DNA from: Phyto melanocephala
Taxonomy: Eukaryota; Arthropoda; Insecta; Diptera; Rhinophoridae
Length of the DNA stretch: 64,000 nt
Direction of reading: 5' to 3'
Assembly (NCBI GenBank): GCA_941918925.1
Contig: OW799237.1
Location: forward strand, 72,099,626 to 72,163,625
The translations under genes and the position numbers were made by a program. Of this stretch, positions 1 through 64,000 are shown in pieces (position 1 is the stretch's first letter; each line of letters opens with the position of its first letter). The notes under the pieces are model-generated. The model was not told the origin of the DNA. It ran no database searches and saw only the letters and a list, made by a program, of their open reading frames with translations.

Positions 1-1403
1 CCTTGTGGCATTCAGCCTCAGTGCGATGTCCGCAGCCATCTGCCTAGCCATGATGTCTGGTGGTAACCAGTTTAAAATAGTGAACAGTGCCTTAGATGGT
101 GTGGTCCTAAGAGCACCTGTTATCATAATTGCAGCCATTCTCATAATACGTCCGAAACTGTCCTGGTGGATTCTCTTCTCCAGCGCCACCCACCAGACTG
201 CCGCACCGTAATAAAGAATTGGTCTGACGACAGAATCGTATAGCCAGTATAAGTTCCTGGGGTTAATACCCCAATTAAGGCCAATTGCCCTCTTGCAGCA
301 GTATAATACAGTTGCCGCCTTAGTGGTCCTGAATTTTGTATTCAGGTTCCAGTTTAGTTTGCTGTCCAATACGAGACCCAAATATTTGGCATTATCGGAT
401 AGCGCTAGTGCCACTCCGTCTATCCTAGGCGTAGCAAAGGTCGGTATTTTGTACCTGCTTGTGAACAGTACCAGTTCCGTTTTGGCAGGATTGACTCCAA
501 GCCCACATCCCTGGCACCATCTAAGTATTAACGTTAACGCAGATTCCGAGAGCTCCGAGAGCTGTCCAGGATCTTTACCCGTAGCTGCTATAGCCACATC
601 ATCCGCATAAGCAACAGTCATGCAGGATGTATTCTCCATGGCCCTAAGCAGGATATTAATGTTGATGTTCCATAGTAGTGGAGAAAGTACGCCACCTTGC
701 GGTGTGCCATTTACAGCCACCTTGGAGATGCTAGAGGCGCCCAAAGTTGATTCTATGCGCCTATATTTCAGTAGTTTTCCCACAAAACCGATGACCGCAG
801 GATCTATGTCCAGTTGTCTCAAGGCGTTCAGAACCGAATCCGGTTTGACATTGTTGAAGGCGCCCTCAATATCAAATAAGGCGAACAAGGTGTAGTCCCT
901 GTAGTTCAGAGATTTTTCAATATGGCCAACCAGCGCGTATAGCGCCGTTTCCGTAGATTTGCCCTTCGTATAGGCATGCTGTGCCCCCGACAGAGCCTCT
1001 GGTCCTAGAGACGATCTGATATAAACATCAATAATCCTCTCCAGAGTCTTAAGCAGGAAAGAGGAGAGACTTATTGGCCAGAAGTCTCCGGCCCTTGTAT
1101 GCGAGGCCTTACTTCCCTTGGGTATAAAAATAATCCTTTAAGATGTCCACCTTGATGGGACATGGGATAAATGCAAGCATGCCTTGAATATCACCAGAAG
1201 CAATGGCATTAAAATATCGATGTTCTCCTGTAGATCCGCTGGAATTACGCCATCAGGACCTGGAGACTTGAAGGGATGGAATCTTCCAACTGCCCATCTT
1301 ATGCGATGCTCAGTGATCGGTAGATTCGATATGTCATATGCATCCGTGTGGTCAACAGCAGGAGGAGAGTCCTGCTCTAGACAGCCTGGGAAATGTGTCT
1401 CCA
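1..1403 (-). pseudogene. 5'-truncated non-LTR retrotransposon (RT domain), continues off the left edge
   Basis: Read on the minus strand, this is the reverse transcriptase of a LINE-type element. It shows FKSPGPDG (RT motif 1), the FDIEGAFN catalytic motif, TPQGGVLSPLLWN and YADDVAI, followed by the usual thumb region (KYLGLVLDSKLNW) running past position 1. The sequence opens abruptly inside the protein near 1403, next to a CATA-type simple repeat, so the copy is 5'-truncated as is common after target-primed reverse transcription. An in-frame TAA at about 1135-1137 (plus coordinates) interrupts the region just before the IIFIPKG motif, so the copy is dead. It resembles the intact element at 18629-23364 in motif order but is clearly a different family. 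An LOA/R1/I-group assignment is inferred. Confidence 0.85.
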
Positions 1404-2628
1404 CACATACATATGTACATACTTATATAAAAATATGTTCTGTTTTCAATGTAATAAATTATTTCGGTTTCATTGTAGGTATACCAAAATTGATTACATA
1501 ATTATTGTATTCCCTTATATTCCTCAGAATTCTCCTTTTTAATAGGTAAGTTAGTTGAATTTCTTCACTCTGCCTGATCAAGCCTTTTTACCGGTTAATA
1601 TTTCTTTATATCTAGGTCGTTGATTATTTTTGGAAGTCCGGCTTTTGATATGGTATATTATGTGTATTTTTTTTTAAACAGGTCTAATAAATTTTATATT
1701 GATATAATAATTGCTTTAATTTTATAAATCCCAAATCACAAATATAGACATGATTAAATTAATTAAAATCATTTTTGAAAATTATGAAAATTTTAATTAA
1801 TTTTTTAATAAAGTTTTAATTGATATTCTTCTGATTATTTTTTCAATTAAAACTATTAATTTTCATTCATTTGATAGTATCATTTTGATGATTGGAGCAA
1901 AATTAAAGAATTTTTTAATTAATAATATTAATTTCGTAATTGAAATTCATATCTATTTTTTTTTGTGAGTGTATCAAATCTTTTCCCCAATTACATTTCA
2001 GTGTAACAAAGTACCATTTTTTACAGCTGTGTTATGTAAATAAATACTTTTTTATGCAAACGAGTTTTTAGCAGAAAATGTGTTAATGTGTAAAATCAAG
2101 AAATTTTTCTGTTTCATTAACATTGCAGCCACACGATCAAGTTTTTCTGTCAAGTTTTTCACACACACTACTTGTCAAAATTAATTTAAATTTTATTATT
2201 CAAAATGTCTTTGTCAAGAAAACAACTTAAAACGATTGCTTCACTATATGATGAAAGATTCATATTCCAAAGAATTCCATGGTTTCTGTATAGCTCAGTG
2301 AATCGCAACACATCATTACACTTAATATTTTTATTCACAAACATTATTTATTATATTTAATTTAAATTAAATTGCGGCAGAATATTTTTTAAACAGAAAA
2401 CAAGAAATTATGGCGGCAGAATATTTGTCAAAAAAAAAAACAAAAAATTCGTCACAACATTTGCAATCAGCTGTTTTCTTGACTATAAATTGAAACATTC
2501 GATGGGAAGGGAATTTCAAAAGCAAGTTCGCATCAAGTTATAAAAGTATGAGTGTATTAGTAAAAAAGTGTGTGAGTTTATTGAAACTTGAAACACAAAA
2601 CTTGATTGTGTAAACCCTGTGTAAAATA
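1404..2628. other. AT-rich stretch without recognised feature
   Basis: The left end is a short CATA/TATG simple repeat abutting the truncated retrotransposon. The rest is A/T-rich DNA with many stops in all frames and no motif that I recognise. Confidence 0.5.
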
Positions 2629-2630
2629 AA

Positions 2631-3499
2631 ACAAGTAAGAGCGCTATATTCGGCCGTGCCGAATCTTATATACCCTTCACAACGTGTAGTCATGCAATAA
2701 CAGTAGTTTGTATCACCATTCATCTCATATGAAATACGTACATACATATAAAAAATATACATATATAAAAAACATCCCATTGTAAAATTATAAATTTACG
2801 TATGTATGTTAAAAAAAAAAATAAAAAAAAAATAAAAAAAAAAAATTTAAAAAAAAATTAAAAAAAAAAATTTAAAAAAAAAAATTTTAAAAAAGTAATT
2901 AAAATATATATAATTAATATAAAACAAAAAAAAATAAAAAAAAAAAATTAAAAAAAAAAATAATAAAAATATAAATAATATATTAAATAAAAAATAAAAA
3001 AAAAATAAAAAAAAAATTAAAAAAAAAATTAAAAAAAAAATTTTTAAAATATAAAAAAATTTTTTTTTTGGCTCAGCTGGGATTCGATCCCACGTTTACT
3101 TTAGCCAATATACAAGTTTGTATGTATGTATGTTGTTGTTGTAATGTTGTTTTTGTGAAAAAAAAATCGAGGTGGTCGTGGGTTTTTGCTCATATCTCAG
3201 TTGTTTATGTACCGATGTTTTTGATTTTCAATAGCGATATACTCCCGAATATTTCTGATATTTTAATACCTCACCCGGGTCCAAGTGATGTCGGGGGGCT
3301 TCAAAAAGTTGATTTCAACATACACACGGACAGACGGTCAGACGGACAGACGGACAGACTGACAGAGCTTAATCGACTTCCCTATTCATAAGCTTTCAGA
3401 AAATATATACTTTATGGGGTCGGAAATGAAAATTGTAGAAATTTCACACGGAATGACAAACCTATATATACCCTTTTTCACTGTGTGAAGGGTATAAAA
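2631..3499 (-). mobile_element. Family A DINE-1/Helentron-like interspersed element, copy 1
   Basis: The minus-strand 5' end is the subterminal hairpin ATACCCTTCACAC/GTGAAAAAGGGTAT near 3470-3499. It is followed by the CGACCCCATAAAGTATATAT block and a run of GTCCGTCTG units. The minus-strand 3' end (2631-2680) carries the TTCGGC-x-GCCGAA hairpin and the tail ACTTGTTT. The order 'ATACCC start, TATAAAGTATATAT block, CCGTCTG repeats, 3' hairpin' is that of Drosophila INE-1/DINE-1 and other Helentron-associated elements, so I assign it to that class. The interior (about 2805-3070) is an A-rich low-complexity tract. A tRNA T-arm-like motif lies at about 3070-3100. No coding capacity is seen. Confidence 0.75.
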
Positions 3500-3794
3500 A
3501 TGGACAACTTTATAAGGGTGTGTGTAGACACCCTACTTATTGCAACATTATTTTTAGAAATGAAAACACCGTAAGTCAAAGCTAAAATTGTCAGTTAATT
3601 TTAATTAATATTTTGTCAAAGTTTAAAATATGATTGTGCGGGTAAGCAAGTTACGCAGTAAACAAATAAAAAATCTTGGAATATTATTATATTTTAAGCT
3701 ATGGTAATATTGAAAGCATTTGGTGCTGTGCAATTTTAATGAGAAACAATCAAATCGTTTTTAACAGAAAATTATCAATAAGTCGGCTTAAAAG

Positions 3795-4704
3795 GCACAG
3801 TGTTTTTTCGGTCTATTTAATATTTAAAACGAATTAAACTGACAAAATTCAATGTACGATTCTGAAATCTTGCAGACATTGGTTTTGGTCAATAGAATTG
3901 TAATAACGGAAATTTAAGGTAACACGCCCACCTCCCATATAACGATTTATAATAAATTCATATAATTTCTCTATGGACAAAGATTTTTGAAGTATACAGG
4001 ACTCTATATTGAAATATCTAAGATGAATTTATTATAAAAAACTACTTTGACACGACTACTATTAAGCCCACAGAATTATATGTATTAGATGATCAAATTT
4101 TTTATATTAATCTCAATGTGAATGTTAAAATAATGGGGGAAAAAGGGAGGTAAAACGTCCACTTTAACGCCCACTTCCCTTATATTCGTATAATTTCTCT
4201 GTGAATAAAAATTGTGGAAGAATAAGCTTAAACTTTATATTATAATATTTTAGTTAAGTTTATAAACAGAAATTACTTTGACACGCCTACTTTTAATATA
4301 AATTACTAGTAATGAAATTTAAGAACTCATAAAAGTGACAGCATTTGATGTATGATAATGAAATTTTGCATATATACCTTTCTGGTTAATGTAATTATAA
4401 TTCCAAGAAATGAAGGTGACATACCCACTTTACTAAAAAAAATACAACATTGAAGTTAAGAAGACTGATTAGTATCACTTTTAATGAAGAAATTCTTAAT
4501 GTTTCAGTGTAAGACTAAATTTAAGGAAATAAATTAATAGCAAATCGAAGTTACACAAAGAAAGTAATACATATTTTAGTATAAGGAAATTATACCAAAG
4601 TGTAAATAGTCCATAATAAAATAATAAATTTTGTGCTGTAAAGTACAAAAAAAAAATTGGTATGAAAAATTCGGCAAAATCAAATATTGTGCTCTTACTT
4701 GTTG
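3795..4704 (+). mobile_element. Family C DINE-1-like element, degenerate, 5'-truncated
   Basis: It contains the family C body (ACACGCCCACCTCCCATATAACG followed by 'TTCATATAATTTCTCTATG..AAAGAT') and ends in a decayed 3' hairpin with GTGCTCTTACTTGTT at 4688-4704. Family C shares the CACGCCCAC..ACGCCCAC phrase with Drosophila INE-1. The 5' terminus with ATACCCGCCACC is missing. Confidence 0.6.
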
Positions 4705-6590
4705 CTGAATAAAATTTTTTTCATTATTTTTTTTAAAAACAAAATATTTAACGCTTCAAACTACAAGTCTCCGCGACACCTGCTGCAAGCAAGAACAATC
4801 AGTTTGACACTTTATAATTTTGCATCAAATTGCAGCAATCGAATTTGTGTAAAAAGAGGCAATTGTCCGACTGCAGAGTATTTCATTGGTCTAAATCCAT
4901 TTATCTGCACCAATTTAACAGAATAAAACTTGTGCCAGATTGGTGCATTTGCTGCAAATGTATGATCCTACCTGAAGAGTACATGTTGAATAGAAATTCA
5001 TCAAAAATTTACTAAGCAAACAAAAAAATCCATAAAACATTTATGCAGTTAGAAACATTTTTTTATCAAATCTTTGATGGTTTTACTCTACTTTTTATAT
5101 ATTCAAAAGATAAAACAAGTTTTTAGCAACTCGGCTACCCAAAATAAAAATAAAAAAACAGACAATAATATTGAGTATCTTAAAATTTAGAAAACAAAAT
5201 AGCTTATTAAAACAAAATTGTTATGAAGTTAAATTCAAAAACATCTGTTAATTACACGCGTTAATAAACATTAATTTTGAAGTAACCCAGTTGTCAAAAT
5301 CGTGGTTAACAACGATGTATTGCAAATTCTTTAAACGTTTTTAAATTTTAAACGCACGAAAATTTTCTCTGAAGTTTTTGATAACTTATTGTAAATCATT
5401 CGTTAACTATTTATATGGCGACAAATTACTGAAGTGATAATGTAATTCATTATTCAGACCAGAAATTAATTGACACAGTGATGTATTGTAGTCTGTTAAA
5501 GCCATCCGATGACTTAATGAGCAACAAAGTATTCAAAAATGATTATAAATACAGCATTGTCTTTGTTATTTCCGACGCCATATTTGATTTTCAGTTTTTA
5601 CATACACACAAAAACGACGGCCGATTTATATTCTCTATAACAATATTTGGTTATCGAAAACAAGTTATATTTATTTCAGTTATGTTTTATCACTTATTTT
5701 GTCACGATAATTTAGCATTTGTTTGAAATTTATCATTTAATGTTGGCTTTTTATTAAAATTGTTCTTTAAAAGTAGTAAGATTTACAATGTTATTATGAC
5801 TATAATAGTATGATGTCTCTCCAAAAATAACATTATATTCGAAGCCAGTTAAAATTACAAATAAACACTAAATAGTAAGTAATACAATAGTATGATTACA
5901 AAGCAATTATGCTATGATATCTCTTAATGATAATTTGTTTTCAGGTTTTCTACTTCCTGTTAAATAAATTGTTATTAGGTATTTAAAAGCTTGACATGTT
6001 AAAAATTATAAAAAAAAATTAAGAAGTAATAAAAATAAGCGATTAAATATTAAAGATATATAAATAATTAAGTAAAATTAAAAATAAATTATTTTGTATA
6101 TCCATCCACATTTGTTTTACTAAATTCCTATAAGCAGCATGGGGCGGAAACAAATTGCTTAAAATATTCTGTATCTACTGCTCGATGCTAAATTTTATCT
6201 TGTATATCTTAACTGTAATTTGGAATTTCCAGGTATGTCTCTACTTTGTCTGCCCTGTAGTTTATACTCTATATATTTTTTGCTATGTTGCCGCCAACCT
6301 TGAAATATCAAGGAGCACTTGTGTTTGCGTTATTCATATTCAAGGGATCTCTAATTATCTTCTGACAGGCGAATGTTGGAGATTGTTGAGTGCAAATACA
6401 CCCTTAGATTTTTGCGTAGGTATTTAGTTTTTTTTTGAAATAAAATGTATTTTGGAAAAGACCAAAAATTTTATGTTTAATTTTATGTCATAGTATGATA
6501 ATTGCATGATAATCTAGTAAAACATAATAATGATAACGTGCAACCATTATATATTTTAACCATAGCATGTTGCTTTTACATTATGATGAC
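4705..6590. other. AT-rich stretch without recognised feature
   Basis: Short open frames occur (for example 4687-4926 and 5478-5726), but none shows a domain, codon structure or signal that I can support. No repeat termini are recognised. Confidence 0.4.
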
Positions 6591-6599
6591 TACAACCAT

Positions 6600-7440
6600 G
6601 TTTCTTCTTTGTATGTAGTTAACAGTATTCTGTTAGTCAAGCCATTTCATTAGACACCAGCACTGATGTTGCTAAAAAAAGTTTTCCGCCATTTTGTTCA
6701 AGATGCTATCTTCAATTTGACACTTTTTTCTTAGTATTCTACTAGTTAAGCCCTTTTATTTGATGCCAATATTATTAACCCTCTCATGAGGACAAAGCCG
6801 TAACTACTATATATGAATAGAGGAGTCGATTAAGCCCTGACTGTATGTCCGTCCGTCCGCGTGTTGGTTGAAATCAACTTTTAAAAGCAACCATATGTTC
6901 CTCAAATCTGTGTATGGTATCAATCTATTGGAATATATATTCTAAAAATTGTCAAGCGAAAATCAATCTTTTTCAGCTTCTATACAACCGAGAGAGTCAA
7001 TAAATCATCTGAAAGGACTTGACCAGCACAACAGAAACACTATAAAAAAATTTAAATTTATATGGGCCAAATCTGGTATTTTAAAATGTAACTTCTTGAA
7101 CCCCCTCAATATTGGTATCAAATGAAACGGCTTGACTATTTAGTAGAATACAGTAAATTATTAAAAAATGTAAAATCCAAGATGACGTCTAAAACAAAAT
7201 GACGGAACAAATTTTTTCAACCCCATCAATATGGGTATCAAATGAAAGGGCTTGACTAGTAGAATACAGTTAACTACGTAAATATTCAAAATCAAGGATG
7301 GTGTCGGAAATAATAAGGAAAAATGGCGTATAACATGAAATATAGGTTAAGCTAAATTGTAAGACTATACCTATTTACATGATAGTAAAAGGTATTTTCA
7401 GATTCAGCACGGCCGAATATAGCACTCATACTTTCTTTTA
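6600..7440 (+). mobile_element. Family B DINE-1-like element, rearranged
   Basis: 6790-7440 is forward family B. It has the GAGTCGATTAAGCCCTGAC and CCGTCCGTCCG block, a body with repeated 'AAATGAAAGGGCTTGACTAGTAGAATACAGTTAACTACG' phrases, and a 3' hairpin TTCAGCACGGCCGAA followed by TATAGCACTCATACTTTC. 6600-6775 holds the same body phrases in reverse orientation, so two partial copies are fused tail to tail. Non-coding. Confidence 0.6.
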
Positions 7441-7907
7441 TAATTAAATATGCGCAAATAAAACAGATTAAAATTTTTTTTTATTTGTTTGGAAATTTGC
7501 ATAAATTTTGTTTCATTTAAGTATACCTTTTATAAATATTGGTTTATTTACCTTGAAAAACCCGAAAATTTTTTGACTGCAAACCAGTAACCAGCGCTCT
7601 TGAAATTTGCATTAAAAAATTGTATTTATTTAAACACTCTTAAATATTACAATAGATTATTTGATAATTTTTTTTAATTTTGTTAATTATGTATTATTAA
7701 TTGGCTTAGCTACAATTTTTTCCCGTAAATAAATTTAATTAAATTTAAACAAATTCTCTGGGAGAATGGCGATGGCAAAAACAATTCCGAGGAAGCATTT
7801 CACCCTACAGATTATTCTAGTTGCACCCATGGTTTTATGTACAACTAACTACTACTTGCCGTAGTTTCCTTATGTAAATAATGAAATACTACTTAAATCG
7901 AGACTTG
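7441..7907. other. AT-rich stretch without recognised feature
   Basis: No ORF with domain content and no repeat terminus is seen. It ends at the terminal repeat of the MITE at 7908. Confidence 0.4.
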
Positions 7908-8559
7908 CACCCCTTTCTGACTAGGCAAGTCACTTGCGCAAGAGACTTGCGAAAGTCTTGTGTTTATAGACAAAAGGGGTTAAGAGACATAAACTTGCTC
8001 ATATTTGAGTACACACTTGCCTGTATTCGGCAAGTACGAGCAAGTTTTTGTTGAGAAACTAAAAACAAAAAAGAAATAAAAACAAACAAGACTGCAATAT
8101 TCGGCCATGCCGAATCTTATATACCCTTCACAACGTGTAGTCATGCAACAACAATTGTTTATATCACCATTTATCTCATATGAAATACGTACATACATAT
8201 AAAAAACATACATATATAAAAACATACAAATTTAGTTTACTTATGTGTTTAAAAAAAAATAAATTAAAAGAAAAATTAAAAATAAAACAATAAAAATTTG
8301 AATAATAGGCAAAAAAAAAAAATAAAAAAATAAAATTTTGGCTCTCTCTAACCACGTATGTATGTGTAGATAATTGATAATTGTGGAAAATTCAAACGGA
8401 ATGGCAAATCTATATCTACCCTTTTTCACTGTGTGAAGAGTATAATAAGTAAAAGAGAACGAAACTTGGGCAAGTCAATTGCTGAGTCTATACGTGAAAG
8501 CAAGTTCAAAGAAAAATAAAAGAAAATAAAAAACTAACTTGCCTTGTCAGAAAGGGGTG
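7908..8559. mobile_element. Candidate MITE with 23-bp terminal inverted repeats
   Basis: The two ends are inverted copies of a 23-bp sequence starting CACCCCTTTCTGAC (7908-7930 and 8537-8559; 22 of 23 match). The subterminal regions are crowded with the hexamer ACTTGC/GCAAGT in both orientations, a layout typical of transposase-binding ends of non-autonomous DNA transposons. A family A element (8086-8446) sits inside. The right flank is immediately another family A copy, so a target duplication cannot be read. Confidence 0.55.
8086..8446 (-). mobile_element. Family A DINE-1-like element, internally deleted
   Basis: Reverse-oriented 3' hairpin at 8086-8130 and 5' hairpin (CTTTTTCACTGTGTGAAG) at about 8420-8446. 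The CCGTCTG block and most of the body are missing. It lies inside the inverted-repeat MITE. Confidence 0.65.
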
Positions 8560-9000
8560 TTTTTATACCCTTCACACAGTGAAAAAGGGTATATATAGGT
8601 TTGTCATTCCGTGTGAAATTTCTACAATTTTGATTTCCGACCCCATAAAGTATATATTTTCTGAAAGCTTATGAATAGGGGAGTCGATTAAGCCCTGTCA
8701 GTCTGTCCGTCTGACCGTCTGTCCGTGTGTATGTTGAAATCAACTTTTTGAAGCCCCCCGACATAGGTTGGACCCGGGTAAGGTACTAAAATTTCAGAAA
8801 TATTCGGGAGTAGATCGGTATTGAAAATCAGAAACATCGGTACATAAACAACTGAGATATGAGCAAAAACCCACGACCACCTCGATTTTTTTTTCACAAA
8901 AACAACATTACAACAACAACATACATACATACAAACGTGGATACTGGTTAGAGAAAACGTGGCATCGAATCCCAGCTGAGCCAAAAAAAATTTTTTTTTC
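8560..9000 (+). mobile_element. Family A DINE-1-like element, 3'-truncated
   Basis: Starts TTTTATACCCTTCACACAG at 8561. It carries the ACCCCATAAAGTATATATTT block, the GTCCGTCTGACCGTC run and the CATCGAATCCCAGCTGAGCC motif, then stops in a T-run where the next element begins. Confidence 0.7.
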
Positions 9001-9382
9001 TTATACCCTTCACCTGTGGTGCACAAGGGTATATATAGCTTTGTCATTCCGTTTGTAATTTCTACAATTTTCATTTCCGACCCCATAAAGTATATATTTT
9101 CTGAAAGCTTATGAATAGAGGAGTCGACTAAGCCCTGACCGTCTGTCCGTCTATCCGTCTGCCCGTCTGTCCGTGTGTTGGTTGAAATCAACTTTTAGAA
9201 GCAACTATATGTTCCTCAGATCTGTATATGGTATCAATCTCTTGGAAATATCCAGGAATGAATCGCTATTGAAATTCAGCATAATCGCCCCATAACTTTC
9301 TGAGATATGAGCAAAAAACCACGACCACCTCGTTTTTTTTTCACAATTACAACAACAACATACATACATAGATACATGTAAA
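9001..9382 (+). mobile_element. Family A variant (A2) DINE-1-like element, 3'-truncated
   Basis: Starts TTATACCCTTCACCTGTGG and continues with a hairpin partner GTGCACAAGGGTATATAT. The rest follows the family layout but with a distinct body ('GAAGCAACTATATGTTCCTC'). The same variant occurs reversed at 37431-37832. It ends where another copy begins on the opposite strand. Confidence 0.65.
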
Positions 9383-9383
9383 C

Positions 9384-10086
9384 AAGTAAAAGCGCTATAT
9401 TCGGCCGTGCCGAATCTTATATACCCTTCACAACGTGTAGTCATGCAATAACAGTAAATTCACGTATGTATGTTAAAAAAAAACAAAAAAAAAATAAAAA
9501 ATAAAAAAAAAAATTTTAAAAAAAAAAATAAAAAAAAATTAAAAAAAAAAAAATAAAAAAAAATAATAATAAAAATATATATAATATATTAAATAAAAAA
9601 TAAAAAAAAAAATAAAAAAAAATTTAAAAAAAAATTTTTTAAAAATTTAAAAAAAAATTTTTTTGCCTCAGCTGGGATTCGATGCCACGTTTTCTCTAAC
9701 CAGTATACACGTTTGTATGTATGTATGTTGTTGTTGTAATGTTGTTTTTATGAAAAGAAAATCGAGGTGGTCGTGGGTTTTTGCTCATATCTCAGTTGTT
9801 TATGTACCGATGTTTCTGATTTTCAATACCGATCTACTCCCGAATATTTCTGATATTTTAATACCTTACCCGGGTCCAACCTATGTCGGGGGGCTTCAAA
9901 AAGTTGATTTCAACATACACACGGACAGACGGTCAGACGGACAGACGGTCAGGGCTTAATCGACTCCTCTATTCATAAGCTTTCAGAAAATATATACTTT
10001 ATGGGGTCGGAAATGAAAATTGTAGAAATTTCACACGGAATGACAAACCTATATATACCCTTTTTCACTGTGTGAAGGGTATAAAA
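9384..10086 (-). mobile_element. Family A DINE-1-like element, complete ends
   Basis: Reverse orientation. The 3' hairpin (TTCGGCCGTGCCGAA) and ACTTGTT tail lie at 9384-9420, and the ATACCCTT..AAGGGTAT hairpin at about 10055-10086. The A-rich centre is at 9470-9660. Its sequence is close to the copy at 2631-3499. Confidence 0.7.
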
Positions 10087-10308
10087 ACATACCAAAAAAA
10101 AAAAAATTACAAAAAAAAAAATATCAAAAATAAGAAAAAAAATAATAAAAAAAACTACAAAAAAAAAATTTAACAAAAATTTAAAAAAAAAATTTAAAAA
10201 AATTTTTTGAAAATTTTTCTAAAAAAATTTTTTAAAAAAATTTTTAAAAAATAAAAAAAAAATAATAAATATAAATAATATATTAAATAAAATAAAATTA
10301 AATTTTTT
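10087..10308. repeat. A-rich low-complexity tract
   Basis: Nearly pure A runs broken by T or short ATAA phrases. It is of the same kind as the A-rich centre of family A elements and probably derives from them. Confidence 0.6.
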
Positions 10309-10871
10309 TGGCTCAGCTGGGATTCGATGCCACATTTATTCTAACGTGTACGTATGCACGTATTTTATATGGGATGAATGGTGATACAAACAATTGTTAT
10401 TACATGACTACACGTTGTGAAGGGTATATAAGATTCGGCACGGCCGAATATAGCACTGTTACTTGTTTTTTTTTTTAATTTTTTTTTAAAATTTTTTTTT
10501 ATTTTTTTGTTATTTTTTATATTTTTATTATTATTTTTTAATTTTTTTTTTATTTTTTTTGTTTTATATATAATAATTATAATTATATATAATAATTTTT
10601 TTTTTAAATTTTTTTTAAAATTTTTTTTTAAAATTTTTTTTTAAAATTTTTTTTTTTTTTTTTAATTTTTTTTTTTTTTTAATTTTTTTTTTTTTTTCGT
10701 TTTTTTAACATACATACGTGAATTTATAATTTTACAATGGGATGTTTTTATATATGTATGTACGTCTTTCATATGGGATGAATGGTGACACAAACTACTG
10801 TTATTTCATGACTACACGGTGTGAAGGGTATATAAGATTCGGCACGGCCGAATATAGCGCTCTTACTTGTT
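10309..10871 (+). mobile_element. Two fused 3' ends of family A elements
   Basis: 10309-10360 is a reverse fragment (GCTCAGCTGGGATTCGATGC). It is fused to a forward 3' end (hairpin TTCGGCACGGCCGAA, ACTTGTTT tail) finishing near 10470. A T-rich tract (10471-10700) and a second forward 3' end (10700-10871) follow. Repeated insertion of one family into its own copies is the simplest reading. Confidence 0.6.
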
Positions 10872-11162
10872 TAAACTATGAAAATTGCAGAAATAATTAT
10901 TAAAAAAAAACCCCCCGAAAGTATGCTACAAAATGTTAGTTGTTCATAATTTCAATGTTGCTAAAGTTATAAAATAAAAAAGAAATTAGACTTAAGTAAA
11001 TAATACATATGAAATTAGATATTATAACGTAATTGGATATTAAACGGCATACTTTTATCCGATGGTCCATATTTTAAATGACACTGAGACATAATTGAGG
11101 TTCAATGTCGTAATTGTGCCGATTATAAGTTATTGAATGGTTTTTGCTTATTTGACGTACTC

Positions 11163-11968
11163 TTTTTATACCCTTCACACAGTGAAAAAGGGTATATATA
11201 GGTTTGTCATTCCGTGTGAAATTTCTACAATTTTCATTTCCGACCCCGTAAAGTATATATTTTCTGAAAGCTTATGAATAGGGGAGTCGATTAAGCTCTG
11301 TCAGTCTGTCCGTCTGACCGTCTGTCCGTGTGTATGTTGAAATTAACTTTTTGAAGCCCCCCGACATAGGTTGGACCCGGGTAAGGTAGTAAAATATCAG
11401 AAATATTCGGGAGTAGATCGGTATTGAAAATCAGAAACATAGATACATAAACAACTGAGATATGAGCAAAAACCCACGACCACCTCGATTTTTTTTCACA
11501 AAAACAACATTACAACAACAACATATATACATACAAACATGTATACTGGTTAGAGAAAACGTGGCATCGAATCCCAGCTGAGCCAAAAAAAATTTTTTTT
11601 TTAATTTTTTAAAATTTTTTTTTTTAATTTTTTTATTTTTTATTTAATATATTATTTATATTTTTATTATTTTTTTTTTAATTTTTTTTTTATTTTTTTT
11701 TTGTTTTATATATATTATATATATAATAATTTTTTTTTAAATTTTTTTTTTATTTAATTTTTTTTTTGTTTTTTTAACATACATACGTGAATTTATAATT
11801 TTACAATGGGATGTTTTTATATATGTATGTTTTTATATGTATGTTTTTATATGTATGTACGTATTTCATATGGGATGAATGGTGACACAAACTACTGTTA
11901 TTGCATGACTACACGTTGTGAAGGGTATATAAGATTCGGCACGGCCGAATATAGCGCTCTTACTTGTT
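11163..11968 (+). mobile_element. Family A DINE-1-like element, complete, reference copy
   Basis: This copy shows both ends on the forward strand. The 5' end is TTTTATACCCTTCACACAG with its inverted partner, followed by ACCCCGTAAAGTATATATTT and the CTGTCCGTCTGACCGTCTG block. Next come the GAATCCCAGCTGAGCC motif, a T-rich centre (11590-11770) and a terminal AGATTCGGCACGGCCGAATA hairpin with GCGCTCTTACTTGTTT. There is no ORF. It is the best copy in the window for defining the family. Confidence 0.75.
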
Positions 11969-13370
11969 TTCTTTAAATATCACCAAGCATAGAAATCAAT
12001 TAATCGTAGCGCGTAATTTACATTGCCAAGATATGAGATATCACGGCTATTGAATTTCTTCTGCAAAAGAGCCATTATGTTATTGCCATTTTAAGTGCCA
12101 CCATCCTATTAGAGCTCTATATATATATATATAGAGCCATCACTTAATTTCTAGCTACAAGAAGTCCGATATTATTCCGCGATACCGAACATCGGTTACA
12201 GCAACCGCTTGACTGACCTTATTCTCGAAGAAGGGCGTCTCTATGCACCGCCAGCCCATAAACCGCTAACAACAGTGAATCTTTGTGGATGTTTCTCAAC
12301 ATTCAATCATCGATTCTCTTTTGTCCTGATGCGGCAATATTGCTTGTCAGCGAATCAACTGAGGTGGACGTGTGTGTCGTCGCTGAAGATGATTTTCAAT
12401 AACAATATTAACGCGCTGCTCAGTTGTGTACCTCTCTATGGTTGAATTTGTCAAACACTTAAAGAAATGTCAAATGAAGGTGGGCTAAGGTGTGACTCAC
12501 AATAAAATAAAATAATATAAACGCAATGAGAATAAGAGATTGTCTAGTGCCGATAGAAAAGAGTTTTGATTAATTCTTTTTGATTAATTCACTTGTTCTT
12601 AACGAGAAATAATGTTATTTTCCGATTTTTCTTTTAAAAGACCCATTGCTTCACTATCCTGTTTAATCCACATATTCTCTATGTCACTGTTCCGCCAAAA
12701 ACAGCTTCGGTTAATTTCTCTGTAGCGATTTTCATTGTCTATTGATGCTTTTAAATCGGTCACATTTGTTCAATTCACTATCTCGTATTGTATTCTCTAT
12801 TGGCTACTGAAATACAGTTTTAGTTTATTTACTTGTGAACACAATTTCCGTTGTATCGGTGTATGCTTGTATTTCTAAATGTCAATTTATATTAAATGTC
12901 AGGTAAACAAAAATTAGGAATGGGAAAGTCGATTAAATCTTACTTCTGCAGAGGTATAAAAAATATTTTAAAACAATTTTTAGTAAAAAATTTTAGCAAA
13001 GAAAAAAATTCAATAAAACATTTAACATAAAAATGGCAGCAGAAAAAAAATACTACAAAAATTATTTTTTGATTCTGCACAAAATTTTCATTTTCCATCC
13101 CTGTATAAATCTGATGCACTCCACTTTAAAAACATATTAAATGAAATTGTATTGTTTAACAAAATGTTTCAATTAAAACTACCAGCAACAAGCATACCAT
13201 ATTATAGTATAACTAGAGTTGTGAATTGAATTATTATTTTTATAAAAGAGTATTGGTTTTATGTAGAAAGGCCCTAACTTGTGATTTTTTACGAAATTGA
13301 GCTTTTCATTAATTCCAATACATATCACACAAATACACCTTGACACAAAAATGTAACGAAATAGTATCAA
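11969..13370. other. Stretch without recognised gene; one 24-bp AT palindrome
   Basis: 12114-12137 is a perfect 24-bp palindrome (GCTC, a TA run, GAGC). An open frame at 12209-12445 has somewhat higher GC than its surroundings, but I recognise no domain, so I leave it unassigned. The rest is AT-rich. Confidence 0.4.
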
Positions 13371-13640
13371 ACAAGTTAGAGTACTATATTCGGCCGTGCT
13401 GAATCTGATAATACCCTTCACCATCATGTAAATACATTTTAGCTTAACCTATATTTCATGTTATACGCCACTTTTCTTTATTATATCCGACGCCATCCTT
13501 GATTTTGAATTTTTACGTAGTTAACTGTATTCTACTAGTCAAGCCCTTTCATTTGATACCCATATTGAATGGGTTAAAAAATTTGGTCCGCCATTTTGTT
13601 TTAGACGCCATCTTAGATTTTACATTTTTTAATAACTATT
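13371..13640 (-). mobile_element. Family B DINE-1-like fragment (3' end)
   Basis: Reverse-oriented 3' hairpin (TTCGGCCGTGCTGAA) with tail at 13371-13400. It is followed by the family B body phrases (CATCATGTA, TTATACGCCA, GACGCCATCCTTGATTTTGA). The 5' part is absent. Confidence 0.6.
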
Positions 13641-14946
13641 ATTTTGGCAACTAAACATTGTTATAGGAAATATATTATGACCATGTCGTAACCATGGTTT
13701 TTCTTTGCGTTTGTATGTTAAAAATATAGGTGAATTAAATCAACATTTGTCAACCGATTTTGAAGATATATAACTTATTTTATTCGCAATATTTATACCT
13801 TTGAGAAAAATTTTAGATTTTTGCACAAATAATATTTTGGCACATAAAATAGTACTCATTTTGCATAAAAAAATAATCGCCACTTAAGCTCTAAATACAT
13901 GGACGACAGCAGACTTCACAACTTCACGGTTTCAAATGCTGCCAACTTCAAATACTGCTCTGAAGTCAGCTTCATAATTATTTTGAAGCAGCAACAACAT
14001 AATAATCAGCTAATGTATATTTTAGCAATACCAATTTCAGGGATGCCGCATATATATTTTATAATGATCAAAATTAAAGTTATTGATAAAAAATGTAATA
14101 ATAACACGAAAAACTATAAAAGCACTTAAATTTATTTCTTTATTGTATTTTTGTAATGTTCTTTTATGTTTAATATTAAAAGTAAGTTTTTGTTCTTATT
14201 TTTCCAATTTAATATATACAATGGCAACACTATATTTGTTTATTGCTGCCCGTCAAAATAGAAAATAGCCTAAGTTGCCAGCAGCAGCAAATGCTGCTGA
14301 TTCTAATTGCAGAATTTGTTAAAAGCCATTCAAATACATAACTTTTTATAATTCTCATTTAGTTTAACACACTAATGAGTATAAGAAACAACGTTTTTGA
14401 CAGTATGACAGGTGTATCAGTTCAATAGCAAACTGATAACTTATAAATTCACTGATTTCTAAGTTTCATATTTATTTTCGTCCTTAAAAGAGCCGAACTA
14501 CTTTTGTACATCATTAAACATGTAGACAACAGCAGGCTACATAGCTGCACGACTATAAATGCAGCTGGCTCTAATTGCCGTAGTGTAGTCAGCTGCATTA
14601 TTATTTTGAAAGCTACAGCAGCACCATAAAAATAAAGTATTTCACATTCGTAAAAATAAAATTGCTTGTTTTAAACATATGTAAATACGTATACCACTTA
14701 CAAATTTAAAAGAAATTAAATGTATGCGTAATTAAATGAATATATAATTTTGTTATCTTGTTTTCTAGTAAATAAAATAAAGTAGTTTTATGGTCATATA
14801 CATCACGGATGGAAATCTTGGTACAATTATACCTTGTTGGTACTGTGGTACTACCGCGAGCTACTTGGTTCAATTTAAAAATATGTCCATGTATTTTATT
14901 TTATACTGTCAGCTTCTCCGTTTTTGTTGCAATGCTGTTGTCAAAG

Positions 14947-15015
14947 CGAATTCATGTACCAGGTGATGTACTTTATTGCAAACTTCTTACAAAAATCACC
15001 TGGTACATGAATTCG
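14947..15015. repeat. Perfect 20-bp inverted repeat, 29-nt spacer
   Basis: 14947-14966 and 14996-15015 are exact reverse complements (centre motif ATGTACCAGGTGA). It lies just upstream of the hAT C-terminal fossil. Confidence 0.85.
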
Positions 15016-15077
15016 ACTATGTATTTGATTTTACTTATGATTCGTTAGCATGGGGTCTTTAATAATGATGTACTAAA

Positions 15078-15490
15078 ATGGTTCCAGAAAAAGTTATTAC
15101 GGAAGAAACAAATTCAATAGAACCGCTTCTGGTGAAAATGTTTCCACACGAACAATCAAACTTTGAAGCAATAAATAATCAATACAGAGCACTAGCCGAT
15201 GTGATAGGGCAAACAAATATTTATTATTTTTGGTCTAAAGTATCACAAATGAAAAATTAATTAAATGAGTTCATGTTCCCAGATAATTTAAGAATTGTAA
15301 GAGGATTTCTGTCTATCCCACATTCGTCGTCGAACGAGTTTTTTCTTCTCAAAACCTAATTAAAACAAAGGAAAGAAATAGACTGTATTTTTCTACTGTT
15401 TCAAATTCAATACAAACAAAAGATTCAAATTTTTGTTGCTTTAATTTTAAAATAATAAAAAATTTATTATCTAAAAGTATTTAATAAATA
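15078..15490 (+). pseudogene. hAT transposase C-terminal fragment
   Basis: The first frame (15078-15260) ends in YYFWSKVSQMKN. The downstream codons give FPDNLRIVRGFLSIPHSSSN, then, after a one-base shift in a T-run at about 15340, a segment with NLIKTKERNRL and a QTKDSNF tail. 'LSIPHSS.NVER.FS' followed by 'K.RNRL' is the hAT dimerisation-domain signature. A stop after KN and the frame shift show that it is dead. The N-terminal and catalytic parts are not recognisable. Confidence 0.6.
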
Positions 15491-16322
15491 AAAGTTGTTC
15501 AATAACCGATCTCTACGTATGTACCTATGAATGTAATATTTAATATTTTTTTATTGTATACTTCTTAGTTTTTATAAAAATTTTTGTTAAGTTTATGTTT
15601 TTAATAATAAATATTAAAAAAATGGTACCGTCATGGCCTAAAGAGTACATTTTGTTTTCATACTTGGAACAAAATCATTGAAGCCATTTTCCTTCCCTTA
15701 TATACATATATTTTCAACAATTCTTGTTATATTGGCAGCAATAGATCTGCTTATTGCCGCTTACAAAAATAGAAATTAGCCTAATGCTCTAAACACATAG
15801 ACGACAGCAGACAGCAAGCAGCAATATGTCAAAAATAAAATCCATGTGTTTAAATGAAAACGATTATTTTGACGGCAGCACAGCAGCACGACTGCACAAC
15901 AGCATTTGCTGCTGCTGCCAACTTAGGCTATTTTCTATTTTGACGGGCAGCAAGAACAAATATAGTGTTGCCATTATATATATTAAATTGGAAAAAAATA
16001 AAAAAAAACTTATTTTTAATATTAAACATAAAAGAACATTACAAAAATACAATAAAGAAATAAGTGTATGTGTTTTTATAGTTTTTCGTGATATTATTAC
16101 ATATTTTTTAACAATAACTTTAATATTATTCATTATAAAATATATATGCGGCATCCCTGAAATTTGTATTGCTAAAATGCACATCAGCTGATTATTATGT
16201 TGTTGCTGTCTTCAAAATAATTATGAAGCTGTCTTCAGAGCAGCATTTGAAGTTGGCAGCATTTGAAGCCTTGAAGTTGTGAAGTCTGCTGGCGTCTATG
16301 TGTTTAGAGCTTAAGTGGGCGC

Positions 16323-17900
16323 CAGCGACAAATGTAGCTGTGCAGCCGTGTCCTAAATTGAGATCTATCTGAAAGCGAGCGTGTTATGCAATTGCCTCCA
16401 TGTTAAGTACTGACATCGCCGTATCGAAATAAAAGGTTCAGATGTCAAATTGTAAGTAATGAAGAACTGTTTTTTGCACATTTAATTTATTATTTTTAGT
16501 GGGAGTTGTTGCTGCGTGTTTTTGAATAACGTTTAAGCACTTTAAAAAAGACAAAAATGTGATTTAGCCGACTTTTAGGATGTATCATAATAATCGCCTT
16601 ATTTTGGGCGAAATATTAGACACGCCCATAAAAAGTTCCCAGGCCTTGAGAAAAAAACTAAAGTCAGGCTTGAATTTAGCGCATTAAAATCCCTATAGTC
16701 CACATATTTTTGTTTGAAGGCGAGACAATTTGTTGTTTTTTGCACACCAGTATAATGAGCCTATTATTTTGGTTTGTTATTGGTAAAGTTCCCCAAAACT
16801 TTAGTAAAAACCATTTGTTTAATACACATGCTAGTAAAAATTATTTTAAGACAAATTAAATTTTTTTTTTTAAGGCACGAGTTAGCAAATATTATTTTTT
16901 ATCTCGCAAATACAGATTTTTGTACTTTTTCTAGGATAAACGTTTGGCAAATCGGATTAATCATTTTTAATTGTTTTACTAAGTTATCATGTATTTAAGT
17001 TTATTTAAAGTAAACAATTTTTATTCAGGCACATGTAAGCAAATAGTATGATGGAACAATACAAAACAAGTTTATTATTTGTGTCTAAAATTATAATGTT
17101 TTTAGTGAATATGTATTGACAAAGTACGATCTTCAAAAAAAACTAGAATTTTATACAAATACATCTTGTGTATTTCTACGTTACCGCAGGAACCCGCGTG
17201 CTCCCAATTTTACCGAAAAGCGTTTCTTGTGTTGAAAATTGGATAAATTGGGTAAATGAGAACGTTCATGAGACAGTAATTTGTGTTTCTCTTTTTACCA
17301 TACTTTACCCGTTCTTTTTTTGCGTGTTAAATGGTAAAACTGTCAGATCACTAAATCAGCTGTTTTTAATTTGTAGAAGTATAAAAGGTTGAAAAGATTT
17401 TTTTATTTTTGTAAACAATGGAATAACTTTGTCTGAGCATATAAAACTAATAAAACATATGCATTTCACTCTAGTGTTTGTTTGGACATACTTTACCAAA
17501 CATTAAACTTTAAAACTAAAAATTTGTTGAACATTTTTTTCGGCAAAAGCAGAGGTGGCGGCTAAGTGCAAAAATTACCGGCGGTAGATTGGAGCTGGTT
17601 TAAGAAATTATTAAAATGAAAAAAAACGGAAAATAAGTGTTTTAACGAAATAAGTAGATTTTGCGTTAATCATATTGTGCAGTCATATCTTTACGATTAC
17701 AAAAACTTATCATTCCACTATTTTATATAACAAGAGTATTGATCCAGGATATATTTTAGTAAAACTCAATATAATTTCTTATGTCAAACCTAATAATGAT
17801 TAAACTATTTTAACGTTATCATACAGAAACTCCTGCTTTTTTTATAATAGAAAATTAAATTGATTTCGTATTACCATATATGCACGAATGAAAGCGAGTT
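16323..17900. other. AT-rich stretch without recognised feature
   Basis: I see no domain-bearing ORF, RNA gene or repeat terminus between the hAT-like arm and the next inverted-repeat element. Short open frames here are at chance level for AT-rich DNA. Confidence 0.4.
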
Positions 17901-18614
17901 GAAAAAATGGCTCCACGAAAAGCCCCCCAATGAAGTAACGCCCAAACGAGAAATTAAATATTCTCCAAATTTTTTTCATACATTTTTGGGTCTTATTTCA
18001 TATGAAATAACTCCCAATTTTTTTGGGCCGTTTTTCATTTTTTTTTTTTTTAAATTATTTTATTTCTCATTTGGGGTTTTCAGATTATGAAATAATCTCC
18101 AATGAAATAACATCCAACAAATTTTTAAAATTCGGGGCTTGTTTCATAGCGTGTATAATTTGGGTGATATTATTTCATTTTTTATTCGGGGGTTATTTCA
18201 TTTTTAAAGCTTTTGGTTTTTGGGGGTGTTTGTAAATAAATTATATAAAAATAGGCCTTTTACAGGAAAACTTTTAACCTGTAAATATATTACAATATCT
18301 TTTCAAATATATAAATGATAACGTTCTGGACTTAAATGGTGCGACATTCGTGACGGACTACGAAATTAGTCTACGAACGGTTGTTGGTTCCACTTCTGCC
18401 AAGCAGTGAGGAGGTACATAATAACAAAGTGTAACCAACTACCAGCATTTATACATACAACGTATATTTTCTCCACCTTGAATTCTTGAGCACCATTTTG
18501 TTTTTTTTACCATACCTTACGTATAATGTATTAAGTTTATTATTTATGTATGTACATGAAAATAATTTTTTGGTAGTTGGGTTTCAAAAAAAAATATATT
18601 GGAAATATAAAACA

Positions 18615-18628
18615 ATTCTTTGTCCATA
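18615..18628. repeat. 14-bp target site duplication, left copy
   Basis: ATTCTTTGTCCATA, identical to 23365-23378. It marks the 3' boundary of the minus-strand non-LTR element. Confidence 0.9.
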
Positions 18629-21600
18629 TATACACATGTAGGGGGAATATCGAAGCAGACCACTACTATCACGGGTCCCTTTTCGACCCCCTTCGCTCCT
18701 CAGTGATTTCGTGTCTACCGATCAGTATACCTTTAATCACTGAGTCCCGCGCCACAACCGGCGTTTGCTCTGGACTAGGAAAACGATTTCACACTGCCGA
18801 CTGGTGATTGTCGACAATCCTCATCGCACAGTCCTTTGTAATCGCCAGCATCTCCCTCAGACTAAGGTCCCCCATCGCACTCACACTTAAAGTGTGCTTG
18901 CCTGTGATCCTTAATCTTCCGCTCGCCAACGCCGGACACTCGCATACTACATGCGCTGCCGTCTCGGCATCCTCCAGGCACATTCTACAAATATCATCAT
19001 CCACGATTTGCATCCTCTTCAGATGATATTTGAAGTTACCATGTCCTGTAATCAACGCAGTGATCCAGCTCATCATACTCCGATTAAAACCGAGTATCTT
19101 CACTGCACCCCTGCCAAGTGGCTCCCTGAGCACCATACGGGCCTGTCTACACGTGGTTCCCTCCATCCACCTTCGCAAGTTCATAGAGTTCACCCATTGA
19201 AAGATCCTCGCCCACACCAACCCATTACCCAGAGCAGTTCTGGGTTCCGGTCCGCAGAATGCAGCCTTCTTCGCAAGTTCGTCAGCAGCCTCATTCCCAG
19301 CTATGCCCACGTGTCCCTTAACCCACATCAGCGTTACCTCATTTGTAGAGGCACACCTATTGAGCTTTAGAACACACTCAAGCACCAAAGAGGAGTTCAC
19401 ATCTATCCGCTGCATACGTTTTATAACCGACTGGTTGTCAAGTGCAATAAGAATTCTCTTCCCATACATTCGACATTCCAACAGGTGGTCCAACGCGTGC
19501 AGCAAACCAAGCATTTCTGCCTGATAGACTGACACGTACTCCCCCAGATTCAGGGTGCAGGATAAGTTCAACTCAGATGAGTACACACCAGCACCTGCCC
19601 TTCCGTCCATAAAGGACCCATCAGTAAAGATACTGATGTCATTCTCCATGCACTCATCGTGCATGAATCCATCCGCTATAAGCGTGTGATGTAGCCTTTC
19701 GACCACCTTCACTCGACTCATGCGCTCCATCGGCATCTGAGCCTCCCTAACCTCTTCATCCACGAGGTCCAGGATTCTCCTATGCCCCAAAACCGATCCA
19801 AAGCGATACCACATGCCATCGCTTCGCATCCGAATCGCCGATCTTGCCGCCGTCTTCCTTACAAATAAGTCCAACGGCAGCAATCCCAGCATTGCCTCCA
19901 TCGCTTGCGTTGGTGTGGTACGTATCGCGCCACATATACCAATGCAAGCAATCCTTTGAACCCCGTCCAACTTCCGCCTAATCGTCGCCTGGGAGGCCTT
20001 CGGCCACCAGACAACAGATGCGTAAGTGATCGTCGGTCTCACCACCACTGTGTAAATCCAGTGTGCAGCCTTAGGTGAGATTCCCCACTTCCGACCGCAA
20101 ACCCGTTTACACTGATGCAGAATCCTCTTTGCCTTCTGTACCCTTGCCTCAACATGATCATTCCAGGTTAGTTTCATATCCAGCGTTACCCCCAGATATT
20201 TCACCTTCCTGGACACGTTGATCTCGGTTCCAAAAAGCATTAAGGATTCAATCTCTATGCCCTTCCTTCTCCGCGTGAAGAGCATAGCATCCGACTTGCC
20301 AGCATTTATGGTTAGTCCCTGTTCATAACACCATTCTTCGGTTACTCTGAGCGCCTGTCTCATGCAACCTAAAATGGTCTCCATGAACTTAACACCAACC
20401 ATAATTGCCACATCATCCGCATACCCTACCGTATGTATGCCAATTACCTCCAGTCTCCTGAGAAGGCTGTCCACAGTTATGTTCCACAGCAGAGGTGATA
20501 AGACCCCTCCTTGCGGACATCCCCTGACCACCCTTCCCCGAATCCTGGTGCTTCCGCTCCTGAGATTCACCGCCCTACATCTGAGCATGGGGCCGATCCA
20601 CTTCATCACAACAGAATCGACCCCTCGCTCATCGAGAGCATTTCCCAGTTTATCAAAAGAGATCCTATCAAAAGCGCCCTCTATGTCCATAAATATGGAC
20701 AAAGCAAGATCACCATTGAAAACCTCCCTCTCAGCAACCCTCACCAATTCGTGCAGGGCAGTCTCAGTAGAACTCCCAGCCCTGTAAGCGTGCTGACTCC
20801 CACTCAATGGCCTATCCATCAGCGTAGTCCCCTCCAGGAAGTCAACCAACACCCTTTCCATTGCCTTCAATAGAAAGGATGTAAGACTGATCGGCCTGAA
20901 CGACTTAGCCTCCGTATAGTCCCTCTTCCCCGGTTTGGGAAGAAAAACCACCCTGGTCTCCCTCCATGCCACCGGAATATACCCTGTCGAAAGACAGGCA
21001 ACAAATATTTCCCTAATCACCACAAGTAGAGTGTTCATACCCCACTGTAGTAATGCAGGAAATATCCCATCCATCCCAGCCGCCTTAAATGGGCCAAAAG
21101 ACAAAATCGCACTTCTAACCCCATTAAGAGTTACTATCCTTTCAGCATCTCTCCGCCTTACCTCACTGGCTCCCCTGTTAACGGGAACCCATGAGTCATT
21201 CGAAATGAAACTTCCAGGAAAATGTACCTCCATCAGCGACTGTAATGTCCCCCCCATCGTCTCCGTCATGCCGCCATCGCTCCTGCGAATAAGCCCCATT
21301 CTGGAGACAGGGTCTCTAGACAACATCTTCTGCAGTCTCCCCACTTTAGATGTATCCATCACGCCGGAGCAGAATTCCCTCCACGTACTTCGTTTCCGAA
21401 GACGTATAGTTCTCTTCAGCTCCTTCTTCTTCGCCTTATAATCGTCCCATAAGCTAGGATTCCGCTCCCTCATGTAACGATTAAAGGCCCTCCTCGTGTC
21501 CCCCTTCATGGATTCCAATTCACTACTCCACCATGGAGTAGAATCCTTTTCATCCACTACCGTGAGAGGACACGCATTCTCGAAGGCAAGTCCGACAGTA

Positions 21601-23364
21601 GAGTTTACCCACTCCACCGTCCGCTCAACATCCTCCGTGTTCCGGAGTGCCCGGTGTGGAACACTCCCCGAAAGTCCCGAGAGGCACTCCTCGTACTTAG
21701 TGCGATCCGTATCCCTCGGCACCCTGATACGCCTACGCGCCTTCCTCCGCCTCCTACCATATAGAATCTCAAACTGGATAGCCCTGTGATCAGACATGGT
21801 CAATCTGTCCACCACTCTCCAATTGCCAACTCTATCCAGCATCCCGACAGAGCATAAAGTGATGTCGATTACCTCCGCCCTACGTGCATCCACGAAGGTG
21901 GGCTCGACACCCCTGTTCAGGACCAGCAGGTCATGACACTCCACAAACTCCAGCAACTGCCGTCCCCAGTGGTTATCATCCGTACTGCCCCATACAGTAC
22001 TGTGTGAGTTAGCATCACAGCCCATTACAAGAGGCATACCCCTCAACCTACAGAACTCCACCAGATTCCTAACCTCCTCCGAAGGATGGGAGTCCGGTGT
22101 GTCATAGGGTAGGTAAGCCGACGCCACCAGAAACGATCCCGAACCCGCGCCTATCATTACCACCGTAAGATCCGGCGAACAGAGATGCGTCATCGGCACA
22201 GCACACACACCGTGACGCAGCAGGATACACGTCCTCAACCTCCCCCCCGTCTGTGAGTGAAACAGACTGGCGGTCTGACGAGACAGGCCCATGATGTTAT
22301 CCCTAACAATCCATGGTTCCTGTAGCAAGGCTATATCCAACCCATCCTCCACAAAACATCGCATCATCACCGCCGAAGCCGCTCTGCTATGATGCAGATT
22401 CAGTTGATATACACTCAGAGTTTCCACCTTCCGTAGTTGGTTCGGGTCAAAGTTCCTGGATTTATCACCCTTAAACTTTTTCCCTGTTTCCTCGTCTTCA
22501 GGTGTCGTCTCCTCATTCATAAGGCTATCGATCCGATTTGATATCCTTTCAATAGCCTTCCTGCCCCTCCGACGTTTCCTCTTTAGTCTCTGCCTCTCGG
22601 TCTTACCCAAAGGCATAGACTCAGAGTTCGCGTCGCGGTCCGAGGTTTCCGTGATCTGGACAGATGCCTCCACTCCTGCTGGGGCGGATACATCAATGTC
22701 CTTCACCGTTACCTCTCTACCCATTGGAGTATCTTCAGAGATTAACCTCTCCACCTCTTGCGAGGCTTCAATGTCCATCTCAATCCGATCTCTCCATTGG
22801 CCACGTCTAATCGGAGTATCTTCAGAGACTAACCTCTCCACCTTTTGCAAGGCTTCATTGTCCGTCCCTTTCGAAGTTCCCCGATTATCACAATTTTCAT
22901 TCGAAACCTTCGTTGAATCAATCTTGTTCCCACGAGTATTGGGGAAAGAAAAGTCGACCCGCACAGAGCCCCACATGCACAGGCAAGTCTAAATTGAAAC
23001 TGGAGGTCAACCGGTATCCAGAGTTCACATACTAGCGACCAGGCTCCCTCCTGGCCACGCATCCCTTGGCGTATGTAGTCCCACCGTGGATTAGGGTAGA
23101 TTTATACGAGTCTACAACTCCCTGGCGGGGTCGTGAAGACCAGCCGTGGTCCATAGGGCCAATTACAGCAACACTGGGTGGTCCAATCCGAACGAGAGAG
23201 GGAAAACCACCCAGTGGCCGAGTCCATCAGCCGTCCCCACATAGGAGAAAACAGACGCTGACAGACAGGGAAAAGGTAGTTCTTAGTTGTGCAACACTGC
23301 ACGCAAGCCCCCGCATCGCTTCAAGATGACTACCCATCGCGAGGGTATTATTTCTATTATTATT
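18629..23364 (-). mobile_element. Intact non-LTR retrotransposon flanked by a 14-bp target site duplication
   Basis: The boundaries are set by the exact 14-bp direct repeat on both sides. On the minus strand there is a 388-nt leader (23364-22977), one uninterrupted ORF (22976-18789) and a 160-nt 3' untranslated tail that is not poly(A). GC content is visibly higher than in the surroundings. No ORF1/gag and no gag-type CCHC knuckles are present upstream of the ORF. Either this family is single-ORF, or the copy starts downstream of a lost ORF1. An intact ORF plus a perfect target duplication indicates recent insertion. Confidence 0.9.
18789..22976 (-). CDS. Retrotransposon polyprotein: endonuclease, reverse transcriptase, RNase H
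   Basis: This 1395-residue protein makes the target nick, copies the element RNA and removes RNA from the hybrid. Residues 1-185 are a charged leader with an imperfect duplication (41-55 and 70-84, ...VERL(V/I)SEDTP) and a basic stretch at 127-143. Residues 186-405 are an APE-type endonuclease (YQLNLHHS, LLQEPW at 218-222, GCDANSH at 319-325, SDHR at 395-398). RT spans about 625-945: FKAAGMDG, RPISLTSFLLK, FMDIEGAFD, GCPQGGVLSPLLWN and YADD at 852-855. RNase H is at about 1114-1240 with FTDGS, the Glu near 1154, LDNQS and the GH..IAGNEAAD motif. The C-terminus has a C-x2-C-x8-H-x4-C knuckle (1330-1347). All key motifs are present. RNase H with this endonuclease type fits the LOA/R1/I group, and LOA is my best guess. 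The ATG at 22976-22974 is the first in frame. Confidence 0.93.
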   Translation of the reverse strand: MWGSVRVDFSFPNTRGNKIDSTKVSNENCDNRGTSKGTDNEALQKVERLVSEDTPIRRGQWRDRIEMDIEASQEVERLISEDTPMGREVTVKDIDVSAPAGVEASVQITETSDRDANSESMPLGKTERQRLKRKRRRGRKAIERISNRIDSLMNEETTPEDEETGKKFKGDKSRNFDPNQLRKVETLSVYQLNLHHSRAASAVMMRCFVEDGLDIALLQEPWIVRDNIMGLSRQTASLFHSQTGGRLRTCILLRHGVCAVPMTHLCSPDLTVVMIGAGSGSFLVASAYLPYDTPDSHPSEEVRNLVEFCRLRGMPLVMGCDANSHSTVWGSTDDNHWGRQLLEFVECHDLLVLNRGVEPTFVDARRAEVIDITLCSVGMLDRVGNWRVVDRLTMSDHRAIQFEILYGRRRRKARRRIRVPRDTDRTKYEECLSGLSGSVPHRALRNTEDVERTVEWVNSTVGLAFENACPLTVVDEKDSTPWWSSELESMKGDTRRAFNRYMRERNPSLWDDYKAKKKELKRTIRLRKRSTWREFCSGVMDTSKVGRLQKMLSRDPVSRMGLIRRSDGGMTETMGGTLQSLMEVHFPGSFISNDSWVPVNRGASEVRRRDAERIVTLNGVRSAILSFGPFKAAGMDGIFPALLQWGMNTLLVVIREIFVACLSTGYIPVAWRETRVVFLPKPGKRDYTEAKSFRPISLTSFLLKAMERVLVDFLEGTTLMDRPLSGSQHAYRAGSSTETALHELVRVAEREVFNGDLALSIFMDIEGAFDRISFDKLGNALDERGVDSVVMKWIGPMLRCRAVNLRSGSTRIRGRVVRGCPQGGVLSPLLWNITVDSLLRRLEVIGIHTVGYADDVAIMVGVKFMETILGCMRQALRVTEEWCYEQGLTINAGKSDAMLFTRRRKGIEIESLMLFGTEINVSRKVKYLGVTLDMKLTWNDHVEARVQKAKRILHQCKRVCGRKWGISPKAAHWIYTVVVRPTITYASVVWWPKASQATIRRKLDGVQRIACIGICGAIRTTPTQAMEAMLGLLPLDLFVRKTAARSAIRMRSDGMWYRFGSVLGHRRILDLVDEEVREAQMPMERMSRVKVVERLHHTLIADGFMHDECMENDISIFTDGSFMDGRAGAGVYSSELNLSCTLNLGEYVSVYQAEMLGLLHALDHLLECRMYGKRILIALDNQSVIKRMQRIDVNSSLVLECVLKLNRCASTNEVTLMWVKGHVGIAGNEAADELAKKAAFCGPEPRTALGNGLVWARIFQWVNSMNLRRWMEGTTCRQARMVLREPLGRGAVKILGFNRSMMSWITALITGHGNFKYHLKRMQIVDDDICRMCLEDAETAAHVVCECPALASGRLRITGKHTLSVSAMGDLSLREMLAITKDCAMRIVDNHQSAV

Positions 23365-23378
23365 ATTCTTTGTCCATA
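23365..23378. repeat. 14-bp target site duplication, right copy
   Basis: Exact match to 18615-18628. It marks the 5' boundary of the minus-strand non-LTR element. Confidence 0.9.
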
Positions 23379-24018
23379 CTTCCTCACATCTCCATTACAG
23401 AAAATTCCTGCCCTCTTTACAATATTATAACTATAAAAACGTCTCCCATGAGTTGGATTTTCAAGTCATTCGAAAGTTTTAGGATAGCTCGTTGGTGGCT
23501 GATCTGAAATTGCTTCCATCGTATAAGGGAAAATAACTGCACTGGACTTAGTCCATTTACAAAACCAAAAGTAATCACTATTAAACGAGCTATGTATGTT
23601 CCTTCACCAAAAAAAAAATTGATTATGAATGCTGGCAGACTTTCGAAGTTGAATATATCCTTATTATGAAGAAGACACCTGCGGGCCTCCACACGATTTA
23701 TATCAATAAATTTGCGATCCATATTGACTTCATGAAATCCTTAATAAAACTGACTCTTTTATGAATTTTGGGCATAATTTCATTTTTGTTGCTGATGAGG
23801 TTTATTTCATTGGGGATTATTTCATTTTCATCAAATGAAATAACTCCCAAATATTGGGGTTTGTTTCGTTTTCGCTTTGGGGTTTATTTCATTTATTTTT
23901 GGATGTTATTTCATTCACTGTTTTTGGGTGTTATTTCCAATTTTTTGGGGTTTACTTCATTGGGGATTGTTTCCTGGGCGTTATTTCATTGGGGGGCTTT
24001 TCGTGGAGCCGAAAAAAC

Positions 24019-25209
24019 AACGAAATATGTTAGTATGTTTTACTTGTAATTTTTAGGGCTGCCGTAATATATATATACTTTATTGTTTGATTGCGGAGAT
24101 AACAGAGTTATTTCAAATATTTTTCAAACTAATATTTTTAAATTTTTAATCAGGCTTGAGTTCATATTTAATATTCTTTATTTTTACAAAGAATTTTTTA
24201 AATTGTGATAAATGAAAGAATAAATCTTGAAAAATTATATTTTTACCGACACTAGCCGAGTGGAATGCATTTTCGAAACCAGATACGATTTCATCATCAG
24301 CACTCTCTGATCGGTGGTTACATGTTGGTTGTAAATATCTTCTATTTAACTCCCGGGACTTAAGTTAATTGAATTCGGTAACTACTTGAGTTTTTCTTTT
24401 TCATATATTTTTACCACAACGAGTTAGATTGAAATTTTAACCAAACAGCGAAAATTCGTCGTTCGTCCCAATTGTGCGCCTAGCATTACTTGTTTTTTAT
24501 CTCATAATCTTTTTAGTAGTTCGTTGTACGATCTAAACACCATACGACAGCGAAAAAATTAGAAAAATAAATTTCTTAATTGTAAAAATTTTAGGAAGTT
24601 TTTAAAGAGAATTAGAAAAATATATGCCTCTTATTACTAGTTTGTAAAAAACATTTTACGCCATCAGTCGAGATAGCCTGGTTGCGGTCCATCCGAACAA
24701 AATAAATCGGCGACGGTGGCAAGCCGGCTGGGAGCATATCACCCTGGACCTCTAAACAATAGCTGTACAATTTTGACGTTTTTTTCGGGCTTGAAATGTG
24801 TTTTTTTGCGTTCCAGCAAATTTTGGTAAATATATCGTTTTCTGAGAGAATTTTTTGTTTGCTCTCATTTTACCGGACTTTACCCGGATTTACGTCGAAC
24901 AAACCTATTATATCCTGAAACCTTTAAATTTTTGTAAATTCGTATGTATTTGTAATAGAACTCCTCAACAAACTTTTATTAAGAACGAAATTCATCTAAA
25001 CATTAATGCTTCTTGCAACTATAAGTCTGGCTCTGGTGAAAGCCGAAAACTTCAAGATAATAATAAACGTATTTTTCTGCCCACCCACCAGCAAACAAAA
25101 CTTAAAAAATCTATTGCCAGTCTCAATTGGAACCTTTACAAATTTATCCCATGCCCATAGTTTCACCTATCGCAAAGAAAAATACTCAATATCTTACATA
25201 TATTTAATA
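24019..25209. other. Stretch without recognised gene
   Basis: Mostly AT-rich. Two short islands of higher GC (about 24250-24360 and 24660-24760) look like decayed older sequence. The first has a tRNA A-box-like TAGCCGAGTGG but no second half. Nothing can be assigned. Confidence 0.4.
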
Positions 25210-26628
25210 CTAGAAAAGCCCTGCGCGCGTTGCTACGCCCCTTAATGAATTTAAATTTAATAACAAGTGCAAAAACTAAAAATTATAACTTTTTTTTAAT
25301 GGGCGTGGCACTGCCCACTTTTATAATCACGAAATTATATAGTCATGACAACTCAATATGTGTGCAAAGTTTCACAAAAATCGGTCCAGAGCAAGTACCG
25401 CAAAATTATATCTTTTTTTATGGGCGTGGCCCTGCCCACTTTTCTAATCACGAAATTGTAAAGTCATGACAGCTCAATATGTGTGCACAGTTTCAGAAAA
25501 ATCGGTCCAGTGGAAGTACCTCAAAATTAAAATTGTTTTTATGGGCGTGGCCCTGCCCACTTTTCTAATCACGAAATTGTAAAGTCATAACAGTTCAATA
25601 TGTGTGCAAAGTTTCAGAAAAATCGATCCAGTGCAAGTACCTCAAAATTAAAACTTTTTTATGGGCGTGACCCCGCCCACTTTTCTAATCACGAAATTAC
25701 TTAGTCATGAGAGCTCGATATGTGTGCAAAGTTTCAGAAAAATCGGTCATGTGCAAGTAGCTTAAAATGATAACTATTTTTTATGGGCGTGGCCCCGCCC
25801 ACTTTTTTCCGCCCACAAACACTCCCTGGTATGTGTACAACAACTTACCAAAGTTTGAGCCCGATCGGTTTTACATTTTCGGAGTCTATAGCTAACACAC
25901 ACACACACACACACAGAGTCAGTCATCAGTTTTAGCTACTTGCACTTGACCGATTTTTCTGAAACTTTGCACACATATCGAGCTGTCATGACTAAATAAT
26001 TTCGTGATAAGAAAAGTGGGCGGGGCCACGCCCCTAAAAAAGTTTTAATTTTGAGGTACTTGCACTGGACCGATTTTTGTGAAACTTTGCACACATATTG
26101 AGCTGTCATGGCTTTATAATTTCGTGATTGAAAAAAAGGGCGGGGCCACGCCCATAAAAAATTAGTTATCAGTTTTAGCTACTTGCACTGGACCGAATTT
26201 TCTGAAACTTTGCAAACATACTGAGCTGTCATGACTTTACATTTTCGTCATTAGAAAAGTGGGCAGTGCCACGCCCATTAAAAAAAAGGTATCATTTTGA
26301 GGTACTTGCACTGGACCGATTTTTCTGAAACTTTGCACACATATTGAGTTGTCATGACTATACAGTTTCGTATTTAGAAAAGTGGGCAGTGCCACGCCCA
26401 TAAAAAAAGGTATCATTTTGAGGTACTTAAACTGGACCAATTTTCCTGAAACTTTGCACACTTATTGAGCTGTCATGACTATACAGTTTCGTAATTAGAA
26501 AAGTGGGCAGTGCCACGCTCATAAAGAAAAAGTTATAGTTTTTAGCCTTGCACTTGATATTCGATTAAAATTTAGAATGCGATTAAAATTCATGAAGGGG
26601 CGTAGCAACGCGCGCCGGGATTGGCTAG
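25210..26628. mobile_element. Head-to-head pair of non-autonomous Helitrons
   Basis: Both outer ends are Helitron-type 3' ends: GGGGCGTAGCAACGCGCGCC, then GGGATTGGCTAG at 26628, and the inverted form starting CTAG at 25210. They point outward. Each arm is an array of about 118-bp units containing GTGGGCGGGGCCACGCCC, GGTACTTGCACTGGACCG and CTGAAACTTTGCACACATAT. The arms meet at 25880-25920 around an (AC)n run next to the 5'-proximal phrase GGAGTCTATAGCTAAC. The canonical 5' start seen at 36540 is missing from both arms, so the dimer probably formed by joining two copies near their 5' ends. Confidence 0.65.
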
Positions 26629-27079
26629 TATATAATAAATATAAAACAAAAAAAAATTTAAAAAAAATTAAAAAAAAATATTAAAAATATAAATAATATA
26701 TTAAATAAAAAATAAAAAAAAAATAAAAATAAAATTAAAAAAAAATGTCTTAAGCAAACTGTTGAGCTCGAGGTCTGGATCTTAAAATAATTTATCTAAA
26801 CTTTGCCAATATTTCGATATTCTTTGAATATCATCTTCAGGGCCATATATTATTTAAAAAACGAAAACGTACAACTTTCAAAACATTATGAACATATAAA
26901 ACTAAATATATTCACAATACATTAAGGACAACAAATGAAAAACATAAAACAAATATGATACTGCATTAAACAAAAACCTATTACGGATAATTCGCAATAA
27001 ACATTTATCAAATACAACATAAACCATAAATATTATACGTCATTCCTCTTTGACATCAATTAATGTACTTTTTTTTTTT
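26629..27079. other. A-rich tract and unassigned repeat-like sequence
   Basis: 26640-26750 is A-rich low-complexity DNA like the centres of family A elements. 26800-26860 contains GAATATCATCTTCAGGGCC, a phrase of a kind often found in dispersed repeats, but no element ends are visible. Confidence 0.35.
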
Positions 27080-27388
27080 TTGCCAGAATCTTTCTTATAG
27101 ACAAGGTTTGTTTGGTATTGAAAATGGGCTAAATCGGAATATTAGGAAGAGAGTTATAACTCGTAAAGCAAGAGTAGGTCGAAAAAACCGTGTCCTTCGA
27201 ACATCGAATAAAATGGAATTGTGCCCAAACGCATTAACGTAGACTTATGAAATTTCGAATATATATTTCCTGAGTAAAAACAATATTTGTCTCCGAAAAT
27301 CACCTAAATCTATGCATAAGAAAAGGAGTTATATATCAAAATGTACGAAAATTTATACCGCACAGTGTATTTTTCGGTTTTAAAAACA
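27080..27388 (+). mobile_element. Family C DINE-1-like fragment
   Basis: Near-identical to the 5'-proximal body of the family C element at 51780-52090 (phrases GCCAGAATCTTTCTTATAGA and ATACCGCACAGTGTATTTTTCGG). It lacks both termini and runs straight into the palindromic composite. Confidence 0.6.
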
Positions 27389-29618
27389 ACAAGTAAGAGC
27401 ACTATATTCTGCTGTGCCGAATCTTTTATACCCACCACCAGTTTTCCGTTCTTTTGTAGCTACGGTTTTTTTCCCGAAAATTCGAGATTTATTTTTTAAT
27501 ATCCCGGGATCCCGCAGCAAAACAAATAAACAGTAAATTTGTTTTAATTAAAAAAAAACTTTTTATTAAAAAGCATAAAATAATTTATAATGTAAAAAAA
27601 ACTTCTAAACTATAAAAATCAAAAAAAAAAAACTTGAATTTAAAATATAAATTGAGTAAAAATATTTTTTATTTTTGAAAAAATATTATTCTCTAGATAC
27701 GAGATCAAATATGAGAACAAATAACAGAAATACAGGTAATTCAGCTATGAGATCAAAAATAAAATCATTAGAATTCAATTTCAATATAAACAGTATAAAC
27801 ATCTGCTTTCGAATCGTAGCCACCTTTTTTATTTCCCGGGATCCCGAAAAATAATCCCGGGTAATCGGGAAGATTAAATAACTCAAATTCCCGGGAAATA
27901 ACCCAATTTATAGAACAAAATGTATTTGTTTGTTATTAACAGTAATCGCTATGCAATAATCTCTTTATACTAAAATATGTATCACTTTCTTTGTATAACT
28001 TTGACAGGCTAGTAAAATGTTTTCGTAAATTTAGTCTTTCAATGAAAAAGGGCGTTAAAGTAGGCGTGTTGAAGTTGTTTCTACTAATGAATGCAACTTA
28101 GATGTTTCAATATAGTCCTTTATTATTTCAAAATCTTTAATCATAGAGATATTATATAAATTTGAGATAAACCGTTATATGGGAGGTAGGCGTAAAATTG
28201 GGCGTGTCACATTTATTTTCCGTCGGAACAAAGCATTTGACAAAAAAGCCATGTGTGCTTTTTCCAATTTTGTTGCTTTTGTGACGTTTTTATACCCGCC
28301 ACCAAAAAAATGGTGGGGGTATATTCATTTTGTCATTCCGTTTGTAACACATCGAAATATCCATTTTAGACCCCTAAAGTATATATATGAAATTTAAAAG
28401 CTCATAAAACAGACAAAATTACAGCTACGATAATGGAATTTGCTACACATGTACTTCTAGTCAATTGTTATGGCGGAAAATTTAGGTGATAGGCCCACTT
28501 TAATGCCTACCTCCTATATAACGGCTTATCTCAAATTCATATAATTTCTCTATGAATAAAGATTTTGGAATAATAAAGAACTATATTGAAACACCTAAGT
28601 TGCATTCATTAGTAGATACAACTTCAACACGCCTACTTTAACGCCCTTTTTCATTGAAAGACTAAATTTACGAAAACATTTTACTAGCCTGTCAAAGTTA
28701 TACAAAGAAAGTGATACATATTTTAGTATAAAGAGATTATTGCATAGCGATTACTGTTAATAACAAACAAATACATTTTGTTCTATAAATTGGGTTATTT
28801 CCCGGGAATTTGAGTTATTTAATCTTCCCGATTACCCGGGATTATTTTTCGGGATCCCGGGAAATAAAAAAGGTGGCTACGATTCGAAAGCAGATGTTTA
28901 TACTGTTTATATTGAAATTGAATTCTAATGATTTTATTTTTGATCTCATAGCTGAATTACCTGTGATTTTGTTATTTGTTCTCATATTTGTTCTCATATT
29001 TGATCTCGTATCTAGAGAATAATATTTTTTTAATAAAAAATATTTTTACTCAATTTATATTTAAAATTCAAGTTTCTTTATTGATTTTTATAGTTTTGAA
29101 GTGTTTATTTTACATTATAAACTATTTTATGCTTTTTAGTAAAAAGTTTTTTATTTAATTAAAAACAAATTTACTTTTTATTTGTTTTGCTGCGGGATCC
29201 CAGGATATTAAAAAATAAATCTCGCATTTTCGGGAAACAAAAAATTTCTGGAAAAAAACCCTAGCTACAAAAGAATGGAAAGTTGGTGGTCATTGTTATG
29301 TTATGAAAATTTAGGTGACACGCCTACTTTAGCGCCTACCTCCCATATGACGCCTTATCTTAAATTCATATAATTTCTCTATGCATAAAGATTTTGGAAG
29401 AATAAATGACTTTATTCAAATATCTCAGTCTTATTTATTCGCAGGAACTATATTGACACGCCAAATTCAACACCCATTTTCATTGAAACACTTATTTTAC
29501 GAAAATAGTTTGAAAGCACATCGAAGTTATACAAAGAAACGGATACAAATTTAAGTATAAAAGAAAAAAAGTGGTGGGTATCAAAAATTCGGCACAGCCG
29601 AATACTTACTTACTTGTT
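27389..29618. mobile_element. Giant palindrome built from family C DINE-1-like copies
   Basis: The outer ends are two outward-facing 3' ends: ACAAGTAAGAGCACTATATTC at the left and TTCGGCACAGCCGAA with ACTTACTTGTT at the right. Inside, about 27436-28235 and 28445-29290 are inverted copies (arms near 0.8 kb, spacer about 0.2 kb). Each arm contains the same GC-rich motif set (CCCGGGATCCCG, TTCCCGGGAA) and family C body. The spacer holds a 5' terminus ATACCCGCCACCAAAAAAAT. The arms are so alike that the same 60-odd-codon open frame appears in both (27686-27886 minus, 28810-29022 plus). I read that frame as non-coding. Confidence 0.65.
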
Positions 29619-29806
29619 GTTTACAAACAAAATAATTATATGTTTTGAAAAATATATATGCAATTTAGAATGATTTCCTTACGAATAGACGTGTTTCTAA
29701 ACAAACAAAAATACAATTTTTTTAAAATAATAATGAGTTATTTTAAGAACTAAATATTGACATACTTATCGACAACAACCTCTACAAAAAAAGCAAGAAA
29801 TTTTGT

Positions 29807-29814
29807 TATAAATA
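29807..29814 (+). promoter_or_regulatory. Candidate TATA box of the tandem-defensin gene
   Basis: TATAAATA lies 95 bp upstream of the ATG at 29909. An initiator-like TCAGTT sits at 29825-29830, slightly closer than usual, so transcription may begin between there and about 29838. A GATA-type site (TTATCG, inverted) lies at 29767-29772. I see no GGGR..YYY kappaB site between the palindrome and the TATA box. Confidence 0.6.
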
Positions 29815-29908
29815 CCGCAAGTAATCAGTTGTGCTGGCATAAACCAACGAAATTACTTCAAACTGTTTAACGTGTTTAGCTGTAGTTTGCAATAAAAGTA
29901 CATTAAAA

Positions 29909-30646
29909 ATGAAATTCTTCTGGACATTTTCGTCACTCCTTGTAATTCTGACTGGTGGTCTAGTGGAAGCCGCAAACTTTAACGATGATAACGTTATTGT
30001 CAAACCTGAATCTACTACAATTAATGCAACAGAATTAGCCGTAACTGATGATGTTGAACCAATCGAGGTAGGAAATGAAGGATCTGTTAAAATTGCATTA
30101 GAAGAAAATTTTGGTTTAAGGGATGCAAGACGAAATATATGCAGTTTAAGGATTACTCATCAAAATCCCATAAGTAATAAAAATAGAGCTAACAATTTTG
30201 TCATATCTGATGATACTGATTCTGCTAAGGAGGTCAAACGTGAACAACCCTTTCAAAATGTCGTAAAAGCGTCGCCGGCTTTGAAAAATCTTTGTGGCGG
30301 AATGTTAGCATTTTTTCCTTTTAGAGAAAATCATAAGCTATGTGATTTGCATTGCAGGACGATTAAGTATAAGGCTGGTTTTTGTACTTTTAATGACGTA
30401 TGTATGTGCAAAAATATTGCAATCGATTTAGTCGTAGCTCATGATACGCACTCTTCTAAAACCAAACGTGAAGAACCTGTTAAAATTGCCATAAAATTGC
30501 CTCTTGATTTGGAAAATATTTGCAGCGAAATATTAACATTTATACCTTTAAGACGAAATCATTTGCGTTGTGATTTTCATTGCAGAAAGAGTAGCTATAA
30601 GGCTGGATATTGTACTTTCGATAAAGTTTGTATATGCAAAAATTAG
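29909..30646 (+). CDS. Tandem-defensin precursor (two CS-alpha-beta modules, one decayed)
   Basis: A 245-residue secreted precursor expected to release antimicrobial peptides. Residues 1-21 are a signal peptide (MKFFWTFSSLLVILTGGLVEA). Module 2 has cysteines at 129, 145, 149, 159, 165 and 167. Module 3 has them at 205, 221, 225, 235, 241 and 243. Both give C-x15-C-x3-C-x9-C-x5-C-x-C. Known fly defensins have C-x12-C-x3-C-x9-C-x5-C-x-C, so only the first loop is longer. Each module ends VC(M/I)CKN, like the VCVCRN end of fly defensins. Each is preceded by a propiece ending in KR (110-111, 186-187), the usual prodefensin cleavage site. Residues 40-92 repeat the propiece and module start (IALEENFGL..NIC78) but have lost the rest of the cysteines and the KR, so an ancestral third unit has decayed. 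Single exon, ATG in good context (AAAAATG). Defensin-like antifungal or signalling peptide remains an alternative. Function is inferred from the fold pattern. Confidence 0.85.
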   Translation: MKFFWTFSSLLVILTGGLVEAANFNDDNVIVKPESTTINATELAVTDDVEPIEVGNEGSVKIALEENFGLRDARRNICSLRITHQNPISNKNRANNFVISDDTDSAKEVKREQPFQNVVKASPALKNLCGGMLAFFPFRENHKLCDLHCRTIKYKAGFCTFNDVCMCKNIAIDLVVAHDTHSSKTKREEPVKIAIKLPLDLENICSEILTFIPLRRNHLRCDFHCRKSSYKAGYCTFDKVCICKN

Positions 30647-30714
30647 AGCTACAACGTCATACGTTCATTATTGTAATTCATGTAATTACTTTTAAAATGT
30701 ATCATAAAGCGAGA

Positions 30715-30720
30715 AATAAA
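30715..30720 (+). terminator. Polyadenylation signal of the tandem-defensin gene
   Basis: AATAAA 69 bp after the stop codon, a typical spacing for a short fly gene. Confidence 0.7.
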
Positions 30721-30729
30721 ACAAATATT

Positions 30730-31580
30730 GCATGAACGTATATACATACATTTGTACATAGAAGCATGCATTGGTTCTTATTTTTAATTTATGATCTTAA
30801 GTGTCTATCTATTTATTATCTTAAGGCTTCATTAGTCTTTACTTTCTGTTGTCGTTCTGTGACGTGCCGTTCTGTTGTTTAATTTTTGTGGTTACTTCTT
30901 CTGTAAAAAATCATCTGCCTTAATTTACAAGGTAATCTTATTATATTTTTTGTTTATTTTCCTCGTCAAAGTCCATACATAAAAAAAATTTGTAGTGTCA
31001 GATTTCATATATAAGCAAACAGAGTCTCTATGTTGCAGCCACCTAAATATCAGCTGTTTCTCTCTCAATGGCCGTCACTTAACGTTAAATTCTATTTTCT
31101 ACAGGTTCGTCCGCAACGGCACGGAAAGTAACAGAACAACTAACGACTTGTACACATTTTCTATTTAACAGAATGAAGTCAGCTGATTCGAAACGGAACA
31201 GAAAGTAAAGACTAATTCTGCCTTTAAGGATACTAGAAAAAAAGAAAGATAGCAGCAAAAATAAAATTTCGAATGAATGGGTCGAAAACAGTAACTACAA
31301 AAGTATGCCCTTCAACCCCTTTAATTTGGCTATGTAATAAAATAAATAAAACAACTTACATTCGACTCGGTTTTATAACTGGTAGAAAAACCGGTTTTTT
31401 ATTGTTTCAGCTTGTGGTTTTTGTATAATTGTATAACACTATTAAAAATATGTGACACCCAAAAAATACAGCAAAGTGAAACAAAGGGCTTTTAATGTAT
31501 TAACACTATTAAACTAACTTTGTAGTATAAAAAAGTCACAACTGCAAAAATTTGTGTAGAACATAATGTGTATATTATTA
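30730..31580. other. AT-rich stretch without recognised feature
   Basis: The 3' flank of the defensin gene. A mixed-composition patch at 31000-31210 shows no motif that I can name. No second defensin-like module is found on either strand. Confidence 0.4.
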
Positions 31581-31895
31581 TACCATAGACAGACGACAGC
31601 GTTAATTTGCATTAAAATCTCACTAATGCAAATTAAAATTTTGCTGTGACAGACGACTGTTTCTACATTTAGTAAAAATTGTAAATGCACTAGCAATCAC
31701 AAATCTGAACATGTTCCTACAAGTTGGGATGGCAGAAGGACACTCTGAAATAAGAGAAAAGGAATTGTGGAAATTCGTAGGTTTAATGATATCTTTTCAT
31801 GTACATATGTATGTAGGTTATAATTCATACATACATACGTACATACATACATACATACATACATACATACATACATACATACATACATACATACA

Positions 31896-31926
<31 letters not shown>

Positions 31927-32248
31927 GTATGTAGGTATGTGGTATTTTTTTAAAGGACCGTAACAGCACATTATTAAGGAAAAATTTCACCTAAATAGAA
32001 AGGCATTCCAAAAAATATGTAAAAAAGTTCAAAATATCGAATCTATTTTAATTTTACATTTTTGATTTTTTAATTTTTTGATTGATTGCTGACCGTGTTG
32101 CCATATTGAAATTGCTAAATGCAGTAAAAATTCAATTCGATTTAGTGCATTTACATGAAATCTAATACACATTGGAATGGGGATAATTCAATAGTTAATT
32201 TGAATTAAGACTTCTAATGCAAATTAACGCTGTCGTCTGTATATGGTA
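31581..32248. mobile_element. Candidate Tourist-type MITE with 34-bp terminal inverted repeats
   Basis: 31581-31614 (starting TACCATAGACAGACGACAGC) and 32215-32248 are inverted copies with one mismatch. TTA flanks both sides, which fits the 3-bp duplication of PIF/Harbinger elements. The element is non-coding and carries a CATA microsatellite inside. Confidence 0.55.
31827..31930. repeat. (ATAC)n tetranucleotide microsatellite
   Basis: About 24 tandem ATAC/CATA units, almost uninterrupted, bordered on both sides by ACATATGTATGTAGG-like palindromic phrases. The apparent ORFs across it are just the repeat read through. Confidence 0.95.
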
Positions 32249-32595
32249 TTATATTCATTATCAAACAAATTAATTTAGTTCTAACAAAACGTAGTGGCAA
32301 TAGTATAAATTTATTTTTACAGATTTAAGAAATAATTTAAAACAGAATACGTTAGTGCATGCAAATTTTGAAACTGTATGTTGTTATCTTAATATGTTGT
32401 CATATACTTCAAGCTTGAGATCATATTGTTAAAAGAAGATCAAATAACGTATATAAACTGTTAAAAGCAGAGACCGAAAATAACAGTTATTTTTAAAATT
32501 TAAAATCAAAAAATCAGGTGGATATAATTTGTCTATCACATATTTGAATACAGCATATTGATGCTGTTATGCTAAGGAATAATAAACTTAAAAGA
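32249..32595. other. AT-rich stretch without recognised feature
   Basis: Nothing assignable between the MITE and the 36-bp satellite. Confidence 0.4.
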
Positions 32596-33410
32596 CTTTA
32601 ATTTTTTTGACTTTTATCAAAAAGTCACTTTATAATAATTATTTTTTTACCAATATTTTTTTGGTCAAAAATAAAAGTTAAAATTTGACTTTTATTTTTT
32701 CGGTCAAAAATTAAAGTTAAAATTTTACTTTTATTTTTTAAGTCAGAAATAAAAGTTAAAATTTGACTTTTGTTCCTATTGAAAGCAGATGTTAAAAAAG
32801 TGAAATAAAATTTTAATTAAATATTAACACAGTTTTTATTTTTAGAATTATAAGTACATGTTGTATTTGTATTAAAACAAAAAGAAAAAAAATTATAATA
32901 GAGTACATATGTATACAAAAACGTTAATTGGCTAGAAAGTTAAGGAGTTGGTGTTTTGCATATTTTGCTCTGAAAATACAAATTACATTTAATTTCCTTT
33001 ATTTCAATATTTAATTGTTTACTCTTTCATTGCAATGACTCAGAATTCATCATTAATATAGCTGCCAAGTTCTGTTCAGACAAATTGTAGCGCAAGTCGC
33101 TGAGAACAATCTTAAGTAGTTGATACTTCTTTAATTAGTAAAGTATAAATAACAGTAAAATAATACTGTCATCAGTGTTGTTATTTTTGGCCGAAAAAAT
33201 AAAAGTCAGATTTTAACTTTTATTTTTGACATAAAAAATAAAAGTCAAATTTTAACTTATATTTTTTACTTAAAAAATAAAAGTCAAATTTTAACTTTTA
33301 TTTTTGACCGAAAAAATAAAAGTCAAATTTTAACTTTTATTTCTGACCGAAAGAATAAAAGTCAAAAAATAACTATTATATTTTGACTTTTTTTAAAAAA
33401 ATCGTAACTG
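32596..33410. repeat. Inverted blocks of a roughly 36-bp near-palindromic satellite
   Basis: 32596-32790 and 33180-33400 consist of tandem copies of a unit like GGTCAAAAATAAAAGTTAAA followed by TTTGACTTTTATTTTT. About 4 units lie left and 5 to 6 right, and the two blocks are in opposite orientation around a 0.4-kb spacer. Each unit can also fold on itself. Confidence 0.7.
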
Positions 33411-33670
33411 TTACGGTCGCTGGTTAAAAGTTAATAATATATATTATTTTTATTACAGATTTTTTTTTAAACTTTTTTTTTTTTTTGGTTTTTTCATTAA
33501 GAAATTATATTTTATGAATTCGGACCAGCTACCATTTTTTTTCTCAATTTTCAAAAAAAAGCGAAAATTTTTTTTTTCAAAGCTCAAATTTCGAACTATT
33601 CTAAGACCGGTTTTTGGAAAAGGTTAAATATTCAATCACGCCAAGTAGAATACAATAAGCCATTAAAAAA

Positions 33671-33829
33671 CAAGTAAGAGTGCTATATTCGGCCTTGCCG
33701 AATCTTATATACCCTTCACGGCGTGTAGTCATGCAATAACAATATTCATCTCATATGATATATGTACATACATATAAAAAACATAAAATAAAAACTATAT
33801 ATACGCTTTTTCACTGTGTGAAGGGTATA
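33671..33829 (-). mobile_element. Family A DINE-1-like element, internally deleted to both ends
   Basis: The reverse 3' hairpin (TTCGGCCTTGCCGAA) at the left and the CTTTTTCACTGTGTGAAGGG end at the right are separated by only about 100 bp, so nearly the whole body is gone. Confidence 0.65.
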
Positions 33830-34062
33830 ACAAGTAAGAGCACTAAATTCGACTGTGCCTAATTTTAAATACCCACCACCAATTTTGTGTAATTTTATAG
33901 CAGAATTATGTTATTAAAAATAATCGCTATAGAATAATCTCTTTATACTTAAATATGTACTACTTTCTTTGTGTAATTTCGACTTTCTATTAATTTATTT
34001 TGTTAAACTTAGCCTTACCAGTAAACCCTAAGTATTTCTATATTAGGATAGAGACTACTCGT
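33830..34062 (-). mobile_element. Family C DINE-1-like fragment (3' part)
   Basis: Starts AACAAGTAAGAGCACTAAATTC directly against the family A copy. It continues with ACCCACCACCAATTTTGTG and the AATAATCTCTTTATACT body, then is cut by the next insertion. Confidence 0.6.
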
Positions 34063-34065
34063 TAT

Positions 34066-34517
34066 TATACCCTTCACATAAAAGTGAAAAAGGGTATATA
34101 TGTATAGGTTTGTCATTCCGTAAGAAATTTCTACAATTTTCATTTCCGACCCCATAAAATATAAAGCTTATGAGAATAGAGGAGTCGATTACGCATTGTC
34201 AGCCTGTCCGTGTGTATGTTTTTGAAGCCCCCCGACATCGCCTGGACCTACGTGAGATATTAAAATATGGGAAATATTCGGTAGGAGATCGCTATTGAAA
34301 ATCAGACAAATCAGTACTTAAACAACTGAGATATGAGGAAAAAATCACGACCACCTCGTTTTTTCACCACAACATACAACATATTCATACAAACGCGGTC
34401 AGAGTGAACGTGGCATCGAATCCCAGCTGAGCCAAAAAACTTTTTGTTTTATATTTGTATTTTATTTTTTTTAATTTTTTTTCATTACTTTTTTTATTTG
34501 TTTTTTATTTTTTTTAA

Positions 34518-34553
<36 letters not shown>

Positions 34554-34729
34554 ACTCAATTTATAATATTACAATGGGATGTTTTTATATATGTATGTTT
34601 TTTATATGTATGTACGTATTTCACATACGTAAGATGAATGGTGATACAAACAATTGTTATTGCATAACTACACGTTGTGAAGGGTATAAAAGATTCGGCT
34701 CGGCCGAATATAGCACTCTTTCTTGTTTT
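34066..34729 (+). mobile_element. Family A DINE-1-like element
   Basis: 5' TTATACCCTTCACATAAAAG with its inverted partner, the ACCCCATAAAATATAAAGC block and a shortened GTCCGTG run. The 3' hairpin is TTCGGCTCGGCCGAA with ACTCTTTCTTGTTTTT. Somewhat diverged but both ends are present. Confidence 0.7.
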
Positions 34730-34946
34730 TAATACTTCATAGTCTAAAAATTTATTGATATCAAACAAATTCTTAATTTTCCAAACTTGATTTTGTTTAT
34801 GTGCTTCTGTAAGAACAAAATTCTGATAATATGAAAAATCTTAGTATTTTGAAAAATTTTAAAAAATTATAAGAGCTATATGACTGTCAAATTTCTACTC
34901 GAACTTCTTGACATTTCATAACATATTGTATTCACACTATTACACT

Positions 34947-36143
34947 TTTTATACCCGCCAACAGAAAAATGGTGGGGGTATATTCAATTTGTTACTTCGT
35001 TTGTAACACATCGAAATATCCATTTTAGACCCCGTAAAATATATATATATTCTGAATCGGGGCTTGATTTGATGACGATCTAGTTATGTCCATCCATCTG
35101 TCCGTCTGTTGAAAGCACGATAGAGCTCGAACCGAAAAAGTTGGGGGGCTCAATTTTGCCAGAATATTTTTTATTCACAAGGCTTGTTTGGTATTGAAAA
35201 TGGTCAAAATCGAAATATTAGGATGAGAGTTGTAGCTCGTAATGCAAGAGTAGGTCAAAAAACCATGTCCTTCTAACATCGAATAAAATGGAATTGTGTC
35301 CAAACGCATTAACGTAGACTCATGAAACATCGAATATATATTTCCTGAGTAAAAACAATATTTTTCCCTGAAAATTGCTTTAATCCATGTTATATGTAGA
35401 TCAAAATGTACGAAAGCTTATACCGTACAGTGTTTTTTTTTCGTAATATTCAAATTTAAAACAAAATAAAACTGACATAATTAGATGTACGATTCTGAAA
35501 TTTAGCAAACATTGCTTTTTAGTCAAAATCTTTGTAAAAACGGAAAACAAATGTGATACGCCTACACGTCATTTGATTTCCCTACGAGTAAAGATTTTGG
35601 AAGAATAAAGGACTCTATATTAAAATATCTGAGTTGAGTTAATTGGCAGAAACTATTTCGACACGCCTGCTATAACGCCCACTTTTCACGTTATCTAATG
35701 TTAATGAAATTTTAAAGCTCATAAAACCGACAAAATGAGAGGTATGATGATGAAATTTCATACATTTAGCTTTCTAGTCAATGTTAGTGATATGCCAGAA
35801 AAAGAAGGTGACACACCAACTTTAATTAATATAATTCATATAAATCCATATAATTTCTCTATGAATAAAGATTTTGGAAGAATAAAGGACTTTATTGAAA
35901 TATCTAAGTTGTATTTATTAGCAAAAACCTTATTGACACGCTTACTTTAACGCCCATTTTCATTGAAAGACTAAATTTACGAAAATATTTGAATAGCATA
36001 TCGAAGTTATACAAAGAAACAGATTATTCCCTAGCCATTACTGTTAATAACAAAATAATAAATTTTGCTCTATATCATCATCAATCAAATTTGTAGTGAG
36101 TATTAAAAATTCGACACAGCCGAATATAGTGCTCTTACTTTTT
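34947..36143 (+). mobile_element. Family C DINE-1-like element, both ends present
   Basis: 5' TTTTATACCCGCCAACAG with the GGTGGGGGTATATTC partner, ACCCCGTAAAATATATATAT and the CCATCTGTCCGTCTG block. The body has ACACGCCTG..ACGCCCACTTTTC phrases. The 3' end is TTCGACACAGCCGAATATAG with GTGCTCTTACTT. This is the best undisturbed family C layout here. Confidence 0.7.
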
Positions 36144-36251
36144 TAGTTTATTAGAAGTCGTAATACTTAGTATAATAGTGTGAAGCCACCTTAAGCAAAA
36201 ACAGCAAAAAATAGCACACTAAAAAAAATATAATAAAAATATAAATTCTAT

Positions 36252-36539
36252 TCATACTAATATAATAAATGCGAATGTTTGTATGTTTGGATATTTTTTA
36301 CTCAATCACGCAAAAACGGCTGAACGGAACTTAATGAAATTCGGCACATAGATAGATAACAACCTAGATTAACACATAGGCTACTTTTTATCGTGATAAT
36401 AACGCGAAGTCTTTGGCAAACTCATCATGACACATCCTAAACAGGTTGTTTGTGTTGTAAATATTTTTATTTTTGTTGTTAATACTAAGTCTACTTTTAG
36501 CCGGATAACTACGCTGACGAAGTCGCGGGCACAAGCTAG
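36252..36539 (+). mobile_element. Non-autonomous Helitron, family 1
   Basis: Starts TCATACTAATATAATAAATG and ends AGTCGCGGGCACAAGCTAG, a Helitron-type CTAG end. It carries the phrase ACGCAAAAACGGCTGAACGG seen in many insect Helitrons. It abuts the next Helitron with no spacer. Confidence 0.6.
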
Positions 36540-37409
36540 TCTATATATATAAAAGTGAAACTCTGTGTGTGTGTGTGTGTGTGTGTTAGCTATAGACTCC
36601 GAAACTGCAAAACCGATCGGGCTCAAACTTTGGTAAGTTGTTGTACACATACCGGGGAGTGTTTATGGGTGAAAAAAAGTGGGCGGGACCACGCCCATAA
36701 AAAATTAGTTATCAGTTTTAGCTACTTGCACTTGACCAATTTTTCTGAATTTTTGCACACATATCGAGCTGTCATGACTAAATAATTTCGTGATAAGAAA
36801 AGTGGGCGGGGCCACGCCCCTAAAAAAGTTTTAATTTTGAGGTACTTGCACTGGACCGATTTTTCTGAAACTTTGCACACATATTAAGCTGTCGTGACTT
36901 TATAATTTTGTGATTAAAAAAGTGGGCGGGGCCACGCCTATAAAAAAAGGCTACAATTTTGAGGTACTTGCACCAGACCGATTTTTCTGAAACTTTGCAC
37001 ACATATTGAGCTGTCATGACTAAAAAATTTCGTGATTAGAAAAGTGGGCAGTGCCACGCCTATAAAAAAAGGTATCATTTTGAGGTACTTGCACTTGACC
37101 GAATATTCTGAAACTTTGCACACATATTGAACTGTTATGACTTTACAATTTCGTGATTAGAAAAGTGGGCAGGGCCACGCCCATAAAAACAATTTTAATT
37201 TTGAGGTACTTGCACTGGTCCGATTCTTCTGAAACTTTGCACACATATTGAGCTGCTATGACTTTACAATTTCCTGACTAGAAAAGTGGGCAATGCCACG
37301 CCCATAAAAAAATTATAATTTTTAGGTTTTTGCACTTGATATTCAATTAAAATTCAGAATGCATTTCGATTCATTAAGGGGCGTAGCAACGCGCGCCGGG
37401 TTTGGCTAG
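36540..37409 (+). mobile_element. Non-autonomous Helitron, family 2 (with 118-bp unit array)
   Basis: 5' end TCTATATATATAAAAGTGAA is the classic Helitron start (TC). The 3' end is GCGCGCCGGGTTTGGCTAG followed by T. After a (GT)n run and GCTATAGACTCCGAAACTGC come about six tandem units of some 118 bp with GTGGGC..GCCACGCCC and CTGAAACTTTGCACACATAT. This is the only copy here with both ends, so it defines the family that also forms 25210-26628 and 58281-58625. The copy is non-coding. Repeats of this kind may be spawned by replication slippage. Confidence 0.75.
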
Positions 37410-37430
37410 TAATATATAAAATTAAAAAAA

Positions 37431-37832
37431 ATGTTTTTTTGGCTCAGGTGGGATTTGATGCCACGTTTACTCTAACCAGTATACCAAGTTTGTTTGTATG
37501 TGTTGTATGTTGTTGTTGTGGAAAAAACGAGGTGGTCGTGGTTTTTTGCTCATATCTCAGAAAGTTGTGGGGCGATTTTGAATTTTAATAGCGATTCATT
37601 TCCGGATATTTCCAAAAGATTGATACCACACACAGATCTGAGAAACATATAGTTGCTTCTAAAAGTTGATTTCAACCAACGTACGGACAGAGAGTCAGGG
37701 CTTAACCGACTCCTCAAGCTTTCAGAAAATATATACTTTATGGGGTCGGAAATTAAAATTGTAGAAATTACAAACGGAATGACAAAGCTATATATGTATA
37801 CCCTTGTGCACCACAGGTGAAGGATATTAAAA
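37431..37832 (-). mobile_element. Family A2 DINE-1-like element
   Basis: Reverse orientation. The 5' end with CCCTTGTGCACCACAGGTGAA lies at 37800-37832, and the TCAGGTGGGATTTGATGCC motif near 37440. It matches the variant at 9001-9382. No 3' hairpin. Confidence 0.6.
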
Positions 37833-38010
37833 AACAAGGCAAATAGCAAACTGTGTTAACCCAACAAAGGCTCTCTCCTTTGAGCTTTTGCTGTAGGAAA
37901 TGAAAATAAATAACACTACATTTTCCCTTTTGTCTGTACACTGTCACCAAGGCTCGAAGTGTTAACAATTTTATAACCGAGCTTAATCAAATTATAAATA
38001 TTGTAAAAAA

Positions 38011-38184
38011 CAAGTAAGAGTGCTGTATTCGGCTGTGCCGAATTTTTGACAACCACCATCAATTTTGTGTACTTTTATGGCACAAAATTTATTATTTTGT
38101 TATTAACTTATTAACTGTAATCGCTATTGAATAATCTCTTTGTACTAAAATATGTGTTACTTTCCTTGTGTATCTTCAATTTAC
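38011..38184 (-). mobile_element. Family C DINE-1-like element, left part, cut by the LTR retrotransposon
   Basis: 3' end (AACAAGTAAGAGTGCTGTATTC, hairpin TTCGGCTGTGCCGAA) followed by the AATAATCTCTTTGTACT body. The body resumes at 48637 with ATTAATTTATTTATTATTTTG, exactly as in the uninterrupted copy at 33990. The insertion point is therefore clear. Confidence 0.75.
38181..38184. repeat. 4-bp target site duplication, left copy (TTAC)
   Basis: TTAC directly before the left LTR equals TTAC at 48633-48636. Four bases is usual for Ty3/gypsy-type elements. Confidence 0.85.
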
Positions 38185-38537
38185 TGTAGTGTGTTTGACT
38201 AGTCGCTGTTACCATACCTTCTGTATGTAACACGAGCTCCACACTTTGTTGAAGCAACAATGTCCACACACACCAAACTCATTGGTGAGATTATGCTGAC
38301 AAGCACATTCTCACCAATGTATTGTTAGTATAAGTAAATGACATTGAACAAAGTATCATATTTATGATACTTTGTTCATAAAATAAATGTCTTAGTATAA
38401 GTGTATTTTTAGGTACTTAGATTTGTAGTATGCTAAGCATCAAAACATTAATAAGAAGAACAATAAAGAGAACAGTCGCACAAGCGGCTGTTCAATAAAA
38501 TAATATATTAATAAAATAATATATTAAAAACATTACA
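38185..38537 (+). repeat. 5' LTR (353 bp)
   Basis: TG...CA ends. It contains two perfect hairpins: 11-bp arms 38280-38290/38309-38319 (CATTGGTGAGA) and 15-bp arms 38346-38360/38363-38377 (GAACAAAGTATCATA) with a 2-nt loop. AATAAA follows at 38382-38387. The region near the 3' end has a single GGCTGTT unit where the 3' LTR has two. Confidence 0.93.
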
Positions 38538-38552
38538 TGGCGATCCTGCCTG
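38538..38552 (+). promoter_or_regulatory. tRNA primer-binding site
   Basis: TGGCGATCCTGCC begins immediately after the LTR. TGG pairs with the CCA end of a tRNA. The first six bases fit the tRNA-Arg primer used by 412/mdg1, but the rest does not match well, so the primer is uncertain. Confidence 0.7.
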
Positions 38553-39213
38553 AATATAACTTTGTTAGTGCATCCATTTTATATCAAGTCCTATTCACCT
38601 TAACTACAATATAATATAAAATATATCGAACTATTACTAAAAATTCTTCAAAAAAAAAAAAAAACCTTTAAGATTGGTTTTAAAGGAGTGAATAAAATAT
38701 GAGTAAGGATTATTTGGGACTTCATCAACGAATCAGCGGACTACAACATAAGCAATAATAAAAAAAAATAAAGTTCAAAAAAAAAATTTGTAATTCTTAT
38801 TCATTATTTAAAAATAAAAAACCGTCAAAATTCCTGACTTAAATAATAATTCAATTTATATTAATAAACTTTACCCGAGTTACAATATCAATAAATTGGC
38901 GCGATCTAATGGCACACACCACAACAACCAAAATCTATCGATTACGTTTGTCAATTCAATGGCGTTACGTAGCAATCCGGCTGCTGCCAGTAATATATAC
39001 TATGCTCTTGTTTAAAGTTAATGCGAAGTTATTGTCTACATACAAATCTGTTGTTATGTTTGAAAACAAAAGTTCTTAAAAATAATTAAAAATTAATGTG
39101 TAACAATTTTATAAATTAGCAGTAATTTACATACACATAATATCTACATATTAACATATATTTAAAATTAATTATTACACAAAAAAAAAAAAAAAAAGGA
39201 AAAATATACATAT

Positions 39214-39820
39214 GAGTCATTCCATGTCAGACCGAACACCTTTTTGACACCACCTCTTCCGATTTTCTTTAAATTTGCCAGACGTATTAAACATAAAAAA
39301 ATATTTTACACGTGTTTCGTAAAAAAAATTAAAAATTTTTTTTTAAAAAGTTATTTGCATTTGAAAATCGTCAAAATCGTGAAAAATCTTCCGACATGAC
39401 AACATTTAAACTAATTTTTTTATAAAACTAGTGAATGGATTTTGAAGTTCAATACCTTATTTTAAAGGTATTTGAAACTTCTTTTTAAAAAAAATATTAG
39501 TTTTTATAAATTAATTTTTTTTTTTTATTAAAATTTGGTTTTTTTACTTAATTTCTGGTTTCCACAATCTTCGAACAAGTCGAAAAATCTGAAAAAAATA
39601 TTTTCTTAAAGAGGAATATATTCTTAACATTTTTTCAAAATTTCAGAGTGGAGGTCGAATGGATTCTATTTTTTTAAGATTTTTTTCAATTGCAGCACCA
39701 CAAAAAAATTACATTTTGTATATAAACATTTTATTTTCATGCATGTTAACGAAAATGTCAACGCATGTATGTATGTGTGTATGTATTCAAAAACACACAA
39801 AATTTAATACTTAAGTAAAT
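39214..39820. repeat. Left terminal inverted repeat of the nested DNA transposon
   Basis: Matches 41096-41712 in reverse with scattered substitutions and small indels. The inner limit is AATACTTAAGTAAAT. Confidence 0.8.
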
Positions 39821-39891
39821 ATTTAATCAAAATTCATATTGTTCTGGAGATTTGTTTGTTTTGCTTTTATTCTATTTTGCAGTTAGAATTT

Positions 39892-40742
39892 TTTTGTATG
39901 TTCTATTTTAAAACCATTCAATCAGAAACTTACGAATTCTTGGAAAAATTGGCAGAAAAGCTACGTCGCTTGTTAACCCATTCTTACATTGCCAAACAAC
40001 AAAGCAATTTTTTTCAAAGAAAAAAGAAAGATTTGCAACCTGGGGAATGCGTTGTGATTTGTGACTTTGCAGAAAACTATTCATTTGTCATTCAAGATTC
40101 CATTCAAGGTTCTCATTGGAATAACGACCAGGTAAAGATTCATCCTATTGCTATTTACTACAATGACAATGGAAAAGAAAAATTTATTAATTATGTTGCA
40201 ATATCGGAATGCTTAAAACCGACACAATAGCTGTCAATTTATTTTAGGAGGGTCTAATCAAATTCCTTAAAGAAACATTGAGTAACTTAAAAAAAAATTT
40301 TTACTTCTCAGATGGTGCAAGTGCTCAATATAAAAACAAGACAAATTTTGTCAATCTTGCATTTCACGAAGATGATTTCGCTATAAAAGCAGAGTGGCAC
40401 TTTTTTGCAACTTCGCACGGAAAGGGCCCTTACGATGGGCTTGGAGGCACAATTAAAAGATTAGCAGCCCGAGCCAGTTTGACCAATATTGACAATCCAA
40501 TCAATACCCCGACTACTTTTTATCAATGGGTTAAACAAAATGTTAAAAACGTAAATTGCGAATTTTTTAGTACGGAACAATATAATGAGCATGAGAAAAA
40601 ACTTAAAGAACGGTTTACTAAAGCAAAAATAATACCAGGTACTTTAGGCTACCATGCGTTTATTCCGTACCAAGAGAGACAAATTAAAGTTCATACTACA
40701 TCATTTGCAGCTGATTTTTCTATAAAAAATGTATATAAAAAT
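39892..40742 (+). pseudogene. DDE transposase, C-terminal half, frame-broken
   Basis: A first block (to about 40215) has CVVICDFAENYSFVIQDS, with a likely first catalytic Asp, and KIHPIAIYY. A second block (40278-40745) has FYFSDGASAQYKN, with a likely second Asp, then WHFFATSHGKGPYDGLGG and IKRLAARASL. Between them are a frame change near 40215 and an in-frame TAG near 40246, unless an intron ending TTTATTTTAG is used. The N-terminal half is absent, so this is a deletion derivative. The 'SDG..QYKN ... FFATSHGK.P.DG.GG' signature belongs to a DDE family common in insects and cnidarians. I cannot name the superfamily with certainty (Sola-like is a guess). Confidence 0.7.
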
Positions 40743-41095
40743 TAAAATTGCTTATTATTTAACTTTTAGTTATGTATTAAAAAAAAAAACACTTTTTTAC
40801 TTTCAAACCGCGTGCTTAATTTCAATATTTTTATAAAAAATTCAGGCTTGCTTAACCCAAAAACCTTAATTTTATAATTATAATTATAATTTTATTAAAT
40901 TTTTTAAAGAAACGAACTGAGTGTACCATAAAAATATTGAAACATGTGAATTCGTTATTACTAATGGGTAGTTAGGTATTATATTACGAGTAAGTGGTTA
41001 CATTTTAGTTATAAAGAAATTCGAGGGTAAGGAGTTTAACTTATTACCAGGTAACGTGTTCCGTAATACCAACCTATTACCGAGTTTTTGCTGGG

Positions 41096-41712
41096 ATTTA
41101 CTTAAGTATCAAATTTTGTGTGTTTTTGAATACATACACACATACATACATGCGTTGACATTTTCGTTAACATGCTTGAAAATAAAATGTTTATATACAA
41201 AATGTAATTTTTTTGTGGTGCTGCAATTGAAAAAAATCTTAAAAAAATAGAATCCATTCGACCTCCACTCTGAAATTTTGAAAAAATGTTAAGAATATAT
41301 TCCTCTTTAAGAAAATATTTTTTTCAGATTTTTCGACTTGTTCGAAGATTGTGGAAAACGGAAATTAAATAAAAAAACCAAATTTTAATAATAAAAAAAA
41401 ATTAAGTTATAAAAACTAATATTTTTTTTAAAAAGAAGGTTTAAATACCTTTAAAATAAGGTATTGAACTTCAAAATCCATTCACTAGTTTTATAAAACC
41501 ATTAGTTTAAATGTTGTCATGTCGGAAGATTTTTCACGATTTTGACGATTTTCAAATGCAAATAACTTTTTAAAAAAAAATTTTTTAATTTTTTTCCCGA
41601 AACACGTGTAAAATATTTTTTAATGAAGACTTTGTTCTCAAATTTTGAAAGACATCGGAGACATCAAAGTCAATTTTTAGCAAAAATCGTACGGTTTGAC
41701 ATGGAATGACTC
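41096..41712. repeat. Right terminal inverted repeat of the nested DNA transposon
   Basis: Reverse counterpart of 39214-39820, ending GGAATGACTC. Confidence 0.8.
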
Positions 41713-41716
41713 ATAT

Positions 41717-42763
41717 GTATACAATTTGAATACATATTCTTGAGAATTTGAAACAGAATATTTAAAAAAAAAAAAAAAAAAAAAAAAATAAATATATATT
41801 TATTTTTCTAAGGTAAATTTCAATAAAAACAAGCTGGATGTTTTAAAGAGGACAATTTAAAAAAAAAAAAAAAAAAAAAAGGAATATTTAAGAACAAACT
41901 GAAAGGAAATTAAAGAAATAAAATACAAATTATATATTTTTAAATGTGCTTTAAATAATTGTGCTTGATTGAAAATTCATTTTTATACGAAAAAAAAAAT
42001 TTATCAGTTTGAATAGTTATTGTACAGATTCAATTTCTGTTTAAAATAAATATTGTTAAATTTCTTTATAATAATCGTTGTGAAAATTATTATTTCATGT
42101 CTCTAAATAATTATTAAGGGAAAAGATCGCCGACGAACCTGCTGCGATACTTACGAGTCCCTCCAGTGGCATAGAAGGGGATCAAACCTGTTCGGTCATA
42201 AAAAGGTAGTGACCGACATATGCCGGCGTAGCTTTACCCCGTGCAAAAACACGGAGTCGAGTAGCCTCGGCATATGTTCCTTTAAATGTAAGAACTAACA
42301 CGCCCCAGAACAAAAAAAAAAAAAAAAAGACAAACTAACAAGTAGCTGGCCGTGTAAAATTAGTATAAGTAAAATCAATGTAAAACTGCCTTTTGCAAAT
42401 GTAAACGGTCTAGCCACTAACGGACGTAACAGTTCCAAAAAGCTTAGCTTAAATTCATTTCCCGATATCTTTTCATGTGACTAAGATTACAGTCATATAC
42501 ATAAATATTTTTCTATTAGATCATCTGGTAATCTATACATAATATGATCGGATTTTAAATCCTATATTTTCCCATTATCATATATATAACAGGGTAAAAC
42601 TTCTTCGTTCATTTCCTCATCGTACAATTTCTTAGAATAAGTACGGCTAGAAATACGTGCTTATCTAATACACAGCCAAACGATTCAATTCATGAGCTAA
42701 GCCCTCTTTGTTTTATACACATCCTTTACTTACTTTTATACATTTCTTTTTAAACATTTTAAA
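41717..42763 (+). other. Leader of the LTR retrotransposon with structured segment
   Basis: Largely A-rich, with poly(A) runs near 41768 and 41862. 42110-42300 is GC-richer and contains stacked hairpins: 42193-42198/42210-42215 (CGGTCA/TGACCG), then 42217-42225/42268-42276 (CATATGCCG/CGGCATATG) enclosing 42239-42243/42250-42254 (CCGTG/CACGG). Such a fold just upstream of gag could act in packaging or translation. That is inference. Confidence 0.6.
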
Positions 42764-42976
42764 ATGGGCGGTACGGATTCGAAAATTGAGAACCCTAATG
42801 CTAATGTCATTAACGATATAGCAGTAAAAGTCGAATTCCCAGCAGTTTATTTTATAATAATTATCTGTCTTATAGCCATGCAACTCTTAGTAACTCTCTA
42901 TCAATTACATAAGAGATCATTGAGAAAGTCTTACACTAGAGCGGCATCCTTAGCTACTAATTTAGACAGCGTCTAA
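42764..42976 (+). CDS. Small putative myristoylated single-pass membrane protein of the LTR element
   Basis: 70 residues. The N-terminus MGGTDSK fits the myristoylation pattern MGxxxS. Residues about 27-48 are a hydrophobic segment (FPAVYFIIIICLIAMQLLV), followed by a basic stretch (HKRSLRKSYTR) that would face the cytosol. It is the first ATG-initiated ORF after the leader and ends 206 bp before the first gag ATG. I recall that related 412/mdg1-type elements also carry a short ORF before gag, but its function is not established. Intact despite the damage to pol. Confidence 0.65.
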   Translation: MGGTDSKIENPNANVINDIAVKVEFPAVYFIIIICLIAMQLLVTLYQLHKRSLRKSYTRAASLATNLDSV

Positions 42977-43182
42977 CTATTTCTAAAGTTCTTATGTTTT
43001 GTAAATTCTTATACAATAAGAACTTATATTCAAACAGAGAGTGCGAAATCTTAACCTCTATAATTTTTTTTTACATCATTTCAATAAAATGATTACAGAC
43101 ATTTAATTTTTGCGGATAATTAGGGTAATTAAGTCCTCTTATTTGCATCATTCTCTTATGCAATTTGTTTGACATTTCCTTC

Positions 43183-44391
43183 ATGGAATGGGAAACAATT
43201 GCATTTAAGGCTAAGGCAATAAGAGAGGAATTTCTTAAATCCCATAAATGCTTAAATATTGACAGGGATACAAGACCCGAAACCATCAATAAGCATATAA
43301 ACATCCTTCAGCTTCAGTTGGAAAAGCTTAGAGTACTTCTAAATACGAATTATAGTAGACTTACTAAAGCACATCAAACATCTGCTGAGACCTTTTATTC
43401 TGACCTACGTGAAAAACTAATTTCCGTAAGTTATAGAAAAGACATTAAAGTTTTTGTCCCACATTCTCTTCATGAACCAATAGTGTTCAATCGTCTACCC
43501 GAAATAGAACAAAACCAGAACCCCACCATGCCTCAGACACTTGTGGAATTCTTAAATACTGCCTCTAGGTTAATCCCAGATTTCGATGGAAATTCTGAAA
43601 ACCTACAGAGCGTTATCGATGCAATTAATCTTGTAGACTCGATAAAGGGAGCTCATGAGTCAGTAGCTGTTAACCTTATTAAAACGAAACTAAAAGGAAC
43701 AGCAAGAAACTTAATTTCTTCAGAATCCACTTTATCTGAAGTAATTTCAAAACTCCAGAGTACAGTGAAAGGGGAATCCGTTGACGTTATTAACGCTAAG
43801 CTAATGAGCGTTAGACAAAGCGGTAAAAACGTTAATTCCTATGCCAAGGAAATGGAGGAATTAACGAGAAAACTCGAAACTGCCTATATTAGAGATGGTG
43901 TACCTCATGAGGCAGCTAATAAATATGCTACTCGCTCAGCTGTAGCGGCGATAACCAGAAATGCTTCTAACGATAGGGTTAAGCTGGTTATGGAATCAGG
44001 AACATTCAGTAACATGAATGAAGTACTGACTAAATTCATAAGCAGTTGCACTGAAATATATGGGCAAGAGAATTCCATTCTTGCCTATAGTGTAACACGC
44101 CAAGGTTACAGTAACCATAATGGTAACCAGGGCAGAACAGCTAATGGAAATTTCAACCGAAATGGAAATAACACTTTCAATCGGAATGGAAACCGCAACG
44201 AGTCCTTTCGTAGTAACAATAACGGTACTAACCGCAATGATAACTATAATGATAATTCTAATTCCTATCGAAATAATAATTACGGTAACAGAAACCGTAA
44301 TACAAACCGTAATAATTTTCGAAACGGAAACATAAATCTAATTAGGGGAGACGATCCGGGAAACGTGCAACCACCCCTAAATACTCAATAA
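43183..44391 (+). CDS. gag: Gag of the LTR retrotransposon
   Basis: 402 residues from the first in-frame ATG at 43183. The open frame extends a little upstream without an ATG. The protein assembles the virus-like particle. An alpha-helical N-terminal half contains the capsid-like phrase LVEFLNTASRLIPDFDGN..NLQSVIDAINLVDSI. The last 95 residues are extremely rich in Asn and Arg, with repeated NRNGN/NRNN units, and no CCHC knuckle is visible. The basic tail probably binds RNA in place of a knuckle. The frame is intact. The pol frame overlaps its end by 46 nt. Confidence 0.85.
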   Translation: MEWETIAFKAKAIREEFLKSHKCLNIDRDTRPETINKHINILQLQLEKLRVLLNTNYSRLTKAHQTSAETFYSDLREKLISVSYRKDIKVFVPHSLHEPIVFNRLPEIEQNQNPTMPQTLVEFLNTASRLIPDFDGNSENLQSVIDAINLVDSIKGAHESVAVNLIKTKLKGTARNLISSESTLSEVISKLQSTVKGESVDVINAKLMSVRQSGKNVNSYAKEMEELTRKLETAYIRDGVPHEAANKYATRSAVAAITRNASNDRVKLVMESGTFSNMNEVLTKFISSCTEIYGQENSILAYSVTRQGYSNHNGNQGRTANGNFNRNGNNTFNRNGNRNESFRSNNNGTNRNDNYNDNSNSYRNNNYGNRNRNTNRNNFRNGNINLIRGDDPGNVQPPLNTQ

Positions 44392-47300
44392 AGTCTAGAA
44401 CCTACAATATTGATCTAAATTTATGCAGCTACTTGCATTGTAGAACTACACTAAATGATACTACCTCAACCTTTTTAATAGATACCGGCGCTGATATTTC
44501 GATTATCAAGCACAATCAAGTCTTAAATGAATCGGTAAATGTTTACAATAGAAAGAATCTAAATGGCATTGGTCAGGGCATAATCTCAACATTAGGTAGT
44601 GTACAGTCAGAATTGAAAATAGACCAATATTTAATAAAACACATTTTTCATGTAGTAAGAGACGACTTCAAAATACAAGCAGACGGAATAATTGGAATGG
44701 ATTTCATACGAAAGTATAATTGCATCCTACAATATTCCAATGATAAGGATTTAATAATCCTTCGTTCAAATGAAGTTGATCATAATATTGGAATACCACT
44801 TAGAAATGGTCCAACTATAAATTCTATATCTATCCCTGCGAGATCCGAAGTAGTAAGATCTATAAAAATAGAATCCTCGGAACAAGACGTATTGATACCA
44901 TATCAAACTATTCAAAATGGTGTCTACGTCGCTAATACAATTACCTCAAAATCGAATCCTTTAGTGAAGATCATCAACACTACGGAACAAGATTTAGTAA
45001 TTGAGGATATTAAACTTGTTACAGAAACCCTTGAAGACTACAGAATAGCCAAACAGAATTTTATGCCTTCCAACTCCAAGGAAAAATTGGACAGACTTTC
45101 AAGAAACTTTCCACCATTTGTTGAAACAGATTTGAAATCCCTATGCAAAGAATTTATAGATATTTTTGCCTTAGAATCTGAAAGTATATCGGTCAACAAC
45201 TTTTATAAACAAAAACTTAAGGTAAACAATACACAACCTGTTTATATCAAAAATTATAGAATTCCCCATTCCCAGAAACAGGAAGTAAACAATCAGGTTG
45301 ATAAGTTAATTGGAGACGGTATTGTTGAACCCTCAATTTCAGATCACAATAGCCCCATACTCTTAGTACCAAAAAAAACTTTACCCGGTACCACACAAAA
45401 GAGATGGAGATTAGTAGTAGACTACAGAGCAGTGAACAAGAAATTAGTAGCTGATAAATTCCCGTTACCTCGAATAGAGGATATTCTTGATCAATTAGGT
45501 AGAGCTAAATTCTTCTCTTGTCTTGACCTGATGTCAGGTTTTCATCAAATAGAACTTGAAGAGGAGTCTAGAGATATTACATCCTTCTCTACAGATAAAG
45601 GATCATTCAGATTTAAAAGATTGCCGTATGGTATTAAAATAGCCCCTAATTCGTTTCAACGCATGATGTCATTGGCTTTTCGGGTCTATCTCCAGCACAA
45701 GCATTTGTGTATATGGATGACCTAGTAGTGATTGGTTGTTCAACGGAACATATGTTACGGAATCTAAGAAACGTATTCGAACTGTGCAGAAAACATAATC
45801 TGAAATTACACCCAGATAAGTGTTAATTTTTCTGTACACAGGTTACATTTTTAGGCCACAAATGTACTGATCAAGGTATATTGCCTGATGACAGCAAATT
45901 CTCGATAGTTCAAAACTATCCAACACCCAAAAATGGTGATGAAGCAAAACGCTTCGTAGCCTTTTGTAATTACTACCGAAGGTTCATACCGAAATTTGCT
46001 GAATCATCCAGACATATCACTGGATTGTCGAAAAAAAATGTACCTTTTGAATGGAATGAGGATTGTGAAAAATCATTCCAATACCTCAAAAATCAATTAC
46101 TAAGCCCTGAAATTTTACAATACCCTGATTTTTCTAAAGACTTTTTTATTACCACAGACGCAAGCAAATACGCTTGTGGCGCTGTTCTAAGCCAAGAAAA
46201 ACACGGTATACTAATGCCAATTTCATACGCTTCTAGATCTTTCACTAAAGGCGAAAGTAACAAATCTACCATAGAGCAGGAACTAACTGCTATACATTGG
46301 GCTGTGAAATATTTCAGGCCATACATTAACGGCAAAAAGTTTGTGATCAAAAGTGATCACAGACCACTCACCTACCTATTTTCATTGAAGAATCCCTCCT
46401 CAAAGCTCACCCGTATGAGACTTGACCTCGAGGAATACGACTTTGTAGTCGAGTATATTAGGGGTCAGGAAAATACAGTGGCAGACGCGCTGTCACGCAT
46501 AGAGTTTCAGGATATTAGGAACATTGAAGTCAACACAATTCTGAAGGTTACAACCAGACTTCAGGCTAAAGCAGGCGTGTCAATTGGAAATGAATCCTCT
46601 ATACCGCCAACAGAATCAAATAATTTGAGAATCTATGAGGCTATAAACGCCCACGAGCACCGTAAAATGCCCAGATTGGATTTTACTAAGGATAGAGTAA
46701 TTATCCATAAAGGAAAGCAAGTTCTTTCCGATTTTAAGTTGAAGGACCTCATTATTAATAGAAAAGTCGACCTAGGTCACCTCTTTCTAAAGCTTGCGAA
46801 AATAGCTAATAATATTGGTCTAACAACATTGCTACTCTCACTAGATGACAGTATGCTATTTTACCTAGGAACGGATATGGAAACCTTCAAGAGTAAGGGT
46901 AATATAATCTTGCAAGATTTAAATTTAACTATTGTGCTCGTTCCGAAACTTACTAAAGTTTCTTCTGATTCTGAAAAACAGAGAATTATGCATAAATATC
47001 ATGATGATCCCGTTACCGGCGGACATCCAGGCATAACTCGAATGATTGCAAAAATAAGACTTCAATATCATTGGAAAGGCATGACTAGGGACATAGCCAA
47101 ATATGTCAAACATTGCCTTCAATGCCAAACCAACAAGACCATGGTTAAAGGTAAGGAGTCACTCGTTTTGACACCAACTCCTTTAAAAGCTTTTCAAAGA
47201 GTAATAATCGACACTATAGGACCTCTTCCACGGTCAGAGTCCCAGAATGAATATGCTGTGACGATAATGTGCGATTTAACTAAATATCTAGTGGCTATCC

Positions 47301-48016
47301 CTATAGTAAATAAATCAGCCAGAAATGTTGCAAAAGCCATTATGGAATATTTTATTTTAATATAAGGTCCAATGGACACCATAATAACGGACCAAGGTAC
47401 TAAGTATATAAATCAAGTACTTACGGAGCTATGCAAACTGATGAAAATAGAGAAATTGAACTCTACGGCTTACCACCATGAGACGCTCGGCACTGTTGAG
47501 AGATCTCACAGGACATTCAGCGAGTATTTAAGATCTTATGTGTCATCAGACAAGTCCGATTGGGATAATTGGTTAAAATTTTTTGTGTATTGCTATAATA
47601 CCACCCCATCTACAGCTCATGGATATTGTCCATTTGAATTGATCTATGGGAAAATTCCCAGGGAACTAGATTTTACCAATACTGATAAAATAGATCCGAT
47701 ATATAACGTTGATGCATATGAAAAGGAGGTAAAATTCAGACTCCAAGTAGCACAACGTAGAGCCGCTAGTCTCATTGAAAATGCTAAACTTCTGAGACAG
47801 AAGTTGTCCAATGAAAACTCGAATCCTACCACACTCTATGTCAATGACTCTGTTCTAATCCGCAACGAAGCGGGACACAAACTGGATGCGGTCTACAAAG
47901 GGCCCTTCACAGTAAAGGAAATTGACCTCTTGAACAATGTCACATTGATGGACACTGATGGGAAACTCTTCACTGTCCATAAGAACAGAGTCAAAAGACT
48001 CCATAATGGAGAATAA
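44346..48016 (+). pseudogene. pol: Pol of the LTR retrotransposon (protease-RT-RNase H-integrase), inactivated
   Basis: Domain order: protease with FLIDTGADIS (about 44475-44505); reverse transcriptase with RWRLVVDYRAVNKK, FSCLDLMSGFHQI, LPYGIKIAP and YMDD at 45710-45721; RNase H with FITTDASKYACGAVLSQ and ADALSRIE; integrase with the H-x3-H...C-x2-C zinc motif (GHPG..KHCLQCQ), the DDE core (IIDTIGPL, IITDQGT, ERSHRT) and a C-terminal PFTVKEI segment. Three lesions: a one-base loss in the T-run at 45677-45680, which puts YMDD in another frame; an in-frame TAA at 45824-45826; and an in-frame TAA at 47363-47365 inside the integrase core. No complete pol can be made. Catalytic motifs are otherwise well kept, in line with recent damage. 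Confidence 0.9.
44358..44364 (+). promoter_or_regulatory. -1 ribosomal frameshift site (GGGAAAC)
   Basis: In the gag frame the bases read G-GGA-AAC, a perfect X-XXY-YYZ slippery heptamer of a type used by several RNA viruses. The pol frame is one base back and is open from 44346, with no ATG before the protease motif, so slippage here would give Gag-Pol. The gag stop is 27 nt downstream. No strong downstream stem is obvious by eye. Confidence 0.75.
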
Positions 48017-48260
48017 TCTGTCGGTTACGACATCCGAAAAATTCTCCAACACTTTCACATTTTATATTTTTATTACAATTTTGCATTTTTACATCTTCGA
48101 TTATATTAGATAATTTTCTCTTTCTGGCTTTCATTTGGTTTCAATCCTTCGAAAAGGGGGAAGGAAATGTATGAGCCATTGGAACTAGACAACACAACCC
48201 CTGATTAGTTAGTAATATATAAAAAAATAATCAATTATTCGTAATGATTATTCTTTTCCG

Positions 48261-48271
48261 AAAAAGGGAGG
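48261..48271 (+). promoter_or_regulatory. Polypurine tract
   Basis: AAAAAGGGAGG directly abuts the 3' LTR and would prime plus-strand DNA synthesis. A second purine run lies at about 48152-48167. Confidence 0.85.
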
Positions 48272-48632
48272 TGTAGTGTGTTTGACTAGTCGCTGTTACC
48301 ATACCTTCTGTATGTAACACGAGCTCCACACTTTGTTGAAGCAACAATGTCCACACACACCAAACTCATTGGTGAGATTATGCTGACAAGCACATTCTCA
48401 CCAATGTATTGTTAGTATAAGTAAATGACATTGAACAAAGTATCATATTTATGATACTTTGTTCATAAAATAAATGTCTTAGTATAAGTGTATTTTTAGG
48501 TACTTAGATTTGTAGTATGCTAAGCATCAAAACATTAATAAGAAGAACAATAAAGAGAACAGTCGCACAAGCGGCTGTTCAATAAAATAATATATTGGCT
48601 GTTTAATAAAATAATATATTAAAAACATTACA
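48272..48632 (+). repeat. 3' LTR (361 bp)
   Basis: Appears identical to the 5' LTR by eye except for an extra GGCTGTTT within the terminal AT-rich repeat (8 bp). It has the same two perfect hairpins and AATAAA. TTAC follows at 48633-48636. Confidence 0.93.
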
Positions 48633-48636
48633 TTAC

Positions 48637-49156
48637 TATTAATTTATTTATTATTTTGCAACGGAACCTTAAGTATTTCTACATAAGAAGTAATACTACT
48701 GACTCGATTTTACGACAGTGTTGTACTTTAACGGAAACAGCAATTTTCGGCGAAAGATATTTTTTTTAATTAGAAAATATACTTACATATGTAATTTTGT
48801 CGGTCTCCGTCAATGTGTTTAGCCACAATCACATTTTATTCGATGTAAGAAGGACATGTTTTTTTTACCTACTCTTGCTTTACGACCTATAACTCTGTTC
48901 CTAATATACCGATTTAGCCCATTTTCAATACCAAACAAACCTTGTGTATATGACATATTCTTTAAAAATTTGATATCGTTTACTTTTGCGGTCCGACCTC
49001 TATCTAGCTTTCAACAGACGGGCGGACATAGCTAGATCTTCATAAAATAAAACTGCAATTCAGAAAATATATGCTTTATGAGGTCTTAAATGGATATTTG
49101 ATATGTTACAAACGGAATGACAAAATGAATATACCCACACCATTTCTTTTTGTGGT
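48637..49156 (-). mobile_element. Family C DINE-1-like element, right part, cut by the LTR retrotransposon
   Basis: Continues the copy begun at 38011. It carries the 5' region in reverse (GAAAATATATGCTTTATGAGG, GAATGACAAAATGAATATAC) and ends with a decayed CCACACCATTTCTTTTTGTGG terminus. The CCGTCTG block is reduced. Confidence 0.65.
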
Positions 49157-49490
49157 GGATATAAAAAGCCAGAAAGCTGTATATTCCAAATATCATCATC
49201 CATAGATAAAATATATGATTTTAGTATAAAGCTTTTATGGGAGCTGGGCGTTAAAGTTGGCATGTCACCTTTATTTTCTGACATTATAATAACATTAACC
49301 GGAACGCTATATATGCAAAATTTCATTATCCCAATTCTATTTCTGTTGCTTTTATGAGCTTTTAAATTTCGTTAAAAATAGATTATGTGAGAAATGGGCG
49401 TTAATTTTTGGTTTTTACAAATCTATTGACCAAAAAGTAATGTCTTAAATTTAGACACAATCGCATTTTATTCGATGTAGGAATAAAACA
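49157..49490 (-). mobile_element. Second family C DINE-1-like fragment
   Basis: Reverse body phrases (GGGAGCTGGGCGTTAAAG, ATGAGCTTTTAAATTTCG, ACAATCGCATTTTATTCGATG) without termini. Confidence 0.5.
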
Positions 49491-49504
49491 TACATAAAAA
49501 AATT

Positions 49505-51540
49505 TTGTTTTAATGATGTGTCCAGTGGATAGAGTAGTTTGTAGTTCTAAAGATGAGGCTTTTAATATGATAAGAATATTATGTAAGCAGCGATCTGGTA
49601 TTAAAGTATGTCATTTAAATGCTCAAAGCCTACACCCAAAAGTGATAAATTTCAATATGTTTCTGACGTGGACGTTGTATGCGTTTTTTAAAACCTGGTT
49701 TAAATGATATTTCCCTGATGCTGTTGTCAATTTTAGTTATTTTAAAGTTTATCGTTGTGATCGAAAATAACAGGGTGGAGGCGTTATCATATATGTTAAG
49801 AATATCACTCATTGCATAATACAAATCCTTAAATTGAGTTCTCATTGGTTGAGATTTTTTCATGTGGTAAAAATTTACTAGTGGATTCTGCTTACAGACC
49901 TTAGAATACTAGGTAATCTCACTATTAAATATGATGATGGTATAAACTGCGGAGATTATAATTCCAACACACTGATCGAAAGACATCTCTCTGATGAGAT
50001 TAAGTTCATTGGTCTAGAGCCAACGAATACTTTAAATCCAACACATTTTAAATCTGCGAATAGCTCATTATTAGATTTATTTTTTGTCAGTAATATGAAT
50101 AGGGTCCAACTATTTGGTCAACTATCTGTCCCATGTTTTTCAAAACAGGATCTCATTTTTCTGACATTTGAGTTCGAATTGCAGTAAGTCAATGAAGCGG
50201 TTACATTTCTAGATTATTCTGGCCAACGAGTTATACTGTGTTGATTGGAACTAAATTTATTATAAGACCTCGGTTGATTACACAGCCCGACAAAATTAAA
50301 AAATATTTTTGCTTCTTTGAATTTATTAACTGATTCAAGTTAATCTAAATACGATTTTTTAACACATTCCGAAATAGGTCTTATGTTTTCTTTAAAGGTG
50401 TATTCTCCACAAATATAACAAAGTGTCAGCGTTATTTTTACAACATCTTCTGTTGGAAGTCATTTCTATTCAGATCAACACTTTTTTAATAAACTTTGCC
50501 AACTGCAATCAACCACTTCTTACAAGCATCTAACTTCCGATATGCAATTGGAGTGCAAAAAGAAAAAATAATTTTACACAATAAAATAATATTACACAAA
50601 TAAAATTCCCGTTAATCAGCTAGCAATTACACAAAAAATAATATTTTCGGAAAAAACGGAATGACAAACTGATATATACCCTCCTCACTTACAGTGGAGG
50701 GTATAAAAAAGCTATATCATGAAAACTAGAGAAAAACTGATTACAGATTTGAATTCAGCGCACCCAAATTAACTAGAATCAGTTAATAAATTCAAAGAAG
50801 CAAATTGAATGTTGGCCTGTGTTATCAACAACTTTTTTAGAAAAAAAACTCATTGACTGCTTGTGAGAAGTCAGTTCCAGTTAAATTTATAAGAAATTAC
50901 TTTAAGAAAGCCATGGTTTAACTCTGAAATAAAAATAGCCATTTCGCAACGAGATTTTGCTTCAAAACGTTGGAAATTTTGAAAACTTTGTAATCTTTAC
51001 ACGAACTATAAAAACACATGAAAAAGTTAATATAATGACAACAAAAAGCAAAATCTGCTTTATCGAATCGTTTTTCATCTGTCATGGACTCTAAAAGAGG
51101 ATGATACGTGAAATTGGAAAATCATTACCTCGAAAACCAGATACAATCGATGCTGATAAGATAAATAGAACATTTATAAATCTTCCCAATATATTATCAA
51201 ACGTTTCTTTCTAAAGTCAAAATCTAAGTTCGTCTACAGTTGGCAATCTGTTTTGCTTCGAGTGTATTTATGAATTTGATATTTTAAATTGCTTCATTCT
51301 AAGTTTTTGAAAATTGTTTTACCAGTACTATTTGCATTGTATGTCAATGATTTGCCTAAACAATTGCAATATTCGAACGTACACGCAAATGATGTACAAC
51401 TTTATATTAGCAGCAGCCTAAGTTAAATAAACATTTGTATTGAGAAACTGAACATTGATCTCAATCGTGTTCATGAATGGGCTAATGGAAATAGTTTGTG
51501 TATTAAGCCTCTTGACAAGATGCCTAATAATATGCAAAAA
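49505..51540 (+). pseudogene. Decayed CR1/Jockey-type non-LTR retrotransposon
   Basis: An endonuclease remnant is readable across several frames: VCHLNAQSL, a KTWFK segment, YRCDRK, GGGVIIYVKN, then GDYNSNTLIERHLSDEIKF and NSSLLDLFFVSN. Farther on comes PWFNSEIKIAISQRDFASKRW, the linker typical of CR1/Jockey elements, then RT remnants LFALYVNDLPKQLQ, an 'ANDVQLYIS' form of the ADD box, and a LNRVHEWANGNSLCIKP segment. Many stops and shifts make it non-functional. 50347-50766 interrupts it with foreign sequence that includes a family A-like 5' end (50640-50709), bordered by inverted copies of a 36-bp stretch (50311-50346 and 50767-50803). Confidence 0.65.
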
Positions 51541-52189
51541 AAAAACATAAAATTTAATTAAGAACTTTTTTATACCCGCCACCAAAAAAATGGTGGGGGT
51601 ATATTCATTTTGTCATTCCGTTTGTAACACATCGAAATATCCATTTTAGACCCCATAAAGTATATATATTCTGAATCAGGGTTTGATTTTATGACGATCT
51701 AGCTATGTCCGTCCGTCTGTCCGTCTGTCCGTCTGTTGAAAGCACGATAGAGGTCGCACGGAAAAAGCTAGGGGGCTCAAATTTTGCCAGAATCTTTCTT
51801 ATAGACAAGGTTTGTTTGGTATTGAAAATGGGCTAAATCGGAATATTAGGAAGAGAGTTATAGCTCGAAAAGCAAGAGTAGGTCGAAAAAACCGTGTCCT
51901 TCAAACATCGAATAAAATGGAATTGTGTCCAAACGCATTAACGTAGACTCATGAAACTTCGAACATATATTTCCTGAGTAAAAACAATATTTTTCCCCGA
52001 AAATTATCTAAATCTATGCATTAGGAGAGGAGTTATCGATCAAAATGTACGAAAATTTATACCGCACAGTGTATTTTTCGGTATATTTAAAAACAAAAAC
52101 GTCATAAAAGCAACAAAATTGGATGTACGACTCTGAAATTTTGCACACTTTGCTTATTGGTGAGACGCTTTTTTGTAACGGAAAATCAA

Positions 52190-53225
52190 TGTGCCACGCC
52201 CACTTTTACGCCCACCTCCCATATAACGTTTTGCCCAAAATTCATATAATTTCTCAATTTATGTAGATTTTGGAATAATAAAGGGCTATATTGAAATATC
52301 TCAGTTGTACTCATTCGAAAATACAACTTTGACACGCCCACTATAACGCCCACTTTTCACGTTATATACCGTTAATGAAATTTAAAAGCTCATAAAACCG
52401 CCAAAATTAGAGGTATGATCTCAAATTCGCTACGTATATCCTTTTAGGCAATGTCATTACTGCGCCAGAAAATTAAGGCGCCACGCCCACTTTTACGCCC
52501 ACCTCCCATATAACGTTTTACTTAAAATTCATATAATTCCTCTATTAATAAAGATTTTGGAATAATAAAGGACTATATTGAAACACCTAAGTTGTACTCA
52601 TTCGCAAAAATAACTTTGACACGCCTACTATAACGCCCACTTTTCACGTTATATACCGTTAATGAAATTTAAAAGCTCATAAAACCGCCAAAATAAGAGG
52701 TATGATGATAAAATTTGCTACGTATATCCCCCTAGGCAATGTCATTACTGTGCTAGAAAATTGAGTTGCCACGCCCACTTTTACGCCCACCTCCCATATA
52801 ACGTTTTACTCAAAATTCCTCTAATTTCTCTATTAATAATGATTTTGGGTTAATAAAGGGCTATATTGAAACACCTAAGTTGTACTCATTCGCAAATACA
52901 ATTTTGACACGCCTACTATAACGCCCACTTTTTACGTAATCTACCGTTAATGAAATTTAAAAGCTCATAAAACCGCCGAAATTAGAGGTATGATGATCAA
53001 ATTTGCTGTGTATATCCTTCTAATCAATGTAATTGTTGTGCCAAAAAGTTTAGGTGACACGGCCACTTTAACGCCTATCTCCCATACAACGGCTTACCTT
53101 AAATTCATGTAATTTCTCTATTGACAAAGTTTTTGGGAAAAAAAAGGACTATATTGAAATATTTAAGTTGTATTTATTAGTAGAAACTTTATTGACACAG
53201 CTACTTTAACACACTTTCATTGAAT
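52190..53225 (+). repeat. Tandem array of about 287-bp units
   Basis: Consecutive units each contain ACGCCCACCTCCCATATAAC, 'TTTTGG.ATAATAAAG', 'TGACACGCC..CTATAACGCCCAC' and 'AAATTTAAAAGCTCATAAAA'. The last unit is the most diverged. Confidence 0.75.
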
Positions 53226-53821
53226 TTCATTTCATTTAAGGACCGATGTTGTATTTAAATAAAACACAAATTATTTAGGATATTATTATTTTTTTTTTAT
53301 AATGATAATATTTGTATGGTTCAATTATATATTTAACAAAATATCGGCCAAATGGCCCCCCCCATCCTTGGCGCCACTCCTCTATCTGATGGTCCAAATT
53401 TTCAATGACAATGTTGATGCTCAATTATTGGGCATGATGATGAGTCGAGGTTGACTGCTCTTTTGCCACACTATCGCAAAAAACAGCAATAGTTCCCATT
53501 CAACGAACTAAGAAGGCATTCACAGATTTTCTAACATTTTATACAGACCTGTTTTGAAGAAATTTAAATATTTTTTACACTTCTCCCTATTGTGGACGAA
53601 TTTAAACGATTATGTTGATCAAAAGAATTACGAAGTGCACAAAATGCATTTTGATTTGAACGCCCATTTTTATAAAAAACCTGAATAACTTTAAAGCGTT
53701 GCTCATTTGCGTATCTTTCCACGGATCAAAATGAGTAAGTTTGAGATTGAGAAATGTCAAGTGAAATGCAGAAAACAAACTTAAAGACTAGGTGTAGTTC
53801 ACCTTCAACATGGGCCCTTAA

Positions 53822-53865
53822 AATTTAACCACCCTCTACATTTTATTGTAGAGGGTGGTTAAATT
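53822..53865. repeat. Perfect 19-bp hairpin with 6-nt loop
   Basis: 53822-53840 and 53847-53865 are exact reverse complements (AATTTAACCACCCTCTACA), loop TTTTAT. It sits at the right border of the unknown insertion inside the family C element. Confidence 0.85.
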
Positions 53866-53950
53866 GTGCTTTATTGTGCTTTAAATGTACACAAAATTGG
53901 TGGTGGGTATAAAAGATTCGGCACAGCCGAATATAGTGCTCTTACTTGTT

Positions 53951-54257
53951 TTAATACTAACTAATCAGATCATCAAAATAGTATCAATTGCAAAAAATTA
54001 CTTTTAACAACTCACTAACTTGGTCACATGGCACAATAAAACCAAGGGCCAAATTACGGCATTCGAACACGATCGAAATTTTACTCGAACGATCGAGTTC
54101 GCTGTGGTTTAGGTATTGAGATTCTAATAAGAATTTTTAATTTACCCCCAGATAGACTCGTTAATACAGCTGATTGTCAGATGTTAGGTCAAAATCTTCA
54201 AAATTAATATTTTGGTTTGTTTACATTTGGGCAGCCGCCATTAAATATAAAATTAAA
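53951..54257. other. Stretch without recognised feature
   Basis: Contains the inverted motif CGATCGAAATTTTACTCGAACGATCG at about 54070-54098. A related phrase (CGATCGTTCGAG) occurs at 61240-61252. No gene seen. Confidence 0.4.
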
Positions 54258-54640
54258 ACAAGTAAGAGTGCTATATTCGGCCGTGCCGAATCTGATAATA
54301 CCCTTCACCATCATGTACATAGGTAGATATAATCCCATATCGTAGCTTAACCTATATTTCATGTTATACGCCATTTTTCCTTATTATTTCCGACGCCATC
54401 CTTGAGTTTGAATTTTTACGTAGTTAACTGTATGCTACTAACCAAGCCCTTTCATTTGATATCCATATTAATGGGATTTTAAAAATTCGTCCCGCCATTT
54501 TATTTTAGACGCCATCTTGTATTTTACATTTTTTTAATAATTTACTGTATTATACTGGTCCCTCAATATTAAAAAAACTTATTCCGTCCTTGTGCAATAT
54601 TAAAAATTATAGTTTTTTGACAAAAAATTGTTTTTAACGC
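54258..54640 (-). mobile_element. Family B DINE-1-like element (3' part)
   Basis: Reverse 3' hairpin (TTCGGCCGTGCCGAA) with ACAAGTAAGAGTGC at the left edge, then CATCATGTACATAGG, the TTATACGCCATTTTTCC phrase and GACGCCATC units. Truncated on the right. Confidence 0.65.
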
Positions 54641-54651
54641 TGTTCTACAAT

Positions 54652-56303
54652 GTTTATACCCCCCTTCAACTGTGGTGAAAAAAGGTATAAATGTATAGGT
54701 TTGTCATTCCGTTTGTAATTTCTACAATTTTCATTTCCGACCCTATAAAGTATATATTTTCTGAAAGCTTATGAATAGAGGAGTCGGTTAAGCCCTGACC
54801 GTCTGTCCGTTTACCCGTCTGTCTGTGTGTTGGTTGAAATCAACTTTTAGAAGCAACCATATGTTCTTCAGATCTGTGTATGCTACAAATCTTTTGGAAA
54901 TATCCGGGAATGAATCGCTGTTGAAATTCAGCACAATCGCCCTATAACTTTCTCAGATATGATCAAATAAAGACGACTGCCTCTGTTTTTCCATACTTTT
55001 ACCACCAAAATTAAAAGTTTTCAGTCATAGAATAATTTTTAGGTACTTCTGCTATTATTTCTAGTTATATACCTCTAGAGATATTCGTGAACAATTTTAG
55101 ATAAAGCGGGTCTAATCGGTAATGTTATAGGGAAGAAAATTTTTTTTTAAATATATTCCAAAAATTTTCGAACGAAAATCAATTTTTTTCAGCTTCTAGA
55201 CAACCGAGAGAGTCAATATTAGTATCATCTGAAAGGACTTGACTAGCGCAATATAAACATTATAAAAAAATTTAAATTCATGTTGGCCGCCACTACAAAA
55301 TGGCGGACAATAAATTTATATATGGGTCAAATCTGGTATTTTAAAATGTAACTTATTCCACCACTCTGAAAAGTAGAATACAGTAAATTATTAAAAAATG
55401 TAAAATCCAAGATGGCGGCTAAAACAAAATGTCCGAAAATTTTTTTTTTAACCCCATTAATATGGGTATCAAATAAAAGGGCTTGACTAGTAGAATACAG
55501 TTAACTACGTAAAAATTCAAACTCAAGGATGGCGTCGGAAATAATAAGGAACAAGTAAGAGTGCTATATTCGGCCATGCCGAATCTTATATACCCTTCAC
55601 AAAGTGTAGTCATGCAATAACAGTAGTTTGTATCACCATTAATCTCATATGAAATACGTACATACATATAAAAAACATACATATATAAAAACATCCCATT
55701 GTAAAATTAAAAATTTACGTATGTATGTATGTATGTTAAAAAAAAAATAAAAAAAAAATTTTTTTGGCTCAGCTGGGATTCGATCCCACGTTTACTTTAA
55801 CCAATATACAAGTTTGTATGTATGTATGTTGTTGTTGTAATGTTGTTTTTGTGAAAAAAAAATCGAGGTGGTCGTGGGTTTTTGCTCATATCTCAGTTGT
55901 TTATGAACCGATGTTTCTGATTTTCAATACCGATCTACTCCCAAATATTTCTGATATTCTAATACTTCACCCGGGTCCAAGCGATTTCGGGGGGCTTCAA
56001 ATTCATGATTTCAACATGATTTCAACATACACACGGACAGGCGGACAGACTGACAGAGCTTAATCGACTCCCCTATTCATAAGCTTTCAGAAAATGTATA
56101 CTTTATGGGGTCGGAAATGAAAATTGTAGAAATTTCACACGGAATGACAAACCTATATATACCCTTTTTCACTGTGTGAAGGGTATAAAAATGGCGTATA
56201 ACATGTAATATAGGTTAAGCTACGATGTGGGATTATACCTATGTACATGATAGTAAGGTTATTATCAGATTCGACACGGCCGAATATAGCACTCTTACGT
56301 GTT
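54652..56303 (+). mobile_element. Family B DINE-1-like element, complete, carrying a nested family A copy
   Basis: 5' TTTATACCCCCCTTCAACTG with the AAAAAAGGTATAAATG partner, the ACCCTATAAAGTATATATTT block, CCGTCTGTCCG units, and paired phrases GGCGGACAATAAATTTATA and AAGGATGGCGTCGGAAATA. The 3' hairpin is TTCGACACGGCCGAA with GCACTCTTACGTGTTTG. The body is interrupted at AATAATAAGGA|ATGGCGTATAAC by 55551-56190. The uninterrupted form of this junction is seen at about 7306-7335. Confidence 0.7.
55551..56190 (-). mobile_element. Family A DINE-1-like element nested in family B
   Basis: Reverse orientation with complete ends: ACAAGTAAGAGTGCTATATTC and hairpin at the left, CTTTTTCACTGTGTGAAGGG with TATAAAA at the right. 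It has the GGCTCAGCTGGGATTCGATC motif and only a short A-rich centre. Confidence 0.75.
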
Positions 56304-56442
56304 TGAATTTTTTAATATATTTTTTTAATAATATTTATTTGGTTGTTGGGTTTAAGCTGGTTTATGTGCATTTCACTGGTGCTTATGCCAGATCATCAGT
56401 AAACCTTTATCAAAATTCTTGAAAAAGTTTAAAATAAGTTTA

Positions 56443-56479
56443 AGATTCGGCACGGCCGAATATAGCACTTTTACTTGTT
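56443..56479 (+). mobile_element. Solitary 3' end of a DINE-1-like element
   Basis: Hairpin TTCGGCACGGCCGAA with TATAGCACTTTTACTTGTT and no recognisable body upstream. Confidence 0.55.
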
Positions 56480-56848
56480 ATTTATAATTTTTTTTTTTAA
56501 ATAATACCAATAAAAGTTTAATCACTTCTGCAGCATTTAATTTGAGTCAAATAACATAACTCAATAAACAGCTAAAAAGAGCTAGCATATAGAATAAGCA
56601 GCAGTCTTCGAAATTTCAAAAAGTCTTTTTTGGGAAAATGCAAAATAGGAAAATCTTTTTTGACCTGATTTTTTTCATCAGTGGGTCCTTAGTACCTCAA
56701 AAGACAACTTAAAAAAAATTAATTTCGGAGCGAAATGGGTTAATTTAAAAAATTTTTATTTTACAAGCCTCCAAAAAGTGTGCTACAGATTGTTAAATGT
56801 TTATAAATTCAATGTTGCCCAAGTTGTAAAATAAAATCGAAAATATAC
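56480..56848. other. AT-rich stretch without recognised feature
   Basis: No termini, domain-bearing ORF or RNA gene seen. 56720-56830 resembles 10880-10990 (phrases AAAGT(A/G)TGCTAC, TTCAATGTTGC), so it is an older dispersed repeat. Confidence 0.4.
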
Positions 56849-57595
56849 TAACCCTGAAAGAAACCTGGGGGCAAGTGTCTCCAAGTCACCAGTTTTTTCG
56901 ACTATTGTGGTGATTTCTTGGCGACATTGTCAACAAAGTGTCTACATTTTTTTTCGTTTTCTTTCATGAGAAAAAAAATGTATACACAATAAATTAGAGT
57001 TCTTATTAAATGAAATGTACCTAATTTACTTTTAATATTTGATATTTAATGAATTCCTTAATTTTTTTTAATAAAACATCATATTTTAACCAAAGTTTCA
57101 TTAACGACGTCTATTTCAGAAAAGTATCAAAAGTGTAGACTAGAATTACTTAAATGCACTATTGAATATCTGGTGACAATGTCTACATATGGTCCTTACA
57201 GAACTACCTACTCAGTATTACCAGTGTCAGTAGTAGATTTCCAATGACATGCACATGTTGAATGTCTATAGTAAAAAGCATTGTCGGGGGTATAATAAGT
57301 CACTAGTACAGTGGGTCAGTACAGATTCACTACTGACATTTACATCATAAAAGTACCAAAAGTGTAGACTATAATTACTAAAATGAACTAGTGAATCTAT
57401 AGTGACAATGTCTACATATGGTCCCAAAACAACTACCAACTCAGTAGTACCAGTGTCAGTAGTAGATTTCCAATGACACGCACATGGTAAATGTCTATAG
57501 TAAAAAAGCATTGTCGGGGATATAATAAGTCAGTAGTACTGGTGACAGTGTCAATAGTGAATCAGTACTGATTCACTAGTGACATTTCCTACAGG
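56849..57595. repeat. Possible MITE with a 229-bp tandem duplication and a 24-bp palindrome
   Basis: The ends CCCTGAAAGAAAC (56850) and the complement of CCCTGTAGGAAATG (ending 57595) are weakly inverted. Inside, about 57123-57350 and 57352-57580 are tandem copies offset by 229 bp (shared phrase GTCTACATATGGTCC). They are crowded with GTCACTAGTG-like inverted words. 57555-57578 is a perfect palindrome (TAGTGAATCAGT and its complement). Confidence 0.5.
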
Positions 57596-58280
57596 GCGAA
57601 ATTCATACAAGTGAAATCATCCGCCCAGCTGATGGGAAACTCTACTCCGATACTACACGTATAAAATATTATTTTTTATTTTTTTGTAAGTATTATTTGA
57701 CAGAGAGCATAACAGAAAATTCGACATTGCATATGTCTGTATGAATATGCCTTGATGGAATCTTTTTTTTGTCATGCGTGCTTAGCTTATGTTTATGTAT
57801 CATGCGATTCCGTTCACCTATGTCCAGATTAAATTAGGTATGTATATGTAGCGAGAAATTCAGAGATATTCAAATAGTCAAACTTAATACTCAAAATATT
57901 TACTGTGTTCACCAGGTGTCCTCCAAATATAACAAATATCGCATATTGTTCGGTTTGGCAGATTTTTAGCCGATCGCCGCAGATATCTAAATAGTTTTCC
58001 AGTAGTATTATTTTAGGAAAGTTTTAACTTGAAGAGCAAAAACAATATTTTAAACTTTCACGAAATCCTAGAACATTATGACAATATGACATGTTAGAAA
58101 ATCTTGTGAATACAGTAATTGCAATTTTTTTATATGGAGTTTTACAATTGTAGGGTAAACTACTGATTATCAGCTGTTCCAGTAAGTTAACCTTATTTAA
58201 TGTGCCTTGCTTATAGCTGTATGAAATGAAAATAGTTATGTGTGTGTGTACATATATTTAAAAATCAAGGCATATTTATA
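57596..58280. other. Stretch without recognised feature
   Basis: AT-rich DNA with no assignable ORF or repeat boundary. Confidence 0.4.
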
Positions 58281-58625
58281 CTAGCCAAGCCCGGCGCACG
58301 TTGCTACGCCCCTTAATGAATAAAAATGCATTACGAATTTTAATTGAATATCAAGTGCAAGGCTAAACATTATAACTTTTTTTATGGGCGTGGCACTGCC
58401 CACTTTTCTAATCACGAAACTGTATAGTCATGACAGCCCAATAGGTGTGTAAAGTTTCAGGAAAATTTGGTGAAGTTCAAGTACCTGAAAATGATAACTT
58501 TTTTTATGGGCGTGACTTTGCCCACTTTTCTAATCAAGAAATTGTATAGTCATGACAACTCAATATGTGTGCAAAGTTTCACAAAAATCAGTACAGAGCA
58601 AGTACCTCAAAATTATAATTTTTTG
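58281..58625 (-). mobile_element. Helitron family 2 fragment (3' end)
   Basis: Inverted 3' end CTAGCCAAGCCCGGCGCACG, then TTGCTACGCCCCTTAATGAA and about two 118-bp units (GGGCGTGGCACTGCCCAC, AGTTTCAGGAAAAT). Truncated at about 58625. Confidence 0.65.
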
Positions 58626-58812
58626 TTAAAGAACTTCAAAATTATTGTTATTATTATGAAAAAAAAAAAAACAGTATGGCTTTACAAACCATTGTTAAGC
58701 AAAAATATTTTATGTTATATGCAAAAAAAGCTCAAAATACCTTTATTATCTTTACAAATTTTAAACTAAGGATATATGTACCTGCTTTAAACCTGAACCA
58801 ATGTTGTTTCTT

Positions 58813-58960
58813 ATTATACCCTTCACAATGACTGTGAAATTTCGACAATATTCATTTCCGACCCCATTAAGTATATATTTTCTAAAAGCTTATAAATTGG
58901 GGAGCCGATTAAGCATTGTCCGTCTGTCCGTGTGTATGTTGAAGTCAAGTTTTTGAAGTT
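58813..58960 (+). mobile_element. Family A DINE-1-like fragment (5' end)
   Basis: ATTATACCCTTCACAATGAC, ACCCCATTAAGTATATATTT and one GTCCGTCTGTCCGTG block, ending at TTTTTGAAG. No 3' part. Confidence 0.6.
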
Positions 58961-59546
58961 AATGCACTAGGTTTTTAACAAATGTATTACAAATTTTCAT
59001 ATTAAAGGTATTATTTTTAGTTAAGCCTTCATTCAAGTAGAAAATTATCAAATTGCTTCACTTTAATTTTTAGTTTATACTCTGTTCTTGATAAAATTTT
59101 TTATTAAAATGAATTAAATAGATTTAGAAAAATTATTTCAAAAAATAGTTTTTTTACAATAATTGATAAAAAAAAACTTAAAGAAAAACATTTTAAGTAT
59201 ATTTATTAATGGAATCTATTTACCATGATGCATTTGGATTTTAAATTTACTTACAATGCAATAAAAACAGTTTTTGGCCTCAACTGAAAATTTTGCGATA
59301 TCTGTGGTTTTCATGGGCAACCACGTATGTCTTAAAATCAAATTTTTCAGGGGAGCTACAAAACCGTGTTAGTGCTGAACGATTTTTGAATTTATATAGA
59401 AGTTACGTTGTTATGCCATTAAAATAATCGGAATGGGTCCATCTTACTTGAGAAATTTAATTATTAACTCAAAATCGTAAAAAATGAACATACGCGGTTG
59501 CCCATGAAAACCACATATTGTGTGCTTTAATTTTGCTTCTTACAGC
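58961..59546. other. Stretch without recognised feature
   Basis: 59275-59350 and 59450-59515 share inverted phrases (TGTGGTTTTCATGGGCAACC and GGTTGCCCATGAAAACCACA), so a small inverted repeat is present. No gene. Confidence 0.45.
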
Positions 59547-60926
59547 TTAAAGGCTGGATTAGCCGACCGGAATGTAATGTTTCCTTAACGGAACGCAACG
59601 GCAGATCGTTTTTGTTATGTGTAAAACAGTTCGAGCAGTTATAGTGATGTAATGTGATGTTGCCGTAACGTCCGAACCTGTTAAAAATAGAAAATCATTA
59701 CGTTTCTACGTGACATTTATTTAGAGTGATGTCAACATATTGATTCTTAAAGTAACATAAATGGAAAATAATTTGTAAAAATCAAATAAGAAATTAATAT
59801 TAAAAATTTTCTTAAAATTTGGAATTACATATATACATATGTATGTACATATACATACATACATATATAAATAAATATTCTGTAGAAATTTTTTTAAAAA
59901 TTTCACAATGAAAACGGTCAATCAATTTTTTTGCCCACAAAAAGTTTTTAGCCTTACCTAAGTTGTAAAGAAGAAGAGCGATCAAATTTTGTTTAAAAAA
60001 TAAAATCTTGTTAATAGAACTTGTTAAATCAAGAAATTTTTAATACAAAATTTAATATACTTATACATATATATTTTCTTTTATTTACATAAATCAAAAT
60101 GTTGTAACACGGGCTTATATAAACGTTACAACTGGTTTGTATTTAACAACAAATCGCAAACACGCATAATAAATATACAAAATTCCAAAAAATTAATATT
60201 TACGATCTTCATGTACATTTCAAACAAAAAATATAATAAACGTTCACGCACGGAGTAATTACAATCTCTTTTAAACACGCATAGTCACGAAGAAGATTTT
60301 TTAATCACACACATTTTCTCATTATTTTTTTCTCGAGCGCTCATGAAAAATTATTATATGCCGGAATTTCTTTGATTATGACGTAGATAAACAAAGTTAC
60401 GCAATTTCTTTTGGTTTGAAGCACAACGATTTAACATTTATCCTGAGCTTTGCGAGATTTTTTAATCACGCATACCTATGCTTGATTAATTTTTCATCTT
60501 ATTACGACCACGCGTGTCACAAAATATTACGACATGCATACACATCCACTTAAACGTTACAATTGATTTTAAAACTGGTATTAATCGTACAACTTTTCTA
60601 TAAAAATAAAATTTATTAAATAAGTTTTGCATGCTATGTTTTGCAAAATATTTAAAGCAAGGTTTTATATAATATACGTTTTATATATAAAATACTATTC
60701 AAGAAACTTTAAAAAACCGCATTTAAATGTTTTAAGCTGTTTTAAAGAAATCGCTGTAAAACGTTTCCATAAATTTTAAAGCACCGTATTGACAACACCT
60801 TTTGTGTTGGTTGTTTATGTAATAATCATATGGTACGTTTTTAAAGTTTCTATAACTACACTAAAGTCGTACGTTAAGAAAATGGTGCGGTTACATTCCA
60901 TCAACAGTCGGCTAACCAAGCCTTAA
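59547..60926. mobile_element. Candidate inverted-repeat element flanked by TTAA
   Basis: The left end AGGCTGGATTAGCCGACCGG at 59551 and the complement of the right end (GGCTTGGTTAGCCGAC) match. TTAA lies outside both (59547-59550, 60923-60926), as for piggyBac or Kolobok target sites. The interior is AT-rich with repeated 'TTTTAATCAC' and 'AACGTTACAA' phrases and no transposase. Confidence 0.45.
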
Positions 60927-61139
60927 CTGTGACTACGTTTACAAAATTCATTTGAGACAAAAATGTAAGCGAGTGTATATCAGGGAAACCAATCCCGAAT
61001 CCCGGTATTTATTTTAAAAATCCTGGGAAATCCCGGCCTTTTCCAAATACCGATTAATTATATAATACTTCTTATTATGGCTGTGATTTTCATTCATCTT
61101 TAAGAAAAACGGTTAAGTGATTTGGATGTATCACTGTGT

Positions 61140-62140
61140 ATTGAAAAATTAGGATTGACAACAGACGGAGCTTCTTCAATGCTAAAAATCGTAAAAGTTA
61201 TTGCACCCAAGCAATTATTAATATTTTTTACAACGCTTTCGATCGTTCGAGTAAAATTTCGATCGTGATTGAATGCCGTAATTTGGCCAGAGGTTTTAAG
61301 TAAAAGAAAAAGGAAAAGAACTGAAAATTAACTTCGATTGCAAAACCAGATGGAACAAATACCTTGATACATACTTATTTATGTGCAGACGATTTTGTGA
61401 ATTGGAAATACCTATTAAAAAAGCATTAACAGATTTAAAATTGCCACAAATAAATGATTAAGAATTTGATAAAGTTAAACAAATAATAGTTATTTTAAAC
61501 CCAGTAAAGGTATGTCTGTAACATATGAAACCCCTTGCCGCAATGATATGAATCTATATAAAGCCGAAGCTGCGCTCTTGTTTATGCTCAAAGAAATTTT
61601 TAAACGAATTGCAAATTAAGTGATGAATTGGGAAAAGCTTTTCCTAAAAGAATACAAGGAAGAAGAACAACTTAGTCAACACTTTTGAACTACATATTTT
61701 AATAATCTAAAAGTAAAATATAATTTTGATAATAAACAATATAAAAAAAGTTAATATCCTAATTGCAAGGTAATAAACAGTTTGTATGCAGCAAATTCCG
61801 ATTCGGATTTATCACTATCTGAATCGACAGTGTTATCTGTCTATAGTAACAAAATTAAATAAAGCGATCGACATGTGCAAAAGTCCTACAAAAACTTACA
61901 ATATTAAAAGTTATGATATGAATACAAATTTTAGAAGCGAAAAATTCCTTTTTATTTCTGGGGGCAAGTGAGAAGTATATCTGCATATAAATGCTCATTA
62001 ACTATATTATCTACAAACGTTGAGTGCGATCTCAGGTTCTTAACAGCTGCATAACGTCAGCTAAATTGCAAAACCACGTAACAAACATTTTTACTACTTT
62101 ACAGGAGAAACAAAAAATGTTGAATATTAAAAAGTTAATG
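61140..62140 (+). pseudogene. hAT-family transposase fossil
   Basis: GLTTDGASSMLKI-type phrase near 61150. A longer readable part at 61340-61480 has FDCKTRWNKYLDTYLFMCRR and LEIPIKKALTDLKL, the hAT region after the catalytic core. This is followed by KQIIVILNPVKV and NLYKAEAALLFMLKEIF. Near 62010-62050, LSTNVECD.RFLTAA recalls the hAT dimerisation motif (SVESERAFSAA). Several stops and shifts show that it is dead. It differs from the fossil at 15078 and belongs to another hAT family. Confidence 0.6.
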
Positions 62141-63470
62141 CAATTTTTGTAATCAAATATCACATATTTAGTAAATATAGTTCGATTTATTCATTTCTGA
62201 AAAAAAGATTAATGTTTCAAATGGTTAGTTTAGTTACGTGCTTTGTATCTTGTTTTTTCTTAAACAACAACACGTAACTACAACGAAATTTTGACACTGA
62301 GATATTGCATTTTTAAATGATTATAATACAAGTTGTAAATGTTAATGTTATAAGGTTTCCCTCTGCTTCGTCCCAAAGGTAGTACGTACATGTGTACTAA
62401 GATTCGTGTAAAGTAGCATTATAAATCGTTAAATTGTGAACTTTTAATTTCATTTTATAGCAAGAGGAAGCGGTCCTTAGTAATGAAACAAGTTTTAAGG
62501 CCTGCACATTAATGCAATCATTTTCGCTTTCTTCATTTCCCTTCATTTCTGTGCTCGCTGAACAGTTTTTGTGATAAGTTTTTTGCTCTAAATTGAAAGC
62601 AGATATCGCACTGATCATTTCTTGGTTTAAAGAATGAGTACTTGCCCTCCTTCAGTGTTGCTCTAAAATTTGGGAAAGAAACTGAAAAAATGCTATTTTC
62701 GTCATTTGCTTTTCAATCTTTCAAATATAAATTAAGAATTTGTCTATGGGTGGTAAAATTCATCTAAAAATATTTTTTTGTAGATTTTTGTCAATAATTT
62801 TATTATTTCTTTTCGTACTGAACCCTTAACGTCTCATAACTATGCTCACTACCTTAGAAATGTCTTGATAGGTTGTCCATATTCTTGCATTATTTTGAGA
62901 AACTTCTGAACTCGAAAGAAACATTTAACTGCTTACATGCTTGAGGATTTGACCATATACCAAATAATACGATTTTTTATTCGAAGATCGAGAATTTTTC
63001 ACGCAACACGTATTCTTTCCGAGTATTCAATAAGACTTTTGAGAAATACTTTTTTCAGTCCAGCACATTTTCCAGAATAGGTCAAATATTTCCTTTCATT
63101 TTACTTCCTAAAAAAAAAACAACAGTATCGAGCAGAACTTTTCTCACAGAATTTTGAAGTAAATGGTTACTTCATTTGCCTTCATTTTCCCTGCCTTCAT
63201 ACGTTCCGTTCATTTTCTCTGATACTTTTTATCGTACATACGTTTAATTTTGTTTTTCTATCTCAAATTTGTAATCTTTTGGCATTAATTACAGAACTTT
63301 TCTCAAAATTATTTTTATTTTCCGAACTCATTGTGCTACTTTTTATGTTAATAGAGATACACACTTATATATAAAGAAAAACAATTTTCAAATAAATGGT
63401 ATGTATTTCTTCAAAGTAAAATCAACGAAAATAGGATTAAAATTTATTATAATTATTGATTTAAAATAGA
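62141..63470. other. AT-rich stretch without recognised feature
   Basis: No TE termini or coding domains seen. It is the upstream flank of the gene that begins at the right edge and could hold its promoter. Confidence 0.4.
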
Positions 63471-63842
63471 ATTAATAAGAGAGGGGAGCGTAGTAGCATT
63501 ATCCGCTAGTACAATTCAAAAATTCAACACCAACTGTGAGTTAATGAAATTTAATAACAATAAATATCCCTACAAGGAATTAATAACTGAAACTAACACA
63601 CACAAACTGTTTGTACTAACACATTTGCAACAATTTTATATTGAATTGCTGTTACCGGGGAAAAATGCATAAGCAAGAGTGAGACAGCTAATCTGTGTTG
63701 AATTCTTGACGTTCAAAACAAAAAATTTTTGTAAAATAGTGTTAATTTTTTTACATTAAAATAACAAATATTTCTTAAATTAGTTTTTTATTAATTGGGA
63801 TTTTTTGACGAGTCTTTGTAGAAAATACACAAGAAGTAAACG
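63471..63842 (+). other. Putative promoter-proximal region and 5' untranslated exon of the edge gene
   Basis: It ends in AAACG|GTAAGTA at 63842/63843, a near-consensus fly splice donor. The transcription start is not visible. Several short upstream ATGs occur. Confidence 0.5.
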
Positions 63843-63916
63843 GTAAGTAAAAGAAGTAGCAGAATTATATTCATTTATGTACTATATGCTCATTTTCATA
63901 ATTTTTAATTTTTTAG
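63843..63916 (+). other. Predicted 74-bp intron in the 5' untranslated region
   Basis: Donor GTAAGTA at 63843, T-rich acceptor TTTTTTAG ending at 63916. The length is typical for short dipteran introns. It lies 35 bp upstream of the ATG at 63952. Confidence 0.6.
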
Positions 63917-63951
63917 TAATCCAAGCCGTAATACAAAAGGACGCCTTTACC

Positions 63952-64000
63952 ATGCACAAGGATTTAAATGAGCCGTCCGGAATCATCGACGATAAAATAA
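63952..64000 (+). CDS. Start of an unidentified gene, truncated by the window edge
   Basis: ATG at 63952 opens a frame reading MHKDLNEPSGIIDDKI and running off the right edge. The codons use all positions evenly and GC is higher than in the flanks, as expected for real coding DNA. The context (TTTACCATG) is acceptable. The upstream intron supports a spliced host gene. Sixteen residues are too few to name it. The acidic/polar start suggests a cytosolic N-terminus. Confidence 0.55.
   Translation, partial: MHKDLNEPSGIIDDKI

Follow-up and report, generated by a model that had tools for sequence, protein, structure and literature searches.

A candidate insect gene for a secreted precursor with two tandem defensin modules and a likely truncated third unit

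Open reading frame and gene layout

The window, i.e., the whole 64-kb stretch of Phyto melanocephala DNA that was analysed, contains an intact open reading frame (ORF) on the forward strand at 29909-30646. It runs from ATG to TAG over 245 codons, encodes 245 amino acids and has no internal stops. For comparison, the longest ATG-initiated ORF in 60 simulated first-order Markov sequences of 64 kb each, with the window's composition, was 157 amino acids long, and the mean of the longest was 112. All gene features described below lie on this strand.

The N-terminus (residues 1-21, MKFFWTFSSLLVILTGGLVEA, 29909-29971) is hydrophobic and, as read from the sequence, signal-peptide-like; cleavage would occur after Ala21 according to the small-residue rule. 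An acidic pro-region follows (residues 22-75, 29972-30133, net charge -7); its last residues, RR74-75, stand immediately before Asn-Ile-Cys78. Further downstream, the precursor carries the spacer of unit 1 (residues 93-111, 30185-30241, net charge 0, ending in KR110-111), defensin module 1 (residues 112-169, 30242-30415), the spacer of unit 2 (residues 170-187, 30416-30469, net charge +1, ending in KR186-187) and defensin module 2 (residues 188-245, 30470-30643).

A regular-expression scan revealed a TATA-like box (TATAAATA, 29807-29814), an initiator-like TCAGTT (29825-29830) with a possible transcription start near 29827, and the polyadenylation-like signal AATAAA (30715-30720). The usual TATA-to-initiator distance is 25-31 nt. 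Here, it is about 20 nt, a short distance that makes for weak promoter evidence. The coding part of the gene appears to be free of introns, with the TATA-like box, the initiator-like site and AATAAA as its putative frame.

Two insect-type defensin modules

The original prediction described two modules with the spacing C-x15-C-x3-C-x9-C-x5-C-x-C. This spacing is exact and identical in both (Cys129, 145, 149, 159, 165 and 167 in module 1; Cys205, 221, 225, 235, 241 and 243 in module 2). It was found in none of 100000 shuffles of residues 22-245 and nowhere in the 60 simulated 64-kb sequences. Even with a looser CS-alpha-beta pattern, the two modules were the sole matches in the six frames of the window. 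Comparison with the Pfam arthropod defensin family PF01097, whose curated cut-off is 20.4 bits, likewise bore out two defensin-type modules in one precursor. The whole protein scored 45 bits over two stretches, and both modules passed the cut-off separately (module 1, 33.6 bits, E 3.7e-8; module 2, 24.7 bits, E 2.1e-5). Other family assignments were discarded: five further Pfam matches of the whole protein, including gamma-thionin, PF24552 and Toxin_3, all stayed under their own cut-offs, and NCBIfam actinodefensin reached 24 bits against a cut-off of 65.

AF2 models, which are of middling confidence and were built from two sequences, gave an alpha-beta-beta order (a helix and two strands) for both modules. 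The predicted fold is nearest to CS-alpha-beta proteins, in agreement with the fold that had been proposed. For module 1, the best model reached a pLDDT of 72.0 and the other four 61-62, with a helix at 27-40 and strands at 45-48 and 54-57; for module 2, the best model reached 66.2. A Foldseek search with module 1 returned no match at E 0.001 or better.

The modules share with insect-type defensins (PF01097; sapecin, insect defensin A, lucifensin, Anopheles defensin) the cysteine order with C-x3-C and C-x-C. In alignments, they also share the GYC/GFC and VC-x-C-K/R-N ends and, with some members, NH before Cys2 and His before Cys3. The signal-like start, the acidic pro-region and the alpha-beta-beta models are further likenesses. 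The first loop of fly defensins has 12 residues, and that of the present modules has 15. Insect defensins are usually encoded as one peptide per gene. In contrast to the classical single-peptide gene, two complete modules and one truncated unit lie in a single ORF, and the dibasic site is found 17 residues from Cys1 instead of adjoining the mature domain. A coding gene with two defensin modules is, in our view, very probably real.

Duplication history and constraint between the modules

At the DNA level, units 1 and 2 are offset by 228 bp and share 76% identity over 181 bp. Their protein sequences are 49% identical over 76 columns, a score that none of 2000 shuffles reached. These repeats suggest that the two complete units arose when about 228 bp were duplicated head to tail. 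Two other origins were considered and rejected. An assembly artefact repeating one unit would not leave copies with only such partial identity, and a fusion of two adjacent genes, each retaining its own start, does not agree with the lack of a signal-like stretch between the modules.

A truncated third unit (unit 0) spans about residues 40-92 (30026-30184) and begins inside the acidic pro-region near residue 40. It had been described as a decayed repeat with Cys78 only. Its truncation was confirmed, as the part from Cys2 to Cys6 is absent, and its kinship is supported with unit 2 but not with unit 1. Residues 22-92 matched unit 2 with a protein score reached in 1 of 2000 shuffles and a DNA score reached in 3 of 1000 codon shuffles. 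Against unit 1, they scored no better than chance (protein, 907 of 2000 shuffles; DNA, 377 of 1000 codon shuffles). With one of two comparisons in its favour, the third unit is likely real. Compared with the 77 codons of unit 1, unit 0 is shorter by about 24 codons, which nearly equals the distance from Cys2 to the unit's end and would be expected from an in-frame deletion. In total, 13 cysteines occur in the precursor, and Cys78 (30140-30142) has no partner inside its truncated unit. This odd cysteine could form an intermolecular disulfide, leading to dimers of the precursor or of a remnant peptide.

Between the two modules, 44 of 180 bases differ, and the reading frame and all six cysteines are kept. 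When the same number of changes was placed at random, in a rough null that loads all of them onto one copy, frame and cysteines survived together in 28 of 40000 trials and a stop arose in 4606 of 5000. The amino-acid identity of 31/60 is close to the random mean of 30.6 and was reached in 2644 of 5000 trials. Over the 60 codons, dN/dS between the modules was 0.82 (NG86), 0.68 (YN00) or 0.92 (LWL85), and values for shorter segments scattered from 0.24 to 1.25. These ratios are high for a constrained protein, and the sequences bear little sign of purifying selection beyond the cysteines and the frame. Such near-neutral change fits a scaffold that is kept while its surface changes, but it also fits relaxed constraint.

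Relaxed constraint would be expected if the gene were becoming a pseudogene, with one unit lost, the rest relaxed and no meaningful expression. The truncated unit 0 and the near-neutral amino-acid change between the modules point that way, as does the upstream side, where repeats come as close as about 200 bp to the start-like site. Nevertheless, the frame and all 12 module cysteines are intact, which random changes rarely allowed in the trials above, and we regard a decaying gene as very unlikely. A disrupted single-module gene, named beforehand as an observation that would speak against the arrangement, does not fit the present sequence with its two intact modules in frame.

Upstream DNA and possible site of action

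A search for NF-kB-like sites with three consensus forms, up to one mismatch and both strands found none at 29327-29826, in a type of scan that is weak in AT-rich DNA. The preceding 500 bp contain one exact match to a loose form (28838) and a few one-mismatch sites near 29192-29262, all within repeat DNA. Indeed, the sequence from 28400 to about 29626 matches repeats elsewhere in the window, and therefore only about 200 bp of non-repeated DNA precede the start-like site. Within and beside this region, 27434-28231 and 28465-29290 form an inverted pair of about 830 bp with 91% identity. The pair belongs to a family of dispersed repeats, of which further partial copies lie near 3900, 35800 and 52200-53200.

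The lack of an NF-kB-like site in the proximal 500 bp and the high dN/dS between the modules would also suit a secreted, fast-evolving defensin-like gene under weak constraint that acts outside systemic immunity, e.g., in the reproductive tract, gut or saliva. There are possible parallels among the stable fly defensins: one group is described as found solely in larvae, and for another, the male reproductive tract is named as a place of detection (PMC7944917). Against this stands the low power of consensus scans in AT-rich DNA, and such a role is considered unlikely. It would in any case be compatible with the processing proposed below.

Candidate processing sites

Five dibasic pairs occur in the precursor: RR74-75, KR110-111, KR186-187, RR215-216 and RK226-227. 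Cleavage at either of the last two, which both fall within module 2, would destroy the module, and dibasic cleavage would therefore have to be selective or be limited by shielding in the fold. The two KR pairs lie 17 residues before Cys1 of their own module, although the spacers have diverged. The predicted products would therefore carry long N-terminal extensions. A dibasic site adjoining a cysteine is kept in the truncated unit 0 only, where RR74-75 stands two residues before Cys78.

An acidic propiece ending in KR had been assigned to each module. KR does precede each of them, but the spacers are not acidic; the acidic stretch that exists is the pro-region at residues 22-75. The proposed furin-type release of two peptides holds in part as well. 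Both spacers contain KR, but the sites are distant from the modules, and RR lies within module 2. According to the furin-site rule, KEVKR with Glu at P4 is not a full furin site, and SKTKR (K-x-K-R) comes nearer to it. Moreover, no dibasic site directly follows module 1, between CKN169 and IAI170, so that the spacer of unit 2 would remain as a tail of module 1 unless trimmed. Cuts after KR111 and KR187 would yield residues 112-187 (net +5) for module 1, with an 18-residue C-terminal tail before trimming, and residues 188-245 (net +3) for module 2.

Insect defensin precursors are described as normally having a dibasic motif where the propeptide meets the mature domain (PMC5506212, PMC11116330). 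On one reading, the two living units have lost this ancestral site, and the more distant upstream KR has replaced it. All in all, processing at KR is plausible, and we lean slightly towards it.

Comparison with known multi-domain and multi-peptide precursors

The original prediction regarded several defensins in one precursor as a new arrangement, which is too broad. Multi-domain proteins have been described in insects (X-tox, nasonin-2 and nasonin-6), plants (MtDef5) and birds (AvBD11), and the release of two defensins has been predicted for five fungal precursors. The claim that such an arrangement is generally unknown was accordingly dropped. A narrower point is that no dibasic-punctuated precursor of two insect-type defensins was found among the matches listed, which is weak evidence of novelty as these comprised titles and the starts of abstracts and subscription literature lay mostly outside.

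In the moth species named in PMC2728511, X-tox proteins carry 3-11 tandem imperfect CS-alpha-beta units. Their repeats follow the formula C-x4-C-x3-C-x7-G-x-C-x3-K/R-C-x-C, the spacers are described as lacking conserved cleavage sites, and Spod-11-tox is reported to be secreted without being converted into active defensins (PMC2728511). The present precursor resembles this "defensin rosary" of Lepidoptera by its tandem CS-alpha-beta units in one insect protein. It differs by its C-x15-C first loop, where X-tox has C-x4-C, by C-x5-C and by the KR at equal distance in both spacers. Nasonin-2 and nasonin-6 of Nasonia have 4-5 defensin-like repeats and are described as having neither processing signals nor a propeptide, with one exon per domain in nasonin-6 (PMC2853521). 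They share with the gene studied here the internal repetition of a defensin-like unit in one insect gene. Unlike them, it has two complete units in one uninterrupted ORF and KR in the spacers.

Other defensin families also include two-domain proteins. MtDef5 of Medicago joins two domains by a 7-residue linker, has been studied as a single two-domain protein and is reported to be more active in this form than as single domains (PMC5700942). The two defensin domains of the bird protein AvBD11 are thought not to stem from a recent internal duplication (PMC9138766). Both resemble the present precursor in having two defensin domains in one protein. Bizyarsin is described as a two-domain fungal peptide (PMC5234102).

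Some of these proteins provide precedents for a reading in which a two-domain defensin protein is secreted whole, no single defensins are released and the KR pairs are due to chance or have no function. By analogy, Spod-11-tox (PMC2728511), nasonin-2 and nasonin-6 (PMC2853521) and MtDef5 (PMC5700942), as far as the sources describe them, favour it. The precursor itself offers arguments in the same direction: KR sites that do not adjoin the modules, a module 1 without a C-terminal cut, Glu at P4 in KEVKR and dibasic pairs within module 2. However, KR is kept at the same distance in two diverged spacers, in contrast to the X-tox spacers, which are described as having no conserved sites (PMC2728511), and the X-tox cysteine formula does not fit. 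Secretion as one uncut protein is judged rather unlikely, and cleavage at KR is preferred.

Cleaved precursors have been described or predicted too. From each of the fungal precursors maglosin, beauvesin2, manisin, pochlasin2 and asosin, two defensins are predicted to be freed once a spacer propeptide has been removed, i.e., two defensins per precursor as here, and the excerpted text does not mention a truncated third unit (PMC4165938). In the subgenus Drosophila, cleavage at furin-like sites is predicted for tandem drosocins, whose repeat number varies by species (PMC5078906). Baramicin A of Drosophila is described as being cut into several peptides (PMC9246212). As in these sources, the present gene would be a single fly host-defence precursor with basic sites between several peptides. 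The drosocin and Baramicin A peptides, unlike its modules, are not defensins.

Protein database searches with the whole precursor yielded 184 candidates, none at E 10 or better, and those with unit 2 and with the two-module alignment yielded no candidate. Pattern matches in viral contigs (155) and in prokaryote genome contigs (19) were not confirmed in a single case. None of these negative results bears on insects. In the window, no other defensin gene was detected by cysteine pattern or by tblastn with pieces of this one (best hit outside the gene, E 0.56).

Proposed precursor maturation and its meaning

In the proposed mechanism, the signal peptide would be removed, a proprotein convertase would cut after KR111 and KR187, and perhaps after RR75, and a carboxypeptidase would remove the terminal basic residues. 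This would release two CS-alpha-beta peptides, each extended at its N-terminus by 17 residues, of which that of module 1 would keep a residual tail, and both would act as antimicrobial or related host-defence peptides. Such a role is likely from the family to which the sequences belong. The number of units would change by in-frame duplication and deletion, the truncated first unit being a lost module whose pro-region would now serve the whole precursor. Taken together, an intact insect gene for a secreted poly-defensin precursor that is cut into two peptides and changes in unit number is a reading for and against which we see equal weight.

A more specific version is put forward tentatively, as less likely than not. 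The gene would be a three-unit array in which unit 0 lost its disulfide core by in-frame deletion and kept the ancestral dibasic site and the pro-region. The two living units, with KR 17 residues upstream, would yield two diverging defensins at a fixed 1:1 ratio, each with a new N-terminal extension, and Cys78 could dimerise.

The gene may show how insects multiply and retire defensins inside one gene. If the precursor is cut at KR, a single small ORF would show how peptide units are added to, diverge within and disappear from a gene for antimicrobial peptides. It would also allow a test of whether linked production of two defensins at a fixed ratio is useful. If the precursor is uncut, it may represent another independent origin of an uncleaved poly-defensin, next to the insect poly-defensins X-tox (PMC2728511) and nasonin-2 and nasonin-6 (PMC2853521), which are described as lacking processing sites.

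Other features of the window

The window yielded neither a tRNA nor an Rfam family at the gathering threshold. Of seven other long ORFs compared with Pfam, four lack any match at E 0.01; the remaining three encode mobile-element domains. An uninterrupted ORF of 1399 amino acids on the reverse strand (18792-22988) contains endonuclease, reverse transcriptase and RNase H domains. By domain order, we take this element to be a non-LTR retrotransposon. On the forward strand, four successive ORFs occupy 43129-48016. The outer two have no Pfam match, and those at 44346-45722 and 45827-47362 carry aspartyl protease, reverse transcriptase, RNase H and integrase zinc-binding domains. The four are read as one LTR-type element, presumably Ty3/Gypsy-like, whose reading frame is broken into pieces. 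Two adjacent forward-strand ORFs at 39808-40745, of 140 and 165 amino acids, have no Pfam match at E 0.01. Downstream of the defensin gene, short inverted repeats at 31576-31636 and 32195-32253 (87% identity over 62 columns) flank about 560 bp and possibly mark a small transposon. A TACA microsatellite of about 100 bp is located at 31823-31949.
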